Below are positions 1 to 64,000 of a stretch of DNA of 64,000 nucleotides, in pieces. Made by a program: the position numbers and the translations under genes. How positions within the stretch are numbered: position 1 is the stretch's first letter; the number at the start of each line of letters is the position of its first letter. The stretch comes from Oscillospiraceae bacterium (GTDB lineage: Bacteria > Bacillota > Clostridia > Oscillospirales > Ruminococcaceae). The notes below the pieces were generated by a model. That model worked only from the letters and a program-made list of their open reading frames with translations. It had not been told where the DNA came from and made no database searches. Location of the stretch: assembly GCA_021199355.1 (NCBI GenBank), contig JAJQIF010000029.1, positions 1 to 64,000 on the forward strand, in the 5' to 3' direction.

Positions 1-2
1 TT

Positions 3-83
3 TGTGCCAACGTAGATTCAATTTTGAATCCACAACAGGAAAAGGAAGTTAAGAAAACGAAACAGCAGGAGATTTCGGTGTGA
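3..83 (+). CDS. 3' end of an unidentified CDS (partial)
   Basis: Only the last 26 codons of this frame lie in the window, ending at TGA 81-83. The peptide is short, hydrophilic and Lys/Gln/Glu-rich, as often seen at the C-terminus of mobile-element proteins. No function can be assigned. It may not be a gene at all. It is listed because the frame is open to the window edge and the next gene has its own promoter. Confidence 0.25.
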   Translation, partial: CANVDSILNPQQEKEVKKTKQQEISV

Positions 84-131
84 TATAATCATGAATCTTC
101 GTTATTAGAGATGGTTATAGAAAATTTCCTC

Positions 132-160
132 TTGAATAGTAAGCATTTTTATGGTACAAT
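132..160 (+). promoter_or_regulatory. Promoter for the Rpn-type nuclease gene
   Basis: TTGAAT (132-137) and TACAAT (155-160) are 17 bp apart, close to the sigma-A consensus, and lie 27 bp before the GTG start at 187. Confidence 0.6.
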
Positions 161-186
161 ATAAGTGCGATAGAAAGTGACGGGAA

Positions 187-993
187 GTGATTAACGTGAA
201 TCCGGAAGAATCAAGGAAGCTATACAGTGGAAAATACGATAGTATGACTGATAGGTTTCGCTTAATGGACGACGATTTTATGACGTTAGTCTTCGGCGGA
301 AATATAGAGGCAACTCAGCTTTTGCTCAGAATTATCTTAGACGATCCAAAAATAACAGTCATTGAGACAATCGGTCAGTTTGAAATCAAGAATCAGAATG
401 GTCGCTCTGTGAGGCTTGACATTCACGCAGTGGACGCAAACGGACAGCATTTCGATGTTGAAATTCAGCGTGCTAACAGCGGTGCAGGTGCAAAATGTGC
501 AAGATTCAATAGCAGTATGCTTGACACGAGGATGGCAAAAGTCGGGGATAAAGTTCCAAATCTAAAGCCGTCTTATGTGATATTCATCACAGAAAGAGAT
601 ATTCTTGGTGGTGGTTTCCCGCTATATCACATTGACCGCAGAATTGAGGAGCTGGATTACGAATCATTCGGCGACGGCTCGCATATAGTGTACGTCAATG
701 GGGAATATAAAAATGAAGAAACCCCGATAGGAATGCTGATGCATGATTTCAGATGCACATCAGCAGACGAAATGCACTATGATATATTGGCAAACAGAGT
801 TAGATACTTTAAAGAAACAGAAGGAGGACGAGTGCAAATGTGCAAAATGATGGAAGAATTAACGATTATGACAACAATAGAAACGGCAAGACGTTATGGC
901 GTTTCTGAAGATACAATTCTTGCTGATATTATGAAGCAGTTTGAATTGTCTGAAACTGAGGCTAAAGAATATATGCTCAAGAAGTCTGCCTAA
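187..993 (+). CDS. Rpn family recombination-promoting nuclease / PD-(D/E)XK transposase-like protein
   Basis: 268 aa. Members of this PD-(D/E)XK family are annotated as putative transposases or recombination-promoting nucleases that cut DNA. The nuclease core is visible at about residues 64-100: Asp78 in RLDIHA and the ExQ variant Glu92/Gln94 in DVEIQ, the usual metal-binding pattern. The C-terminal 45 residues form the helical tail typical of Firmicute members (ARRYGVSEDTIL, then FELSETEAKEYML). The start is GTG at 187 with GGGAAG just before it; a second GTG lies at 196. A damaged copy of the tail follows at 1015. The gene lies beside conjugative-element genes, but the family is also common as free-standing chromosomal genes. 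The family call is firm; the biological role is inferred. Confidence 0.85.
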   Translation: MINVNPEESRKLYSGKYDSMTDRFRLMDDDFMTLVFGGNIEATQLLLRIILDDPKITVIETIGQFEIKNQNGRSVRLDIHAVDANGQHFDVEIQRANSGAGAKCARFNSSMLDTRMAKVGDKVPNLKPSYVIFITERDILGGGFPLYHIDRRIEELDYESFGDGSHIVYVNGEYKNEETPIGMLMHDFRCTSADEMHYDILANRVRYFKETEGGRVQMCKMMEELTIMTTIETARRYGVSEDTILADIMKQFELSETEAKEYMLKKSA

Positions 994-1014
994 TCTTTCT
1001 GAGGTGTCAATCAA

Positions 1015-1189
1015 ATGAGTAAGATTATGGATGATCTTCTGAAAGAAGTCGCTGCTTTAACTGCAATTGAGATATGGCAAGATGATGGAGTTCCCGAATC
1101 TGAAATTCTCAGTAGAATCATGAATAAGTTACGAGCTCAGCAGAGTTGAAGCCGAGGCTTACCTTGCAAAGAGCAAAGTAAGTGCTTAA
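1015..1189 (+). pseudogene. Decayed duplicate of the Rpn C-terminal tail (frameshifted)
   Basis: ATG 1015 opens a 44-codon frame that stops at 1149. Moving into the next frame after the codon for Lys near 1128 restores a conserved end: YELSRVEAEAYLAKSK, stopping at 1187-1189. This matches the tail of the upstream gene (QFELSETEAKEYMLKK). The preceding residues also align (IMDDLL with MMEELT, ESEILSRIMNK with EDTILADIMKQ). A one-base change in a short T run therefore explains the broken frame. It could instead be a free-standing 44-aa gene. A tail without any nuclease core points to a partial duplication or the end of a deleted neighbour gene. Confidence 0.6.
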
Positions 1190-1216
1190 CAGCCTTTCTT
1201 ACCGAATATTGAAAAC

Positions 1217-1248
1217 AAAGCATCTCAATTTGAGGTGCTTTATTTTTA
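1217..1248 (+). terminator. Rho-independent terminator after the Rpn region
   Basis: AAAGCATCTCAA pairs with TTGAGGTGCTTT (one G-U pair) and is followed by a T-rich run (ATTTTTA). Confidence 0.75.
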
Positions 1249-1253
1249 CTAAC

Positions 1254-1306
1254 ACAAAAAAGAAGTCTCCGACACCCACATATGAGTGCCAGAGACTTCT
1301 CTTTTT
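1254..1306. terminator. Bidirectional terminator between convergent genes
   Basis: AGAAGTCTC (1261-1269) pairs with GAGACTTCT (1292-1300), with further pairing inside the loop. T runs follow the stem on both strands (1301-1306 on plus; complement of the A run 1256-1260 on minus). It ends the YodL operon from the right and probably backs up the 1217 terminator from the left. Confidence 0.75.
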
Positions 1307-2139
1307 CACTTCCGTTTCCTTTCCGCTTCCTGTTCCATCATCGCCTGTGGTACCGCTTTTCCGTTTCTCCTTGCAATCTCCGCTTGTTTGTCATGAAGTT
1401 TCTTCAAAACAGACGGACGTTTGTTATTCTTCTTCGATCGCTTTGGATTGTTTTTGTTACCATCAACAAACGAATAGTTCTGCTCCTCTGAACCTTCTAC
1501 GGTTCTGACGTACTCACCGTTTTCATAATATCTTTGCCAGTTCTCTTTTGGTTGATGAGGCGGTTGCGGTAATGTTGGATGCAGAAACTCCCTAATCTGC
1601 TGTATTGCAGACTCGCTGAACTTATCTGCCTCATCTACAACTACTTTGCCGACATCGTTTACAATAGCGCAAGCAGCAGAGTTTTTCATCTGCTCGTTCT
1701 GCATCAGGAAGAATTGCTTGCCGTCCACGATAGTATCATCGCAAGCAAGCCACGTTCCAGGTTTTCCTTCGATCTTAAATCCTTTAGTCTCCATTGAGAC
1801 CGATGTACCTGATGAGTTCAATCGCAGGAAGCCTGCAAGGGCTATGAGCTTATCCTTGTCAACGTAGTAGGCTGAAACTACTCCTGCTTTGTTCATCACA
1901 ATCACGTCGCTCACGCTGATGCTGTGTCCCTTCAATGACCCCGGAAGCTTATCTTCGAGACGTTTCCTTATCGTCTGTGCGGAATCATCCGGTGCCGTCT
2001 GCGACAAGTACACTTGCTCATAGTTGCTGACATCAACACGCTGATGATTTTTCTCCAATTCGGCGTATGGACGGAAGCGCAGAGTACGAAACTCTGCGCC
2101 CATCTTTACCTGATAAACAGCAAACTGATTGATGTTCAT
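1306..2139 (-). CDS. YodL domain-containing protein of a conjugative element
   Basis: 277 aa. The first half carries a YodL-type domain (FAVYQVKMGAEFRTLRFRPY at residues 6-25), followed by a DUF4316-like stretch (VSDVIVMNKAGVVSAYYVDK near residues 77-96). The C-terminal 60 residues are Lys/Arg/Asn-rich and probably contact nucleic acid or are disordered. The molecular function of these domains is unknown. They recur in accessory modules of integrative conjugative elements in Clostridia. The ATG overlaps the stop of the next upstream gene (ATGA at 2136-2139), so translation is probably coupled. No relaxase or type IV secretion gene is visible in the window, so the element is either a remnant or continues to the left. 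Confidence 0.75.
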   Translation of the reverse strand: MNINQFAVYQVKMGAEFRTLRFRPYAELEKNHQRVDVSNYEQVYLSQTAPDDSAQTIRKRLEDKLPGSLKGHSISVSDVIVMNKAGVVSAYYVDKDKLIALAGFLRLNSSGTSVSMETKGFKIEGKPGTWLACDDTIVDGKQFFLMQNEQMKNSAACAIVNDVGKVVVDEADKFSESAIQQIREFLHPTLPQPPHQPKENWQRYYENGEYVRTVEGSEEQNYSFVDGNKNNPKRSKKNNKRPSVLKKLHDKQAEIARRNGKAVPQAMMEQEAERKRK

Positions 2140-2375
2140 TCGTCCACCGGCTCCTGCTTGTATTCTTCGAGTTCAAGCTTGGAAAACTCCTCATCCGACA
2201 TCATCTTCATCTTTTCAATCGTGCCGATTACAAGGGATTCAACCTCAGTATCATCCTTTACAAACGGCAAGACATCCTCTATCTCCCTTATAGTCTCCTT
2301 CCTGTTGTCTTTCTCGAACATTGAGATAATTATAAGCTCGTCTTCCTCAAAAAAATCTTCTTCGTCATAACTCAT
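2136..2375 (-). CDS. Transposon-transfer assisting (TTRAP) family protein
   Basis: 79 aa, acidic, start ATG 2375. Residues 15-70 fit the TTRAP pattern (LIIISMF near the start, IREIEDVLPF, then MMSDEEFSKLEL at the end). The name comes from its presence in Tn5397/Tn916-like conjugative transposons; its biochemical role is not established. It overlaps both neighbours (11 bp upstream, 4 bp downstream), so the three genes are one translationally coupled unit. Confidence 0.8.
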   Translation of the reverse strand: MSYDEEDFFEEDELIIISMFEKDNRKETIREIEDVLPFVKDDTEVESLVIGTIEKMKMMSDEEFSKLELEEYKQEPVDE

Positions 2376-3474
2376 GATCTCCTTTCTTATGGGTCTGTGT
2401 TTTCTGCTTCGGTTTCTCTATCTCCTGCGCTTTCAGCTTAGCCTGGCGGTCTCGGAAAGCTTGCACGACGGATTCTTTGCGGTCATTTCCCAGTTCTTTC
2501 TGTACTGACTTTTCCTGTGATTTAATCTCAATAGTTTCTTCCCCTTTCGTCTGCTCTGTACTTTGAGAAGATTTGTATTCTTCAAGCTCAGAAACCGCCT
2601 TCTGTACTAAGGGATTTTCCTTCAAATGCGGGTTGTCTTCAATAACATCGTGGTTCACCGTACCGTCCGACATTTGCTCATAAAGAGTCGTTGCTTCCTG
2701 CAAACTTCCGATGTTTTCGTGGTATCCCCCGACAACAGGATGCTCCATATTATCAGCAACAAAGAACTTCATTTCAGGCTCTTTCTCTGCCTCAATCTGC
2801 TTCGGTTCCAGAGCCGATTTCTCGTCAAGATACTTTTCCGCCGTCTCAAGATAATCTTCGAGACTTCCCGTCTTCTCAGTTGAAATCGGGTTGATGTCCA
2901 CAGGTATGCCAGCAGAAGAGAAGCCTTCTTCATGAAGCGAGTTGAAGAAGTCATCCTCACGGATATCCCCTGAATACGAGATAACCACGTCAATGTCTGA
3001 CTGCTCTGAATATAGTCCCTCACGGGTTCTGCTTCCGTATACTCTTGCTCCATGCAACTGAGCATCATCATGCAGTCCCATTTCGTCTATCTGAGCTTGA
3101 GCATAGCTTAAAACAGTCTCTTCGATGTCTGCCATGCTCTTACCCTGCAGGGATACTTCAGGCTCTGTGCGGTCAGACACGGGTGGTATAGCTTCAATCT
3201 GCTGTTCTGCCGAATAAACCTTGTCCAGTAAATCCCCATAATCCATAAACGTGAGATTTTCAGACAATGTAGAAATTCCTGCTCCCGAAAGTATTTCCTC
3301 AATCGCTTCCCTTGTGGAAATGTCCGGCTTATCTAAAACACCTCCGTCAATCAAATTGAAGGAGTTATCATAGAAAGCGTAATCGTATCCTTCTGACGTA
3401 GTCTGAATTGCGAAATACCTGTCCTCCTCATTCAAGTAAAGCGCCACCTCAACATCGTTGACGACTGATTTCAT
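2365..3474 (-). CDS. Conjugative-element protein with an embedded MNT-type nucleotidyltransferase domain
   Basis: 369 aa. Residues 1-85 resemble the LPD/DUF-type segments of large conjugative-element polyproteins (short beta strands, then ISTREAIEEIL). Residues 112-215 look like a minimal nucleotidyltransferase: GSR at 147-149 followed by Asp160 and Asp162 (SDIDVVISY), the GSxxxxxxxxDxD catalytic pattern of MNT/KNT-fold enzymes. Residues 230-290 form another small domain (VVGGYHENIGSLQEATTLYE). The C-terminus is Lys/Gln-rich and probably disordered. No lone HEPN partner is visible nearby. First gene of the three-gene unit. The domain reading is from motif only; the substrate is unknown. Confidence 0.6.
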   Translation of the reverse strand: MKSVVNDVEVALYLNEEDRYFAIQTTSEGYDYAFYDNSFNLIDGGVLDKPDISTREAIEEILSGAGISTLSENLTFMDYGDLLDKVYSAEQQIEAIPPVSDRTEPEVSLQGKSMADIEETVLSYAQAQIDEMGLHDDAQLHGARVYGSRTREGLYSEQSDIDVVISYSGDIREDDFFNSLHEEGFSSAGIPVDINPISTEKTGSLEDYLETAEKYLDEKSALEPKQIEAEKEPEMKFFVADNMEHPVVGGYHENIGSLQEATTLYEQMSDGTVNHDVIEDNPHLKENPLVQKAVSELEEYKSSQSTEQTKGEETIEIKSQEKSVQKELGNDRKESVVQAFRDRQAKLKAQEIEKPKQKTQTHKKGDHEL

Positions 3475-3559
3475 TTCAACTTCAAGTGACGTCTGCGGGG
3501 CAGAACAAACTTTTTGTACATATCAGAAGCATCTCTTCGAGTCAATCTGAAAAATAGGC

Positions 3560-3587
3560 AAAAAAATAAGCCCTCCGAAGAGGGCTT
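3560..3587 (-). terminator. Rho-independent terminator (minus strand)
   Basis: AAGCCCTC (3568-3575) pairs with GAGGGCTT (3580-3587) around a CGAA/TTCG tetraloop. On the minus strand the stem is followed by ATTTTTTT. It ends transcription of the permease gene that stops at 3688. The rest of 3475-3687 shows no gene; AGGGCTTAT recurs just beside the stem. Confidence 0.8.
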
Positions 3588-3687
3588 ATGAGGGCTTATA
3601 CCATCAATATCTTAAATTGTTACTGAACATCGGATGGATATCACTTGCTATTTCATGTTGCAACTCGCTTTCAAGCAAGCACATCAT

Positions 3688-5691
3688 CTACCTCCCGCTC
3701 ACAATCCCATAATACGCCTCCGAAGTAATCTTATACACGACAGTATACACCACGACCACGACCGCAAGGCACGCCGCAGTTACTCCGAGAAACAGCCATG
3801 TATTCATGAAGCCGCACATCTTGAGCATCTTCACCATTATCGGCGAGGCGAAGGCGATGTGCACCGCCGCCATCAGCACCGGCAGGAGGAAGACCGACAG
3901 CATCTGCGAATTGATGCTTTTTCTTATATCCGCCTTCGTCATTCCGACCTTCTGCATTATCCCGAACCGCGAGGCGTCCTCGTAGCCTTCCGAAATCTGC
4001 TTGTAGTAGATGATGAGCACTGCCGACAGGACGAACATCAGGCTCAGGAAGATTCCGAGGAATAGTAACCCGCCGAACAGACCATAGTAGTCTGAGCGGT
4101 TCGCAGCAAGGCTGTCCCAGCTTATGTGATAATTAATGCCCGTGTTGTACAGACCGAGTGTCTCTTTCAAAAGTGGAGTGCGATGTGTGCCGTAATAGTA
4201 GCTCTGCTCCGATTCGCTTAAACCGGGAACATCGAAGCCGTACCACCACATCCGGTAGATATAAATCTCGTTGCCCTTGTCTCCGAGCATCTCAAAAATC
4301 GGGTTGAATACGTCCAGATCGTCGACGACGATAACGAGCATTCCGTAAACAGTGCGCTGAAGCGGGCAAAAGCTTGGATATTCTATTTTGGATTTGACAG
4401 TGAACGTGCCGAGCTTGTCGATATAGATTTCGGACATATTTCCGCTTTCAGAGTAGAGTAGAACTTCGCCGCTTCCGAGAGTTTCGCTCGAATCATTCAG
4501 CCGGTTATATGTGTCGATATCGAAGACGCAGACCTCGACGTAGTCGTCATCCGTATAGAGATAGTCAAGTGCAAGATTACCATCGGTAAAAATACCGTTT
4601 GTCATGATATACTCATATTCGAGAACGTTTTCTATTTCCAGGTCGTCATCTATCGCAAGGCTCTTGACGACCTCTTTCTGTTCATCGGTAACTTCTTTGT
4701 GAGTTCCGAATTGGACGATTAAATCTCTCGGGTAGAAGTCTTCTAAGATGTCCTCAATTCCTATCATGATGCTCGAAGTAGACGACAGCATAACTAAAAC
4801 AGCAGTCAAGAGAATACAGATTGAGGCGAGACCTGCGCCGTTGCGCTTCATGCGGTAGGTCATCGACGAGACGGAGACGAAGTGGTTAGGCTTGTAGTAG
4901 TAGCGCTTCGACTTCTGCATGATTTTGCACATCAGGACGCTTCCCGACATGAATAGCATATACGTCCCGACCATGACGAGAACGGCGGCTAAGAGAAATC
5001 CCATCATCATCGCCATCGGGTTCTCAAGCGTCAGGGCGAGATAGTAGCCGAAGCCTAAGATGACGGCTCCGAGAAGCCCGAAGAACCAGTTCGCCTTCGG
5101 CGGCTTTTCACCCATGCTTTCGCTCTTGATAAGCTCAATCGGGTTGGTCAGGCGTACTTTAAGCAGTGAGAAAACAAACAGGAGTAGAAATATAATCGCA
5201 AACAACAGCGCCGTTTCGGGGATTGCCTGCCATGCAAGCTCTATCGTGAAGGTCACATCTCCCGAAATAAGCTGAACAAGCACCAGCTCCGCAAGCTTGT
5301 AAAGGATTATCCCGAGAACGATTCCGCCGAAGATGGCGATTCCCGCCGTCAGAACGCTCTCCCAGATGAGAATTCTGGCGATGTTATGCTTGCTCATTCC
5401 CAATACATTATAAAGCCCGAATTCTTTCTGTCGCCGCTTCATGAGAAACGAATTCGTATAGAAAAGAAATATCGCCGCAAAGATGGCTATGACTCCTTTT
5501 CCGAGCCCAAGGAGCACCTGTGCAGAATCCCCGCCGGACATCAATCTTATTACATCCGATTCGGCAAGCGAGGTGATTATAAAATAGAGCATCACCATGC
5601 CGACGCAGGCTAAAATATGCGGGATATAGAGCTGTCGGTTGCCCCTGATGCCGTTCATGGCAAGGCGACGGTACAGACCACGCTTTTTCAT
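3688..5691 (-). CDS. Bce-type ABC transporter permease (FtsX family)
   Basis: 667 aa membrane protein of the BceB/VraG/YxdM class, which protects against and senses cell-wall-active peptides such as bacitracin or lantibiotics. Hydrophobic segments at about 17-40, 55-75, 105-135, 150-178, 198-220, 225-250 and 285-310 are followed by a roughly 200-residue extracytoplasmic region (about 310-515). Three more segments follow near 520-545, 585-610 and 620-650. The large domain between TM7 and TM8 is the hallmark of the family and the likely peptide-sensing part. N-terminal FtsX-like motif EFGLYNVLGMSKHNIARIL. ATGA overlap with the ATPase gene. Family call is strong; the inducing peptide cannot be told from sequence. 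Confidence 0.92.
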   Translation of the reverse strand: MKKRGLYRRLAMNGIRGNRQLYIPHILACVGMVMLYFIITSLAESDVIRLMSGGDSAQVLLGLGKGVIAIFAAIFLFYTNSFLMKRRQKEFGLYNVLGMSKHNIARILIWESVLTAGIAIFGGIVLGIILYKLAELVLVQLISGDVTFTIELAWQAIPETALLFAIIFLLLFVFSLLKVRLTNPIELIKSESMGEKPPKANWFFGLLGAVILGFGYYLALTLENPMAMMMGFLLAAVLVMVGTYMLFMSGSVLMCKIMQKSKRYYYKPNHFVSVSSMTYRMKRNGAGLASICILLTAVLVMLSSTSSIMIGIEDILEDFYPRDLIVQFGTHKEVTDEQKEVVKSLAIDDDLEIENVLEYEYIMTNGIFTDGNLALDYLYTDDDYVEVCVFDIDTYNRLNDSSETLGSGEVLLYSESGNMSEIYIDKLGTFTVKSKIEYPSFCPLQRTVYGMLVIVVDDLDVFNPIFEMLGDKGNEIYIYRMWWYGFDVPGLSESEQSYYYGTHRTPLLKETLGLYNTGINYHISWDSLAANRSDYYGLFGGLLFLGIFLSLMFVLSAVLIIYYKQISEGYEDASRFGIMQKVGMTKADIRKSINSQMLSVFLLPVLMAAVHIAFASPIMVKMLKMCGFMNTWLFLGVTAACLAVVVVVYTVVYKITSEAYYGIVSGR

Positions 5692-6452
5692 TCGCCGGCA
5701 CCTCCCTTTGAGAGCATGGTGAGGGTGTCGGAAATCTTCTGATAAAGAATCTCGTCACTCTGCCCGCCGCGATAGACCTGATGGAAGACGACGCCGTCCT
5801 TGATGAACAGAACCCTGTTCGCATGGCTCGCCGCCTTGACCGAATGTGTCACCATAAGTATTGTCTGCCCACGGGAATTGATACTCGAAAACAAGCTGAG
5901 CAGTTCGTCGGTGGCACGGCTGTCTAAGGCACCGGTCGGCTCGTCCGCTAAGATAATTCGGGGCTCTGTCACGAGCGCCCTTGCGACCGCCGCCCTCTGC
6001 TTCTGCCCGCCGGAGACTTCGTAGGGGTATTTCTTTAAGATGTCCGAAATCCCCAGTAGCTCCGCTATCGGCTCAAGCCGCTTGTACATCTCCTTATAGG
6101 ACATCCCAGAGAGAACCAACGGCAGATAGATGTTGTCTTCGAGAGTGAACGTGTCGAGGAGATTGAATTCCTGAAAGACAAAACCGAGGTTGTCCCGTCG
6201 GAAGGTCGCCATATCCTGCTCGTGAACCTTAGAGATGTCTTTGGCATCTAAGATGACCTGTCCGCCGGTGGGCTTGTCGAGGGCGGCGAGGATATTTAAA
6301 AGTGTCGTCTTGCCCGACCCGCTTTCGCCCATGATGGCGACATATTCGCCCTGCTCAACCGAAAAATTGACGTTTTTGAGTGCCTCAACGCTCGCTCCTC
6401 CCATCCGGGAGGTGTAGACTTTCTGCAAATTTTTGACTTGTAATAATGGCAT
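5688..6452 (-). CDS. Bce-type ABC transporter ATP-binding protein
   Basis: 254 aa, start ATG 6452 preceded by AAAGGAG. Walker A GESGSGKTT (residues 38-46), signature VSGGQKQR, Walker B IILADEPTGALD and the switch His (MVTHSV) are all present. This MacB/BceA-like subfamily powers FtsX-type permeases rather than classical import. It overlaps the permease gene by 4 bp. A promoter and a BceR-like operator lie immediately upstream, so the pair is probably induced by the adjacent two-component system. Confidence 0.93.
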   Translation of the reverse strand: MPLLQVKNLQKVYTSRMGGASVEALKNVNFSVEQGEYVAIMGESGSGKTTLLNILAALDKPTGGQVILDAKDISKVHEQDMATFRRDNLGFVFQEFNLLDTFTLEDNIYLPLVLSGMSYKEMYKRLEPIAELLGISDILKKYPYEVSGGQKQRAAVARALVTEPRIILADEPTGALDSRATDELLSLFSSINSRGQTILMVTHSVKAASHANRVLFIKDGVVFHQVYRGGQSDEILYQKISDTLTMLSKGGAGE

Positions 6453-6481
6453 AAGATTTCTCCTTTACTTTTGTTACCCCG

Positions 6482-6547
6482 ATTATAGCAAAAGAGAAAC
6501 CCATGAATCCATCGATTTCCCTTACAGTTTTCTTACGTTTTTGTAAG
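6482..6547 (-). promoter_or_regulatory. BceR-type operator and promoter of the bceAB-like genes
   Basis: The -10 box is TATAAT on the minus strand (plus 6482-6487), with a poor -35 near 6505-6510 as expected for an activated promoter. Just upstream, TTACG-TTTT-TGTAA (plus 6533-6546) fits the published BceR-family pattern TNACA-N4-TGTAA with one mismatch. A third half-site CTTACA lies at 6521-6526, 11 bp away. The site falls between the kinase stop (6568) and the ATPase start (6452), where the response regulator should act. Confidence 0.75.
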
Positions 6548-6567
6548 ATTACTTGAAAGCAAGGCTT

Positions 6568-7479
6568 TCAAAAATTGGCTTCGACTTCTTTCTTCGAGAG
6601 ATTGAGCCTGATAGTCGTGCCGCTTCCAAGTTCAGAATCTGCGGAAATCTCATAACCCAAGTCGTCGCAGATTCTCTTACAGAGATAAAGCCCGATGCCG
6701 CTTGCCTTCTTGTCCGTTCTGCCGTTATAGCCGGTGAAGCCCTGGTCGAAGATTCGGGGCAAATCGTCCCCGGCAATCCCGATTCCTGTGTCGCTTATTG
6801 CAAGAATCTGCCCGGGTTCCATGCAGATTGAAATGCTCCCGATAGGCGTATATTTAAGTGCATTCGAGAGAATCTGTTCAATTACGAACGAGAGCCATTT
6901 TTCATCCGTGAGAACTGTTTCCCGAACCGGCTCGTAGATAAGCTCAATCTTGCGGGCGATGAATTCCCCTGAGAATTTGCGAACGCAGGACTTGATGATG
7001 CTGTCCAGATTGCACTCGGCAAAAACATAGTCGGTACTCTCACTGTCGAGCCGAAGATAGGTCATAACCATGTCGGCATAGCTCTCGATTCGGTTAAGCT
7101 CTGCGCCAAGCTTCCGGCTTAAAGCGCTGTCCTCACCCTGTAGGCTCAGACGCATAGACGCAATCGGCGTTTTGATCTGGTGCGCCCAGACGCTGTAATA
7201 GTCCATTCTCTGGCGGGATTTCGACTTTTCCGAAGAGATCATCTCCGTCAGTCGGGAAATCTTATTCTCAAGCTCTGAGATTTTTGTAATCTGTCTCTTA
7301 TACTTTCTGTAATCGAGTGCAAGATAAACAATTACTAACAGAAATCCAAGCCCCATTGGGTAAGCCACCGCCGCAATCGGGAGTCCATAAAGGGCGAAAC
7401 TGACGGTTAGCATCACGAAAATCAAGGCGTAGAGTGCCAGAAACGCTATTTTTGATTTTATGTAATCCAAGAAATTCAT
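6568..7479 (-). CDS. Bce-type intramembrane-sensing histidine kinase
   Basis: 303 aa. Two transmembrane helices (about 13-33 and 38-55) have almost no extracellular loop between them, so the kinase cannot sense a peptide alone and relies on the BceB-type permease. The phosphoacceptor is His100 in WAHQIKTP. The ATPase domain shows the N box (QILSNALKYTP), G1 box (ISDTGIGIAGDDLP) and a later GIGLYL. It follows the response regulator gene with a 52-bp gap that holds a short inverted repeat. Together with the regulator and ABC pair this is a complete Bce module. Confidence 0.93.
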   Translation of the reverse strand: MNFLDYIKSKIAFLALYALIFVMLTVSFALYGLPIAAVAYPMGLGFLLVIVYLALDYRKYKRQITKISELENKISRLTEMISSEKSKSRQRMDYYSVWAHQIKTPIASMRLSLQGEDSALSRKLGAELNRIESYADMVMTYLRLDSESTDYVFAECNLDSIIKSCVRKFSGEFIARKIELIYEPVRETVLTDEKWLSFVIEQILSNALKYTPIGSISICMEPGQILAISDTGIGIAGDDLPRIFDQGFTGYNGRTDKKASGIGLYLCKRICDDLGYEISADSELGSGTTIRLNLSKKEVEANF

Positions 7480-7507
7480 GTCAGCCTCCCGGATGTTACG
7501 GGCGGGC

Positions 7508-7523
7508 AGTTAGCGAAGCTAAC
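7508..7523. repeat. Short inverted repeat between regulator and kinase genes
   Basis: AGTTAGC-GAA-GCTAAC. A very similar element (GTTAGC-CTTA-GCTAAC, also next to a TGTATAC-like box) occurs at 34744-34759. It could be a translational hairpin or a small dispersed repeat. Confidence 0.35.
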
Positions 7524-7531
7524 CGTGTATC

Positions 7532-8203
7532 CTACCCTACAATGTAGCCGATTCCGTGCTTTGTGGTGATAAAATCTTTGAGCCCAAGAGCGTCCAGTTT
7601 GCGGCGAAGACGATTGATGTTGACCGTCAGCGTGTTGTCGTCGACAAAGCTGTCCGTCTCCCAAAGCCTTTGCATCAGCTTCTCCCGTGAAACGGTTTTG
7701 CCCTTGCTCTCAAGAAGCGTGAAAAGAATGCGGTATTCGTTCTTGGTGAGGTCAATCTTTTTCCCATCGAATACTGCGGAGCTGTCAGCTGTCTTAAGAC
7801 TCAATCCCCGATGAGCTAGCACCGGGCTTTCGGTGTAGTTATAGCTCCGCCGAAGAAGTGCCTGCACCTTCGCCGTCAGCACGCCCATGTCGAAGGGCTT
7901 TGCGATAAAGTCGTCGGCGCCCATGTTGACCGCCATGACGATGTTGAGATTGTCCGACGCCGACGAGATGAAGATAATCGGCACGTTCGAAATTTTGCGA
8001 ATCTCCTCGCACCAGTGATAGCCGTTGTAGAACGGCAGCATTATGTCGAGGAGTACGAGCTGGGGCTCATATTCCTCAAATTCTCCGACAATGTCCGAGA
8101 ATCTCGTCGCCACCCGGCACTCAAATCCCCATTTGGTAAGCTCCGCCGCCACGCCCTCGGCAATGCTCCGGTCGTCCTCGGCTATATAGATTTTGTAAGT
8201 CAA
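7532..8203 (-). CDS. OmpR-family response regulator (BceR-like)
   Basis: About 223 aa. Receiver domain (acidic pair EDD at residues 9-11, phosphoacceptor Asp53 in LLDIML, Lys in AKPFD) followed by an OmpR/PhoB winged-helix domain (DLTKNEYRILFTLLESKG, then VNINRLRRKL). The frame is open to a TTG at 8218. The TTG at 8203 is a better start: it has GGGGG at the right distance and begins exactly at the conserved MTYKIYIAEDD. First gene of the Bce module, reading into the kinase. It probably activates the ABC pair through the operator at 6521-6547. Confidence 0.92.
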   Translation of the reverse strand: MTYKIYIAEDDRSIAEGVAAELTKWGFECRVATRFSDIVGEFEEYEPQLVLLDIMLPFYNGYHWCEEIRKISNVPIIFISSASDNLNIVMAVNMGADDFIAKPFDMGVLTAKVQALLRRSYNYTESPVLAHRGLSLKTADSSAVFDGKKIDLTKNEYRILFTLLESKGKTVSREKLMQRLWETDSFVDDNTLTVNINRLRRKLDALGLKDFITTKHGIGYIVG

Positions 8204-8232
8204 AGCACACGCCCCCAAACTTCGTTTTGATT

Positions 8233-8262
8233 ATTATAGCACAGTAAGCGCAGAAAGTTCAA
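8233..8262 (-). promoter_or_regulatory. Promoter of the regulator-kinase pair
   Basis: Minus strand: TTGAAC (plus 8257-8262), 18 bp, TATAAT (plus 8233-8238) with an extended TGC before the -10. It lies about 30 bp before the regulator start. Confidence 0.75.
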
Positions 8263-8273
8263 CTGGGGGAAGA

Positions 8274-10325
8274 TTAAGATTTTATCCCCCTCACCTCCCT
8301 ATTCCCACTCACCGGCACACAGAGATACTTTGCCGCATCCGCACCGGCGAGGTAGATTACTATCGGCAGGCAGAAAAGTGCGAGTGTGACGACCATCGCC
8401 GTTGTCGGGCTCTGGCATTTCGACGAAATCCAGAGTAGCAGGAGCGAGAAGAGAATCAGCACCGCCGTCCTGTAAGTAAGAAGTATCACAATGTAGCCCC
8501 AGATGGGTAGTTCTCCGAGGGTGAACATATCGCTGATGCAGTTCACGGCTGACGTGATGCCGTCTGTGCCGTATGCCGAAAGAATCTGGGCAAAGTATGG
8601 GATATTCACGCCGAGGCTCACGGTAATAGCAAGCAAAATCGCAATAATACAGTTATGCCGGTAGTAGGTTTTTCTGCCGGCTTTTGTCGTGTAGAGGACA
8701 TAGCCGATCCGACAGCGGTTATCATAGGCGACAATCGGCGAAAGCATCAGGCAGAGTGCGGCGATGGCAATCAGCCCGAGAATGTAGTCCTGTCGGAGGG
8801 TATCAAGTCCGAAGATGAGCCTATAGCCGGTCTGGTAGAACATATCCCCGGTACCCTTGCCTATAGAGACGAGATACTCATACTGATTCTTCGCCTTTTC
8901 AAAGCCTCTTTCGGCATAATCGGAATCGAAATTACTGGGCTCAGTAGCAAGAAATTCCATTGCTTCGTCGTCGGTCATCTCGGAAATTCGGGTGCAGTAG
9001 TAGAGATAGTAGTTGTCATCGGGGTTGTAGGGCTTTGAGTAGTTGAACGCCGTATAGAGCTGAATCGCAAGGACTGCCGCTATTATCACTGCGCCCTTGT
9101 GCATGACGAGAGCTTTGTAGACGGTATAGCTGAAAAGGCTTTTGGGGACATGCTTCGAGAAAGCCGAGACTGAGCTTCTCTTTATCTCCGAAATACTGAT
9201 TGATGAATAGAGGCGGCAGACCACAACCGTAACTATCACAAGACCGATTACTATGCAAATCATAGTACAGGCAAACAGGTTCACGGGATGGCCGAAGAAA
9301 TTGATGTTTGTGTAGGTTTTGAAGAAGTTCATCGGCTGAGTGAGTGCGACCAAGTTTATATATTTCATCGGGGAGAAAATCGAGTTGCCGGAAATGAGGG
9401 CATAGAGAGCCGTCTCGACTGCGGCAATCGCAATCGTCACGAGGTATGCCACGATGTTTGAAAGCCTGATGAACAAGGCGGAGACTATCAGGGCGCAGAG
9501 GGTCAGTGCGAAAAGCTTTATTATGAAGCTGTAAATCAGCAAATCTCCGACGGTTATGGCGAGATTACAGCCCAAGTAGCCTTCGAGGGACTGCACCGCA
9601 CGACTAAAGTTTCCCAGTCCACAACGATATGCACCTATAGCCAGATCGCTCAGATACATGATTCCGAAAGTTGCGAAGCACACTGTGAAGACTACCGCCG
9701 ACTTTGCGAGTGCGAGCCTTGCTCTGCCATATTTCAGAGGCTTAATGAGAGCCACGACGCCTGATTCTCTGTCTTTATAGAAGACGGCTGTCACACAGGC
9801 GAGGAGTGAGAACATCATGAGTATGTCGGTAGCCACGTTGTCGGTCGCCAGAAGGACACCGTTCGATGGTGCATAGGTCGGTGTGACATCCCGGACGGCT
9901 TCATATGCCGACGGAGTTTTTACTATATTCCGGTATGAAAAGCTGTCGGTGTCGGCGAAAATCGAGACCGAAGTCATCGTCTCGGCGGTAGTATTGATTT
10001 CGGCAAGGTAGTCCTGATAGCCGAGTATTTCCTCAAGCCTCGAAATCTCGCCGCTCAGAATCGACATATCCTGCCAATAGTATTCGCAATAGACCGGCTC
10101 GCCCGTCTGCCGGATGGTCTGATATAATTCTTTGCCATATCCGAGAGCTTCCTCGGCGGTCATGCCGCTTACGTCTTCCAAGTAGGCTTTATACTCACTA
10201 TCCGAGAAGTTGCCGAAACTCTTTGTCGAGGCGATATAGACATTTAAAAGAATTGCCGCCGCAGTCACCAAAAGAAACGCCTTGTTGTGAAAGAGCTTAT
10301 ACAGCTCGTTTTGAAAAATTCTCAT
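8274..10325 (-). CDS. ABC-2 type transporter permease with two homologous halves
   Basis: About 683 aa integral membrane protein, last gene of the eight-gene lipoprotein operon. It reads as a tandem duplication of an ABC-2 permease. Each half starts with a helix and an extracellular stretch (TAEEALGYGKELY in half one, TDDEAMEFLATEP in half two), then a block of about five helices with a matching cytoplasmic loop (FYKDRESGVVALIKPLKYGR versus AYDNRCRIGYVLYTTKAGRK). The join is near residue 390. One polypeptide could therefore replace a permease dimer. ATG 10325 overlaps the ATPase stop by one base (TGATG); a GTG lies one codon earlier. ABC-2 permeases normally export. The substrate is unknown. 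Confidence 0.8.
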   Translation of the reverse strand: MRIFQNELYKLFHNKAFLLVTAAAILLNVYIASTKSFGNFSDSEYKAYLEDVSGMTAEEALGYGKELYQTIRQTGEPVYCEYYWQDMSILSGEISRLEEILGYQDYLAEINTTAETMTSVSIFADTDSFSYRNIVKTPSAYEAVRDVTPTYAPSNGVLLATDNVATDILMMFSLLACVTAVFYKDRESGVVALIKPLKYGRARLALAKSAVVFTVCFATFGIMYLSDLAIGAYRCGLGNFSRAVQSLEGYLGCNLAITVGDLLIYSFIIKLFALTLCALIVSALFIRLSNIVAYLVTIAIAAVETALYALISGNSIFSPMKYINLVALTQPMNFFKTYTNINFFGHPVNLFACTMICIVIGLVIVTVVVCRLYSSISISEIKRSSVSAFSKHVPKSLFSYTVYKALVMHKGAVIIAAVLAIQLYTAFNYSKPYNPDDNYYLYYCTRISEMTDDEAMEFLATEPSNFDSDYAERGFEKAKNQYEYLVSIGKGTGDMFYQTGYRLIFGLDTLRQDYILGLIAIAALCLMLSPIVAYDNRCRIGYVLYTTKAGRKTYYRHNCIIAILLAITVSLGVNIPYFAQILSAYGTDGITSAVNCISDMFTLGELPIWGYIVILLTYRTAVLILFSLLLLWISSKCQSPTTAMVVTLALFCLPIVIYLAGADAAKYLCVPVSGNREVRGIKS

Positions 10326-11053
10326 CACATATCACCGTACAACTGCATATACAGCCCTTCAAGGGTTTTCTCACCGTCTGTGACCTGTGCCGTCAGCTCG
10401 TCCACAGTTCCGCTGTCGATGAGTTCGCCGGATTTGAGAAGCAGAATGCAGTCGGCAATGGTCTCAATGTCCGAAACTATGTGGGTCGAAATGATGACTA
10501 TCATGTCTTTTGAGAGCGAGGAAATGAGGTTTCTCGTTAAGACCCTCTGCTTCGGGTCGAGACCGGCTGTGGGCTCATCCAAGATAAGAAGATGCGGGCT
10601 TCCGAGAAGCGACTGAGCGATAAGGGCACGCTGTTTCATTCCGCCGGAAAAGCCGCCTATTTTCTTGTTTGCAACGTCCGAAAGCTCAACAAGCTCTAAA
10701 ACCCTTGCGATTTCGCCGTCAATCTCAGACTTTTCGATTCCCTTGAGTGCCGCTATGTAGCCCATGAAGCGTTTAAGGGTGAACGACGGATAAAGCTCCT
10801 GCTGTTGCGGCATGAAGCCGATTTCGGAGCGATATTTCGAGCCGAGATTACAAACATCTTCGCCGTTCCAGAGAATCTCCGAGCCTTTATCGGGCTCAAG
10901 ATTCTGGGTCAGGATGTTCATGAGTGTTGACTTTCCCGCACCGTTCGGTCCTAAAAGCCCATAGATGCCGTCGGAGAAGTCGAAGGAGAAGTCTTTCAAA
11001 GCGTGCTTGGTGCCATAGTGCTTGTTGAGGGTTGAGATTTTAAGGGTGTTCAT
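10325..11053 (-). CDS. ABC transporter ATP-binding protein (CcmA/NatA type)
   Basis: 242 aa with Walker A GPNGAGKST (residues 35-43), Q-loop FMPQQQELYP, signature FSGGMKQR, Walker B LLILDEPTAGLDP and the H-loop ISTHIV. This subfamily pairs with ABC-2 type export permeases, here the next gene. The start overlaps the stop of the fused lipoprotein gene (ATGA, 11050-11053), tying ATPase expression to the lipoproteins. Function beyond ATP-driven transport or extrusion is not shown by the sequence. Confidence 0.92.
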   Translation of the reverse strand: MNTLKISTLNKHYGTKHALKDFSFDFSDGIYGLLGPNGAGKSTLMNILTQNLEPDKGSEILWNGEDVCNLGSKYRSEIGFMPQQQELYPSFTLKRFMGYIAALKGIEKSEIDGEIARVLELVELSDVANKKIGGFSGGMKQRALIAQSLLGSPHLLILDEPTAGLDPKQRVLTRNLISSLSKDMIVIISTHIVSDIETIADCILLLKSGELIDSGTVDELTAQVTDGEKTLEGLYMQLYGDM

Positions 11054-13692
11054 CTTTGTGCTTCACTCCATTCTGCATATTGGCGGTTGGCTTCGGCAAT
11101 TATGTCGTTTATGCCGGCTTCTTCGAGCGTTGCACGATACTCGTTCAGATATTCTTCAAAGGTAAGGTTGCTGTAATTAAACATATTCTTTCCGTAAACA
11201 CATGTTACCGCTCGAACTTCTATACATTGCTGATAAACTTTGGAATCGTCAAAAACAAAGTCGAAATCTTCGCTGATATAGGCGCTTTCGAGCGATTCAA
11301 AATAGGTCTCGGCGATATACGAGGATTCATCGTATGTCGGAACGCACAGAAGCAGATTTGCAAACTGTTCATACGCAGTTTGGTAGTGTGTATCTGGCTC
11401 GATTTTACCGTTATCGAGGATATAGTCTTCATAGTCAGCATAGCACATCCGGTTGTTCAGTTCTTCGTCGGTGAGCATAGTTGCTATGAAATCAAACGCC
11501 ATATCCTGATTTTCGCTGGTCTTACTCACACCCACCGCATTGCTGTCTCTTGTCAGCGAAACGCTGTCATCATAAACGACATAAACGGGAATATATACTC
11601 TGTTGCGATCCGAATCAGTGCCAAACGGAAGATCGAATATATCTCCATTGTCTGCGGGAAGATACACGGTGTTCTCAAAAGCGAAGAAAGAGTTGAAAAA
11701 CGAATACTCTCTCACATATCCTTCAAGATTCAGGCTGTACATCATCTCAAGATAGCTGACAAATTCATCGTTATCCAGCCAGCTCTTTGCGGTCTTTTTT
11801 TCCTCATCCCAATAAATTCCCGTTGTTAGCACCTGAGAATCAATATATGCAGATGTCTGGTAATTAGAGTAGGTCATGACAGGTGTTACGCTTGATTCTT
11901 CCGAAACTACTTGCTCAAGTATATCCATCTGCTCAGTGAGCGGCTTTTCAATGTCATAGCCGTACTTATCTACAAGTTCAGCGTTCAAGTACAGGCATTT
12001 CTGATAGCTTAATGAGCCGTTGCAGTTTATGCCATAGACCATTCCATTATATCTGAGTGAAGTCCACAGGTTCTCAGGCATCATCGAATAAAGAGTCTGT
12101 CCCACTTCTGTCGATTCAAGATAACTATCGAGTGGCAGAAGCAAATCATCACGAATACAGTAGTAATATTTATCTGTACTGATAATATCAATCTGTTCCC
12201 CACTGTCAACCAGAGCTTTCAGACTGCTATAGTAATCGACCGAGCCATAGTTACTAGGATAGTAATCGCTGTAGATGACATTCAGGTCTACAGTTTCAAT
12301 AAATATGACATAATCCTTGCCGATGCTGTCCAGGTATTCGTTTACCGCATTCTGGATATTGACGCTATAGGAGTTTCCTATCATCGCCACGACAAGTATG
12401 GTCTTTTCGGGATACTCCGCCTGAAGGTCTTCTTTGGTCATGCCATAGGACTGAGGATAAAAGGATATTTCTGTATGGCGGTTTCCGTCTTCGTCAGTAT
12501 ATGTTTCCTGAACCTCGATGTCCCCGTCCTCATTTATCCACGAGGTGATATAATATTCATCTTCACTTTCGGAAACGGTTGTGACGGCGGTAGTTGTCGC
12601 CTCTGTTGTGAGCTCATATCCTATAAGCTCACCCTCGGCAATCTTCACATAGCAATAATCACCGTCAAGATACTTCAGAACAAAGCCGTCGTCGGCGTGG
12701 TAAACAACCGAGTATGAGTAGTTGTCATCAAGATTAAGGCTATACTGCTTTCCTGTGGAGATTTCGATTGCAACCCCAGACCATGTGTCGAAGATATAGC
12801 CGCCGCAGACTTCATAGGAGCCGGAGCCGACTTCTATTTCATCGCCGTTCGGAGTGAAGACGGTTTTGCCGGTGTCGCCGTTCAGAATAAGATAGCCGTT
12901 CGACCATTCGGAGATGTTTGTTATGTCGCTTTCCGAAAATTCGCCGGTCTCGATGTTATACATATAGTAGTCGTAGTTATACCAGTCGGCGTTCTTATAG
13001 TCGTCCTGCATGATGTCCTCTATCGTCGGCTCGTCGCCTTTCAGATAGCTATACTGAAGATAAATTTTGCCGTTATATTCGCCATAAACCCAGTCCTCGC
13101 CGCCGTCATATGAGCCTACCTCCGCTACTTCGCTATATTCGCCGGAGGAAAGGGAGTAACTGCTGAAATATATCGTCCTCTGGTTGGTGCTTGTGCCGTA
13201 GGCATCATAAACACTTTCTTCGGAACAGAAATAGAGGGTGTCGCCGATAAGAACTATTCTTTCATAGACGTTTACAGTCCTGTCGGAGACTGTTTTAAGC
13301 TTCACGCGTGAGGTTCCGTCGGTCTCTGCGCTGTAAATCGAGAAGTAATTTTCATAGCCGTCATCGCCCATAGACACGCCGGTCACGAAATAATAGAGCT
13401 TACCGTCATACAAAAACGGGTGATTGTACATTCCGAATGATGGGCAGGTCTCCGAATCGGTATGGGTGCAATTCGGATATGGGCAGACAATGACCGACAC
13501 CATGCTCTCAAAGTCCACAAAGTGAAGCCTTGACAAGGAGTCGACAAACAGCTCCCCGCCCTCGCCGACATCCGTATACTCGCTTATAACCCTTGAAGTA
13601 GATTCGGTTTCCTCTGTGCCGCTGTCTCCGCAAGAGGTGAAGATTGCAATACAAAGTGTTAGTGCAAGAATTACTGATAACAGCTTCTTCAT
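11050..13692 (-). CDS. Fused lipoprotein: beta-propeller-like (type A) plus solute-binding-like (type B)
   Basis: 880 aa from ATG 13692, which overlaps the previous stop (ATGA) and follows GGAAGGAG. A lipobox signal peptide ends at FTSC. Residues to about 385 match the two free-standing type A proteins of this operon (CPYPNCTHTDSETC near residue 70, repeated GKLYYF/GDTLYF strands, and an end ELIGYEL that matches their C-termini ELIGEE). After a Thr-rich linker (TTEATTTAVTTVSE) the rest matches the type B lipoprotein upstream, from EYYITSW to the shared end NRQYAEW, but without its signal peptide. The joint lies exactly where a type A stop and a type B start would be, so an in-frame deletion in a tandem A-B pair explains it. 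Confidence 0.8.
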   Translation of the reverse strand: MKKLLSVILALTLCIAIFTSCGDSGTEETESTSRVISEYTDVGEGGELFVDSLSRLHFVDFESMVSVIVCPYPNCTHTDSETCPSFGMYNHPFLYDGKLYYFVTGVSMGDDGYENYFSIYSAETDGTSRVKLKTVSDRTVNVYERIVLIGDTLYFCSEESVYDAYGTSTNQRTIYFSSYSLSSGEYSEVAEVGSYDGGEDWVYGEYNGKIYLQYSYLKGDEPTIEDIMQDDYKNADWYNYDYYMYNIETGEFSESDITNISEWSNGYLILNGDTGKTVFTPNGDEIEVGSGSYEVCGGYIFDTWSGVAIEISTGKQYSLNLDDNYSYSVVYHADDGFVLKYLDGDYCYVKIAEGELIGYELTTEATTTAVTTVSESEDEYYITSWINEDGDIEVQETYTDEDGNRHTEISFYPQSYGMTKEDLQAEYPEKTILVVAMIGNSYSVNIQNAVNEYLDSIGKDYVIFIETVDLNVIYSDYYPSNYGSVDYYSSLKALVDSGEQIDIISTDKYYYCIRDDLLLPLDSYLESTEVGQTLYSMMPENLWTSLRYNGMVYGINCNGSLSYQKCLYLNAELVDKYGYDIEKPLTEQMDILEQVVSEESSVTPVMTYSNYQTSAYIDSQVLTTGIYWDEEKKTAKSWLDNDEFVSYLEMMYSLNLEGYVREYSFFNSFFAFENTVYLPADNGDIFDLPFGTDSDRNRVYIPVYVVYDDSVSLTRDSNAVGVSKTSENQDMAFDFIATMLTDEELNNRMCYADYEDYILDNGKIEPDTHYQTAYEQFANLLLCVPTYDESSYIAETYFESLESAYISEDFDFVFDDSKVYQQCIEVRAVTCVYGKNMFNYSNLTFEEYLNEYRATLEEAGINDIIAEANRQYAEWSEAQR

Positions 13693-15338
13693 GATTGGCT
13701 CTCCTTCCATTCAGCATACTGTCTGTTTGCTTCGGCAATTATGTCTTCTATGCCGGCTTCTTCAAGAAGCGCACGGAAATCGGAGATATACTCGTCAAAA
13801 TCGGTGTATTCCGTGAGCCGATTATACGTCATCTCACCCATCACACCGAGGACATCCACGCACTGCTGATATACTTCGCTGTCGTCAAACACAAAGTCGA
13901 AGTCTTCATTGACATAGGCTTCTTCGAGGGATGTCTTATACACTTCGGCGATATTGGATGGTTGTCGGGTTGTGGGAATGTTCAGCAAAAGATTTGCAAA
14001 CTGTTCATATGAAAAGTAGTATGAGGAGCTGCTGATTCTCCCATCGCTGTACATTTCCGATTCGTAATCGGCATAACACATACGCTTATTCAGTTCCTCG
14101 TCTGTGAGCATGGTTGCGATGAAATCAAATGCCATGTCCTGATTTTCACTGGTGTTGCTTACTCCAAGAGCATAGCAAAATGTCATATCTCTTGTGAGGA
14201 CCGGCTGTGAATCGTCATACACCGCATATACCTGCTTATAAATGGGTTCACCGGTTTCGATGTCGGTATCTGCCCAGTGGTTGAAGAGATCACCACTTTC
14301 CGGCGGATATTCTACTATACAATCGAGAGCAAAGTATGATGTGGTGTAGGCTGTCGTCAACAAGTCTTCATTATAGAGTGTAAACGCCGTCTTCAAGGTG
14401 GAGATATAATCCTCGTCATCAAGCCAGCTTATTGCGGTTTTGTTTTCGGAGTCCCAATATACTCCCGAAGTCAGCTCGGTTTTGTCGTAACTGGTATCGA
14501 CAAGCAGTGACGAAAATGATGTGTAAACGGCTTTGCTCACGCTTTCGCTTTGGATAGTCTCAAGCAAGTCTGTCTGTTCGGTGAATGATTTTGAAAAGTC
14601 ATATCCGTATTCGTCAGCCAATGCGGCATCTATATAATATAGATGAGTGGACTTTATAGAGCCGTTGCAGTTGATTCCATAGATGGCGCCGTTATACCTG
14701 TATGCTCGCCAGAGATTTTCCGGCATCATATTGTACAGTGTCTGCCCGACCTCGGTATTTTCAAGATAATCATCGAGCGGCAGGAGCAAATCGTCTCTTA
14801 TGGCGTAATAATAATTTGCGGTGCTGATGATGTCAATCTGTGTTCCGCTGTCAACTTTATCTTTTAAGCCGCTGTACCAATCGGCAAGCCCTACATTCGA
14901 GCAGTAATCGCTGTAAACCGCATTGGTTTCGGTGAACTCGAAGCATATGACATAATCCTTGCCGAGCTCACTTAGATATTCGTTGACTGCTTCGGTTATA
15001 TAGCAATATCTGTTGCTACCGATACACGCAATGACAAGAACCGTCTTGTCAGGGTATGCCGCCTGAATCTCCTCATATGTCTGAATGTCCGGCGATTTTG
15101 AGTATTGCATGGTGCTCCCGTCTTCAAATTCTTCGTAGTACTGTATATAACCGTCATCGTCCATCCATGAGGTGATGTAATACTCGTGAGTAGTAGCTTC
15201 GGTGGTGGTCGTAACGGCTGTAGTAGTAGCCGCCGTTGTGGTTTCGCTTTCCTGCGGAAGGGCTTCGGTCGAGCTTCCGCAACCGCAGAGGGAAAACGCG
15301 AGCGATGCGGCTAAGATAAGAGATAGTAATTTTTTCAT
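13689..15338 (-). CDS. Solute-binding-like lipoprotein (type B)
   Basis: 549 aa. Signal peptide with lipobox (FSLCGC), a Thr-rich spacer at about 28-50, then a domain resembling family 1 extracellular solute-binding proteins. These landmarks are visible: DIISTANYYYAIRDDLLLPL, PENLWRAYRYNGAIYGINCN and ENQDMAFDFIATMLTDEEL. The C-terminal helix EEAGIEDIIAEANRQYAEW is shared by all four type B domains in the operon. It should sit on the outer face of the membrane and bind a ligand, but no importer-type permease is present. It starts on the stop of the type A gene upstream (ATGA, 15335-15338). Its closest relative here is the second half of the fused protein downstream. Confidence 0.8.
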   Translation of the reverse strand: MKKLLSLILAASLAFSLCGCGSSTEALPQESETTTAATTTAVTTTTEATTHEYYITSWMDDDGYIQYYEEFEDGSTMQYSKSPDIQTYEEIQAAYPDKTVLVIACIGSNRYCYITEAVNEYLSELGKDYVICFEFTETNAVYSDYCSNVGLADWYSGLKDKVDSGTQIDIISTANYYYAIRDDLLLPLDDYLENTEVGQTLYNMMPENLWRAYRYNGAIYGINCNGSIKSTHLYYIDAALADEYGYDFSKSFTEQTDLLETIQSESVSKAVYTSFSSLLVDTSYDKTELTSGVYWDSENKTAISWLDDEDYISTLKTAFTLYNEDLLTTAYTTSYFALDCIVEYPPESGDLFNHWADTDIETGEPIYKQVYAVYDDSQPVLTRDMTFCYALGVSNTSENQDMAFDFIATMLTDEELNKRMCYADYESEMYSDGRISSSSYYFSYEQFANLLLNIPTTRQPSNIAEVYKTSLEEAYVNEDFDFVFDDSEVYQQCVDVLGVMGEMTYNRLTEYTDFDEYISDFRALLEEAGIEDIIAEANRQYAEWKESQS

Positions 15339-16417
15339 GATGTAATCTCCTCTCCGATAAGCTCGGTGACGTCGAGCTTGATGAATTCATTATTCAATGA
15401 GTCTTTCAAGATATATGCCCTGTCGAGATAATACTCGACATTGTATCCGGTTTCAAGCGGAAGCTTAGACTCGTAATGTGTGCCTGTTTCAAGGTCAATT
15501 ATCAATCCATAGTATAGGTGGAAAGCGTAGTCGTTGCACACCTGAAGTGCGACTTTGTTTCCGATGTCATATTCTTTTCCGCTTGGGGTTCTGATTATGG
15601 CTTCTGTCAGGTCGTCGTTATAAACTATAAGGTAACCGTCCAAGGCTTTCCAGACCGCTTCGTCATTCTCAGCGAGTTCTCCTGTGGACAGGTCGAACTT
15701 GTAATATTCCGCAACTGATTCAGGAAATATATAATCATTATACAGTGCGTCAAGTTCTTCAGCGGTCAGTTCGTGGTCATAGTAAGAATAGCTTATATAG
15801 ACGATGCCGTTTGCTTCGCCCTTGATACTCGCACCGGCGTTATAGCCTTCGCCTATTTTTACTACCTCGTTGAACTTACCCGTTTCAAAGTCATATGAAA
15901 TCAGAGAAACACTTACATAGTCTTCAGTAGTGCCATAATCGTTGAAGGTCGTCTGCTTTGCGGTCATATAGATTTTGTTTCCAACAACAAGAGCCGGATT
16001 ATAGTCTGCAATTTCCCAGCCGGTGAAGGTTTCAAGAGCTATGCGGTTTGTGCCGTCAACGTCGCAACGATGGGCAGTAATTGTCTCGGCATAAGTGCCA
16101 TTTGTGTATTTTATATCATCTGAGAAGTAGTACATCTTACCATCAAATACAGTCGGATAACAGGAGAGCCCATAGGACGAACAGGTGCTACTATCAGCAT
16201 GAGTGCAGTTTGGGTAAGGGCAGACGATGGCTGATTGCATTGTCGTGAAATCGCAGTAGTTCAGCCTCGTATAAGAATCATAGTAGAACTCGCCGTTGTT
16301 GTAGATGTTTGTTTCAAGGCTTACCGTGTGGGAATCAAAGTATTCGTCGGCTGATGAACTTTTGCAACCGCAGAGCGTAATTACAAACACCAGAACCAAT
16401 ACAAATAGTCTCTTCAT
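15335..16417 (-). CDS. Beta-propeller-like lipoprotein with CxxxNCxH motif (type A)
   Basis: 360 aa. Lipoprotein signal peptide (lipobox around LCGC), then about eight short repeating units containing GKMYYF- or NKIYMT-like strands, as in DUF5050/propeller-type proteins. Near residue 70 sits CPYPNCTHADSSTC: three Cys and one His spaced like a small metal site or disulfide knot, conserved in all three type A copies. The C-terminus ends in ELIGEE. It overlaps both neighbours by 4 bp. Predicted to be surface-exposed; ligand unknown. The propeller reading is from repeat pattern only. Confidence 0.7.
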   Translation of the reverse strand: MKRLFVLVLVFVITLCGCKSSSADEYFDSHTVSLETNIYNNGEFYYDSYTRLNYCDFTTMQSAIVCPYPNCTHADSSTCSSYGLSCYPTVFDGKMYYFSDDIKYTNGTYAETITAHRCDVDGTNRIALETFTGWEIADYNPALVVGNKIYMTAKQTTFNDYGTTEDYVSVSLISYDFETGKFNEVVKIGEGYNAGASIKGEANGIVYISYSYYDHELTAEELDALYNDYIFPESVAEYYKFDLSTGELAENDEAVWKALDGYLIVYNDDLTEAIIRTPSGKEYDIGNKVALQVCNDYAFHLYYGLIIDLETGTHYESKLPLETGYNVEYYLDRAYILKDSLNNEFIKLDVTELIGEEITS

Positions 16418-17535
16418 GCTATCTCCTCTCCAATAAGTTCACTTTCCTCAACTTTCATATACCCATCATCCTGCCTGATGATATAGCTTCCGTCGAGGTA
16501 CCAGACGACCCAGCCGTCATAGTCGCTGACGGTGTATCTCTTGCCGGTTCTGAGGTTGATGCACTCACGGTCAGTTCCGCCGGAGAAGAGCATATCATTC
16601 ACCACGCTATAGGTTGACATTCCAAGCGGAGTGAAGTTTTCGTAAATGCTCTCGTTGCCTTTGGAGTCGAAAACGGTCACAGTGGTGCCGGAAATAGCGA
16701 TGAAATAGTCGCTGTCAACAACGAAGTTGTCATAGCTGTCGTCGGAGCCGGGCATATCCCAGTCTGCAAAGCTTTCCGAGGCGATGCCGTAGCAACTGTA
16801 GTGATTCTCATAAAGAGCCGTGAACTCGTCCCAGTGCTCCGTCATATAGTCGAAGTCCTCCCACTTCTCATCCCAAGGCTCATCGAGGGAATTTTCGGTC
16901 AGGTAGATTTTGCCGTTATATTCGCCGTAGATTGTCACCCCGCCGTCGTAGCCGGAGTCGAGTTCTCCCAAGCAATAAAAGCTCTCGGTGGAATAGTCAA
17001 ACCTATAGAGCCAGAAAGTCTCGTTGCCGGTGGCGATGAAGTTGACGGCGTCAAATTCCGACTCCGTGCCGACAAAATAGAGGCTGGTCCCGACCAGAAG
17101 TGCCTTTTCCGAATGGTAAAGCTCGATATTCTCGGCAGTAGTGACCTTGCGGCGGTTGGAGCCGTCTATGGAAGCGGAATAGGCGACAAGATTATTCTGC
17201 GGCAAGCCGTCGCTGTTCGTGATTGTCTCATGCACAAAGTAGTAGAGACCGCCGTTCACCGCTACGGGATGATTGACGATGCCATAGGCTGTGCATTCGT
17301 CCGGGTCATTATGAAGACAGTTCGGCTTTGAGCAGATATATGTGTAAGCCATGGTAGTGAAGTCGATATACATAAGCTTCTCACCATCCTCATAAAACTC
17401 GCCGTTGTTATACAGATTCGAGAAGACATAAACCGCCGACGACTCCTCATATCCGTCAAGAGTCTCCGTTGTAATCCTGCTCCCGCAGGAAGTAAGCATC
17501 AGCACCGCCAATAATACCGCTAAAATTTTAATCAT
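16414..17535 (-). CDS. Beta-propeller-like lipoprotein with CxxxNCxH motif (type A)
   Basis: 373 aa. Lipobox LTSC at about residue 17. The conserved early region NLYNNGEFYEDGEKLMY is followed by CSKPNCLHNDPDEC, the same Cys/His pattern as its paralogues. Repeated NGGLYYF/GTSLYFV-type strands follow and it ends in ESELIGEE. It overlaps the upstream type B gene by 8 bp and the downstream type A gene by 4 bp. Same inferred role as the neighbouring type A proteins: a surface-anchored domain working with the type B proteins and the ABC-2 transporter. Confidence 0.7.
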   Translation of the reverse strand: MIKILAVLLAVLMLTSCGSRITTETLDGYEESSAVYVFSNLYNNGEFYEDGEKLMYIDFTTMAYTYICSKPNCLHNDPDECTAYGIVNHPVAVNGGLYYFVHETITNSDGLPQNNLVAYSASIDGSNRRKVTTAENIELYHSEKALLVGTSLYFVGTESEFDAVNFIATGNETFWLYRFDYSTESFYCLGELDSGYDGGVTIYGEYNGKIYLTENSLDEPWDEKWEDFDYMTEHWDEFTALYENHYSCYGIASESFADWDMPGSDDSYDNFVVDSDYFIAISGTTVTVFDSKGNESIYENFTPLGMSTYSVVNDMLFSGGTDRECINLRTGKRYTVSDYDGWVVWYLDGSYIIRQDDGYMKVEESELIGEEIA

Positions 17536-19126
17536 AGTTGTTTGCCCTCCATTCCGAATATTGCCTGTTTATCTCCTCTAAAAGCTCATCAATCCCCGCT
17601 TCCTCAAGCTCGGATTTCAGGGCGGCGAGGTCTGCTTCGAATGTAGAATAGCCCAGATACGAGTGATTTTGAACTGCAAGTTTGACTGCCTGATACAATT
17701 CTTCATATCCTCGAACGTCAAAGGCGAAGCCGACGGCTTCACCCTCATCGGCGGGTGTTGCTGTTTCCAGAATCTCTACAAAAAGTTCATTCATGTTTTC
17801 AGGCATATCGCCGTGGGAATCGGTTATCAGCGGATTGGCGAAGCGGTAATTTATCAGATACGGCGCATCTTCACTGTCACCAAATGAGAGAAGATTATTG
17901 AGGATGCTGTCGGTCTGACTGAGGAGAATAAAGTCAAAAGCCTCGTCTTTATGCTCCGAGCCGGAATAGATGCTCATGCCGCCGGAGGAGGATGAGGTGT
18001 AGGTAAAGCTTGTATTATCGGCAACGGTGGTGAAATCGGAATAGGTGTCGTCGCCGGTTTCAAACTGGGTCTGTTCGCCCGTGAAGGACTTTCCCAAGTT
18101 GAGGGAATAGGTGCTTGTCGATATGCCATAGCTTGCGAGATACATACCGCTGTAATTCTCCGCATCGTCAAAGATAAGTCCTCTGTTTTTGAGTTCATAC
18201 CAGAGCTCAAAGCTTTCAGAAAAACTGTCGCTGTCAGCGAGACTGACAATTCCGTCATCATAGGAAGTGCCTATTATTCCGGCAAAAACAAACTCTTTGT
18301 AAAGGCTCGAATAATTGACCTTGACTCCACGGCAGTTTTCTTCGGTCATAATGGTCTCTATGAGATCAAGCTGTTCAAACAGCGATTTATCGTAGTCCCA
18401 GTCGTACTTGTCGGCAAGCTCGGTGTTGATGAAATAGTAGTTTGTGGAAGTCCTTCTCACTCCGAGACTGAAGCCACCGAAGCTGTAGAGAGTGCCGTTC
18501 ACCTTGAAGGATTCCCAATATTCTTCAGGAAGCGAGTTGTAATACTCTGCCGCCTCCTCAGAACTTTCAAAGTAGCTTTCAAGCGGTTCATAGATTCCGT
18601 TCAAAGCATTGTAATAATAAGCTGTGATAATCGGCTCGTCGGAACTTGTAACCATAACCGTCAGAATGTCCGCTTGTCCGCCGGAATCTATATATTCCGT
18701 GAAGCAGTCGAGCATGGAGTCATAGTCTCCGTTATCGTACTTGACCGTTGCCGCGGTCATATTGAGAGGATAGTAGCAGAGGGCATATTCCTTGCCGATG
18801 GAGTCAAGATACTCGTTGATTTCATCTATAGGAATCTCAATTTCGAGACTGCTGTCAGCCGTCAGAGCAAATCCGACCCACACAAGAACTGTTTTATTGG
18901 GGTATTCGGCTTGGATTTCTTCGGCGGTTTTGTAAGAATAGAGGGTGAACGCAGAATAGAGGGCATCTTTGTCAATCTCACTTGTTTCGCCGGTGGTTTG
19001 CTCAGTTGTGGAAGCGGTTGCAGTAGCCGCCGTTGTGGTTTCGCTTTCCTGCAAGGTTTCACTCTCGCAACCGCAAAGGGAAGATGCAAGCGATGCGGCT
19101 AAGATAAGAGACAGTAATTTTTTCAT
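17528..19126 (-). CDS. Solute-binding-like lipoprotein (type B, second subgroup)
   Basis: 532 aa from ATG 19126, which overlaps the previous stop (ATGA). The frame extends upstream to 19144 but the Shine-Dalgarno fits the inner ATG. Lipobox SSLCGC, Thr/Ala-rich spacer, then a solute-binding-like domain (PNKTVLVWVGF, EEYWESFKVNGTLYSFGG, HKDEAFDFILLSQTDSILNN) and the shared tail EEAGIDELLEEINRQYSEW. It is closer to the first gene of the operon than to the 13.7-15.3 kb copy, so there are two B subgroups. Outer-surface location inferred from the lipobox. Confidence 0.8.
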   Translation of the reverse strand: MKKLLSLILAASLASSLCGCESETLQESETTTAATATASTTEQTTGETSEIDKDALYSAFTLYSYKTAEEIQAEYPNKTVLVWVGFALTADSSLEIEIPIDEINEYLDSIGKEYALCYYPLNMTAATVKYDNGDYDSMLDCFTEYIDSGGQADILTVMVTSSDEPIITAYYYNALNGIYEPLESYFESSEEAAEYYNSLPEEYWESFKVNGTLYSFGGFSLGVRRTSTNYYFINTELADKYDWDYDKSLFEQLDLIETIMTEENCRGVKVNYSSLYKEFVFAGIIGTSYDDGIVSLADSDSFSESFELWYELKNRGLIFDDAENYSGMYLASYGISTSTYSLNLGKSFTGEQTQFETGDDTYSDFTTVADNTSFTYTSSSSGGMSIYSGSEHKDEAFDFILLSQTDSILNNLLSFGDSEDAPYLINYRFANPLITDSHGDMPENMNELFVEILETATPADEGEAVGFAFDVRGYEELYQAVKLAVQNHSYLGYSTFEADLAALKSELEEAGIDELLEEINRQYSEWRANNYD

Positions 19127-20790
19127 GAATAACTCTCCCTCCATTCCGAATATTGCCTGTTTATCTCCTCTAAAAGCTCATTAATACCTGCTTCTTCAAG
19201 CTCGGATTTCAGGGCGGCAAGGTCTGCTTCGACTGATGAATAGCCTACATATGAGTGGTTCCAGGCGGCTCTTTCCACAGCCGCATTGAGTTCTTCATAG
19301 CCTCTGACATCAAACGCAAAGCCTATTGCTTCGCTCTCATCGGCGGGTGAAGCTGTTTCAAGAATTTCCTTGCAAAGCTCGTTCATATTCTGTGGCATAT
19401 CCCCCGAGCTGTCGGAGTATGGCAGGCTTATAAGTGGATTATAGAACCTGAACATGTTGAGCACCGGGCGAGCATCCGACACGACACCATCGACGATATT
19501 ATAGTCATCGCCCTCTATGCCGTAGGTCAGAAGATTGTTCAGGTATGAATCCGTCTGGCTGAGAAGTATAAAGTCAAATGCTTGAGACTTGTATACAGAA
19601 CCTGCATAAATTCCGATTCCGCCCAAAGCCTGAGTATAGTGATAGTCTGACATTGGCACAACTGTGTAATCAGCGGTGTTGTCTTTTGAATCGACTATCT
19701 TCTGAATATGAGACCTTATTTCAAACCTCAGCGGATTAATATAAATGAAGCAGTTGTCAAGCCCAACGATGTCGTAATTCTCGAGAACGCCTGCGTTTTT
19801 CAGCTCGTACATCATTTCGAGATACTCTCCTAATTTGTCACTGTCTGCAAGGCTTACCGCAACTCTGTTTTCACTGTCGAAGGAAATACCGTCCATGTAA
19901 ATGAAATGATCAATAAGATATGCCGAAGAATAGCCGGCTGAAACTCCAGCACAGCCCTCGGTCTGCATTACCTCAGCCACAATATCAAGCTGTTCGGTTA
20001 TAGTCTTGTCAAAATCCCAACCGTATTTTTCGGCAAGCTCGGTATTGATATAGTAGTAGCAATCTGCTCTTACGCCGACTTCATATCCACCAAAGTTATA
20101 GAGATTGCCATTCACACGAAACGAATCCCAGTATTCTTTAGGCAGGGAGTTATAATATTCCATAGCCTCCTCTGAGCTTTCAAAATAGCTGTCAAGGGGT
20201 TCATAGATTCCATCGTAGATATTGCTGTAATAAGCATGGATGAGTCCGTTTCCAACAGTTAGTGAACAGCGGGTAAGTATATCAACCTGTTCGCTCGATT
20301 CAAGTTGTTCTATATACGCATCCCTTGCATCGTCATAGTAGAGCGTGGCATTATAAAAGTCAACCGGCGAAAAGCAGATGACGTAATCCTTGCCGAGAGA
20401 AACAAGATAATCGTTGATGGTGTCGATGGGTATGAGCCTTGTATCTTCTGAGGGATAATCATAACCCTGCCAGACCAGGACTGTCTTGTCGGGATACTTC
20501 GCCTGAATTTCGTCTGCCGACTCATAATAATTAGGATAGTATTTATGTCTGTAGATGGTTTTGCCGTTTCCGTTCACATAGGTTTCCTCTACTATCAATA
20601 AGCCGTTTTCCTCTGTCCACGAAGTGACGTAATATTCTTCTTCGCTTTCGGGAACAGTAGTGACGGCAGAAGTCGTAGCCGCCGTTGTGGTCTCGCTTTC
20701 CTGTGGGAGGTCTTCGGACGAGCTTCCGCAGGAAGTGAAAACCGTCAGGCAGAGTGTGATTGTGAGAATTATGGATAGTAATCTTTTCAT
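19123..20790 (-). CDS. Solute-binding-like lipoprotein (type B), first gene of the operon
   Basis: 555 aa, ATG 20790 after AAAGGCGG. Signal peptide with lipobox FTSC near residue 20, Thr-rich spacer, a short EYYVTSW module also found in the other B subgroup, and then the solute-binding-like domain (YPDKTVLVWQGYDYPSEDT, KEYWDSFRVNGNLYNFGGY, YKSQAFDFILLSQTDSYLNN). Tail: EEAGINELLEEINRQYSEW. The 112 bp before it contain the recombinase terminator and no convincing sigma-A promoter. Transcription may therefore start from a regulated or weak promoter (a TTGCAC lies at plus 20848-20853) or by read-through. Confidence 0.8.
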   Translation of the reverse strand: MKRLLSIILTITLCLTVFTSCGSSSEDLPQESETTTAATTSAVTTVPESEEEYYVTSWTEENGLLIVEETYVNGNGKTIYRHKYYPNYYESADEIQAKYPDKTVLVWQGYDYPSEDTRLIPIDTINDYLVSLGKDYVICFSPVDFYNATLYYDDARDAYIEQLESSEQVDILTRCSLTVGNGLIHAYYSNIYDGIYEPLDSYFESSEEAMEYYNSLPKEYWDSFRVNGNLYNFGGYEVGVRADCYYYINTELAEKYGWDFDKTITEQLDIVAEVMQTEGCAGVSAGYSSAYLIDHFIYMDGISFDSENRVAVSLADSDKLGEYLEMMYELKNAGVLENYDIVGLDNCFIYINPLRFEIRSHIQKIVDSKDNTADYTVVPMSDYHYTQALGGIGIYAGSVYKSQAFDFILLSQTDSYLNNLLTYGIEGDDYNIVDGVVSDARPVLNMFRFYNPLISLPYSDSSGDMPQNMNELCKEILETASPADESEAIGFAFDVRGYEELNAAVERAAWNHSYVGYSSVEADLAALKSELEEAGINELLEEINRQYSEWRESYS

Positions 20791-20850
20791 GGTGAGCCGC
20801 CTTTCTTTGTGCTTTCATAATAACAGACACCGATTTCGGGCGATTGGGTG

Positions 20851-20889
20851 CAAAATCGGTGGGGAGAAGCGAAAATTGTCTCCCCACCG
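20851..20889 (-). terminator. Terminator after the recombinase genes
   Basis: CGGTGGGGAGA (20857-20867) pairs perfectly with TCTCCCCACCG (20879-20889). On the minus strand the stem is followed by ATTTTG. It separates the recombinase operon from the lipoprotein operon. Confidence 0.8.
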
Positions 20890-20902
20890 ACTTTAGCGGC
20901 TT

Positions 20903-22486
20903 TCATTCAGCCGATATCTCCGTCAGCTCCTCCCCTTTCCACTCGATATCGACCTGCCATTTGTCGTAGATTATGACCTTCTCAACGAAAGTTTCCGCCA
21001 TTTTGCAGGTGAGTCGGGTTTCATTCCCGAAGAGCCTGACGTTTTCCATCAGGGCGTCGAGCTCGGGCTTACGGCGGTTGCGAAGGGCTCGGGTGTGGGA
21101 TTCTCTTTCGTGAACGGCGGCGAGTGCCGACCTGATCGAGTCCGACTCTCCGGACAACTTCCTCTTCTCCAATGCAAGACCTTCGCAGGAGATTTCGCCC
21201 GAAGCGTAGGACTCATAGAGTGCGAGCTTCTGCGATTCGATATTGTCAAGCTCAGCTTGGAGCTCCGCGGCTTCCTCTCCGAGAAGCTCAAGGCACTCAA
21301 CGCGATTTCGCTCGGCTTCTTCGGCTTTGCCGCAGGCGACCTCAAGAAGCTTCATCCACTGCTTCAGGCGGCGAAAAACCAGCTCGTTAAGGAGCTCCTC
21401 GGAAAATCGGTCGTCCGGACAGCCGGAGCTCAAGCCGGTTTGCCCGGAATGGGAGCACCGGAAGAAGCACTCGTCATAGACGTTTTCTTTATACGCCATC
21501 GCATAGCCGCAGTTGCCGCAGAAAACCTTGGATTTGAGCTGATAGCGGCGGCTTTCGGGCGACTTCTTTCTTCTCCCCGTGAAGATTTTCTGAGCCTCGG
21601 CGAAGGTCCCGGCGCTGACAATCGCAGGGTGATTATCGGGGATTTTCTTTGGACTGTCGATGGCGACGCTCTTCTTTGAGCCGGCAACCACGCACCTTCT
21701 CTTCTGCAGGATATAGGTGCCGGTGTAGACCTCGTTTTTGAGGATCTGCATCACCTTTGTGCCCGTCCAGGCGGCAAAGTCGCTTTTTTCGGAGGAGCAC
21801 ACCTTGCCCTTTATGAGGTGTTCACGGTTATAGGTTGCAACCGTCGGGACGTTTTCGCGGTTCAGAATCTTCGCAATCTCGCCCGTCGTCCGGCCTTCGC
21901 AGGCAAGCGTGAAGATATGCCGAACCGTCGCCGCGGCTTCCTCATCAATAAGAACCTTCCCGGGGTGCTCCCCGTCCTTAAGATAACCGAACGGCACGCC
22001 GAAGAAGAACTCGCCGTTTTCGCGCTTGACATCGAAGGTCGAAACGACCTTGCGGGACAAATCCCGTGAATAATAGGAATTGACGATGTTCTTCATCGCG
22101 AAGTCGATTCCGCAGTCGTCTTGCCGACCGCTGTCGTAATTGTCCGAAACGGAGATGAATCGCGTCCCGAGGAATGGGAAAAGCTTCTCGATATAGTCGG
22201 CGCACTCGACATAGTTCCGCCCGAAGCGGGAGAAGTCTTTGACGATAACCGTGGTCACTACCCGTTTTTTGATTAGCCCGAGCATCCGCTGAAATGCAGG
22301 TCTTTCGAAGTTGGTGCCTGAGTAGCCGTCGTCGATGAACTCCTCGACGTCCTCGTTCCTGAGGTCGGGCATCTCGGAAAGATAGTCGGACAGAAACTTG
22401 CGCTGATTCTCAACGCTGTTGCTGAGCTGTTTTCGTTCGTCCAGATCATCGTCGAGGCGGGAAAGTCGGATATAAAATGCAATCAT
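20903..22486 (-). CDS. Large serine recombinase
   Basis: 527 aa. Resolvase-type catalytic domain at 1-140 with nucleophile Ser9 (YIRLSRLDD) and the Arg motif KDFSRFGRN. Then a recombinase domain (GEIAKILNRENVPT, LKNEVYTGT), a zinc ribbon (CGNCGYAM near residue 325, paired with a later Cys pair), a coiled coil of about 65 residues, and a C-terminal strand domain. The length and order are those of integrases/excisionases of mobile elements. Its start overlaps the upstream recombinase stop by 4 bp. Last gene of a four-gene recombinase operon. Confidence 0.92.
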   Translation of the reverse strand: MIAFYIRLSRLDDDLDERKQLSNSVENQRKFLSDYLSEMPDLRNEDVEEFIDDGYSGTNFERPAFQRMLGLIKKRVVTTVIVKDFSRFGRNYVECADYIEKLFPFLGTRFISVSDNYDSGRQDDCGIDFAMKNIVNSYYSRDLSRKVVSTFDVKRENGEFFFGVPFGYLKDGEHPGKVLIDEEAAATVRHIFTLACEGRTTGEIAKILNRENVPTVATYNREHLIKGKVCSSEKSDFAAWTGTKVMQILKNEVYTGTYILQKRRCVVAGSKKSVAIDSPKKIPDNHPAIVSAGTFAEAQKIFTGRRKKSPESRRYQLKSKVFCGNCGYAMAYKENVYDECFFRCSHSGQTGLSSGCPDDRFSEELLNELVFRRLKQWMKLLEVACGKAEEAERNRVECLELLGEEAAELQAELDNIESQKLALYESYASGEISCEGLALEKRKLSGESDSIRSALAAVHERESHTRALRNRRKPELDALMENVRLFGNETRLTCKMAETFVEKVIIYDKWQVDIEWKGEELTEISAE

Positions 22487-23910
22487 TGCTTTTCCTCCCT
22501 GAACTTAATCGAAAAAGTTCCGTCGACACTGTAGCTGAGCTTTTCGACAAATTCCGACAAAAGCTCCTTCGTCAAGCCCTTCCTGAGGAGCCTTTCAATC
22601 GCATCTGTCTCATCAGTTTCGAGAATTTCGACACTTGAGGTGTCACTCAAGTGAATAATCCCGACCGTTTCGGCGGGGATTTTCTCAACCGGAATGCCAC
22701 CTTCGGAAAGATGCCTTCTCAGTTCGTCCAGAACGTACTTATAAACCCTCTGCTCGGGGACGCTCGAAACCTTGACGGCGCATGGCGGAGCGGCAGGGTC
22801 TGTCTTACGATAGTCATTGTAGCCGCCGCAACGGTAGCGGAAATTGCGGATTGCCGGGGTGTTGCCTGCTCTGTCATACTGCATCGCGCGACCGCAGTTT
22901 CCGCAGAAGAAGATGCCGCCGAGGACATTAGGGAACCTTTCCGAGCGGATTGCGCCCTTTCGGAGGGCTTCAGCCTTCTGCCTGCTCCTCTCCTTCATTT
23001 CCCGGGAAATCTCCTCGAAAACATCCGCATCAACAAGCGGCTCGTGGGTGTTCGGGATGACGGCATAGTCGCCCTTGCCGGTTGTGTTGTAGACGGTTGC
23101 GCCGGTGAAGGTGCGGTTTTCGAGGAGCTTCTGGACGCTGATGTGGTCCCACTTGTCGGAGCATTTTACGTTCAGGTACTTGCCCCGGGATTTGCGGTAT
23201 TCAAGCGGCGTCGGCGCACCGATTTCATTAAGACGGTCGGCGATTGCCGTCAGACCGAAGCCTTCGGCTTTCAGCCTGAATATAAGCCTCACATAATCCG
23301 AGGTGTTCGGGTCGGGAAGAAGGTGATAGTTGCATCCGGGGTCAACCATATAGCCGTATGGCACCGACCAGAACGGGCGCTCTCCTGCTTTTTCCTTCGC
23401 TCTGAAAACAGCAAGAATCTTACGCTGTGTTTCCCGGGCGTACATTTCGTTAATCATGTTCTTAAGCGGCAGAATAAGGCTGTCCGGGTCGTCCTCGTTC
23501 AGGCTGTCAAAGCCGTCGTTCACAGAAATAAAGCGAATGCCGAGCTCGGGGAAAATCGTCTCGAGGTAATAGCCCGCCTCGATGTGGTTTCTTCCGAACC
23601 TCGACAGGTCCTTGACAAGAACACAGTTGATTCTGCCGTCACGAATGTCCTCCATCATCCGCCTGAACTGGGCACGGTCGAAGCTCAGACCGCTCCTGCC
23701 GTTGTCTGAATAAACATCCGTAAGACTCAGGTCCGTGTGAACCGATATGTACGATTCGAGATACTTTATTTGGTTCGTGATTGAACGGTCGTCCTCGAAG
23801 CCATTGTTTTCGTCCGAAAGTCGGGCATAGATTGCCGTGTTCCAGATGCGCTTCTTCTTCCGCTCAAGATATTTCTCGGTCGATTTTGGGATTCTGTTTC
23901 GTCTGCTCAT
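22483..23910 (-). CDS. Large serine recombinase (short C-terminal form)
   Basis: 475 aa. A basic leader of about 22 residues precedes the catalytic domain (Ser32 in YARLSDENN; KDLSRFGRN). Recombinase domain (ADRLNEIGAPTP, LENRTFTGA) and zinc ribbon (CGNCGRAM with a later CGG...C group) are present, but the usual long coiled coil is reduced. Coiled coils govern synapsis direction in large serine integrases, so this protein may depend on the other two. ATGA overlaps on both sides. Confidence 0.9.
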   Translation of the reverse strand: MSRRNRIPKSTEKYLERKKKRIWNTAIYARLSDENNGFEDDRSITNQIKYLESYISVHTDLSLTDVYSDNGRSGLSFDRAQFRRMMEDIRDGRINCVLVKDLSRFGRNHIEAGYYLETIFPELGIRFISVNDGFDSLNEDDPDSLILPLKNMINEMYARETQRKILAVFRAKEKAGERPFWSVPYGYMVDPGCNYHLLPDPNTSDYVRLIFRLKAEGFGLTAIADRLNEIGAPTPLEYRKSRGKYLNVKCSDKWDHISVQKLLENRTFTGATVYNTTGKGDYAVIPNTHEPLVDADVFEEISREMKERSRQKAEALRKGAIRSERFPNVLGGIFFCGNCGRAMQYDRAGNTPAIRNFRYRCGGYNDYRKTDPAAPPCAVKVSSVPEQRVYKYVLDELRRHLSEGGIPVEKIPAETVGIIHLSDTSSVEILETDETDAIERLLRKGLTKELLSEFVEKLSYSVDGTFSIKFREEKQ

Positions 23911-24407
23911 CTGCCCGCCTTCTTTCCGTATAAAGTACTTCTGTATTCGCAGGTTCTCTGTCTGAGATAAGCATCCACGTCGCCGCTTTTGATGTCGAAA
24001 TCCGCCTCAACGTCGATAAAGCCTATTTCGCAGGGGATGAAATACTCACGAATCAGGGTTGCGAGCCCGGAAATGCTCGGGGCGACGGTGCGTGCGGCAT
24101 AGATTACAATAGTTTCTATCGCTGAGGCTTCGGTGTCCCGAAGAAGCCTTTGCCATGCGTCATTGCCGGTGGCGCTCAGGGGAGTGCGCCTGCCGTTGTG
24201 CTCGGGGACTCTGACAACTCTGACATCGTTGTCGCGATAAATCCGCATGAGCTTCAGCTCTTCCCGTCTCTTGAGATATTTCATACATTCCGCAAGAGCC
24301 CGCTCGGTGTCAATCGCTTCGCCATAGGCGGCGGGAGCAAGATAGATTGCGGCTCTATCAAGATAGATTGCGGCTCTATATTGCGGCTTCAAGCCCAGAT
24401 TCTTCAT
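23907..24407 (-). CDS. Catalytically dead resolvase-like protein
   Basis: 166 aa from ATG 24407, chosen because GGAGG lies about 12 nt upstream and the sequence is resolvase-like from there on. It aligns with the N-terminal domain of the neighbouring recombinases (YRAAIYL, EIGFIDVEADFD opposite VRLVAINDGFD). The catalytic Ser is gone (YLAPAAYGEA replaces YLRLSQEDG), the SRFGRN Arg motif is replaced by AARTVAPS, and there is no DNA-binding recombinase domain. It overlaps the upstream recombinase by 32 bp and the next by 4 bp. It may be an accessory or regulatory subunit of the recombinases. A 21-bp tandem repeat lengthens its N-terminus. Confidence 0.65.
   Translation of the reverse strand: MKNLGLKPQYRAAIYLDRAAIYLAPAAYGEAIDTERALAECMKYLKRREELKLMRIYRDNDVRVVRVPEHNGRRTPLSATGNDAWQRLLRDTEASAIETIVIYAARTVAPSISGLATLIREYFIPCEIGFIDVEADFDIKSGDVDAYLRQRTCEYRSTLYGKKAGR
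24338..24379. repeat. Perfect 21-bp tandem duplication inside two overlapping genes
   Basis: CAAGATAGATTGCGGCTCTAT occurs twice in a row (24338-24358, 24359-24379). In the dead resolvase it duplicates a heptapeptide (RAAIYLD/RAAIYLA). The distal end of the second copy also overlaps the last codons of the upstream recombinase. Being a multiple of three, it keeps the frame. Confidence 0.9.
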
Positions 24408-26016
24408 ACTTCGCCGCCTCCTTTCTTGCCTTGATTGCGCTGTCGTGGCGGAACCTGATGTCCATATGCCCGCCTCTATTGACATAGACCTTGTCGACAA
24501 GCTCACACATGACTTTTCTTTGGAGCGTGTCAATATCCCTGTACTTTTTGAAGCTCTCGAGCCAGCTTGCATCGGCGATTCCGGAAACAAGGCGGCTCCG
24601 CTTCTCGGAAACGACTCTACTGTCCTGCTTTGCCTGCTCGATTTTATCCGTATAGAGCTTTGAATAGTCCATATACTCGCTTCGGGTGAAAATTCCTGCG
24701 GAGTAGTCGCCGAAGAGGCGGTTTTTGAGCCGCCCGCACCTCTCCATCTCCTCCTCAAGTGACAAGAGCTCCCTGTCAAGGCTTTTCACCTCCTCTGAGT
24801 CCTCGGGCGAGAAGTCGAGATGCTCGATATCGGAAGCCGAAAGCGCCATCTGGCGGATTTCATGCAAGAGCCCGGCGGTTGCCTTCTTCTCGCTGATTCG
24901 GACAGAGCCTCTTCCCGCCCTTTCGCAATCCTTGCAGTTATAGTAGCGATAGATTTTGTCGCCGCGATAGGTGGATTTGATGGTCATCTGCCTTGAGCAT
25001 ACGTCGCAGAATAAAAAGCCGGAGAGCGTTGCCGCACACTCTCCGCCGGTCGTCTTGATTTCTCTTTGCATTATCTCCTGCACCTGCTCGAACAGGTTCG
25101 GCTCGACTATTGCCTCGTGGGTTCCCGCGACTCTCGTCCACTCGTCCTTCGGGAGAAGCATCCTCTCGTCCGAGCGGTAACTGAGCTTCCGGTACTTCCC
25201 TTGCACCAGCGTGCCGGTGTAGCACTCGTTGTGAAGGATGTTATAGACGCTTCCCGCGCCCCAGAGTGCCTTGGGGTTCCGCTTGAAGTTGCCGCTGACG
25301 TGCACGCCTCGCTCCGTCTGATATTCATAAGGCGAAAGTATGCCGCTTTCGTTGAGACGGTCGGCAATGGTGCGGTTGCCATAGCCCTCAAGCTTCCAGT
25401 CGAAAATCTGCCGAACCGTCGGGGCGGCACTCTCATCCACAATCAGCCTTGAGCGGTCTTGGGGGTTCTTCTTGTAACCATACGGGACAAACGACATCAC
25501 GCACTCACCCCGCTTTCGCATTGCTGAAAGCTGTGTCGTGATTTTCCGGGAAATCTCGCGGCAGTAATAGTCGTTGATAAGGTTCTTCATCGGAACCGTC
25601 AGAAGGTCCGCACTGCGCTTTTCTTCCGCCGTATCGAAGCCGTCATTGATTGCGACAAGCCGCACTCCCATTGCCGGAAAGGTCATCTCGAGGTACCTTC
25701 CCACTTCGATATAGTTCCTTCCGAAGCGGGATAGGTCCTTCACAATAATGCAGTTGACAAGCCCGCTCTCCAGGTCCCGATAAAGCCGCTTCCAAGACGG
25801 TCGGTCGAAGTTGGAGCCCGAGTAGCCGTCATCAGCATACTCGCCGACGTACTTAAACTCGCTCCTGTCACGGATGTAGTCCTCAAGCAGCTTCCGCTGA
25901 TTTGCGATGGAATCGCTCTCGCGTTTGTCGCCGTCCTCCTGCGACAGCCGGAGATACAGAGCCGTCCGATAAACGACCTTGGGGCTTTCATTGCCGTAGT
26001 TAAATTTTTGTGCCAT
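24376..26016 (-). CDS. Large serine recombinase, first gene of the recombinase operon
   Basis: 546 aa from ATG 26016 (GAGAGGAG eight bases upstream; the open frame extends to 26040). Catalytic Ser25 (YLRLSQEDG), Arg motif KDLSRFGRN, recombinase domain (ADRLNESGILSPYEY, LHNECYTGT), zinc ribbon (CDVCSRQM with CKDCERAG), long coiled coil (about 410-490) and a C-terminal beta domain. Full-length member of the family. It has its own strong promoter at 26071-26099. The last 32 bp overlap the dead-resolvase gene. Confidence 0.92.
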   Translation of the reverse strand: MAQKFNYGNESPKVVYRTALYLRLSQEDGDKRESDSIANQRKLLEDYIRDRSEFKYVGEYADDGYSGSNFDRPSWKRLYRDLESGLVNCIIVKDLSRFGRNYIEVGRYLEMTFPAMGVRLVAINDGFDTAEEKRSADLLTVPMKNLINDYYCREISRKITTQLSAMRKRGECVMSFVPYGYKKNPQDRSRLIVDESAAPTVRQIFDWKLEGYGNRTIADRLNESGILSPYEYQTERGVHVSGNFKRNPKALWGAGSVYNILHNECYTGTLVQGKYRKLSYRSDERMLLPKDEWTRVAGTHEAIVEPNLFEQVQEIMQREIKTTGGECAATLSGFLFCDVCSRQMTIKSTYRGDKIYRYYNCKDCERAGRGSVRISEKKATAGLLHEIRQMALSASDIEHLDFSPEDSEEVKSLDRELLSLEEEMERCGRLKNRLFGDYSAGIFTRSEYMDYSKLYTDKIEQAKQDSRVVSEKRSRLVSGIADASWLESFKKYRDIDTLQRKVMCELVDKVYVNRGGHMDIRFRHDSAIKARKEAAKYEESGLEAAI

Positions 26017-26070
26017 TTTAATACTCCTCTCAGATAACAAGCTAATAATGTTCGCTTGCTTAATGCTTGG

Positions 26071-26099
26071 ATTTTAGCATAGGTGAGAGAGGTTTGCAA
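26071..26099 (-). promoter_or_regulatory. Promoter of the recombinase operon
   Basis: Minus strand TTGCAA (plus 26094-26099), 17 bp, TAAAAT (plus 26071-26076), with TGC before the -10. The -35 box lies within a 13-bp sequence that is repeated at 27169-27181. Confidence 0.75.
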
Positions 26100-26103
26100 C
26101 TTT
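26091..26103. repeat. 13-bp direct repeat, copy 1
   Basis: GGTTTGCAACTTT, identical to 27169-27181. The two copies bracket the DUF3791/DUF3990 cassette. Confidence 0.6.
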
Positions 26104-26117
26104 TGGTTTTTTGGGCG

Positions 26118-26159
26118 AAAAAAAGCCCGGCGGTGATTTGTAAAAAAACACCTGCCGGG
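26118..26159 (-). terminator. Terminator of the DUF3791/DUF3990 cassette
   Basis: CCCGGCGGTG (26126-26135) pairs with CACCTGCCGGG (26149-26159), one bulge. On the minus strand it is followed by CTTTTTTT. Confidence 0.85.
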
Positions 26160-26172
26160 GATATTTTATATA

Positions 26173-26382
26173 TTACTGTTTCTTGGATTTTTCCTGACAG
26201 AACAGTCCGAAGATAAACAACGCCGACTGTCCGTATAAGCCCGTATCGGAATCGGACAAGGATTCCGCCGTTCCGGAAGTATAGAACTCATCCATCGCCT
26301 CTTCTTCCGATATATGATACTTTTCCGAAATCATCCGGACAACCTCCGGTATGAGTGTTGCCCTTATTGTAGCATGTGCCAT
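26173..26382 (-). CDS. DUF3791 family small protein
   Basis: 69 aa from ATG 26382, preceded by GGAGG; the reading frame is open further up but those codons overlap the DUF3990 gene. Pattern RMISEKYHISEEEAMDEFYTSG followed by TGLYGQSALFIFGLF matches the DUF3791 family. These small helical proteins are usually encoded next to DUF3990 genes. It begins 4 bp after the DUF3990 stop. Inferred to be an antitoxin or partner; no biochemical role is shown by the sequence. Confidence 0.75.
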   Translation of the reverse strand: MAHATIRATLIPEVVRMISEKYHISEEEAMDEFYTSGTAESLSDSDTGLYGQSALFIFGLFCQEKSKKQ

Positions 26383-26386
26383 AGTT

Positions 26387-26881
26387 CTACACCTCCACAA
26401 TGTAGCTTTCCACAAACGCTAATTCAGCCAGAGATGCATCTGTGCAGAATGCTATCTGGTTGTTGATTTTTTCGAATTTCAAACGCTCAACCGCATCCTC
26501 TTTTCGCATAATTCCCTGAACAACATAGGACACGGTCTCACCGACATTATCGTTTGCAATCTTTCCGATAACAATGTCGTATCCGTGCGTATAATTCACA
26601 TTGCTCCTGCACTGCACCACCATATCCAGCCAATCCAATGAAGCTTCTTTAAAAATCTTTTCTTTCAGAGTATTGCTTTCGCTCCACTTGTATATATTTA
26701 CGACAGCCTGTTCCCTTTTGCCGCTGTTTCGTGACAGAATCTTTGCACGCCGAATTGCCCATCGTTCAGCTTGTTCCTTTATATCAGTGGTGTAAAATGC
26801 AAATCCAAAGTCTCTGCCGATTTCACTTGTGACGATTTTCGGTTGCTGTATTTCCAAAGTTGTCCCGTGATACACTAACAT
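26387..26881 (-). CDS. DUF3990 family protein (ADP-ribosyltransferase-like fold)
   Basis: 164 aa. The N-terminus LVYHGTTLEI (His5) and GFAFYTTDIKEQAERWA (Tyr near 30) resemble the first two conserved positions of the H-Y-E type ADP-ribosyltransferase fold. A strand NQIAFCTDASLAEL near the end is typical of DUF3990. The family is therefore a candidate toxin or protein-modifying enzyme. It sits between two DUF3791 genes, overlapping the upstream one by 7 bp, as in a toxin-antitoxin unit. The enzyme activity is inferred from fold motifs only. Confidence 0.75.
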   Translation of the reverse strand: MLVYHGTTLEIQQPKIVTSEIGRDFGFAFYTTDIKEQAERWAIRRAKILSRNSGKREQAVVNIYKWSESNTLKEKIFKEASLDWLDMVVQCRSNVNYTHGYDIVIGKIANDNVGETVSYVVQGIMRKEDAVERLKFEKINNQIAFCTDASLAELAFVESYIVEV

Positions 26882-27078
26882 TTGCGATTGCCTCCCAGAT
26901 ACTGATCGATAAGCTGCATCATATACTCCATGCTCATGCCATGAAGGTCGTCATAATCGTCGCGAAGCATGTCGAGAACCTTTTCTTTCTTGAATAACTC
27001 ATACACTTTCTCACTCGGCTGATTTGTATGCTCTGCGTAATACTCAACACAGAATGACACAAACGACAATTTGCTCAT
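26875..27078 (-). CDS. DUF3791 family small protein
   Basis: 67 aa, start ATG 27078 preceded by GGAGG. Sequence SFCVEYYAEHTNQPSEKVYELFKK...MLRDDYDDLHGMSMEYMM follows the DUF3791 pattern (helical, YxxxLHG near the end). It is divergent from the 26173 copy, so the cassette carries two different DUF3791 proteins around one DUF3990. First gene of the cassette; overlaps the DUF3990 start by 7 bp. Confidence 0.7.
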   Translation of the reverse strand: MSKLSFVSFCVEYYAEHTNQPSEKVYELFKKEKVLDMLRDDYDDLHGMSMEYMMQLIDQYLGGNRKC

Positions 27079-27098
27079 TCGATCACCTCCAAGATAAC

Positions 27099-27126
27099 AT
27101 CATACTATTCTTATAGCTTACCACAA
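27099..27126 (-). promoter_or_regulatory. Probable promoter of the DUF3791/DUF3990 cassette
   Basis: Minus strand TTGTGG (plus 27121-27126), 16 bp, TATGAT (plus 27099-27104). Weak -35. It is the only reasonable match between 27079 and 27170. Confidence 0.4.
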
Positions 27127-27168
27127 AACCACGCATAAATCAAGCTTTCTTTCGGCTTTCAGCTCTTT

Positions 27169-27181
27169 GGTTTGCAACTTT
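27169..27181. repeat. 13-bp direct repeat, copy 2
   Basis: GGTTTGCAACTTT, identical to 26091-26103. Confidence 0.6.
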
Positions 27182-27197
27182 CCCGCCAAATTGTCCC

Positions 27198-27226
27198 TTG
27201 ACGATTCGGGAAAATACTACTATAAT
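27198..27226 (+). promoter_or_regulatory. Promoter of the thioesterase gene
   Basis: TTGACG (27198-27203), 17 bp, TATAAT (27221-27226); 31 bp before the ATG at 27257. Confidence 0.85.
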
Positions 27227-27256
27227 AAGATAAACAACTATTTTGGAGGGGTTATC

Positions 27257-27961
27257 ATGTATCGGATGAAGGGCGAAATCCGTTTCAGTGAGACGGACGA
27301 GCAGGGGCGGCTCAAGCTTGGGAGCCTCATCAACTATATGCAGGACTGCGTTATGCTTCACTCGGAATCGTTGGGAGTCGGGCTTGACTATCTCATAAAA
27401 AATCACCGTGCATGGCTTCTTTCGAGCTGGCAGGTTGTAATCGAGGACTGCCCGAAGCTCTACGACGAAATCACCGTCGAGACGAGACCCTATGAGTTCT
27501 CGAACTGCTACGGGCACCGCAACTTTATCGTTTCCGACAAGAGCGGCAAAACGCTTGTCAAGGCAAATTCAATCTGGGTTTACGTCAACACCGAAACCGG
27601 CAGACCGGCGAGACCTCCGGAGGAGGAGAAAGCCGCCTACAGTCTGGACGAGAGAATCGAGATGGACTATGCTCCGAGAAAGCTTAGCTTGCCGGACAAC
27701 ATGACTCCGGTTGCTCCGATTCCCGTAAGAGCGGACGATATCGACCTCAATCACCATGTCAACAACGCCCGTTATATCGAGATTGCCCTTGGACTCATGC
27801 CTGACATTTCCGATATCCACGAGCTTAGGGTCGAATACAAGCGTCAGGCGCACCTCGGCGACACTATCTATCCGAAGATTGCGACTGTCGACAACAGCTG
27901 TTTCGTGGATTTGACGGATGCGGACGGGAAGACTTATACTTCCGTGCAGGTTATTTCGTGA
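27257..27961 (+). CDS. Acyl-ACP thioesterase (FAT family)
   Basis: 234 aa, ATG 27257 after TTTTGGAGGG. Two hotdog domains: the first has the helix with MQDCVMLHSESLGVG and WLLSSWQVVIEDCP, the second begins near residue 150 with the catalytic-type motif DIDLNHHVNNARYIE. It should release free fatty acids from acyl carrier protein in the cytoplasm, setting chain length. Monocistronic: own promoter, strong terminator 10 bp after the stop. The family is common in Clostridia. The gene is usually annotated as acyl-ACP thioesterase without a symbol. Confidence 0.9.
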   Translation: MYRMKGEIRFSETDEQGRLKLGSLINYMQDCVMLHSESLGVGLDYLIKNHRAWLLSSWQVVIEDCPKLYDEITVETRPYEFSNCYGHRNFIVSDKSGKTLVKANSIWVYVNTETGRPARPPEEEKAAYSLDERIEMDYAPRKLSLPDNMTPVAPIPVRADDIDLNHHVNNARYIEIALGLMPDISDIHELRVEYKRQAHLGDTIYPKIATVDNSCFVDLTDADGKTYTSVQVIS

Positions 27962-27970
27962 TTTGTGCGC

Positions 27971-28007
27971 AAAAAAGAGCCCCCACACGGCGTGGGAGCT
28001 CTTTTTT
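27971..28007. terminator. Bidirectional terminator
   Basis: AAAAAAGAGC and GCTCTTTTTT enclose CCCAC/GTGGG arms. T runs are present on both strands. It serves the thioesterase gene and the convergent ferredoxin gene. Confidence 0.9.
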
Positions 28008-28016
28008 AAGTACTGA

Positions 28017-28187
28017 TTATTCCTCTACGGGTGCGCCTACGGGGCATACTGCCTGGCAGTTGCCGCAGGAGATGCAGGTATCGGGATCGATAACATAGGT
28101 CTCGTCGCCCTCGGTGATAGCCTCAACGGGGCATTCTGCTGCGCAAGCACCGCACTTAACACACTCTTCAGTGATTCTGTAAGCCAT
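28017..28187 (-). CDS. 2[4Fe-4S] ferredoxin
   Basis: 56 aa from ATG 28187 after GGAGGAAAC. Two classical cluster motifs, CVKCGACAAECP (residues 9-20) and CISCGNCQAVCP (38-49), typical of the clostridial low-potential ferredoxin. It carries electrons for the anaerobic metabolism, possibly including the ferredoxin-linked glutamate synthase and the FTR-like protein elsewhere in the window; that link is inferred. Own promoter at 28294-28321. Confidence 0.95.
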   Translation of the reverse strand: MAYRITEECVKCGACAAECPVEAITEGDETYVIDPDTCISCGNCQAVCPVGAPVEE

Positions 28188-28237
28188 TGTAGTTTCCTCC
28201 TTGATAATTTTTTGGAAGTGACCGAGTGCCGACATAG

Positions 28238-28289
28238 GCACCGCCCATAGGCACTGCCCATAGGCACCGCCCATCGACACCGCTCATAC
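28238..28289. repeat. 13-bp tandem repeats in the ferredoxin leader
   Basis: GCACCGCCCATAG-like unit three times in a row (28238-28250, 28251-28263, 28264-28276) with a degenerate unit on each side. It lies in the transcribed leader between the promoter and the ferredoxin start. Confidence 0.75.
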
Positions 28290-28293
28290 ATAT

Positions 28294-28321
28294 ATCATAG
28301 CACATTTTCAGAAAAATACAA
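28294..28321 (-). promoter_or_regulatory. Promoter of the ferredoxin gene
   Basis: Minus strand TTGTAT (plus 28316-28321), 16 bp, TATGAT (plus 28294-28299). It gives a leader of about 100 nt that carries the 13-bp repeats. Confidence 0.65.
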
Positions 28322-28352
28322 GATTAAATTTTGTCAGTTTGGCGATTTCGAG

Positions 28353-28381
28353 TTGAAAATATGAATTTTATATGCTACAAT
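28353..28381 (+). promoter_or_regulatory. Promoter of the rodA-galK-trmB genes
   Basis: TTGAAA (28353-28358), 17 bp, TACAAT (28376-28381) with TGC before the -10. Divergent from the ferredoxin promoter, 31 bp apart. Confidence 0.8.
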
Positions 28382-28413
28382 AAGCACAGCTAAGATTGAA
28401 AGAAGGAGGTTAT

Positions 28414-29577
28414 ATGCTCAAAAATGCTCTTTCCGCAGTGTTAAGATATCTGCGGAGGCTCGACAAGCTGTTACTTCTGTTGGTTCTTGCATGCTGTTCG
28501 CTCGGGATACTTCTTCTTTACTCGCTCATGGTGAACAGCGAAACCCAGACAATCACCAACGCCGCCATCAGCTCGTCGACCGTAAAAACCCAATTTTTCG
28601 CCGCATTGGTCGGCATAATCATATCGCTGTTTTTAGCGGCACTCGACTACAGAAAATTCTCAAAGCTCTGGTTCATATATCTGCCCATAACAATCGGGCT
28701 GACGCTTCTTACATTCACAAGCCTCGGCACCTCGGGACTCGAGGGCTCGGACGATCAGGCGTGGATAATGATTGGTTCGTTCAGCCTGCAACCGTCGGAG
28801 TTCTTAAAAATTGCATTCATCCTTTCGCTGTCCTATCACTGCTATAAGACAAAGGACTTCTTCAATAACCCCTTAAATATTCTTGCCCTCTGCGCTCATG
28901 CCGCAATCCCGATTGCTTTAATCATGCTACAGGGCGACGACGGCACGGCTATCGTATTCGTCGTGATATTCTTAGCGATTGTATTCGCCGCCGGAATTTC
29001 GTGGAAATATATCCTGGGAGCGTGTGTTGCCACGCCGATTGTGTTCTATTTACTCTGGAACTTCTATCTGCAACCGGTACATAAGAACCGAATACTTGCA
29101 ATCATCAATCCGGCGGAATATGCAACCGAGGACTCGCTCTATCAGGTCAACAAGTCGCTCATCGCCATCGGCTCGGGGCAGTTGACGGGAAAGGGGCTCT
29201 TCGGCGGGGATTATTCCTATGTTCCCGTCTGCCACAGCGACTTTATCTTCTCCTATGCCGGGCAGACGCTCGGCTATATCGGGTGCCTCACGATAGTGAT
29301 TCTTCTGGGGCTCGTGTGCTTCAGAATTCTCGGGAACAGTCTCAGGGCTTCCGATACATTGGGCAGGTGCATCTGCATGGGCGTCTTTGCCTATTTGTTC
29401 ATCCACTGCGTTCTCAATATCGGCATGTGCGTCGGGGTTACGCCTGTCATCGGGATTCCGCTCCCCTTCTTCTCTGCGGGAGGCTCTTCTATGCTCTCGA
29501 TCACCGTCGCGATGGGGCTCGTGATGAGCGTCCACTTCCACAGTGCCAAATATGATACTCTATTTAAAAAGAAATAA
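28414..29577 (+). CDS. FtsW/RodA/SpoVE family peptidoglycan glycosyltransferase
   Basis: 387 aa, ATG 28414 directly after GAAGGAGG. Ten or so hydrophobic helices. Family landmarks: the ALDYRKF loop, the large loop with QPSEFLKIAFI, NRILAIINPAEYATEDSLYQVNKSLIAIGSG, and the end motif GIPLPFFSAGGSSML. SEDS proteins polymerise lipid II into glycan strands, with a class B penicillin-binding protein as partner; none is encoded here. RodA versus FtsW cannot be settled from context, but the sequence resembles the RodA branch. galK follows 17 bp after the stop. Confidence 0.9.
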   Translation: MLKNALSAVLRYLRRLDKLLLLLVLACCSLGILLLYSLMVNSETQTITNAAISSSTVKTQFFAALVGIIISLFLAALDYRKFSKLWFIYLPITIGLTLLTFTSLGTSGLEGSDDQAWIMIGSFSLQPSEFLKIAFILSLSYHCYKTKDFFNNPLNILALCAHAAIPIALIMLQGDDGTAIVFVVIFLAIVFAAGISWKYILGACVATPIVFYLLWNFYLQPVHKNRILAIINPAEYATEDSLYQVNKSLIAIGSGQLTGKGLFGGDYSYVPVCHSDFIFSYAGQTLGYIGCLTIVILLGLVCFRILGNSLRASDTLGRCICMGVFAYLFIHCVLNIGMCVGVTPVIGIPLPFFSAGGSSMLSITVAMGLVMSVHFHSAKYDTLFKKK

Positions 29578-29594
29578 GAAACGAGGAAACAAAC

Positions 29595-30821
29595 ATGAGT
29601 AAAACTTCTTTTGAACAGCTCTACCCAACAGACGCAAAGGCACGCTTCGAACACGTCGAGAGCGAATTCGAGGCACTCTTCAAATATCCGGCAACCCGAT
29701 TCTTCTCGGCTCCCGGGCGTACGGAGATTTGCGGAAACCACACCGACCACAACCGTGGACGCGTCGTTGCGGCGGCGGTAAACCTTGACGTTATGGCGGC
29801 TGTAAAGCCTCAGACCGACGGGGTTATCACAATCAAGTCGGAGGGCTTTCCCATCGACACCGTAGACACCCGCAACCTTGACGTTCACGAAAGTGAGAAG
29901 AACACTTCGGCTTCGCTTATCCGCGGCGTCTGCATGGGTCTTAAGAACCGCGGCTACAAAATCGGCGGCTTCACTGCTTATACCCAGTCGAACGTTCTGA
30001 AGGGCTCGGGGCTTTCTTCTTCGGCGGCTTTTGAGGTGCTTATCGTCACTATTCTCAGTCACCTCTACAACGACGGCTCAGTTTCCGACATCGAGGCGGC
30101 GCAGATTGCGCAGTACGCCGAGAACGTCTACTTTGGCAAGCCCTCGGGACTTATGGACCAGATGGCATCGTCGGTCGGAGGAGTTGTAGGAATCGACTTT
30201 GAGAATCTCGAGAATCCCGTTGTCAAGGCGCTTTCACTCGACCTCAGCAAGTACGGCTACAGCATCTGCATAGTCGACACCAAGGGCAACCACGCTCACA
30301 TGACCCCCGAATATGCCGCAGTTCCGGCTGAGATGAAGGCTGTTGCGGGAATGCTCGGCAAGGAAGTTTTAAGAGAGCTCACCAGAGACGACGTTATAAA
30401 CAATCTCCCGAAGCTCAGAGAGATTCTGGGCGACAGAGCCGTGCTTCGTTCGCTCCACTTCTTCGATGAGAACGAGAGAGTGGACGAGCTCGTCAAGGCT
30501 CTTGAAGGCGGCGACTTCGACAAGTTCCTCGAGGTTATAAAGGCTTCCGGAAACAGCTCCTATAAGTACCTCCAGAATGTATACGCTTCCTCCGTTCCGA
30601 CCGAGCAGGGCGTTTCCTTGGGGCTTTACATGAGCGAAAGGCTTCTTTCCGGCAAGGGTGCCACCAGAGTTCACGGCGGAGGCTTTGCCGGAACGATTCA
30701 GGCGTTTGTGCCGGACGACATGCTCGAAGAATACAAAGCCGGCATGGAGAAGATTTTCGGCGAAGGAAGCTGTTATGCTCTTAAGATCCGTCCCGTCGGC
30801 GGAACCGAGGTAATCCTGTAA
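29595..30821 (+). CDS. galK: Galactokinase
   Basis: 408 aa GHMP kinase. Galactokinase signature GRTEICGNHTDHNRG at residues 41-55, ATP-binding KGSGLSSSAAFEVL near 136-149, and the C-terminal GHMP motif VHGGGFAGTIQAF. Phosphorylates galactose to galactose-1-phosphate in the Leloir pathway. Other Leloir genes are absent here. The GH53 galactanase at 42.2-44.2 kb is a plausible source of galactose. SD AACGAGGAAAC precedes the ATG. Probably co-transcribed with the rodA-like gene and trmB. Confidence 0.95.
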   Translation: MSKTSFEQLYPTDAKARFEHVESEFEALFKYPATRFFSAPGRTEICGNHTDHNRGRVVAAAVNLDVMAAVKPQTDGVITIKSEGFPIDTVDTRNLDVHESEKNTSASLIRGVCMGLKNRGYKIGGFTAYTQSNVLKGSGLSSSAAFEVLIVTILSHLYNDGSVSDIEAAQIAQYAENVYFGKPSGLMDQMASSVGGVVGIDFENLENPVVKALSLDLSKYGYSICIVDTKGNHAHMTPEYAAVPAEMKAVAGMLGKEVLRELTRDDVINNLPKLREILGDRAVLRSLHFFDENERVDELVKALEGGDFDKFLEVIKASGNSSYKYLQNVYASSVPTEQGVSLGLYMSERLLSGKGATRVHGGGFAGTIQAFVPDDMLEEYKAGMEKIFGEGSCYALKIRPVGGTEVIL

Positions 30822-30822
30822 C

Positions 30823-31512
30823 ATGCGAATGAGAAAAAAGGCACATCTTGAGGAAAGGCTCGAGAAGTGCATCGAAACCGGCAAGCTCATCATCCTTAAC
30901 TGCGAGGACAGGAACTTTGTAACCTCTGTTGAAAAGAAAGAGTATCTCGATCTCCCTGCCCTTTTCGGAAACGACAACCCTATCATCATGGAAATCGGTT
31001 GCGGCAAGGGGCAGTTCGCAAGGGAGCTCGCCAAGCGTGAGCCGGGACTCAATATCCTCGCGATAGAGAAGACCTCGAACGTCATCGTCGAAGCGGCTGA
31101 AAAGGCTATTGCGGAAAAGATTCCGAACCTGATTCTCCTTCGGGCTGATGCGAACTATCTCGAGAAGTTCATCCCTGATAATTCGATTTCGGGGCTATAT
31201 CTCAATTTCAGCTGTCCGTATCCCAAGAAGAGCTATGCCGTTCACAGATTGACCCACCGCAACTTTCTTAAAATCTATGACAAGCTCTTAAAGCCGGATG
31301 CGGGAATATTCCAGAAAACCGACAATCGGGAATTCTTCGAGTTTTCGATTCAGGAATTCTCGGAGTATGGATTCATACTCAGAAACGTGAGCCTCGATTT
31401 ACATCACAGCGACTTCGAGGGGAACATCGTAACCGAGTATGAGCAGAGATTTTCGGAGATGGGGCTTCCCATCTATCGGCTCGAGGCTTGGAAGCGTCAG
31501 GGTCTTGTATAA
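30823..31512 (+). CDS. trmB: tRNA (guanine-N7-)-methyltransferase
   Basis: 229 aa. Rossmann-type SAM site MEIGCGKGQFARELAKREPG near residues 54-73, then LLRADANYLEKFIPDNSISGLYLNFSCPYPKKSY, where the conserved FPDPWPK of TrmB is replaced by SCPYPKK. Methylates G46 of tRNA. The C-terminal part (TDNREFFEFSIQEF) is typical. The start lies one base after the galK stop and there is no room for another promoter. Confidence 0.93.
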   Translation: MRMRKKAHLEERLEKCIETGKLIILNCEDRNFVTSVEKKEYLDLPALFGNDNPIIMEIGCGKGQFARELAKREPGLNILAIEKTSNVIVEAAEKAIAEKIPNLILLRADANYLEKFIPDNSISGLYLNFSCPYPKKSYAVHRLTHRNFLKIYDKLLKPDAGIFQKTDNREFFEFSIQEFSEYGFILRNVSLDLHHSDFEGNIVTEYEQRFSEMGLPIYRLEAWKRQGLV

Positions 31513-31519
31513 ATTTTCC

Positions 31520-31548
31520 TTGACAAGTTCCCCGCGACAGTGTATATT
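31520..31548 (+). promoter_or_regulatory. Promoter of the tctCBA operon
   Basis: TTGACA (31520-31525), 17 bp, TATATT (31543-31548), 8 bp after the trmB stop and about 80 bp before tctC. Confidence 0.8.
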
Positions 31549-31625
31549 TATATGTAGAAATATTGTCCACGATATGGGCATATTGTAATTTCAAAAACAA
31601 AAAAATCACCCATGGAGGAAAGACT

Positions 31626-32579
31626 ATGAAGAAATTTATCTCACTGCTCTTAGCGGCAGTAATGCTCCTGAGCCTCGTCGGCTGTGGAAGCACATCGACA
31701 GGCGAGTATCCCGACGGGGATATCGAAATCATCATCCCCTATAAGGTCGGCGGAACGACTGACCTGGCGGTAAGAGGCGTTCTTGACGCTATCCCTGAGG
31801 ATGTTCTGAGCGTTGACATCACCGTCACCAACACAGTCGGCGGCTCGGGTCTTATCGGAACCGAGGAATTCATGCAAGCTGACGCTGACGGCTATACCCT
31901 GGGACTTCTTAACTGTGACCTCGTTCTCAACTATGTCACCGGCGCCACCGAAATCAACCCGATGGAAGACATGATTGCCCTCGGGTGCGTTGAGCAGGAC
32001 CCCTATTTCCTCCTTGCCGCTCAGAATGACAATTTCTCTACATTTGCGGAGTTCATCTCCTATGCCGAGGCTAATCCCGGCGAGCTCGTTGTAGGCGTTA
32101 CCGGCGTCGGAACCATTCCGAACCTTCTCGGAACCATCCTTACAACAGCAGGTCTTGACGTTCTCGTCGTTCCTTACGACTCTGCTCCCGACGCTATCGC
32201 CGCAGTTCTGGCGGGAGAGTCAGACATCTGCATCTCGGCTATGGCATCAGCCGCAGGTAACCTCGAGTCAGGCGACCTCATTGCTATCGCCGCCACCTCT
32301 TCGGCACGCTCCGAGACCTTGCCCGACGTTCCCACAATGGCAGAGACTGACGACAGATTCGCGGATGTAAACCTCCTGAGCTGGATTATGATTGCCGTTC
32401 CTGCGGGAACCGACGACGAAATCGTCGATTTCTGGAAGTCGGCTATTGCGGACGCTGTCGCCTCCGACGACTATGCGGAAACAAGAGAGAGCTTCTATTT
32501 CGAGTCGATTACTCTTACCGCCGATGACCTCGACGACTTTGTAAACGAACAGGCTGATTACTACAAGACACTGACCTGA
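31626..32579 (+). CDS. tctC: Tripartite tricarboxylate transporter substrate-binding lipoprotein (TctC/Bug family)
   Basis: 317 aa, ATG 31626 after CATGGAGG. Signal peptide with lipobox LVGC (Cys20). Bug-type fold: IIIPYKVGGTTDLAVR near the start (carboxylate-binding loop), VGGSGLIGTEEFMQ, PYDSAPDAIAAVLAGESDI. It binds a carboxylate outside the cell for the TctAB permease encoded just downstream. The ligand (citrate, another carboxylate or aromatic acid) cannot be read from the sequence. Confidence 0.92.
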   Translation: MKKFISLLLAAVMLLSLVGCGSTSTGEYPDGDIEIIIPYKVGGTTDLAVRGVLDAIPEDVLSVDITVTNTVGGSGLIGTEEFMQADADGYTLGLLNCDLVLNYVTGATEINPMEDMIALGCVEQDPYFLLAAQNDNFSTFAEFISYAEANPGELVVGVTGVGTIPNLLGTILTTAGLDVLVVPYDSAPDAIAAVLAGESDICISAMASAAGNLESGDLIAIAATSSARSETLPDVPTMAETDDRFADVNLLSWIMIAVPAGTDDEIVDFWKSAIADAVASDDYAETRESFYFESITLTADDLDDFVNEQADYYKTLT

Positions 32580-32580
32580 T

Positions 32581-33099
32581 ATGAAAAAGTATGATATCGG
32601 TGTCTCGATAGTTCTGATTTTAATTTCGATATATATGATGGTGACCGCCTCGGGCTATAACGAGGCGGTCAGCGGCACAGCTATGGGTCCGGGAGTCTGG
32701 GTTATCATCCTCTGCGTTATCATGATAATCCTTTCGGCGATTCTTCTTTTGCGTGCCCTGTTTGGGGACAAGCTGAAAAGCATGATGCAGAAGAAGTCAG
32801 AAGCCGCCGAAGCTCCTGAAGCTACGGCAGAAGCCGTTCCCGAAAAAATCTTCGACTTCAAGTCCCCCGGCATGAAGAGGCTTTACATAACCTTCGGAGT
32901 GCTGGCGGTATTCGTCCTGCTTCTTGAGCTCTTCGGATTCTATATTGCGGTGGCGTTCTTACTGCCGGCGATAATGGCTATCTTCGGCGAACGAAGATGG
33001 TGGATGATGCTCGCAGTCACCGCAGGAGCGCTTCTGTTCATATATGTCGTGTTTGTTTTATTCCTTAGCATCCGCCTGCCGCAAGGCATCATCTTCTGA
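32581..33099 (+). CDS. tctB: Tripartite tricarboxylate transporter small membrane subunit (TctB)
   Basis: 172 aa with four hydrophobic helices (about 5-22, 40-60, 100-120 and 130-165) and a charged cytoplasmic loop at 65-90, as usual for TctB. The start is one base after the tctC stop. Accessory subunit of the TctA permease. Confidence 0.88.
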   Translation: MKKYDIGVSIVLILISIYMMVTASGYNEAVSGTAMGPGVWVIILCVIMIILSAILLLRALFGDKLKSMMQKKSEAAEAPEATAEAVPEKIFDFKSPGMKRLYITFGVLAVFVLLLELFGFYIAVAFLLPAIMAIFGERRWWMMLAVTAGALLFIYVVFVLFLSIRLPQGIIF

Positions 33100-33116
33100 A
33101 CGCGTGAGGTAACAAA

Positions 33117-34622
33117 ATGCTTTCATCTTTACTTTCAGCAATTTCAACCGTCTTCACGCCGTTCAATCTCCTGCTCACGTTTGTCGGAGCGTTTTTCGGA
33201 GTGTTTATAGGTGCGATGCCCGGGCTCACCTCGATTATGGGCTTGAGCCTTCTTTTGCCGCTTACTCTCACTTTTGAGGGCAACAGCGGAATCCTGATGC
33301 TACTCGGAGTCTTCTGCGGCTTCATTTACGGCGGTTCAATAACCGCCATTCTCATTAAAACTCCCGGAACGGCGAACTCAGCCGCAACCGTCCTCGACGG
33401 CTATCCTCTGGCTCAGAAGGGCGAGGCAGCCAAGGCTCTCGGAGTTTCAACATTCGCTTCCACATTCGGAGGCATATTCAGTGCAATTATGCTCCTCTGG
33501 ACGGCTCCGCTTCTCTCAAAGGTTGCTCTGTCGTTCACATCTCCCGAATACTTCGCTCTCGCCGTTTTCGGAATCAGCATGGTCACCTCCCTTTCTTCGA
33601 AAAACATCCTGAAAGGGCTTATCAGTGCGGTTATCGGGCTCATGCTTGCGACCGTCGGAATGGACAGCCTGACCGGTGCGAAGAGGTTCACTTTTGATTC
33701 TACATATCTCCTCGGCGGAATTGCGATGGTTCCGGTTTTAATCGGGCTCTACGCATTCTCGCAGGGGCTTTCGAATATCGTCGAGGGGAACAAGGTGCCC
33801 GTCAAGTCGAAGGAGAAAATCAAGCACACCTTCCCCACTCCAAAAATTATCAAGAAGATTATGCCGACGGTTCTTCGGTCGGGCATTATTGGCACCGTAA
33901 TCGGCGCAATTCCCGGCACCGGCGGCGACATCGCCTGCTGGACTGCTTATAACGAGACGAAGCGTTGGGACAAGCACCCGGAGGAGTTCGGCACCGGCAG
34001 AGTCGAGGGCGTTGCGGCTCCCGAAGCGGCAAACAACGCCATCTCGGGCGGTGCTCTGATTCCCCTTCTGACGCTCGGCATCCCCGGAGACGCCGGAACG
34101 GCAATCATGCTCGGAGCTCTCATGATGCAAGGAATCGTCCCCGGACCGCTTCTCTTCACGTCCGAGCAGGAAAAGGTCTATATCATCATCGTCGGGCTTT
34201 TCGTCGCGAACATCTTCATGGGCATAATCGGCTTCAGCGGAATCCGGCTCTTTGCGAAGATTTCCGCAGTCAGCACCAGATTCTTAACGCCGATTGTGTT
34301 CGTATTCTGCATTGTCGGAACCTATGCCCTCAATTCAAACGTAAACGACATTTTCCTGATGTTTATCGTGGGAATACTTGCATACTTCCTGCAGAAGCTT
34401 GACTTCCCGATGCCGCCGATTGTCCTTAGGCTCATCCTCGGCAGTACGCTTGAAAAGAATCTCCAGAGAACGCTTATCTTAAGCGACGGAGACTTCTCGA
34501 TCTTCCTTCAGAGACCGATTGCACTGTGCCTCCTCATCGCCGCCTTTGCGTCGATATTTGTCCCGCCGGTTATCAATCTTGTTAAGAAGAGAAGGGCGAA
34601 GAAAGCGGCTGTGGCGGAATAA
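33117..34622 (+). CDS. tctA: Tripartite tricarboxylate transporter large permease (TctA)
   Basis: 501 aa, about 11-12 helices. Family motifs: GAMPGLTSIMGLSLLLPLTL at the first re-entrant loop, KTPGTANSAATVLDGYPLAQKGEA, and the internal repeat GAIPGTGGDIACWTAYNETK and GIPGDAGTAIMLGAL. It catalyses ion-driven uptake of the solute delivered by TctC. Followed by a strong terminator at 34671-34701. The short AT stretch 34629-34661 before it is an ATAAATAT-type repeat. Confidence 0.93.
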   Translation: MLSSLLSAISTVFTPFNLLLTFVGAFFGVFIGAMPGLTSIMGLSLLLPLTLTFEGNSGILMLLGVFCGFIYGGSITAILIKTPGTANSAATVLDGYPLAQKGEAAKALGVSTFASTFGGIFSAIMLLWTAPLLSKVALSFTSPEYFALAVFGISMVTSLSSKNILKGLISAVIGLMLATVGMDSLTGAKRFTFDSTYLLGGIAMVPVLIGLYAFSQGLSNIVEGNKVPVKSKEKIKHTFPTPKIIKKIMPTVLRSGIIGTVIGAIPGTGGDIACWTAYNETKRWDKHPEEFGTGRVEGVAAPEAANNAISGGALIPLLTLGIPGDAGTAIMLGALMMQGIVPGPLLFTSEQEKVYIIIVGLFVANIFMGIIGFSGIRLFAKISAVSTRFLTPIVFVFCIVGTYALNSNVNDIFLMFIVGILAYFLQKLDFPMPPIVLRLILGSTLEKNLQRTLILSDGDFSIFLQRPIALCLLIAAFASIFVPPVINLVKKRRAKKAAVAE

Positions 34623-34670
34623 AACCGAATATAAATATATAAATATAAATATATAAACATAAAGGAGAAC

Positions 34671-34701
34671 GCCGACCGGTTTTTAGAACCGGTCGGCTTT
34701 T
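34671..34701 (+). terminator. Terminator of the tctCBA operon
   Basis: GCCGACCGGTT pairs perfectly with AACCGGTCGGC around TTTAG and is followed by TTTT. Confidence 0.9.
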
Positions 34702-34732
34702 GTGAAATGTGTATAAAAGTGGAGTGGCAATC

Positions 34733-34776
34733 GGTATACATTGGTTAGCCTTAGCTAACTGTCTATAGTATACACC
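34733..34776. repeat. Composite palindromic element between convergent genes
   Basis: GTTAGC-CTTA-GCTAAC (34744-34759) flanked by two GTATAC palindromes (34734-34739 and 34768-34773). It is similar to 7508-7523. The whole interval 34702-34815 has no gene. Confidence 0.45.
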
Positions 34777-34815
34777 ATGCTTGGCGGTTTGTCAAGGGTT
34801 TTGAAATAATTTTTT

Positions 34816-35379
34816 TCATAGGAGCTTTACCATCGAAATCTCGTCAAGAAGCGTGCCGTCGGCGAGTTTGACGGCGTTCGGCTTGCGGGCGACTTCCTTA
34901 AAGCCCATTTTTGTGTAGAGACCGAGTGCCCGGGTGTTGCCCTCGAGGTAGTCAAGCTCAATCTGCATGATTCCGCCACGCTCATAGGCGTTCTGGATGA
35001 GCTCATTGAACATGGCAGTGCCGATGCCGAGACCCCAGTACTTTTTGATAAGACCGACGCCGACAGTGGCACGATGGGCGGTTTTGAGACGGGTGTTGTA
35101 GCTGATAGAGCAGTTCCCGGCAAGTTCGCCGTCGACGAAGCAACAAATCATCAGCTTGTCGGGGCTCGAGATATTGTCTCCGATAATCTCTTCCTCTCTC
35201 TTCAAGCCTTCCTCGCCTTCCCATCTTTCGGATTCCCTCGGGTCAGACATGAGAAAATCGGTCTCGGTGGCGGTGGTGAGGAGATAGTTGATAAGAGCCG
35301 GGCAATCGGAGAGCTCGGGACTGCGGAAAACGGCTTCGCGACCGTCTTTAAGGGTTATTGTTTTGGGTGGGAATGTCAT
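34816..35379 (-). CDS. GNAT family N-acetyltransferase
   Basis: 187 aa. Acetyl-CoA binding region VGVGLIKKYWGLGIGTAMF (near residue 108) and the following IELDYLEGNTRALGLYTKMGF are typical of GNAT enzymes of the RimI/SpeG-like kind. The substrate is unknown. Its ATG overlaps the stop of the toxin remnant (ATGA, 35376-35379), so it may be transcribed from the antitoxin promoter at 35776-35804. Confidence 0.85.
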   Translation of the reverse strand: MTFPPKTITLKDGREAVFRSPELSDCPALINYLLTTATETDFLMSDPRESERWEGEEGLKREEEIIGDNISSPDKLMICCFVDGELAGNCSISYNTRLKTAHRATVGVGLIKKYWGLGIGTAMFNELIQNAYERGGIMQIELDYLEGNTRALGLYTKMGFKEVARKPNAVKLADGTLLDEISMVKLL

Positions 35380-35672
35380 GGTGTTGTCCTTTCTTTGTCT
35401 ATGTATTCTTCATACGCCTGTTCAAGCAATTTGAAATCGCAACTGTTATCGGTTAAGATTTGCTTGCGGTTTGTCACAACCATGTTGTAAATCTTCTCTG
35501 CCTTTTTCTGAATCCGTTCGGAATTGTTCTGACAGAAGCGGTACTCTTTATCCAGAAGTCTTCTGTACCTCTCGTCCGAAATATCCTTATTTCCTCCGAT
35601 AAAACTATAGGGCGACAAGAAACTTGCCTCCCTACAAATAAGGTTCGCATTCAAAGCAGCGAAGCACTTCAA
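35376..35672 (-). pseudogene. Truncated type III toxin (ToxN/AbiQ-like C-terminal part)
   Basis: The last 70 residues read like the end of ToxN/AbiQ endoribonucleases: SDERYRRLLDKEYRFCQNNS, then ERIQKKAEKIYNM and CDFKLLEQAYEEYI (compare the ToxN end with YKRMLYKQLQFIRANSDKI and CNFSLLEEKY, quoted from memory). An intact toxin has about 100 further residues upstream. Here the frame instead runs back into a ribosome site (GGAGG at about 35590), a terminator and the antitoxin repeats, and no ATG stands at the expected distance. A deletion from the start codon to the C-terminal third is the simplest reading. The peptide opening at 35672 is non-homologous. A short internal start could still make a fragment. 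Confidence 0.7.
35601..35632 (-). terminator. Terminator between type III antitoxin repeats and toxin
   Basis: Minus strand GGGAGGCAAG-TTT-CTTGTCGCCC (plus 35610-35632; one mismatch, one G-U pair) followed by TATAGTTTTA. In ToxIN-type loci a leaky terminator sits at this place and sets the ratio of antitoxin RNA to toxin mRNA. Confidence 0.6.
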
Positions 35673-35770
35673 TTAACGGTCACATTCAGAGCAGTGAAGC
35701 GCTCAAATTAAGGTTCGCACTCAAAGTAGCGATGCTCTTAAATGAACTGAGGCGCATCGCCTCTTGTTCA
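35633..35770 (-). ncRNA. Type III antitoxin RNA with three 35-nt repeats
   Basis: Three contiguous degenerate repeats of exactly 35 nt lie at plus 35642-35676, 35677-35711 and 35712-35746. On the RNA strand each begins TT(A/C)ATT and ends near GAACC or GACCG. A small perfect hairpin (GAGGCG-ATG-CGCCTC, plus 35749-35763) precedes them. There are no spacers, so it is not a CRISPR array. Promoter, repeats, terminator, then toxin is the layout of type III toxin-antitoxin loci; the lactococcal AbiQ antitoxin is recalled as also having just under three 35-nt repeats. Confidence 0.75.
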
Positions 35771-35775
35771 CTTAT

Positions 35776-35804
35776 ATTATACGCGATAATTCTCGAAAAT
35801 GCAA
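35776..35804 (-). promoter_or_regulatory. Promoter of the antitoxin RNA
   Basis: Minus strand TTGCAT (plus 35799-35804), 17 bp, TATAAT (plus 35776-35781). Predicted start near 35769, just before the 5' hairpin. Confidence 0.8.
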
Positions 35805-35831
35805 TAGGTTTTGAGAAAAAATTTCGATTTA

Positions 35832-36530
35832 TCAAGACCTGTTTTTCTGTCCGTAGTAGGCATTCGCTCCATGTTTTCTTAAGTAATGCCTGTCGAGGAG
35901 CTCCTGTTGCATAGGCTGGAGGTCGGGGTTGAGGGCGTAGGCACGGATTGCCATCTTGGCACATTCTTCGAGGATTACGGCATGGTGAACCGAGTCGACG
36001 GCGTTCTTGCCCCAGGTGAACGGTCCGTGAGAATTGACGAGGACGGCGGGGATGGCGTCGGGGTCCTTGTCCTTGAAGGTCTCGATGATGACGAGACCGG
36101 TGTTCTTTTCGTATTCGCCGGCGATTTCCTCGGGGGTCATCTTCCTTGTGCAGGGGATTTCGCCATAGAAATAGTCGCCGTGGGTCGTGCCGAGTGCCGG
36201 GATTCCCCTTCCCGCCTGTGCAAACGAGGTCGCATAGGACGAGTGGGTGTGGGTGACGCCGCCGATATTTGGGAAAGCCTTGTAGAATTCGACGTGGGTC
36301 GGAGTGTCTGACGACGGATTCAGGTCTCCCTCAACGACTTTGCCGTTCAAATCCACGACAACCATGTCTTCCGGCTTCATCACGTCATACTCAACTCCCG
36401 AGGGCTTGATGACGACAAGCCCGCTCTCACGATCGATTCCCGAGACGTTGCCCCAGGTGAAGGTGACGAGTCCGTACTTCGGGAGGAGCATATTAGCCTC
36501 CCAGACCTCTTTTTTCAGTTGTTCCAGCAT
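35832..36530 (-). CDS. araD: L-ribulose-5-phosphate 4-epimerase
   Basis: 232 aa class II aldolase-fold enzyme. [20 protein letters not shown] and IKPSGVEYD bind phosphate, THTHSSYA (near residue 94) and the later His pair supply metal ligands, and SHGPFTWG is the conserved AraD motif. Converts L-ribulose-5-phosphate to D-xylulose-5-phosphate in arabinose use. No araA or araB is present in the window. SD GGAAG before ATG 36530. The gap to the phosphodiesterase stop is 61 bp, so a separate weak promoter (TTGACA near plus 36586) is possible. Confidence 0.93.
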
Positions 36531-36591
36531 AACTAATCTTCCTTTCGATGGTTTTTATAAGTCAACATTTTGCTTTGATTCTCATATACTG

Positions 36592-37077
36592 TCAATAGTC
36601 AACCGTTGCGACGAGTACGCCCTTTTCGTTCGGGAAAATGTCGATGGTCGCATAGGACGGCGGAAGACCGTCTTTCGGGAGCGCAAGGCTTCCCGGGTTG
36701 ACATAGTAGATGCCGTTAATATAGTCGCAAGCCCGGCAATGAGTGTGACCATAGACGACAACGTCGGCACGGTTCTGATATGCAAGCTCCTGCAGGCTCT
36801 CGAGACCGTATTTGACGTGGTGGAGATGCCCATGCGTCAGGATTATCTTCTTGTCGGCGGCATGAACAACCTGAATCGGCAGGTCGCCGGAGGTATAGTC
36901 GCAGTTGCCGGGAACGGTGACGAGCTTGACATCCGGGAACATCTCGGAAATATTACGGACATCTTTCAGGACATCTCCCGCGAAGAGATAGATGTCGGTT
37001 GTGTCCTTGGTTCTATTTATCAGATCCTCGACCCGGGCATGGAGACCATGGGAGTCGGAGAAGGCAATTATTCGCAT
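36592..37077 (-). CDS. yfcE: YfcE/MJ0936 family metallophosphoesterase
   Basis: 161 aa, ATG 37077 after GAGAGGTG. Calcineurin-like metal motifs in order: FSDSHG (6-11), AGDV, PGNCD (about 55-60), THGH and YGHTHCR. These small enzymes hydrolyse phosphodiesters; the natural substrate is unknown. Own promoter upstream. Confidence 0.92.
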   Translation of the reverse strand: MRIIAFSDSHGLHARVEDLINRTKDTTDIYLFAGDVLKDVRNISEMFPDVKLVTVPGNCDYTSGDLPIQVVHAADKKIILTHGHLHHVKYGLESLQELAYQNRADVVVYGHTHCRACDYINGIYYVNPGSLALPKDGLPPSYATIDIFPNEKGVLVATVDY

Positions 37078-37111
37078 TACAACACCTCTCAAATTATTCT
37101 CACATATTAAT

Positions 37112-37140
37112 ATAATAGCACAATATGAGGTTTTGTGCAA
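37112..37140 (-). promoter_or_regulatory. Promoter of the phosphodiesterase gene
   Basis: Minus strand TTGCAC (plus 37135-37140), 17 bp, TATTAT (plus 37112-37117) with TGC before the -10. Confidence 0.75.
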
Positions 37141-37168
37141 CCTAAATTTTAGCACTTGGAGGTGCGAT

Positions 37169-37414
37169 ATGAATCTTAGTGACAGGCAGATTGAATATCT
37201 TATCAAGAACGCTTCGGCAAAATTGGGCGTGAGTGAGGAACAGCTGAGAACTGAACTCAAAAACGGGACGTTTGACAGACTCTTGGGGTCTCTTCCGAAA
37301 AACGAGGCTCAGAGGCTGACGGCGGCGCTTTCGAACCCGGCGACGGCACAGGCGATTCTCTCGAGCCCGCAGGCGAAGGAGCTTATGAAAAAGCTCTTCC
37401 CGGACAACAAATAG
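37169..37414 (+). CDS. Small protein of unknown function
   Basis: 81 aa, ATG 37169 after TTGGAGGT. Mostly helical and soluble: LSDRQIEYLIKNASAKLGVS, then a segment with LTAALSNPATAQAILSSPQA. No membrane segment and no motif of a known enzyme. It is the first of three closely spaced small genes (37169-38099). A poly-Pro and hydrophobic C-terminal protein at the end suggests a membrane-associated complex. No function is assigned. Confidence 0.7.
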   Translation: MNLSDRQIEYLIKNASAKLGVSEEQLRTELKNGTFDRLLGSLPKNEAQRLTAALSNPATAQAILSSPQAKELMKKLFPDNK

Positions 37415-37444
37415 CACTCAGAATAAGCCAGAGGAGGTGGCGGC

Positions 37445-37798
37445 GTGGACGACTTTGCGGAGAAGATAAGTCAGGTGCTTTCGGATGAAGATAGCATGAA
37501 GCAGATTGGCGAGCTTGCCGCCATGCTCGGGCTGTCGCCGGACGGGAATCCTCAGCCGGAAGCTCCGAAGGCTCCCGACAATCTCGATATGAGCGCAATT
37601 TCGGGGCTTATGCAGAAGATGAAGGGCTTTCAGCCGGACGACGACAACACAAGGTTCCTTCTGGCGCTCCGTCCGCTTCTGGGCGAGGAAAAGCAGAATA
37701 AAATCGACCGTGCGGTGAAGGTTCTGAGGCTCTTGAATCTCCTGCCGCTCATCAGCGAAAGCGGTCTATTGGGAGGCGATTTCTTTGCCGGACTCTGA
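37445..37798 (+). CDS. Helical protein of unknown function
   Basis: 117 aa, GTG 37445 after AGAGGAGGTGGCG. N-terminal helix (FAEKISQVLSDEDSMKQIGE), a Pro-rich middle (PQPEAPKAPDN), and a C-terminal part with LLALRPLLGEEKQNKIDRAV followed by LLNLLPLISE. The pattern of a short helix, linker and a Leu-rich helical end recurs in small clostridial proteins of unknown role. Overlaps the next gene by 14 bp. Confidence 0.7.
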   Translation: MDDFAEKISQVLSDEDSMKQIGELAAMLGLSPDGNPQPEAPKAPDNLDMSAISGLMQKMKGFQPDDDNTRFLLALRPLLGEEKQNKIDRAVKVLRLLNLLPLISESGLLGGDFFAGL

Positions 37799-38099
37799 GT
37801 TTTCGAGAATGCAACAGGAAGCCCTCGACCGGATGCGGGAGATGCAACGCCGCTCACGAACGGTCGTGAATCCTCCGCCGGAGCCGTCTCCCGTGCCTCC
37901 GCCAACCCCTCCGCCTATTTCTCCTGTAAATCAACAAAACAAACCAACTTTGGATGTCAACAATCTCTTCAAAAACATATTGGGCGACGGCTTGAAGCTC
38001 GATTCGGAGAAGGCGCTTATACTTATGATGCTGTTTGTGCTGTATAAAAATAAGGCGGATATAAAGTTGCTGGTGGCGCTGGGGTATTTGTTGCTGTAG
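37785..38099 (+). CDS. Pro-rich protein with hydrophobic C-terminus, unknown function
   Basis: 104 aa. The start is TTG 37785, supported by GGGAGG eight bases before it. A charged helix (MQQEALDRMREMQRRS) is followed by a Pro-rich stretch (PPPEPSPVPPPTPPPISP) and a hydrophobic end (ALILMMLFVLYKNKADIKLLVALGYLLL region) that could be membrane-embedded. The stop codon is supplied by the GTAGG that begins the palindromic repeat at 38096, so the repeat may have trimmed the original C-terminus. Confidence 0.65.
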   Translation: MPDSEFSRMQQEALDRMREMQRRSRTVVNPPPEPSPVPPPTPPPISPVNQQNKPTLDVNNLFKNILGDGLKLDSEKALILMMLFVLYKNKADIKLLVALGYLLL

Positions 38100-38163
38100 G
38101 GGCGGATATTATCCGCCCGAAAAAACGCTAACACAACAACGGGCGGATGATATCCGCCCCTAC
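38096..38163. repeat. Palindromic intergenic repeat, copy 1
   Basis: 68 bp: GTAGGGGCGGATATTATCC... to ...GATATCCGCCCCTAC. The ends are inverted repeats, and each half is itself palindromic (GGGCGGATA/TATCCGCCC). Nearly identical ends occur at 44293-44361, with different middles. REP- or MITE-like. Confidence 0.85.
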
Positions 38164-38170
38164 ATATCTC

Positions 38171-38199
38171 TTGACAAAAGTTCCGATTGCATGTACAAT
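38171..38199 (+). promoter_or_regulatory. Promoter of the FTR-like/thioredoxin pair
   Basis: TTGACA (38171-38176), 17 bp, TACAAT (38194-38199). Confidence 0.85.
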
Positions 38200-38245
38200 A
38201 TCCTTAAGGGCAAACTAAGATTATTCGCCCGAAAGGATGACTAAA

Positions 38246-38443
38246 ATGAAGCTGTACTACAACAAGGACGAGAAGATTGTCGAGGCTATCAGGAAGGGGC
38301 TTCTCAAGAAAGAGGGTCATTGCCCCTGCAAGCTCGAAATGAGCGAGGACACCATGTGCATGTGCAAAGAGTTTCGCGAGCAGGTTGCCGACCCGGAGTT
38401 TGAGGGCTACTGCCACTGCAGGCTCTACTATAAGGAAAAGTAA
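38246..38443 (+). CDS. Ferredoxin-thioredoxin reductase catalytic-chain-like small protein
   Basis: 65 aa from ATG 38246; an ATG at 38237 lies inside the ribosome site (GAAAGGATG) and is less likely. Three Cys-X-Cys pairs, CPC, CMC and CHC (residues about 27-60), are followed by RLYYK, as in the catalytic chain of ferredoxin:thioredoxin reductase. The spacings (9 and 15) differ from the plant/cyanobacterial CPC-16-CPC-8-CHC, so it is a divergent, minimal form. The thioredoxin gene follows 18 bp later, which supports a role in passing electrons from ferredoxin to thioredoxin; this is inferred. Confidence 0.75.
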   Translation: MKLYYNKDEKIVEAIRKGLLKKEGHCPCKLEMSEDTMCMCKEFREQVADPEFEGYCHCRLYYKEK

Positions 38444-38461
38444 TAGAAAGGATGATTCAAA

Positions 38462-38770
38462 ATGCTGACTGTTCTGACTAATGAGAATTTTGACGCCGAG
38501 GTTATGGAATCCGAGAAGCCGGTTATTATCGACTTCTGGGCTGAATGGTGCGGACCGTGCAGAATGATGTCCCCCATCGTCGACGAAATCGCCGAGGAAC
38601 ATGAGGAGTACAAAGTCTGCAAGTGCAACGTCGACGAGGCGGGCGAGCTTGCGAACAGGTTCAAAGTCACCGCCATTCCGACCATCGTCATGATTAAAAA
38701 CGGCGAACTTGCCGCGACCTCGGTTGGGTATATGGAAAAAGAGGAGCTTCTCCAACAGCTCACCAAGTAA
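38462..38770 (+). CDS. trxA: Thioredoxin
   Basis: 102 aa, standard length. Active site WAEWCGPCRMM (Cys31/Cys34), cis-Pro in AIPTIVMIKNGE. Cytoplasmic dithiol reductant. Co-transcribed with the FTR-like gene. The C-terminus ends just before a terminator. Confidence 0.96.
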   Translation: MLTVLTNENFDAEVMESEKPVIIDFWAEWCGPCRMMSPIVDEIAEEHEEYKVCKCNVDEAGELANRFKVTAIPTIVMIKNGELAATSVGYMEKEELLQQLTK

Positions 38771-38775
38771 AGCTG

Positions 38776-38819
38776 CATTAAAAAAGCCGTCCCGATTGAT
38801 TTCGGAACGGCTCTTATTA
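38776..38819. terminator. Bidirectional terminator between trxA and the EF-G paralogue
   Basis: AGCCGT (38785-38790) and ACGGCT (38807-38812) with an inner CCGA/TCGG pair. T-rich after the stem on plus, A run before it for the minus direction. Confidence 0.8.
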
Positions 38820-38829
38820 TTGCTGAGAA

Positions 38830-40899
38830 TTATTCTTCATCCGTCTTGAACTCTGCAATAACTGCATCCACGAGGTTCGAGGGGAGCTGGTCGTAGCGGA
38901 GCTTTTCGAGGGTGAATTCGCCCATGCCTCTGGTCATCTGGCGGACAACCATGGCAAAGTCGTGGGTTTCAGACTCGGGAATCTCGGCGGTGATGGTCGT
39001 TAAGCCCTTCTTGCCGGCGGGGTTCATGCCGAGGACTCTGCCTCTTCTCTTATTGAGCTCGCCCATCATGTCGCCGGTGTTCTCATCGGGAACGGTGACC
39101 TCGAGGCTGTCAATCGGTTCGAGGAGAACGGGGTTTGCCTGCTTCATGCCTTCCTTGAAGGCGATGGAAGCCGCCATCTTGAAGGACATTTCGGAGGAGT
39201 CAACCGGGTGATAGGAGCCGTCGACCAAGGTAGCCTTGACGCCGACAACCGGGAATCCGGCAAGGACGCCCTTCTTCATGCAGTCCTGAAGACCCTTCTC
39301 GACTGCCGGGAAGAAGTTACGCGGAACTGCGCCGCCGAAGACGTTCTCTTCGAAGACGAGCTCGTCACTGTCGCAGGGCTCGAACTCAATCCAGACGTCG
39401 CCGTACTGACCGTGACCGCCGGACTGCTTCTTGTGTCTGCCCTGAACCTTACACTTCTTGCGGATGGTTTCCTTATAGGAGACCTTCGGAACGGAGGTGA
39501 TGACATCGACGCCGAAGCCGGTCTTGAGCTTCGAAAGGGTCGAATCTATATGCTGTTCTCCGAGACCGGAGAGAATCTGCTCGAATGTGGTGTCGTCCTG
39601 CTTGTAGGTGAGGGAGAGGTCTTCCTCAAGGAGTCTCTGCATAGCGCCGGAAATCTTCGACTCGTCGCCCTGGGTCTTTGCCTTGACGCAGACGGAATAA
39701 CAGGGCTTCGGGAAGGAAATCTTCGGGAAGGAGACAACACGGGAAGCGTCGCAGATGGTGTCGTTTGTGTTTATAGACATCTTGGTTGCGACGACGATAT
39801 CGCCGGCTGTTGCGAACTGGACTTCAACCTGCTTCTTGCCGACGAGATTGAGGAGCTTGCCGACCTTTTCGGTTCCGCCGGTGGTGGCGTTGACGATTTC
39901 CTTGCCGCTCTCAAGCTTGCCGCTGATGACCTTGATGAAGGACATCTTTCCAACGAACGGGTCGGCAACCGTCTTGAAGACGAATGCGGAAAGGGGTGCG
40001 TCGTTATCGTGGGCAATGCTTACTTCGTTGCCGTCGGCATCGGTAGCCTTGACGTCGCCCAATTCGTGAGGAGACGGGAGAAGCTTTGCGATATAGTCTA
40101 TAAGGATATCCACGCCTGCGAGGTCAAGAGACGAAACGCAGGTAACGGGGGTGATCATGCCGCTTGCGATGCCGTTGTGAATGCCATCGACGAGCTCTTC
40201 ATGGGTGAACTTCTCACCATCGAGGAACTTCATCATCAGCTCTTCGTCGGTTTCGGCAACTGCCTCGCTCATAGCCTCGAGAAGACCGTCGATACGGTAT
40301 GTAGGCTCGGGCTCGCCGGCATCCATAAGCTCACCCTTAGGACCGTACTTGTAATTCTTCATCGCGAGCAAGTCATAGTAGGAAACAATCTTGTTGTCCT
40401 TGATGAGCGGAACGACAATCGGGCAGACGGTCGAGCCGAACTCTGTCTTTAAGTTTGTAAGGACGTTCGAGAAGTTTGCATTCTCGTCGTCAATCTTTGT
40501 TACAACGAACATGTGCGGGGTCTTATGAGCCATTGCGTTGTCATAAGCCTTCTTTGTTCCGACATGGATACCGGACTTGGCGGATACCGTTATGAGCATA
40601 CAATCAGCGGCATATGCGCCCTCAACAACTCCTCCGGCATAGTCAAAAAGACCGGGAGTATCGAGGATATTTACCTTCACGCCGTCCTTCTCATAGTAGG
40701 AAAGCGAAGTATAGATTGAGCACTTCTTGGAAATCTCAATCGGAGTATAGTCGGAGACTGTATTTCCATCGGCGACCTTTCCGAGTCTGTCGGTTACGCC
40801 TGCTTTGTAGAGAATTGCCTCGCAAAGAGCGGTCTTGCCCGAGCCGGAATGTCCTGCCAAGGTGATATTTTTGATATGTGCGCTGTCGTAGGTTTTCAA
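38830..40899 (-). CDS. fusA2: Elongation factor G-like GTPase (EF-G paralogue)
   Basis: 689 aa, TTG start after GGAGAG. G1 GHSGSGKT (16-23), DTPGLFDYAG, and VVTKID identify the G domain, followed by domains II-V in EF-G order. The sequence is the divergent EF-G-II-like class (SGSGKTALCEAIL, and a SGGHGQYGDVWIEFEP motif). It is not beside rpsL/rpsG/tuf, so it is probably the second copy and not the main translocase. Such paralogues act in ribosome recycling or special translation states; which applies is not shown here. Confidence 0.85.
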   Translation of the reverse strand: MKTYDSAHIKNITLAGHSGSGKTALCEAILYKAGVTDRLGKVADGNTVSDYTPIEISKKCSIYTSLSYYEKDGVKVNILDTPGLFDYAGGVVEGAYAADCMLITVSAKSGIHVGTKKAYDNAMAHKTPHMFVVTKIDDENANFSNVLTNLKTEFGSTVCPIVVPLIKDNKIVSYYDLLAMKNYKYGPKGELMDAGEPEPTYRIDGLLEAMSEAVAETDEELMMKFLDGEKFTHEELVDGIHNGIASGMITPVTCVSSLDLAGVDILIDYIAKLLPSPHELGDVKATDADGNEVSIAHDNDAPLSAFVFKTVADPFVGKMSFIKVISGKLESGKEIVNATTGGTEKVGKLLNLVGKKQVEVQFATAGDIVVATKMSINTNDTICDASRVVSFPKISFPKPCYSVCVKAKTQGDESKISGAMQRLLEEDLSLTYKQDDTTFEQILSGLGEQHIDSTLSKLKTGFGVDVITSVPKVSYKETIRKKCKVQGRHKKQSGGHGQYGDVWIEFEPCDSDELVFEENVFGGAVPRNFFPAVEKGLQDCMKKGVLAGFPVVGVKATLVDGSYHPVDSSEMSFKMAASIAFKEGMKQANPVLLEPIDSLEVTVPDENTGDMMGELNKRRGRVLGMNPAGKKGLTTITAEIPESETHDFAMVVRQMTRGMGEFTLEKLRYDQLPSNLVDAVIAEFKTDEE

Positions 40900-40987
40900 G
40901 TTAATCTCTCCATTCTGTTATACTGTCGGCTGCACAATGTTCGCATCGGTTAGTTCGAATTGAACAATAAAAACACGCTTCCCAACT

Positions 40988-41016
40988 ATTATATAACATT
41001 TTCGCACAAATAGCAA
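40988..41016 (-). promoter_or_regulatory. Promoter of the EF-G paralogue
   Basis: Minus strand TTGCTA (plus 41011-41016), 17 bp, TATAAT (plus 40988-40993). It leaves a leader of about 80 nt with no further recognised motif. Confidence 0.7.
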
Positions 41017-41040
41017 TACCAAATTTCAGCTTTGTTTTTT

Positions 41041-41111
41041 GTGCAACTTGCACAAGTATGCAAACAAGTTCGCCTATGGCGAACTTCGGGAGATTTGCTT
41101 CGCAAACTCCC
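41041..41111 (-). terminator. Three consecutive hairpins after the SGNH hydrolase
   Basis: GTGCAA-C-TTGCAC (41041-41053), AAGTTCGCC-TAT-GGCGAACTT (41066-41086, perfect) and GGGAGaTTTGC-TTC-GCAAACTCCC (41088-41111). Only short T runs follow, so termination may be weak; the hairpins may instead protect the mRNA 3' end. Confidence 0.45.
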
Positions 41112-41119
41112 ACTGGGGT

Positions 41120-42154
41120 TTACCTTCGCTTGCTCACGGTGATTATTGTAGCCGCTATTGCCATCGGCAGGAGCGCAATAGCGACGCCGGTTGTCGGGTT
41201 TTCGGCGGCTTTAGCGTCTTCAGCGTCTTTAGCGTCTTCGGCGGTCTCTGCTTCGGTTTCGATCTCTGCTTCGGACGGGGCGGCGACGGTTTCATAGGCG
41301 GACAGCATCGCCTCCGCAATGGTGGCGTGCCCGGTGGCGTTCGGGTGGAAGTCAAAGTTCATGGTGAGAAGATTGACATTCGTGGCAACTCCGGCGGAGT
41401 ATACGTCCACAACAACGACGTTGTCGCTCATGGCGTCAACCTGAGTAAGAAGCGCATTGAATGCGGTCACGGCGGTGTCAAACAGGGTGCTCATCGCCGC
41501 ATAGTCCTCAAGAACGGCAAGGGACGCATAGGGGTTATACTGATTCGCGAGAAGGATAATCGCGTCGCCGTTCACCGAGAGAATGTGGGTGATGATCGAC
41601 TGGATATCCGCAATAGCGGTCGTTCCCGCTCCCGACACTGCGGCTACCGCCTCGGCGATTCCCTCGTCGGATGTCAGAAGCGACAAAACCGTAGAAATCT
41701 CTTCCTGATAGGAAGTGCCGTCGGTGAACCATGTCTGAACGTCGGTGACGGTCAGATCCGTTCCGAAGGTGGCGTTATAGAGGTCCAAAAGATACTGATA
41801 GAAAGCGTGCAACAGGTCGTTGCCGCCGATGGTGATGGTCACGACGTCCACCATCGAAAGATATGAGTCATACTCCCCGGTCTCAAGGGTTTCCGCAAGA
41901 GTCGCGGCAGTCAAGCCGGAAATGCCGTAGTTGATGGTGGTCGCGCCGATTTCCTCACCGAAAAGCGAGACAAAGCTCTCGGTGTCCGGGTCGGAAAGCC
42001 CGAAGCCCGCCGTGATACTGTCGCCGAGGGCGAGATATGTGGTCGTGTTCCGCGAGCTGATGAGCATATTCGACGCAAAAACTGTATTCGTCAGCATGCA
42101 CCCGGCAAAAACCATCGCCAACGCTATGCTGAATATTCTTCTGATTGTTTTCAT
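41120..42154 (-). CDS. SGNH/GDSL hydrolase with C-terminal NPTTG surface anchor
   Basis: 344 aa, ATG 42154 after AGGTACC/GGAGG. Signal peptide to about residue 27. SGNH blocks in order: GDSITAG (Ser46), the Gly of block II (NYGISG), GGND (block III), and DFHPNATGH (catalytic Asp and His). An acidic Ala/Glu/Asp/Lys-rich spacer (AEDAKDAEDAKAAE) leads to NPTTG, a hydrophobic helix and SKRR, the layout of a sortase sorting signal or a simple membrane anchor. A secreted esterase acting on acylated polysaccharide fits its position after the galactanase, but the substrate is inferred. Confidence 0.85.
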   Translation of the reverse strand: MKTIRRIFSIALAMVFAGCMLTNTVFASNMLISSRNTTTYLALGDSITAGFGLSDPDTESFVSLFGEEIGATTINYGISGLTAATLAETLETGEYDSYLSMVDVVTITIGGNDLLHAFYQYLLDLYNATFGTDLTVTDVQTWFTDGTSYQEEISTVLSLLTSDEGIAEAVAAVSGAGTTAIADIQSIITHILSVNGDAIILLANQYNPYASLAVLEDYAAMSTLFDTAVTAFNALLTQVDAMSDNVVVVDVYSAGVATNVNLLTMNFDFHPNATGHATIAEAMLSAYETVAAPSEAEIETEAETAEDAKDAEDAKAAENPTTGVAIALLPMAIAATIITVSKRR

Positions 42155-42233
42155 TGAAGGTACCTCCTTTTTTATACGGGAGACGAAAAACAGAGAATCT
42201 CCCCACGTTTGTTTATCGGTCCGGACGCAGGCA

Positions 42234-44177
42234 CTACTCACCATCTGTCCATATCTGATTGAATACTTCTTCGGTTATCGCTTTGTATGGGTTGCCGTCT
42301 GCATCAAACAGTGCTTCGTTGTAGCAAGCGCTTCCCTGTGCCTCCGATACGGTTGAATTTGCAAGGTCATATTCTGCGGCAGGTGTATTAATCCAGCCGG
42401 AACCTTCGCTTGCCCATGTGTCAGACGACGTCAGTATCCATGCAGGCTCCCAATAGAAGGTTCCGATGCAGTAGTCAATCTGCGCCGCAGCTTCGTTCAA
42501 GACAGTTATTGCCTGAACCTGACCGTCCTCGCTCGGCGTGCCGAACACATCCTCAACTTCATCACCATAGGCACCGCTTGTGCCGTAGGAATACTCTGCA
42601 ATCATTGTGAGCTTTCCGAAAGCCTGAGCCACGCCGTTCAGAGATTCGGTCAGATTTTCAAGCGTTCCGTGCCAGAAAGGATAGTAGGAAGACGAGAAGA
42701 TATCATAATCCGCACCTGCCGCTGCAAGCATATTTGCGTATCCGTAGTAGGTTGTCGGGTCGGGGCTTGTGAAATGCACAGCGATTAAAATGCTGTCGTC
42801 AAACTCCCTTACAGCCTCACAGCCTGCCGCAATAAGCTGAGCAATATTTTCCATTCCGCTTTCACCGGCAAGGTAACTGTTGGTCTCGTTTCCAACCGAA
42901 ACGATGCCGATATCAACACCGGTTGCGGCGATTTGCTCGAGTGCTTCCGTTGTGTATTCGGCAATAGCGGCTTGCTTTTCTTCAAGTGAATAATCCGCCC
43001 ACGCCTTGGGAGCATAGGAGCGGCTCGGATCGCTCCAGAAATCGGAATAATGGAAATCAACATACAGAGTCAAGCCGAGCTCAGCGCATCTTTCGGCAAT
43101 CTCGCATGTGTATGCAAGGTCACACACTCCGCCGCCGTAGCTGTTTTCGGGAGTCTTTTCTTCGCCTTCGGCATATGGGTCGTTCCACACTCTGACACGG
43201 ACATAGTTTACTCCCGCATCCTTCAGAATGGCGAGCAAATCTTCTTCCTCACCGTCTGCGTTATAGTAAACAACTCCGCTCTTTTCAAGGGAAATAAGCG
43301 ATGAGACGTCGACACCCTTAATCCAATCTCCGTCATTTATAACGGTTCCGTTGTATGTGATGCCGCTGAAGTCTATTGAGCCAGAACCCGTTGCGCCAAC
43401 CTCCTGAATATCCCAGTTTGCTTCTTCAGGTGAAACGCCGTAATCCTCCGAAGCTCCACCCAATGGGTCATCACTTGAAGAATCTGAGGCACTTGCTTCG
43501 CCGCTCACACCGGCATTGCTTGCTTCAATCGAATCCTTTTCGCTTGCGGCTACAAATACCACATTATCAATGTCTCCCCAGTCATCGGCTCCGAGTTCAC
43601 CGGAAATCCGAATCGTGACAACATCGCCCGCTTCAACAACGATTTCATCGGTAATCGCCGTCGTCCAAACGTCCCAGTCGAGAGTCGGCGTGATATCCAG
43701 AGCGGCGACTTCTACATCATTGACGAGTACATAAAACGTCAGTGTTCCCTCAAAAGTGCTCGAGCCTTCATAGTAAATTCCACCTACATATGTACCCGCT
43801 TCTTCAACAAGTATATACTGCGACAGCGTAAACGAGCCTCCGGCATAGGAATACATCTTGGCGAAATACGAAGTGTTTACGGTCGCCCAATCATCTGTCT
43901 GAACGTTCACAACGCCGCTCGACGATTCCTCGACCGTCCAGCCTTCAAAATCCTGTGTTTCGAAGTCGCCGTTTACCAGTTCTGAATGGTATTCGATTGT
44001 TTCAGCAATCGTTTCCGCAGACGCATCCGTGTCAGTGTCGGCAACTGCTTCAACAGTTGTTTCCTCCGTTGTAATCGCATCATCATTGCTTTGTGAGCCA
44101 CAACCTGTCATCGTAAAAACAAGTACGAGCGATAGCATGAGAGCGATGATTCTATTAAGATTATTTCGTTTTTTCAT
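42234..44177 (-). CDS. GH53 arabinogalactan endo-beta-1,4-galactanase lipoprotein with N-terminal CBM
   Basis: 647 aa. Signal peptide with lipobox MTGC (Cys26). Residues about 65-215 form a beta-sandwich (LVNGDFETQDFEGWTVE, DWDVWTTAI, DDWGDIDNVVFV) that fits a galactan-binding CBM61-like module. Residues about 285-640 are the GH53 barrel: GVDVSSL, VRVRVWNDPY, VDFHYSDFW, acid/base Glu in SVGNETN and nucleophile Glu in IAEYSYG. It cleaves pectic galactan outside the cell and yields galactooligosaccharides that could feed galK. First gene before the SGNH hydrolase; own strong promoter. Confidence 0.92.
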   Translation of the reverse strand: MKKRNNLNRIIALMLSLVLVFTMTGCGSQSNDDAITTEETTVEAVADTDTDASAETIAETIEYHSELVNGDFETQDFEGWTVEESSSGVVNVQTDDWATVNTSYFAKMYSYAGGSFTLSQYILVEEAGTYVGGIYYEGSSTFEGTLTFYVLVNDVEVAALDITPTLDWDVWTTAITDEIVVEAGDVVTIRISGELGADDWGDIDNVVFVAASEKDSIEASNAGVSGEASASDSSSDDPLGGASEDYGVSPEEANWDIQEVGATGSGSIDFSGITYNGTVINDGDWIKGVDVSSLISLEKSGVVYYNADGEEEDLLAILKDAGVNYVRVRVWNDPYAEGEEKTPENSYGGGVCDLAYTCEIAERCAELGLTLYVDFHYSDFWSDPSRSYAPKAWADYSLEEKQAAIAEYTTEALEQIAATGVDIGIVSVGNETNSYLAGESGMENIAQLIAAGCEAVREFDDSILIAVHFTSPDPTTYYGYANMLAAAGADYDIFSSSYYPFWHGTLENLTESLNGVAQAFGKLTMIAEYSYGTSGAYGDEVEDVFGTPSEDGQVQAITVLNEAAAQIDYCIGTFYWEPAWILTSSDTWASEGSGWINTPAAEYDLANSTVSEAQGSACYNEALFDADGNPYKAITEEVFNQIWTDGE

Positions 44178-44212
44178 GTCAGTCTCCTCAACTTTATTTT
44201 TGAATAATTTTT

Positions 44213-44241
44213 ATTATAGCAAGAATTTGTGGAGAAGTCAA
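44213..44241 (-). promoter_or_regulatory. Promoter of the galactanase gene
   Basis: Minus strand TTGACT (plus 44236-44241), 17 bp, TATAAT (plus 44213-44218) with TGC before the -10. Confidence 0.85.
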
Positions 44242-44292
44242 CAATCTTTTATGCTGATATTGTGGATTTATAGAAAATTTTGCACAAAAAAA

Positions 44293-44361
44293 GTAGGGGC
44301 GGATATTATCCGCCCGAAAAAGCATGTAAGAAAAGTACGGGCGGATGATATCCGCCCCTAC
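44293..44361. repeat. Palindromic intergenic repeat, copy 2
   Basis: 69 bp with the same terminal arms as 38096-38163 (GTAGGGGCGGATATTATCC... and ...TGATATCCGCCCCTAC). It ends 3 bp before the stop of icd and may also act as that gene's transcription stop. Confidence 0.85.
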
Positions 44362-44364
44362 AAT

Positions 44365-45579
44365 TTACACCATAAGTTTGCTGAGATTCTCCGCTATCGC
44401 CCCAATAAACTCCTCGGTCGAGACCGACTGCTTGTTCTCGAGGGTCGAGAGTGCCGCCATGTCGCCGGTCATGATGCCGGATTCGATGGTCGAGATGGTC
44501 GCTTTCTCAAGCTTGTCGGCGTAATCGCAGAGCTCCGGGATTTCGTCGAGCTCGCCGCGCTTGCGGAAGGCGCCGGACCATGCGAAGATGGTCGCAACTG
44601 GGTTGGTCGAGGTGCGCTCGCCCTTGAGATACTTGTAGTAGTGCCTCTGCACTGTCCCGTGGGCGGCTTCGTACTCATAGACTCCGTCAGGAGAGACGAG
44701 AACCGAAGTCATAAGCCCGAGGCTTCCGTAGGCAGTCGCAACCATGTCGCTCATGACGTCGCCGTCGTAGTTCTTGCAAGCCCAGATTACGCCGCCGTTT
44801 GAACGGACGATTCTGGCGACAACGTCGTCGATGAGGGTGTAGAAGTACTCGATGCCGGCGGCTTCGAACTTCTCTTTATACTCTGCTTCGTAAATCTCTG
44901 CGAAGATGTCCTTGAAGTGGTGGTCGTAGGTCTTGGAGATAGTGTCCTTCGCCGCAAACCAGACGTCCTGATGGGTGTCGAGGGCGTAGGAGAGGCAGGA
45001 ACGGGCGAAGCTCTGAATCGACTTGTCGAGGTTGTGGACGCCCTGAATGATTCCGGCGCTATTTTTGAAGTCGTGGATAAGAGCTCTTGTCTCGTTGCCG
45101 TTCTCATCGGTCACGACAAGCTCGGCTTTCGAGCCCTGAGGAACGGCGAGCTCGGTGTTCTTGTAGATGTCGCCATAGGCGTGACGGGCAATCGTAATGG
45201 GCTTCGTCCATGTCGGGATGAAGGGCGTGATGTCCTTGACGATAATCGGGGTTCTGAAGACGGTGCCGTCGAGGATGGCACGGATGGTGCCGTTCGGGGA
45301 CTTCCACATCTCCTTGAGGTGGTACTCCTCAACTCTGGCGGCATTCGGAGTGATGGTGGCGCACTTGACTGCGACGCCATACTTCTTCGTAGCCTCGGCG
45401 CTGTCGATGGTGACCTGGTCGTCGGTTTCGTTTCTGTGAACGAGTCCCAGGTCGTAATATTCGGATTTCAGGTCGACGAACGGGGCGATGAGCTCGTCCT
45501 TGATCATCTGCCAAACAACCCTTGTCATCTCGTCGCCGTCCATTTCAACGAGCGGCGTTTTCATTTGAATTTTTGCCAT
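44365..45579 (-). CDS. icd: NADP-dependent isocitrate dehydrogenase
   Basis: 404 aa of the eukaryote-like (type II) NADP-IDH subfamily: [15 protein letters not shown] at the start, [22 protein letters not shown], and the Asp-rich metal site [21 protein letters not shown]. Makes 2-oxoglutarate from isocitrate. It follows aconitase by 24 bp and is probably co-transcribed. With no other TCA gene in view, the pair likely serves glutamate synthesis. Confidence 0.95.
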
Positions 45580-45603
45580 TTTCTTTGACCTCCCAATGTT
45601 GTA

Positions 45604-47535
45604 TCAGAGTTTCGATTTCGTGTAATCGAGTAGTCCTCCGGCGAGAATAATCTCCCTGTCACGGGCGGAAAGCTCTATCTTAAGAGTGACCGATTCACCT
45701 GTAGTGAGATTCTTGAGCTCTACGGTGTCGCCGGTTGCGACCGCATCGCGAAGATTCGTGAGGCTCAGCTTGTCGCCCTGAGAAATCTTTTCATAGTTGG
45801 ACTCGGTCTCGAAAGTGAGAGGCAGGATTCCGGCATTTATAAGATTAGCCTTGTGGATTCGGGCGAACGACTGAACGACTACAGCCTTGATGCCTAAGTA
45901 GAGAGGAGCCAGAGCGGCGTGCTCTCTCGAGGAGCCCTGACCGTAGTTCGAGCCGCCGACGATGATGCTTGTGCCGAGGCTGAGAGCTCTTGCCGGGAAC
46001 TCGGTGTCGACAACCTCAAAGCAGTGCTTCGAGATTTCGGGGATGTTGGAGCGTAAGGGAAGAATCTTCGAGCCGGCAGGCATGATGTGGTCGGTCGTGA
46101 TGTTGTCGCCGACTTTCAAAGAGCACTCTGCTTCGATTGAATCGGGAAGCGGAGAAGTCTTCGGGTAGCCCTTGATGTTCGGTCCCCTCTTGATTTCGAC
46201 CGCAGGAGCGTCTTCCTTGGATGCCGGAAGCTCGACCATGTTGTCGTTGATGACGAACTCCTCGGGCATCTTGAACTCGGGCATATCGCCGAGGGTTCTC
46301 GGGTCGGTGAGAACGCCCGTGAGAGCCGAAGCGGCGGCTGTTTCGGGAGAGATAAGATAAACCTGTGCGTCCTTGGTGCCGCTACGGCCCAAGAAGTTAC
46401 GGTTGAATGTACGGAGCGAAACGCCCGCAGAGTTGGGCGACTGACCCATGCCGATACAGGGACCGCAGGCGGACTCAAGAATTCTCGCGCCGCAGTCAAT
46501 CATATCCGAAAGATACTCGCCCTTCGAAAGCATGTTAAGGACCTGCTTCGAGCCGGGAGCAATGGACAAAGAAACATCGGGGTGAACGGTCTTGCCCTTC
46601 AAAATATAGGCGACCTTCATCATGTCGACAAACGAGGAGTTGGTGCAGGAGCCGATGCAGACCTGATTAATCTTCATCCCCGCAAGCTCGCTGACGGGCT
46701 TGACGTTGTCGGGAGAGTGAGGGCAAGCCGCCAAAGGTTCGAGGGCGCTGAGGTCGATTACGAGCTCCTCGTCATAGACAGCATCAGGGTCAGCTTTGAG
46801 CTCAACCCAATCAGCTTCCCTGTGCTGTGCCTTCATGAATTCATATGTCTTCTCGTCAGACGGGAAGATGCTGGTTGTTGCTCCGAGCTCGGCACCCATA
46901 TTCGTAATAGTAGCGCGCTCGGGGACGCTGAGGGTCTTGACGCCCCCGCCGGTGTATTCGATAATCTTGCCGACACCGCCCTTGACTGTGAGACGCCTCA
47001 GGACTTCGAGAATTACGTCCTTAGCAGAAACCCAAGGGCTCAGCTTGCCGGTGAGCTCGACTTTTACCATTTTCGGGTAAGTGATATAGAGCGGACCGCC
47101 GCCCATTGCGACCGCGACGTCGAGACCTCCCGCACCGATTGCGAGCATTCCCAAGCCGCCACATGTGGGGGTATGTGAATCAGATCCGATGAGGGTCTTG
47201 CCGGGAATGCCGAAGCGTTCGAGGTGAACCTGATGGCAGATGCCGTTGCCCGGACGGGAGAAGGAAATTCCCCTCTTCTTGGCGACCGAACCGATAAACA
47301 GGTGGTCGTCGGCGTTCTCGAAGCCGGACTGGAGAGTGTTGTGGTCGACATATGCGACGCTCTTCTCGGTCTTGACGGAAGGAATCTCCATTGCCTCAAG
47401 CTCGATATACGCCATCGTGCCGGTGGCATCCTGAGTCAGAGTCTGGTCAATCTTAATTCCGATTTCGGAACCCTTTTTGAACTCACCGTCAACGAGGTGA
47501 GCCTTTAAAATTTTTTCAGCTACGGTATAGCCCAT
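45604..47535 (-). CDS. acn: Aconitate hydratase
   Basis: 643 aa, the compact class (about 640 aa, mitochondrial-like/LeuC-like), shorter than AcnA near 890. 4Fe-4S ligands: Cys in CIGSCTNSSF and the pair in SACGPCIGMG. Active-site landmarks SDSHTPTCGGLGMLAIGAGG and the C-terminal swivel domain with GGSNYGQGSSREHAALAP. Interconverts citrate and isocitrate. Start ATG 47535 after AAAGGGGCG. Confidence 0.95.
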   Translation of the reverse strand: MGYTVAEKILKAHLVDGEFKKGSEIGIKIDQTLTQDATGTMAYIELEAMEIPSVKTEKSVAYVDHNTLQSGFENADDHLFIGSVAKKRGISFSRPGNGICHQVHLERFGIPGKTLIGSDSHTPTCGGLGMLAIGAGGLDVAVAMGGGPLYITYPKMVKVELTGKLSPWVSAKDVILEVLRRLTVKGGVGKIIEYTGGGVKTLSVPERATITNMGAELGATTSIFPSDEKTYEFMKAQHREADWVELKADPDAVYDEELVIDLSALEPLAACPHSPDNVKPVSELAGMKINQVCIGSCTNSSFVDMMKVAYILKGKTVHPDVSLSIAPGSKQVLNMLSKGEYLSDMIDCGARILESACGPCIGMGQSPNSAGVSLRTFNRNFLGRSGTKDAQVYLISPETAAASALTGVLTDPRTLGDMPEFKMPEEFVINDNMVELPASKEDAPAVEIKRGPNIKGYPKTSPLPDSIEAECSLKVGDNITTDHIMPAGSKILPLRSNIPEISKHCFEVVDTEFPARALSLGTSIIVGGSNYGQGSSREHAALAPLYLGIKAVVVQSFARIHKANLINAGILPLTFETESNYEKISQGDKLSLTNLRDAVATGDTVELKNLTTGESVTLKIELSARDREIILAGGLLDYTKSKL

Positions 47536-47566
47536 GCTATCGCCCCTTTATTTTAGTGTTAGGTTT

Positions 47567-47595
47567 ATTTTAATACAGTAACGAGCCGATGTCAA
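47567..47595 (-). promoter_or_regulatory. Promoter of the acn-icd operon
   Basis: Minus strand TTGACA (plus 47590-47595), 17 bp, TAAAAT (plus 47567-47572). Confidence 0.8.
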
Positions 47596-47647
47596 TAGCA
47601 CTCCTTCATCTTTGGATATTTTGCCGAATCGGACATCAAATATTTGC

Positions 47648-47673
47648 AAAAAAGGCGACATAAAGCCGCCTTT
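47648..47673 (-). terminator. Terminator of the plsC-yitT genes
   Basis: AAAGGCG (47651-47657) pairs with CGCCTTT (47667-47673). On the minus strand TTTTTT follows. Confidence 0.75.
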
Positions 47674-47714
47674 GATTTGAAAAATGAATTTTTCAGAGTG
47701 GGAATCCGTCAGAT

Positions 47715-48620
47715 TTACTCATCCACCGCGTCCGGGACTTTTCTCCTACTCTTGAAGTACCCTACCGTGCTCGAGACGGTGGAGATGGTGGCGAAGGTGC
47801 CGGGGTATTTTTCGAGGATGTCCTTGAGGTTCACCATCTGGTCTTTATTCACGACGCAGATGAGGACGCTTCTGTCTTCGTGGGTATAGCCGCCCTTGCC
47901 CTCGACGATTGTCGCCGAATGTCCGAGCTTGGTGATGATTTCCTCGGAGATTTCCTTCGGGGAGTTGGTGATAATCTCGAACTTCACCGCCTCGCGGTTG
48001 CCCTTGAGGATTCTGTCGCTCAGGGTGCTCGAGAAGTAACTGTAGACGATGCAGAGGAGCACCGGCTCGATTTTGTAGTCATATACGAAGTAGGAGGATA
48101 TCGCAACAACGGTGTTCAATGCGAACATGACCCATGCAAGGTTATATGCCGGGTGCTTCTTGTGGATGATGACGGCGATTAAATCTGTGCCTCCTGAGCA
48201 ACAATTCGACATCATCGCATAGCCAAGAATTCCGCCGTTCAGGATTCCCGAAACTACGGGTCCCAGAATGGTGCTCGTGCCGGTATCGGTCTGATAGATG
48301 AATCTTGAAAGGTCGACATATGACGACTGCAGAACGATCAGCATTACCGAGAAAGTAGATATGTAGACGAGAGTCCGAACGGCGAACTGCTTGTCGACAT
48401 AGAAGAATACTATTATTATAAGAGGGATGTTGATGAGGAGTGAAAGATATCCTACGTTGATGCCCAGAACATACTGGATCATGGTTGCGATACCGTTGAC
48501 TCCCGACGGTGCGAAGCTGTTCGGGAAAATGAACAGGACATACACGAGGGCACAGGCGCTCGCCAATAGGGCTATAAAGACGTAGTTCCAGATTTTTCTC
48601 AATACTGTGACGAATGACAT
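47715..48620 (-). CDS. YitT family membrane protein (DUF161 + DUF2179)
   Basis: 301 aa. Five or six helices in the first 190 residues (SFAPSGVNGIATMIQYVLG and NCCSGGTDLIAVIIHKK are family motifs). A soluble C-terminal DUF2179 domain (about 215-290; VKFEIITNSPKEISEEIITK, LICVVNKDQMVNLKDILE) is an ACT-like fold. Transport or regulatory role unknown. It follows the acyltransferase gene by 16 bp. Confidence 0.88.
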   Translation of the reverse strand: MSFVTVLRKIWNYVFIALLASACALVYVLFIFPNSFAPSGVNGIATMIQYVLGINVGYLSLLINIPLIIIVFFYVDKQFAVRTLVYISTFSVMLIVLQSSYVDLSRFIYQTDTGTSTILGPVVSGILNGGILGYAMMSNCCSGGTDLIAVIIHKKHPAYNLAWVMFALNTVVAISSYFVYDYKIEPVLLCIVYSYFSSTLSDRILKGNREAVKFEIITNSPKEISEEIITKLGHSATIVEGKGGYTHEDRSVLICVVNKDQMVNLKDILEKYPGTFATISTVSSTVGYFKSRRKVPDAVDE

Positions 48621-48636
48621 TTTTTATCTGCCTTTC

Positions 48637-49809
48637 TTATTTGCTTGCCGCATCTATAATATTGACATATTTCACGATTCTTCGCTTGTCAGGCGGAACG
48701 AGATAGAAGAGTCTCTTCTCGTAGTAGAGGTTGAACCAGCCGTTCGGCGTGTATGGTGCGCCGCCGATGTCACGGGTCTTTTTGTGGAGCTCGACCGGCT
48801 CGCCGTAAACAGAACCGACAAGGTCGAAGCTCTCCATGTCCACCCGCAAATGCGCTTCACCGGCTTCCATATCCATGTGCCCGTGCTTGTTAACGGCGCC
48901 GATTTTTATGTCGTCCTCCATGACTGTGTCCAAAGGAAGCAGTCCCCTCTGGAGGTAGTACCAAGCATTCACGGAACGGACATACTCGTTGTCGAAGCGA
49001 TAGTCGTCCGAGAGCGTCGTTCTGAATCCGCACGCCTCGCAACGGACTTCATTACCCTCGGCTTTAATTTGGAACTCTTCGCTGCACTTGGGGCACTTAT
49101 ATAAAATGGAGTCGAGACCCTCGGCGGTTTTGCTTGTCTTATAGTGACAGCCTTTCATTTCCCACTCGTCGTCGTGGAAGATGGCTTTGTCGATTTCTTC
49201 GGAAATCTCGGCAACCGAGAGCTTTGCAATCTCATTTGCTGAGAATAGCTGTGCGGTTTTGACTTTAATGTCACCCTTTCGGTACCTCTTGCCCCACTTC
49301 GGGAAGACGAGCGCCGAGCCGTTGCCGGCAATCGTGTAGACAGGGAGCCCCAGCTTTTTGACGAGCTCGGGTGTGCCCTTTGTCACCTTCTGAGAATGTG
49401 CCACGGCGTTAAGCCTGCCCTCGGGGAAGAGGACGATTATGTTGCCCTCGTTCTTGGCTCTCAGTATTCCCCGGATGGTGCCGGTGTCGGGGCAGAACAT
49501 CTTCTTTGTGACGGCGTGCCCGAATCTTCTTATGAACCAACCTATCACCGGGCTATACATGAAGTGCTCACTCAGGACAAAGGTCGGTCGGTACGGAAGA
49601 AGCGTCAGCCCGACTATTATGTGGTCCTTAAGGGAGATGTGCGGTGCTAAGATAAGCGACGGCTCTTTGATGCCATCCAATCCCGTGCGGTCGATGGTGA
49701 GGTGCACGCCCTTGATTTTGAAAATGAGAGCGGAAATCCAAAGGTAGATATGATAGATTCCCCACGTCGGCTTGCCAAGCTTCTTCGATTTATTTTTTTC
49801 TGATGCCAT
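48637..49809 (-). CDS. PlsC-like acyltransferase with C-terminal zinc ribbon
   Basis: 390 aa. Residues about 30-200 form a lysophosphatidic-acid acyltransferase domain: the HX4D motif appears as HISLKD (in APHISLKDH) and the second block as VLFPEGRLN. A zinc ribbon follows at about 225-265 (CPKC...CEAC), with a beta-rich tail to the end. The tail is unusual for PlsC proteins and may bind nucleic acid or a partner, or only be structural. Cytoplasmic membrane face. It should acylate a glycerol-phosphate-type lipid; the substrate is inferred. Confidence 0.8.
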   Translation of the reverse strand: MASEKNKSKKLGKPTWGIYHIYLWISALIFKIKGVHLTIDRTGLDGIKEPSLILAPHISLKDHIIVGLTLLPYRPTFVLSEHFMYSPVIGWFIRRFGHAVTKKMFCPDTGTIRGILRAKNEGNIIVLFPEGRLNAVAHSQKVTKGTPELVKKLGLPVYTIAGNGSALVFPKWGKRYRKGDIKVKTAQLFSANEIAKLSVAEISEEIDKAIFHDDEWEMKGCHYKTSKTAEGLDSILYKCPKCSEEFQIKAEGNEVRCEACGFRTTLSDDYRFDNEYVRSVNAWYYLQRGLLPLDTVMEDDIKIGAVNKHGHMDMEAGEAHLRVDMESFDLVGSVYGEPVELHKKTRDIGGAPYTPNGWFNLYYEKRLFYLVPPDKRRIVKYVNIIDAASK

Positions 49810-49881
49810 TTTATATTTTCACCGCCAACAGCTGTCTTTCAGTGGAGGACACTTATATATTAAATGTCCTTCCGGTAAACT

Positions 49882-49910
49882 ATTGTAGCATATAATAATC
49901 AAAATAGCAA
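49882..49910 (-). promoter_or_regulatory. Promoter of the acyltransferase-yitT operon
   Basis: Minus strand TTGCTA (plus 49905-49910), 17 bp, TACAAT (plus 49882-49887). Divergent from the glt promoter. Confidence 0.75.
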
Positions 49911-49955
49911 CAGGATTTTGCGCGCATTTTGGTAAAATTTAAACTGCATCAAAAC

Positions 49956-49984
49956 TTGACACTTTGACTTTAACATGATATAAT
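49956..49984 (+). promoter_or_regulatory. Promoter of the glt-gln-nucleotide operon
   Basis: TTGACA (49956-49961), 17 bp, TATAAT (49979-49984). Near-perfect sigma-A promoter, so control probably comes after initiation, at the leader. Confidence 0.9.
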
Positions 49985-49990
49985 TTTTCG

Positions 49991-50056
49991 TAATGAGCAA
50001 AGGCGTTCATATAGGGGATAGTCTACCCTTTTGAAGGAAACGTCTTTGCTTTTTTT
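49991..50056 (+). promoter_or_regulatory. ANTAR-type antitermination leader
   Basis: Hairpin 1: AUGAGC-AAAGGC-GUUCAU (49993-50010). Hairpin 2: AGGGG-AUAGUC-U(A)CCCU (50013-50029, one bulge). Both loops are hexaloops with A at position 1 and G at position 4, the recognition rule for ANTAR proteins. A terminator is formed by GCAAAGGCGUU (49997-50007) and AACGUCUUUGC (50039-50049), one G-U pair, followed by seven U. The terminator uses the loop and 3' arm of hairpin 1, so the two are mutually exclusive: a protein holding hairpin 1 lets transcription continue. The ANTAR regulator is encoded downstream at 56353. Confidence 0.8.
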
Positions 50057-50079
50057 CTTAAACGAAAGGAAGAGAAGTC

Positions 50080-51171
50080 ATGAAGTTGGAAGGTCAGGTA
50101 CGCATACCTTCGGGCTGTGCAATATCCGCCGTAATTTCAAAGGACGGCAGAAAGATGAGCGGAGATGCCATTATCAAGAGCATGGTACCTATGCACGACC
50201 GCTCAAACGGTCTGGGAGGCGGATTTGCCGCATACGGTATTTATCCGGAATATAAGGAGTTCTTCGCCCTGCATATTTTCTACAACGACAATAACGTCAG
50301 GATGGAATGCGAGAATTTACTCAAGGATGGATTCGAGATTATCAAATCCGAGAGCATCCCGATAAGAAAGACTCCGAAAATCTCGGATGTTCCGCTTATC
50401 TGGAGATACTTTGTCGCTCCGATGTCGTCGGTTCTGTCAAGATTGCATGTCGACGAGAAGGAATATGTTGCGGAAACGGTCATGAAGATTAACTCCCAGA
50501 TTAACGGCGCATATGTCTTCTCATCCGGAAAGAATATGGGCGTTTTCAAGGCTGTCGGCTACCCCGAGGATGTCGGCTATTTCTACAGGCTCGACGAATA
50601 CGAGGGTTACTGCTGGACGGCTCACGGAAGATATCCGACGAACACCCCCGGCTGGTGGGGCGGCGCTCACCCGTTTGCACTTCTTGATTACACAATCGTC
50701 CACAACGGCGAGATTTCTTCATACGACGCTAACCGCCGGTATATAGAAATGTACGGCTACAAGTGCACACTGCAGACCGATACCGAGGTTATCACATATA
50801 TTGCCGATTATCTTCTTCGCAAGCAGGGTCTTACCCTTGAGGAGACCGCTTCGGTTATTGCGGCTCCCTTCTGGTCGACCATTGAGTCGAAGCCTGAGGA
50901 AGAAAAGAAGAAGCTGAGCTACCTAAGAACCGTTTACTCGAGCTTACTGGTCACGGGACCGTTTTCGATTGTTCTTGGATTTGAGGGCGGACTGATGGCT
51001 CTTAACGACAGATTGAAGCTTCGGTCGATGGTAACCGCAGAGAAGGATGATCTCGTGTTCGTAGCAAGCGAGGAATCGGCGATAAGGGTTATGTGCCCCG
51101 ATGCGGAGAATGTTTATGCTCCGTCGGGCGGCGAGCCGATTATCGTCAGAGTTGAGGAGGGGAAATACTGA
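50080..51171 (+). CDS. Glutamate synthase, split glutamine amidotransferase subunit (GltB1-like)
   Basis: 363 aa class II glutamine amidotransferase. A 12-residue propeptide is followed by the N-terminal nucleophile Cys13 (IPSGCAISAVIS). Glutamine-binding motifs GRYPTNTPGWWGGAHPF and VHNGEISSYDANRRY are present. In archaeal/clostridial split glutamate synthases this subunit makes ammonia from glutamine and channels it to the FMN subunit, encoded next with the stop and start overlapping by one base. SD GGAAGAG. First gene after the leader. Confidence 0.9.
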   Translation: MKLEGQVRIPSGCAISAVISKDGRKMSGDAIIKSMVPMHDRSNGLGGGFAAYGIYPEYKEFFALHIFYNDNNVRMECENLLKDGFEIIKSESIPIRKTPKISDVPLIWRYFVAPMSSVLSRLHVDEKEYVAETVMKINSQINGAYVFSSGKNMGVFKAVGYPEDVGYFYRLDEYEGYCWTAHGRYPTNTPGWWGGAHPFALLDYTIVHNGEISSYDANRRYIEMYGYKCTLQTDTEVITYIADYLLRKQGLTLEETASVIAAPFWSTIESKPEEEKKKLSYLRTVYSSLLVTGPFSIVLGFEGGLMALNDRLKLRSMVTAEKDDLVFVASEESAIRVMCPDAENVYAPSGGEPIIVRVEEGKY

Positions 51172-52676
51172 TGGCTATAAATTATGTAAACCCCGAATTT
51201 GAGGTAGTAAGGAATCCCAACCGCTGTATAGCGTGCAGGGTCTGCGAGCGTCAGTGCTCAAACGGCGTTCACAGCTTCGACCCCGAAACGGGTACAATGA
51301 TGGCAGACGAGACAAAGTGCGTCGACTGCCAGAGATGCGTGGCACTTTGCCCGACAAGAGCTTTAAAAATTGTCAAGAACGAATGCCAACTCCGTGAAAA
51401 CGCCAACTGGCAACAGGATACAATATACGAAATCTACAAGCAGGCTGGAAGCGGAGGAGTTCTTCTTTCTTCGATGGGCAACCCGAAGCCGCTCCCTGTT
51501 TACTGGGACAAGATTCTTATAAACGCTTCGCAGGTTACGAATCCCCCTATCGACCCGCTTCGTGAGCCGATGGAGACGAAGGTATTCCTTGGCAAGAAGC
51601 CGACAATGCCCGAAAGAAACCCCGACGGAAGCTTAAAGACAGATCTGGCTCCTCAGCTCGAGCTTTCGATGCCGGTCATGTTCTCGGCGATGAGCTACGG
51701 CTCCATCAGCTACAACGCACACGAGAGCCTTGCAAGAGCCGCAGAAGCCTTAGGCATCTACTACAACACCGGTGAGGGCGGACTTCACGAGGACTTCTAT
51801 AAATACGGCGCCAACACCATTGTCCAGGTTGCATCCGGTCGTTTCGGCGTTCATGAGGATTACCTCAGCGCAGGTGCCGCAATCGAGATTAAGATGGGTC
51901 AGGGCGCAAAGCCGGGTATCGGCGGACATCTTCCCGGAAAGAAGATTGTCGGCGACGTCTCGAGAACAAGAATGATTCCCGAGGGCTCGGACGCTATCTC
52001 CCCCGCCCCGCACCACGATATCTACTCCATCGAAGACCTGAGACAGCTTGTCTACTCTCTGAAAGAGGCGACACAGTACACAAAGCCGGTTATCGTCAAG
52101 GTAGCGGCTGTACATAACATCGCCGCAATCGCAAGCGGTATCGCAAGAAGCGGTGCCGACATCATCGCAATCGACGGCTTCAGAGGCGGAACCGGTGCGG
52201 CTCCGACAAGAATCAGAGACAACGTCGGTATCCCGATTGAGCTTGCACTGGCTTCTGTTGACCAGAGGCTCCGTGACGAGGGAATCAGAAACAACGTATC
52301 CCTCGTTGTCGGAGGAAGCATCCGCTCGGCTTCGGACGTTGTAAAGGCTGTAGCTCTCGGCGCAGATGCCTGCTATGTCGCGACCGCCGCACTTCTGGCT
52401 CTCGGATGCCACCTCTGCCGCACATGTCACACCGGCAACTGCAACTGGGGCATCGCAACCCAGAAGCCGGAGCTCGTCAAGAGACTTAACCCGGATATCG
52501 GCTCACAGAGGCTCATCAATCTTATGACCGCATGGCAGCATGAGATCAAGGAGCTCATGGGCGGTATGGGTATAAACTCGATTGAGGCTCTGAGAGGAAA
52601 CAGACTGATGCTCAGAGGAGTAAACCTCAACGAGAAAGAACTCGAGATACTCGGTATCTCGCATGCGGGAGAGTGA
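51171..52676 (+). CDS. Glutamate synthase, FMN/FeS central subunit (GltB2-like)
   Basis: 501 aa. A 2[4Fe-4S] ferredoxin-like head (CIACRVCERQC at 19-29, CVDCQRCVALCP at 50-61) is followed by the FMN-binding glutamate synthase barrel (SYGSISYNAHESLARAAE, GAKPGIGGHLPGKK, IDGFRGGTGAAP). The 3Fe-4S Cys cluster lies near the end (CHLCRTCHTGNCNWGIA). Reductively aminates 2-oxoglutarate to glutamate. The fused ferredoxin head implies that electrons arrive from the FeS/flavin proteins encoded next. Confidence 0.95.
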   Translation: MAINYVNPEFEVVRNPNRCIACRVCERQCSNGVHSFDPETGTMMADETKCVDCQRCVALCPTRALKIVKNECQLRENANWQQDTIYEIYKQAGSGGVLLSSMGNPKPLPVYWDKILINASQVTNPPIDPLREPMETKVFLGKKPTMPERNPDGSLKTDLAPQLELSMPVMFSAMSYGSISYNAHESLARAAEALGIYYNTGEGGLHEDFYKYGANTIVQVASGRFGVHEDYLSAGAAIEIKMGQGAKPGIGGHLPGKKIVGDVSRTRMIPEGSDAISPAPHHDIYSIEDLRQLVYSLKEATQYTKPVIVKVAAVHNIAAIASGIARSGADIIAIDGFRGGTGAAPTRIRDNVGIPIELALASVDQRLRDEGIRNNVSLVVGGSIRSASDVVKAVALGADACYVATAALLALGCHLCRTCHTGNCNWGIATQKPELVKRLNPDIGSQRLINLMTAWQHEIKELMGGMGINSIEALRGNRLMLRGVNLNEKELEILGISHAGE

Positions 52677-52681
52677 CGGAT

Positions 52682-53110
52682 ATGAAAAGAGTTTATGTAA
52701 ACGAAAAATGGTGCCTTGGGTGTCATCTCTGCGAGTATAACTGCGCTTTTGCAAACTCGGGGCTCAAGGATATGGCAAAGCTTAAGGGCAAGGAAATCTA
52801 CCCGAGAATCAGGGTTGAAGGCGACGACAAGATTACTTTCGCAATCTCCTGCCGCCACTGCGAGGACCCCATCTGCATCAAGAGCTGTATTTCGGGAGCA
52901 CTCTCAAAGACCCCCGACGGCATGGTCGAAATCGACAAGTCAAGATGTGTCGGATGCCTCACATGCGTCCTCGTCTGCCCTTACGGCGCCGTTATTCAGG
53001 ACGGCGACGGAGCGGTTCAGAAGTGCGAGCTCTGCCTTAAGAACTCATCGGGCGCCCCGGCATGCGTTGCCGGTTGCCCGAACAACGCGATTGTTTACGA
53101 AGAGAGGTGA
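52682..53110 (+). CDS. 4Fe-4S electron-transfer protein of the glutamate synthase (HycB/DMSO reductase B-like)
   Basis: 142 aa from ATG 52682 (a GTG in the same frame lies at 52673). Four Cys groups, CLGCHLCEYNC, CRHCEDPICIKSC, CVGCLTCVLVCP and CELC...C...CP, fit a four-cluster ferredoxin subunit. It lies between the FMN subunit and a flavin oxidoreductase, so it probably bridges them. Confidence 0.9.
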   Translation: MKRVYVNEKWCLGCHLCEYNCAFANSGLKDMAKLKGKEIYPRIRVEGDDKITFAISCRHCEDPICIKSCISGALSKTPDGMVEIDKSRCVGCLTCVLVCPYGAVIQDGDGAVQKCELCLKNSSGAPACVAGCPNNAIVYEER

Positions 53111-53115
53111 GCGAA

Positions 53116-54351
53116 ATGGCAAAGAAGTATGTTATCATCGGCAACGGAACCGCCGCTGTCGGCTGTATAGAGGGCATAAGAGCTAATGACAAAGGTGGCT
53201 CAATCACCGTTATCTCGGCTGAGAAGCACCCCGCTTATTGCCGTCCGCTTATCTCCTACTACTTAGAGGGCAAGGCAGTTCCCGAAAGAATGAGCTATCG
53301 CCCCGACGATTTCTATGACAAGAACGGCGTCAAGGTCATCTATGGCGAGAGCGCCGAGAAGATTGACACTGACAAGAAGCAGGTAGTTCTCGGAAACGGC
53401 GAAAAAATTCCATACAACAGCATATGTGTTGCCGCAGGCTCGAGACCGCTCGTGCCGCCTTTTGAAGGGCTCGACACGGTTCCAAAGAAGTTCCCCTTCA
53501 TGACGCTTGACGACGCACAGAACCTCGAGAGTGCAATCTCCGAAGACAGCGACGTCTTCATCGTCGGCGCCGGACTTATCGGGCTCAAGTGCGCCGAGGG
53601 TCTTTACGGAAGAGTCAAGTCGATCACCGTCTGCGATTTGGCGGACAGGGTTATGCCGAGTATTCTCGATGCCGAAACCGCAGAAATGATGAAAAAGCGC
53701 CTCGAAGACAACGGTCTTAAGCTGATGCTTTCCGACACCGCCACCAAGTTCGACGGCAATGTCGCCTATATGAAGAGCGGAGCAGAGGTCAAGTTTGACG
53801 TTCTGGTATTGGCAGTCGGCGTAAGAGCCAACATCTCTCTTGTAAAAGATGCGGGCGGCGACTGCGGAAGAGGCATAACGGTTGACAACCACATGGCGAC
53901 GTCACTCCCCGACATCTACGCCGCAGGAGACTGCACGGAATCAATGGACTACTCAAGCGGAACTGTAAAAGTCATGGCAATCATGCCGAATGCTTACATG
54001 CAGGGGCACTGCGCGGGCGAAAACATGGCGGGCAAGGACGTGACATTCGACAACGGCATCCCGATGAACGCAATCGGGTTCTTCGGATTCCACGTTATGA
54101 GCGCCGGCACCCCCGACGGCGAGGTCTATGAGGAGAAAACCGAATCGACCTCGAAGAAGCTCTTCACGAAGGACGACAGACTTGTGGGCTTCATTCTGGC
54201 GGGTGACACGACCCGTGCCGGAATTTATACAAATTTGATAAGAAACGGTATTTCTCTTAGCTCTATTGACTTTGATACCATAAAAACAGCTCCAAATATC
54301 TTTTCTTTTGGTCAAGAATACTGTAGAAATTCTCTCGGAGGTGTGGTATAA
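53116..54351 (+). CDS. FAD-dependent NAD(P)H oxidoreductase (glutamate synthase small-subunit role)
   Basis: 411 aa, ATG 53116 after GAGAGGTGAGCG. Two dinucleotide sites: GNGTAAVGCIEGIR at the N-terminus (FAD) and VGAGLIGLKCAEGL near 155 (NAD(P)H), plus the FAD motif DIYAAGDCTE. This nitrite reductase/NADH-oxidase-like class supplies reducing power to split glutamate synthases. Redox partner choice (NADH, NADPH or reduced ferredoxin) cannot be read. Confidence 0.88.
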   Translation: MAKKYVIIGNGTAAVGCIEGIRANDKGGSITVISAEKHPAYCRPLISYYLEGKAVPERMSYRPDDFYDKNGVKVIYGESAEKIDTDKKQVVLGNGEKIPYNSICVAAGSRPLVPPFEGLDTVPKKFPFMTLDDAQNLESAISEDSDVFIVGAGLIGLKCAEGLYGRVKSITVCDLADRVMPSILDAETAEMMKKRLEDNGLKLMLSDTATKFDGNVAYMKSGAEVKFDVLVLAVGVRANISLVKDAGGDCGRGITVDNHMATSLPDIYAAGDCTESMDYSSGTVKVMAIMPNAYMQGHCAGENMAGKDVTFDNGIPMNAIGFFGFHVMSAGTPDGEVYEEKTESTSKKLFTKDDRLVGFILAGDTTRAGIYTNLIRNGISLSSIDFDTIKTAPNIFSFGQEYCRNSLGGVV

Positions 54352-54352
54352 T

Positions 54353-55069
54353 ATGTTGATAGATGTTTCAGGCTTGGGATTCAGCGAAATAAATTCCCTG
54401 ATTCGCGCTCAGGGCGAGAGCTGTCACCTCACCGGTTGCCTCAGCCAGAGGTTCATCGGTGCCGGTATGTCATACCGCGAAATCACGATTGACGGCACTC
54501 CCGGTAATGCACTCGGAGCTTACCTCAACGGCGGCGAAATCACCGTCAACGGCAACGCCCAGGATGCAGTCGGCGACACAATGAACGACGGCAAGATTAT
54601 AATCAACGGTCACGTCGGCGATGCTGTCGGCTATGCTATGCGTGGAGGCGAGATTTACGTCAGGGACAGCGCGGGCTACCGTGCGGGAATCCACATGAAG
54701 CAATACAAGGAAAAGAGACCGGTTATGGTCATCGGCGGAAGAACCGGAAGCTTCCTCGGCGAATATCAGGCAGGCGGCTTGATAATCGTTCTGGGACTTC
54801 ACAAGGACGGCAAGCCCATCGTCGGCAACTTCCCGGGCACGGGAATGCACGGCGGCAAGCTGTTTCTTAGAAATGCGGAGGGTCTTTCGTTCCCGGCGCA
54901 GGTCAATGTGAACGAAGCAACAGACGAGGACATGGCGGAGATTATGCCGTATGTCGAGAACTACTGCAAGTACTTCGGTGCGGACATCTCGGAGATAATG
55001 AGTTCTTCGTTCACAGTGGTTACTCCGAACTCGAAGAACCCATACAAGCAGCTTTACGTCAACAACTGA
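54353..55069 (+). CDS. Glutamate synthase, C-terminal GXGXG domain subunit (GltB3-like)
   Basis: 238 aa from ATG 54353 after TCGGAGG. A right-handed beta helix with repeating G-containing units (GNALGAYLNGGEITVNGNAQ, GDAVGYAMRGGEIYVRDSAG, GRTGSFLGEYQAGG), the GXGXG domain that forms the end of bacterial GltB. It completes the split enzyme and ends 26 bp before glnA. Confidence 0.93.
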   Translation: MLIDVSGLGFSEINSLIRAQGESCHLTGCLSQRFIGAGMSYREITIDGTPGNALGAYLNGGEITVNGNAQDAVGDTMNDGKIIINGHVGDAVGYAMRGGEIYVRDSAGYRAGIHMKQYKEKRPVMVIGGRTGSFLGEYQAGGLIIVLGLHKDGKPIVGNFPGTGMHGGKLFLRNAEGLSFPAQVNVNEATDEDMAEIMPYVENYCKYFGADISEIMSSSFTVVTPNSKNPYKQLYVNN

Positions 55070-55095
55070 TTGGCATAGATAAAGGACGGTGCAAA

Positions 55096-56304
55096 ATGAG
55101 CTATACTCCCGACGAAATTCTTCAGTATATCGAGGAAGAGGATGTTAAGTTCATCCGCTTGCAATTCTGCGATGTTTTCGGAACACCGAAGAACATTTCA
55201 ATCATGCCGAACGAGATGAGGCGTGCCTTCGAGCAGGGTATCTCGATAGATTCCTCCGCAATCGCCGGCTTCGGCGACGAAAGCCGCTCGGACATGCTCC
55301 TTATCCCCGACCCTTCGGAGATATCCATTCTCCCTTGGCGACCGGAGCACGGAAGAGTCGTAAGAATGTTTTGCACCGTTTGCAATCCCGACAAAACGGT
55401 CTTTGAAGCGGACACAAGAAGCTTGCTCAAGAAGACTGCGGAGGAGCTCAAAGCCGAGGGGTTCGAATTCAATTTCGGTCCCGAGACGGAGTTTTATCTC
55501 TTCAAGCGTGACGAAAACGGCGAGCCCACAAAGATTCCCTATGATCATGCGGGCTATATGGACCTGGCGCCCGAGGACAAGGGCGAAAACGTCCGCCGTG
55601 AAATCTGCTTGACACTTGAGCAGATGGGCATCGTGCCGGAATCCTCCCACCACGAGGAGGGTCCGAGCCAGAATAAAATCAGCTTCAGATATTCCGACGC
55701 CCTCAAAGCCGCAGACCATGCGATTACATTCAGATCTGTTGTAAAGACCATTGCCGCAAGGAACGGACTTGTTGCGGACTTCTCTCCGAAGCCGCTCGAC
55801 GGTCTTCCCGGCAACGGCATGCACATAAATATCTCCGCCGTATATAACGGCGAGGATGTCCTTTCCTATGCCACTGCCGGTATACTAAAACACATTTCCG
55901 AAATAACGCTGTTTTTAAATTCCCATCCCGATTCATACAAAAGATTCGGTGCCAACAAGGCACCCCTCTATATATCATGGTCGGAGCAGAACCGCTCCCA
56001 GCTCATAAGAATTCCCGCAACAAAGCGTGAATACAAGAGAGCGGAGCTTCGGTCTCCCGACCCGATGTGCAACCCTTATCTCGCACTTTTACTTCTCATG
56101 AAAGCTATGGCAGACGGAATCAGGAACAAGCTTCCTCTCTGCCCGCCGACCGATATAAATCTCTTCAAGGCGGCACCGAAGGAGCTTTCGGGCTTCGAAA
56201 TGCTCCCAAGAAGCCTCGGAGAAGCCGTTACTGCGGCTCAGGACTCCGATTTTGTCAGAGCCTCGGTTCCGCAGTCGATAATCGACAACTACTCTTCAAG
56301 ATAA
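55096..56304 (+). CDS. glnA: Glutamine synthetase (type I)
   Basis: 402 aa. Beta-grasp N-domain (FIRLQFCDVFGTPKNISI) and catalytic domain with FGPETEFYLF, NGMHINIS and RIPATKREYKRAELRSPDP. The usual GSI is about 440-470 aa; here the C-terminal end is short, ending soon after PQSIIDNYS, and the adenylylation-type segment is not evident. Combines ammonia and glutamate. Ammonia released by GltB1 or taken from outside is thus recycled; the two enzymes form the GS-GOGAT cycle in one operon. Confidence 0.95.
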   Translation: MSYTPDEILQYIEEEDVKFIRLQFCDVFGTPKNISIMPNEMRRAFEQGISIDSSAIAGFGDESRSDMLLIPDPSEISILPWRPEHGRVVRMFCTVCNPDKTVFEADTRSLLKKTAEELKAEGFEFNFGPETEFYLFKRDENGEPTKIPYDHAGYMDLAPEDKGENVRREICLTLEQMGIVPESSHHEEGPSQNKISFRYSDALKAADHAITFRSVVKTIAARNGLVADFSPKPLDGLPGNGMHINISAVYNGEDVLSYATAGILKHISEITLFLNSHPDSYKRFGANKAPLYISWSEQNRSQLIRIPATKREYKRAELRSPDPMCNPYLALLLLMKAMADGIRNKLPLCPPTDINLFKAAPKELSGFEMLPRSLGEAVTAAQDSDFVRASVPQSIIDNYSSR

Positions 56305-56352
56305 GCCAGACCATATAATCTGTAACGCCATATTAAACCGGGGGTCGTGAAA

Positions 56353-58586
<2,234 letters not shown>

Positions 58587-58592
58587 TATAAG

Positions 58593-60047
58593 ATGAATGA
58601 AATTCACGAGGAGTGCGGGATTTTCGGAGTTTATGCTCCGGATACAAGACGGCTCTCGGATATGGTTTACTATGGGTTGTATGCTCTGCAGCATCGTGGG
58701 CAGGAAAGCTGCGGAATGGTCATCTGCGACGACGGGCTTTTCTATTCCCATAAGGACCTTGGACTTGTGGGCGAAGTGTTTACAAAAGAGGCTATCGCTT
58801 CGCTCCCCTCGGGACAGATGGCAGTCGGGCACGTCCGTTACGGCACCACCGGCGGCACAAGCAGAGCTAATTGCCAGCCTATCGAAGTAAACCACTGCAA
58901 GGGCAGACTGGCTCTTGCACATAACGGAAATTTAACGAACGCCTATGAGCTTCGGGCTCGTCTCGAGCTCTCGGGCGCCATATTCCACACAACAAGCGAC
59001 ACCGAAACCATAGCTTATATTGTCACGCAGGAGCGATTGACCGCACCCTCGATTGAGGAAGCGGTGAACCGCGCCGCTTGGCGTTTGGAGGGTGCTTATT
59101 CCCTCGTATTCATGTCGGCAACGAAGATGATTGCCATGAGAGATGCGCACGGCTTCCGCCCTCTTTGCTACGGCAAAACGTCCGACGGATGCTATGTCGT
59201 CACATCGGAAAGCTGTGCCCTGGCGGCTGTGGGAGCTGAGTTTATAAGAGACATTCTCCCCGGCGAAATCGTCGTTTTCGACGAAAACGGGGTCTACTCA
59301 ATCACCGACCACTGCGGCAAGAAGCCGGAAAGGCTCTGCGTTTTCGAGTATATCTACTTCGCACGCTCCGATTCCGTAATCAACGGTGTTTCGGTTCATG
59401 CGGCAAGAAGAAAAGCGGGCGAGCTTCTGGCGAAGAGTCACCCTGCCCCCGCGGACGTCGTCATCGGCGTGCCTGATTCAGGGCTCGATGCGGCGCTCGG
59501 CTATTCGATGGCTTCGGGGATTCCGTATGAATTAGGCTTTATCAAGAATAAATACGTCGGCAGGACGTTTATCTCGCCGACACAGAGCGACAGGCTCGAC
59601 CAGGTTCGAATCAAACTGAGCCCCATCAGCGAGGCGGTCACGGGAAAGCGCGTCATAATGATTGACGACTCAATCGTCAGAGGCACGACGAGCGCACAGA
59701 TAGTAAAGCTTCTCCGCAATGCCGGCGCCACCGAGGTTCACGTCAGGATTTCGTCGCCGCCGTTCCTTAATCCCTGCTACTACGGCACGGACATCGATTC
59801 CGAAAACGGGCTGATTGCATGCAGTCACACGGTCGAGGAAATCGCCGAAATCATCGGTGCAGACAGTCTCGGATATCTCCCGACGGAAGATTTAAAAGTT
59901 CTCGCCGAGAGTGAAAACATCTGCACATCCTGCTTCACCGGGGATTATCCGACAGGGATTCCCGTCCACACGGACAAGGGACGCTTCGAAGGGAAATTAT
60001 CCGAAACAAAGCCGCAAAAATCAAGACTTCGCAAAACAAAACAATAA
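58593..60047 (+). CDS. purF: Amidophosphoribosyltransferase
   Basis: 484 aa. Propeptide MNEIHEE before nucleophile Cys8 (ECGIFGVYAP). PRPP-binding motif VIMIDDSIVRGTTSAQIVKL, and Cys residues of the Bacillus-type 4Fe-4S cluster, including CTSCFTGDYP near the end. First step of purine synthesis. The start lies 6 bp after pyrG. Confidence 0.96.
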   Translation: MNEIHEECGIFGVYAPDTRRLSDMVYYGLYALQHRGQESCGMVICDDGLFYSHKDLGLVGEVFTKEAIASLPSGQMAVGHVRYGTTGGTSRANCQPIEVNHCKGRLALAHNGNLTNAYELRARLELSGAIFHTTSDTETIAYIVTQERLTAPSIEEAVNRAAWRLEGAYSLVFMSATKMIAMRDAHGFRPLCYGKTSDGCYVVTSESCALAAVGAEFIRDILPGEIVVFDENGVYSITDHCGKKPERLCVFEYIYFARSDSVINGVSVHAARRKAGELLAKSHPAPADVVIGVPDSGLDAALGYSMASGIPYELGFIKNKYVGRTFISPTQSDRLDQVRIKLSPISEAVTGKRVIMIDDSIVRGTTSAQIVKLLRNAGATEVHVRISSPPFLNPCYYGTDIDSENGLIACSHTVEEIAEIIGADSLGYLPTEDLKVLAESENICTSCFTGDYPTGIPVHTDKGRFEGKLSETKPQKSRLRKTKQ

Positions 60048-60079
60048 TATATTTCAAACACTTTTAGGAGGACATTATC

Positions 60080-60781
60080 ATGAACAAGCTTTATGAAGGA
60101 AAGTCGAAAATCGTTTACGAGGGCACAGAGCCCGGCACTTGCGTAATCAAGTACAAGGACACCGCAACCGCAGGAAACGGCGTTAAAAAGGAAGATCTCC
60201 CCGGCAAGGGAATCCTCAACGCCAAGATTTCGAACCTCATCTTCGAGTATCTCGCAAAGAACGGCGTAAAGACCCATCTTATCGAAGTGCTCAGCGAGAC
60301 TGAGGTTTTGGTCAAGAAAGCCGACATCGTTATGGTTGAGGTTATCGTCAGAAACGTTGCTGCAGGAAGCTTCTCGAAGAAGTACGGCGTTCCGGAGGGC
60401 ACAAAGCTCCTCAATACCGTTACAGAATTCAGCCTCAAGAGCGACGAGCTTGGCGACCCAATGATCAACGACTGCCAGATTACCGCTCTTGGCGTTGCTA
60501 CTCAGGCTGAACTTGACGAACTCAAAGCAGTTTCCCTCAAGGTTGACGAGCTCATGACCGAGCTGTTCCTTAAGTGCGGCATCAAGCTCATCGACTTCAA
60601 GCTTGAATTCGGCAGAGTTGACGGCGAGCTCCTCCTTTGCGATGAAATCTCCCCCGACTCCTGCAGACTCTGGGATGCTGAGACTGACGAAAAGCTTGAT
60701 AAGGACAGATTCCGCAGAGACCTCGGCAACGTCCTTGACGGCTACAGAGACGTTCTTGCAAGACTTGAAAACGCAATCTAA
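60080..60781 (+). CDS. purC: Phosphoribosylaminoimidazole-succinocarboxamide synthase (SAICAR synthase)
   Basis: 233 aa, ATG 60080 after TTAGGAGG. YEGKSKIVYEG at the N-terminus and VRNVAAGSFSKKYGV, LIDFKLEFG and LCDEISPDSCRLWD fit PurC. Standard length for the bacterial enzyme. Joins CAIR with aspartate. Confidence 0.96.
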   Translation: MNKLYEGKSKIVYEGTEPGTCVIKYKDTATAGNGVKKEDLPGKGILNAKISNLIFEYLAKNGVKTHLIEVLSETEVLVKKADIVMVEVIVRNVAAGSFSKKYGVPEGTKLLNTVTEFSLKSDELGDPMINDCQITALGVATQAELDELKAVSLKVDELMTELFLKCGIKLIDFKLEFGRVDGELLLCDEISPDSCRLWDAETDEKLDKDRFRRDLGNVLDGYRDVLARLENAI

Positions 60782-60804
60782 AATAATCGGAGGTTTAAAC
60801 CCCA

Positions 60805-62229
60805 ATGACAGATAAATACGAAAACCCACTGTGCAAAAGATATGCCGGAGAGAAGATGCAGAAAATCTTCTCAGACGACACGAAGTTCTCAACATGGAGA
60901 AAGCTCTGGGTTGCTCTCGCTGAGAGCGAGAAGGAGCTTGGACTCGACATCACGGACGAGCAGATTGCCGAAATGAAAGAGCATATCTACGACATCGACT
61001 ATGAGGCGGCGGCGGCAAGAGAAAAAGTCGTCAGACACGACGTCATGGCTCACATCTATGCCTATGGCTTGGTCTGCCCGAAGGCGAAGCCGATAATTCA
61101 CCTCGGCGCGACAAGCTGTTATGTCGGAGACAACACGGATATCATTTTGCAGAGGGATGCTCTGCTTCGGATAAGAAGCCTGCTCGTGACTGCAATCTCG
61201 GCGCTTTGCGACTTTGCGGAGAAGTATAAGGATCTGCAGTGCCTTGCATACACCCACTTCCAGGCGGCACAGCCGACAACCCTTGGCAAGCGCGCAACAC
61301 TCTGGCTTCAGGATCTGGTTATGGACCTCGAGAGGCTTGACTTTACCCTCTCGAATCTTAAGCTCTTAGGTTGCAGAGGCACCACCGGAACCGGTGCAAG
61401 TTTCCTTGAGCTCTTCGGCGGAGACAAGGAAAAGGTCAGAAAGCTCGAACAGCTTATTGCCGAAAAGATGGGCTTTGAGGCGGCATATTCCGTAAGCGGA
61501 CAGACTTATACCAGAAAAGTGGACTATTACTCGCTGTCGGTTCTTTCGGGAATTGCTCAGAGTGCCCACAAGTTCTCGAACGATATAAGGCTTCTTTCTC
61601 ACTTAAAGGAAGTCGACGAGCCCTTCGAAGAGGGACAGGTCGGTTCCTCGGCTATGGCTTATAAGAGAAACCCGATGCGTTCGGAAAGAATCGCATCTTT
61701 GGCAAGATACGTCACCGTCGATGCTCTGAATCCTGCACTCACTGCCAGCGAGCAGTGGTTCGAAAGAACCCTTGACGACTCGGCAAACCGCAGAATCAGT
61801 ATCCCCGAAGCTTTCTTAGCTGTCGACGGAATCCTGAGCCTCTATATAAATATCATCAGCGGCTTGAAAGTTTATCCGAAGATAATCGCAAGACACTTGC
61901 AGAGTGAGCTTCCGTTCATGGCGACCGAGAACATCCTTATGTACTGCGTCAAGAAGGGCGGCGACCGCCAGACCCTCCACGAGGCAATCAGGACCCACTC
62001 CGTTGCCGCGGCGACCGACATCAAGGAAGGCGGAGACGGAAATCTTATCTCGAGAATCGCAAGCGACCCGATTTTTGGGTTGACAGAAGACGAAATCCAG
62101 AGTATTATAGATGAAGGCGGCTTTACGGGTCTCGCTTCCGACCAGGCGGCGGAATATGTTCAGTACGTCAGAACAGAAATCCTCCCGAACGAGGGCGAAA
62201 AAGCCGACGACGTCACTATAAACGTTTAA
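60805..62229 (+). CDS. purB: Adenylosuccinate lyase
   Basis: 474 aa of the fumarase/aspartase superfamily. HDVMAHIYAYG and the superfamily signature GSSAMAYKRNPMRSERI (near residue 278) are present. Acts twice in purine synthesis (SAICAR cleavage and AMP formation). The 24-bp gap to purC contains only an SD (CGGAGG). Confidence 0.96.
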   Translation: MTDKYENPLCKRYAGEKMQKIFSDDTKFSTWRKLWVALAESEKELGLDITDEQIAEMKEHIYDIDYEAAAAREKVVRHDVMAHIYAYGLVCPKAKPIIHLGATSCYVGDNTDIILQRDALLRIRSLLVTAISALCDFAEKYKDLQCLAYTHFQAAQPTTLGKRATLWLQDLVMDLERLDFTLSNLKLLGCRGTTGTGASFLELFGGDKEKVRKLEQLIAEKMGFEAAYSVSGQTYTRKVDYYSLSVLSGIAQSAHKFSNDIRLLSHLKEVDEPFEEGQVGSSAMAYKRNPMRSERIASLARYVTVDALNPALTASEQWFERTLDDSANRRISIPEAFLAVDGILSLYINIISGLKVYPKIIARHLQSELPFMATENILMYCVKKGGDRQTLHEAIRTHSVAAATDIKEGGDGNLISRIASDPIFGLTEDEIQSIIDEGGFTGLASDQAAEYVQYVRTEILPNEGEKADDVTINV

Positions 62230-62271
62230 AAGCGTTTTCAGCAAAAGCTTTAAATAGAAAGGACAAGGCAT

Positions 62272-63540
62272 ATGCTTACAGCAATAGTTGGAATCAACTG
62301 GGGCGACGAAGGAAAAGGCAGAATGGTTGACCTTCTGTCGAAGGACTTCGACATCATCTGCCGCTACCAAGGCGGCAACAACGCGGGACACACCGTCATC
62401 AATGAGAGAGGAAGCTTCGTTCTGAATCTTCTCCCTTCGGGAATCTTCCACGAGACGGCTGTCAACGTCATGGGCGGAGGAATGGTCGTTGACCTTGAGC
62501 ACCTTTGCCACGAAATGGCTTCCCTGCGTGAAAAAGGGATTGAAATCAGCCCCAATAACCTCAAAATCAGCGACAAAGCTACCATATGCCTGCCCTATCA
62601 CAAGGAGCTCGACATCATGGAGGAGGATCGCCTCAAGGACAAGAAGTTCGGCTCGACTCGTCGTGGCATTGCTCCAGTTTATGCAGATAAATACATGAAA
62701 AAGAGCCTTAGAATGAGCGACCTCCAGAACCCCGACACCCTCGAAGAGAAGGTAAAGGACATCGTCGAGTGGAAGAACTTAACCTTCAAGGGCTACGGGC
62801 ACGAGCTCATAAATGCCGACGAAATCCTTGCATGGCTCAAGAAGTACGGCGACGAGATACTTCCGTATATCACCGACGTGTCTTCATACCTCGAGAAGGC
62901 GGCTGACGACGGAAAGAACATCATGTTCGAGGCACAGCTTGGAGCTCTCAGAGACATCGACTACGGAATTTATCCTTACACCTCTTCTTCGCAGACTCTT
63001 GCCCACTATGCGCCCATCGGCGCCGGAATCCCCGGAAGAAAGCTTGACTGCTCCATCGGTATCATGAAGGCATATTCGACCTGCGTCGGCGAAGGACCGT
63101 TCACATGCGAAATGTTCGGCGAAGAGGCTGAAGCACTCAGAGCAGCAGGCGGAGAATACGGTGCCGCTACCGGAAGACCCCGTAGAGTCGGACCCTTCGA
63201 CGTTCCCGCTTCGAAGTATGGCGTAAGAGTTCAGGGTGCTGACTGCCTTGTTCTTACCAAGTTAGACGTTCTTTCCTATATGGACAAGATTCCCGTTTGC
63301 GTTCACTACGAGGTTGACGGCGAAATCACCGACACCTTCCCGACTGGCGACAAGCTTGAGCGTGCAAAGCCGGTTGTAGAATATGTCAAAGGCTTTGGCG
63401 ACGTTTCGAAGTGCCGCAAAAAGGAAGACCTCCCCGAGGACGCCCTCAACTACATCCGCCTTATCGAGCACGCAGTCGGTTGCCCGATAAAGTACGTTTC
63501 GGTCGGCGCCGAAAGAGACGAATACATTACAATGTTCTGA
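62272..63540 (+). CDS. purA: Adenylosuccinate synthetase
   Basis: 422 aa. GTP-binding GINWGDEGKGRMVDLL, then YQGGNNAGHTVI and the IMP-binding STRRGIAPVYADK; the end ISYxSVGxxRDEYI appears as IKYVSVGAERDEYI. First committed step from IMP to AMP, before PurB. ATG 62272 after AAAGGAC. Confidence 0.97.
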   Translation: MLTAIVGINWGDEGKGRMVDLLSKDFDIICRYQGGNNAGHTVINERGSFVLNLLPSGIFHETAVNVMGGGMVVDLEHLCHEMASLREKGIEISPNNLKISDKATICLPYHKELDIMEEDRLKDKKFGSTRRGIAPVYADKYMKKSLRMSDLQNPDTLEEKVKDIVEWKNLTFKGYGHELINADEILAWLKKYGDEILPYITDVSSYLEKAADDGKNIMFEAQLGALRDIDYGIYPYTSSSQTLAHYAPIGAGIPGRKLDCSIGIMKAYSTCVGEGPFTCEMFGEEAEALRAAGGEYGAATGRPRRVGPFDVPASKYGVRVQGADCLVLTKLDVLSYMDKIPVCVHYEVDGEITDTFPTGDKLERAKPVVEYVKGFGDVSKCRKKEDLPEDALNYIRLIEHAVGCPIKYVSVGAERDEYITMF

Positions 63541-63553
63541 TAAATCACAGCAA

Positions 63554-63583
63554 GCGTTTATCGGCTTTATTGCCGGTAAACGC
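63554..63583 (+). other. Intercistronic hairpin between purA and carA
   Basis: GCGTTTATCGGC pairs with GCCGGTAAACGC around TTTATT (12 bp, one T-G pair). No T run follows, so it is not a classical terminator. It may stabilise the purA mRNA end or block ribosomes. Confidence 0.5.
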
Positions 63584-63616
63584 CTAACTGAAACATAAGG
63601 AGGCAAACTCTAAAAA

Positions 63617-64000
63617 ATGAGAGAGTATGACCGCAAGCTAATTACGGAGGACGGAAGCGAATACTTCGGGTACGGTTTCGGAAGCTCGGACGAACGAGTG
63701 CTGGAGCTTGTATTCAACACTTCCATGGTCGGCTATCAGGAGATAGTTTCGGACCCGTCCTATACCGATCAGATGGTCGTTATGACCTATCCGATTATCG
63801 GAAGCTACGGAATTAACGACGACGACTTCGAGACGAAGTACCCGTCAATCGGGGCTTTGGTCGTTAGAGATTACAACGATATGCCGTCGAATTTCCGTTA
63901 TATAAAGACACTTTCGGAGCTTCTGGAAGAGAACAATATTCCCGGTATCAGCGGAGTTGACACCCGTAAGCTTACCCGCAGTATCCGCGATTTTGGCTCC
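63617..64000 (+). CDS. carA: Carbamoyl-phosphate synthase small subunit (partial, runs off the window)
   Basis: First 128 codons, ATG 63617 after AAGGAGGC. Residues RKLITEDGSEYFGYGFGS, then FNTSMVGYQEIVSDPSY, YPIIGSYGIN and SGVDTRKLTRSIRDFG are the conserved N-terminal domain of CarA. The glutamine amidotransferase domain lies beyond 64000. Feeds carbamoyl phosphate to pyrimidine and arginine synthesis with ammonia from glutamine, in keeping with the upstream genes. Confidence 0.95.
   Translation, partial: MREYDRKLITEDGSEYFGYGFGSSDERVLELVFNTSMVGYQEIVSDPSYTDQMVVMTYPIIGSYGINDDDFETKYPSIGALVVRDYNDMPSNFRYIKTLSELLEENNIPGISGVDTRKLTRSIRDFGS

Follow-up and report, generated by a model that had tools for sequence, protein, structure and literature searches.

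In the window (the whole 64,000-nt stretch of gut-bacterial DNA analysed here), a phage-defence toxin-antitoxin locus of type III, on the minus strand at positions 35804–35376, was probably inactivated recently and toxin first; its ToxI antitoxin RNA is intact and probably still competent. Comparison with relatives shows that the deletion has removed ToxN's start codon along with its catalytic half, and that the pseudoknot pairs are retained in the three ToxI repeats. ToxI is presumably still transcribed. Without a ToxN of its own type it would remain an unprocessed precursor, which could be cut by, and could neutralise, a ToxN of that type arriving later. The ToxI precursor is cut by ToxN itself and is also neutralising, as described in PMC5086642; thus even an orphan ToxI that has not been processed should be able to disarm a cognate ToxN.

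Loss of the toxin first is expected because prior loss of the short-lived antitoxin would set the toxin free, whereas the toxin can be lost harmlessly. Loci with a dead toxin and an intact antitoxin would represent the expected first stage of decay, and the window locus fits this. A reading of the sequence alone (the sequence-only reading) had left the surviving antitoxin between decay and neutralisation of toxins of incoming elements. Decay is the simpler reading of the two; a selected anti-addiction role of the window ToxI is possible.

Layout of the locus and its toxin remnant

The toxI promoter (35776–35804, minus strand, as are all features below) is found by direct reading, with TTGCAT starting at 35804, a 17-nt spacer and TATAAT starting at 35781. 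It is followed by the predicted leader hairpin of the ToxI transcript (35742–35771), toxI itself, consisting of three contiguous 35-nt antitoxin repeats (35638–35742) identified by reading of the repeats and by their pseudoknot pairs, and a predicted terminator-like hairpin between toxI and toxN (35609–35633) with a short T tract after the stem. A Shine-Dalgarno GGAGG (35593–35597), recognised by alignment with the full-length ortholog in the related genome G007, is orphaned by deletion of its start codon. The toxN remnant (35376–35588) consists of the C-terminal 70 codons and the stop, as given by Pfam, PADLOC and the G007 alignment. The remnant stop overlaps, in the sequence ATGA, the start of a GNAT acetyltransferase gene (34816–35379; PF00583, E = 5.9e-13). 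Upstream lies a class II aldolase-like gene (35832–36530; PF00596, E = 6.4e-53), which is a syntenic neighbour only. A tandem-repeat RNA is situated directly 5′ of the toxN remnant under one predicted promoter, and the promoter, 5′ hairpin, three repeats, terminator-like hairpin and ribosome site of the sequence-only reading are all confirmed. The terminator-like hairpin is present as described, but its stem is not intact: a change at 35613 in the window lineage produces one mismatched pair. By eye, three genes adjacent to the locus (31563–34622) resemble a tripartite tricarboxylate transporter, with a binding protein and small and large membrane subunits.

The ToxI transcript shows a predicted fold with a minimum free energy of −55.8 kcal/mol (z = −3.15), which none of 200 shuffles equals. 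The fold contains both the leader hairpin (35771–35742) and the terminator stem (35633–35609). The leader hairpin carries a 12-nt extension in the window and G007 that is absent from G010, G011 and G015, the other genomes of the five aligned. A search of Rfam gave no family at gathering score in the whole window and none at E ≤ 1 in positions 35300–36000, and the antitoxin was accordingly identified from its architecture, its relatives and covariation.

The A/T-rich block at 35776–35824 and the toxI hexamers resemble blocks found before two other genes of the genus (L055 and L057), by eye one radC-like and one pgk-like. From this likeness the toxI promoter seems to be a strong promoter of the housekeeping type, as predicted from sequence. 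Weak promoter-only matches are found in the genus in G009, G017, G018 and G010:C13. Three of these were examined (G017:C47, G009 and G018); two are promoter blocks before ordinary genes, a repeat array is found in none of the three, and they were set aside.

The remnant matches the Pfam ToxN_toxin profile PF13958 (E = 1.2e-18, 68.2 bits against a cut-off of 25), only over positions 98–159 of 159, and the PADLOC AbiQ profile (E = 3.9e-16). The protein-like portion of the open frame is restricted to its last 70 residues. The last ~70 residues of a ToxN/AbiQ-like protein had been proposed here, with lack of a family match named as grounds for dropping the proposal; the match is present. Relative to G007, the window is without 297 bp comprising the start codon and codons 1–99, so the search of related genomes that had been suggested for the full-length locus places the deletion. 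The deletion ends have an imperfect 5-nt repeat in common. The full-length G007 ToxN matches the PDB ToxN structures 4ato, 2xd0 and 7d8o and AbiQ 4glk. The E. coli ToxN active-site residues named in PMC8860590 (K33, T52, S53 and K55), when aligned through PDB ToxN sequences, all fall within the lost codons 1–99. An AlphaFold model of the intact G007 ToxN, made with no alignment supplied, gave a pLDDT of 38.3 and was left unused.

No ATG, GTG or TTG is found within 25 nt 3′ of the Shine-Dalgarno at the window locus, and the TTG start of the listed open reading frame (35672) falls inside repeat 3. Thus the remnant is probably not translated.

The window deletion is seen in one genome only. Should the window derive from a metagenome-assembled genome, the deletion might be an artefact of assembly or strain mixture; the division of the genome into 30 contigs, together with the MAG label on some contigs of the genus, would fit this. 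It is nonetheless very unlikely, given that the junction is internal to a 67.8-kb contig and is flanked on either side by other differences from G007, and that a comparable N-terminal loss behind ToxI is found in G012/G013 and in G531.

In its promoter, tandem pseudoknot repeats, intergenic terminator and ToxN/AbiQ-family gene the locus is the same as ToxIN/AbiQ systems (Pectobacterium ToxIN, Lactococcus AbiQ, E. coli ToxIN). It differs from these in that the window toxin is without start codon, residues 1–99 and catalytic site, leaving no working toxin-antitoxin pair. The identification as a type III locus with complete antitoxin and truncated toxin is borne out by the profile matches, the full-length G007 ortholog and the pseudoknot pairs. 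No report of a toxin-less type III locus is found among the literature matches listed, which cover titles and the starts of abstracts in a search that reads 'toxIN' as 'toxin' and do not imply absence from print.

The ToxI repeats and their relatives

None of 100 mononucleotide shuffles of the sequence upstream of the window locus reaches its repeat score. Each toxI repeat can form an H-type pseudoknot with a 3-bp stem (positions 3–5 with 16–18 of the repeat unit) and a 4-bp stem (10–13 with 24–27), and all seven pairs are possible in every window repeat. The seven pairs form in 15 of 15 repeats from five genomes, i.e. 9 distinct repeats with 63 of 63 cells paired. When the model is shifted by 1 to 3 columns, pairing reaches 52% of cells at most; this comparison favours the unshifted model, which was drawn from the three window repeats and counted on repeats that include them. 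The per cent paired and the covariation score are reached by 0 of 500 shuffles. Each stem displays one pair with changes on both sides; on two measures, however, shuffles match or beat the repeats, these being the number of pairs with double-sided changes (303 of 500) and of further pair types (500 of 500). In each of the five genomes both double changes distinguish repeat 2 from the other two repeats, and either change may be a single old event. RNAalifold on the whole transcript gives 50 pairs, none with changes on both sides; the program draws no pseudoknots, and the covariation reported here is between repeats, not between genomes. The repeats are conserved in four relatives, a point on which the sequence-only reading had made its own proposal depend.

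A search of 31 genomes of the genus with PF13958 shows 13 ToxN loci in 9 genomes, three of the 13 in the window genome (G000). G007 has a full-length ToxN at the same site, with 96–97% DNA identity, the aldolase gene upstream and the GNAT gene downstream. The locus is also syntenic in G010 and G015. The G011 copy is found at a different site, which indicates that the ToxI/ToxN cassette can occupy another position.

The toxN stop/GNAT start overlap (ATGA) is found in the intact loci of G007, G010 and G015. Because intact relatives carry the same overlap, it is by this comparison ancestral and not created by the truncation, and the earlier suggestion that a GNAT gene had been joined behind the toxin stop does not hold. 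The GNAT gene is an ancestral neighbour and probably lies outside the toxin-antitoxin system.

Differences between the window and G007 number 62/699 in the aldolase gene, 5/217 in ToxI plus UTR, 8/219 in the remnant and 49/564 in the GNAT gene; since the G007 locus is intact, its own selection also holds divergence low, and the comparison dates the loss only inexactly. When changes are polarised with three further genomes besides the window and G007, just two in the ToxI transcript are clearly of the window lineage: 35714, outside the pseudoknot stems, and the terminator stem change at 35613. As to the remaining differences, 35731 is on the G007 side and 35762 is assignable to neither. Persistence of ToxI at the window locus would come mainly from the recency of toxin loss.

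Possible selection on ToxI after loss of the toxin

The other reading is that ToxI is a solitary antitoxin kept by selection, for the neutralisation of same-type ToxN carried by mobile elements or neighbours (anti-addiction). We consider this unlikely for the window locus. It would agree with the seven pairs being kept in all three window repeats, and with the presence of intact toxins next to this ToxI type in four relatives from the genus, in G011 at a different site. For phage PhiTE, PMC5449768 describes escape mutants whose pseudo-ToxI, with no toxin gene accompanying it, suppressed ToxN. The PhiTE element likewise consists of ToxI-like repeats without a toxin gene; it is viral and arose from expansion of a mimic, whereas the window ToxI is bacterial and arose from deletion of the toxin. 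Solitary antitoxins are discussed for protein (type II) antitoxins in PMC7354431, where a chromosomal CcdA is reported as an anti-addiction antitoxin. The Erwinia CcdA orphan described there is likewise an antitoxin without a working cognate toxin. The window antitoxin differs in being a predicted RNA that would bind the toxin protein, and it is known here from sequence.

Two natural comparisons bear on the question. In the first, two species, G012 and G013 (loci L019, G012:C29, and L021, G013:C32), have a common in-frame ToxN deletion, not the same as that of the window, in which the start codon and Shine-Dalgarno are kept; G008 carries a full-length version of the same toxin gene. Between G012 and G013 the promoter, ToxI and UTR show 0 changes in 252 positions versus 8 in 297 for the toxin remnant (Fisher p = 0.009), with ToxI identical across 180 nt, and the least diverged intact pair (G000:C14 and G013:C1) has 5 changes in 179 nt of ToxI. 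This is a counter-hint that a toxin-less ToxI can be selected and that drift is perhaps not everything. The four nearest neighbour genes, which were the author's choice among the listed frames, show dS of 0.10–0.29 and two farther genes 0.39 and 0.53, and divergence in the region is a mosaic. The G012/G013 tract itself is thus young, and the selection result comes from one pair with 8 events in a mosaic region, which counts against giving it great weight.

The same pair bears on a further explanation, in which the C-terminal remnant functions as a mini-protein in its own right, binding or stabilising ToxI by the kinked helix. The long kinked helix of ToxN is a main ToxI contact according to PMC5086642, and from its sequence the retained part appears to contain this helix; the G012/G013 mini-ORF, furthermore, keeps its start codon and Shine-Dalgarno. 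However, the start codon is gone in the window, none is visible behind the Shine-Dalgarno in G531, and the 8 changes in the G012/G013 mini-toxin are 7 nonsynonymous and 1 synonymous, no departure from the neutral expectation of 0.78 nonsynonymous. Ten intact pairs display dN/dS of 0.03–0.10 over the last 88 codons. G008 compared with either mini-toxin gives dN/dS of 0.09–0.11, which is mostly older divergence. A functional mini-protein is accordingly most improbable.

The second comparison, of G956 and G976, runs in the opposite direction. Both have a broken ToxN, possibly broken only after their common ancestor, and ToxI shows 10 changes in 116 positions versus 5 in 237 for the toxin C-terminus (p = 0.009). 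The flanks differ at 7/300 upstream and 0/741 downstream. The selection tests on toxin-less ToxI therefore conflict, G012/G013 for and G956/G976 against. These loci are part of a related group, L141–L143 (G956:C8, G1130:C3, G976:C1), which shows two open frames in G956 and G1130 and an N-terminal loss in G976.

Cognate toxins and the frequency of broken ToxN

The window genome (1.86 Mb) contains two further intact ToxIN loci (L001, G000:C12:7649-8179, and L002, G000:C14:49555-50094), with ToxI arrays of 41–42-nt repeats, for a total of three type III loci. The window ToxI was rejected as a partner of these two ToxN, as the repeat lengths differ and DNA matches are at or below chance level. No working cognate toxin is found in G000, where the window ToxI matches only itself beyond chance level. 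Among the 31 genomes of the genus the window ToxI type is present in five, the other four having it before a full ToxN. A model of the window-type ToxI with stricter filters gives hits in 2 of 197 genomes of a family sample, the window's own and G165 (a weak match, before an intact ToxN).

On mobile DNA no close cognate ToxN is found: the matches number 3 among 50,697 phage records and 157 among 72,556 plasmid records, all distant, with <60% identity. In viral contigs a ToxN relative is confirmed in none, and one 24-base repeat pattern gave no match. This lack of a close cognate in phages, plasmids and viral contigs weighs against a selected window ToxI.

Type III systems were reportedly surveyed by Blower and colleagues in 2012. 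Four overlapping PF13958 searches were made here, of 31 genus, 395 family, 394 order and 391 class genomes. Pieces of one gene were merged and 107 ToxN loci were labelled by hand, with 75 intact, 28 broken or partial and 4 interrupted by a contig end or lying too close to one. Doubtful among the 28 are G431, with one stop close to its end; G918 and G1031, whose open frames match profile 43–157; G371 and G1080, which score under the family cut-off; and a pair of G868 loci with one stop each. Doubtful among the 75 intact are G051 and G118:C171, where the match ends at profile positions 146 and 141. Many of the toxins in a profile-based count of type III systems are thus dead, here 28 of 107 as labelled.

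Upstream repeat arrays were sought by a test in which the score must be better than all of 100 shuffles and which is conservative, as the G956/G976 repeats, visible by eye, fail it. An array is detected at 57 of the 75 intact loci and at 14 of the 28 broken ones. The lower frequency at broken loci argues against a selected ToxI; once the toxin is dead, arrays seem to disappear with time, but half can still be detected. A general preservation of ToxI after the death of the toxin was considered and is unsupported by these counts and by G956/G976. The array goes undetected by the simple test in 18 of the 75 loci labelled intact, e.g. G662, G674, G584 and G1045:C59; these 18 may have diverged repeats or an antitoxin of another form.

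A broader proposal is that in gut Clostridia type III loci repeatedly become RNA-only antitoxin loci by deletion of the catalytic half, the pseudoknot RNA being selected as heritable immunity versus ToxIN of relatives and mobile elements. We regard this as rather unlikely. Toxin-less loci such as that of the window are natural RNA counterparts of the solitary protein antitoxins, with intact toxins of the same ToxI type in sister species. Since these intact toxins exist, the protection given by a lone ToxI versus an incoming ToxIN is directly testable, as is whether a locus that has lost its toxin is at a dead end or persists stably.

Deletions of more than one form are visible by eye among the broken loci. 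N-terminal loss of ToxN behind ToxI, as in the window, is also found in G531 and G976, and internal ToxN deletions are found in G393:C134, G165:C10, G1029:C65 and G799:C233.
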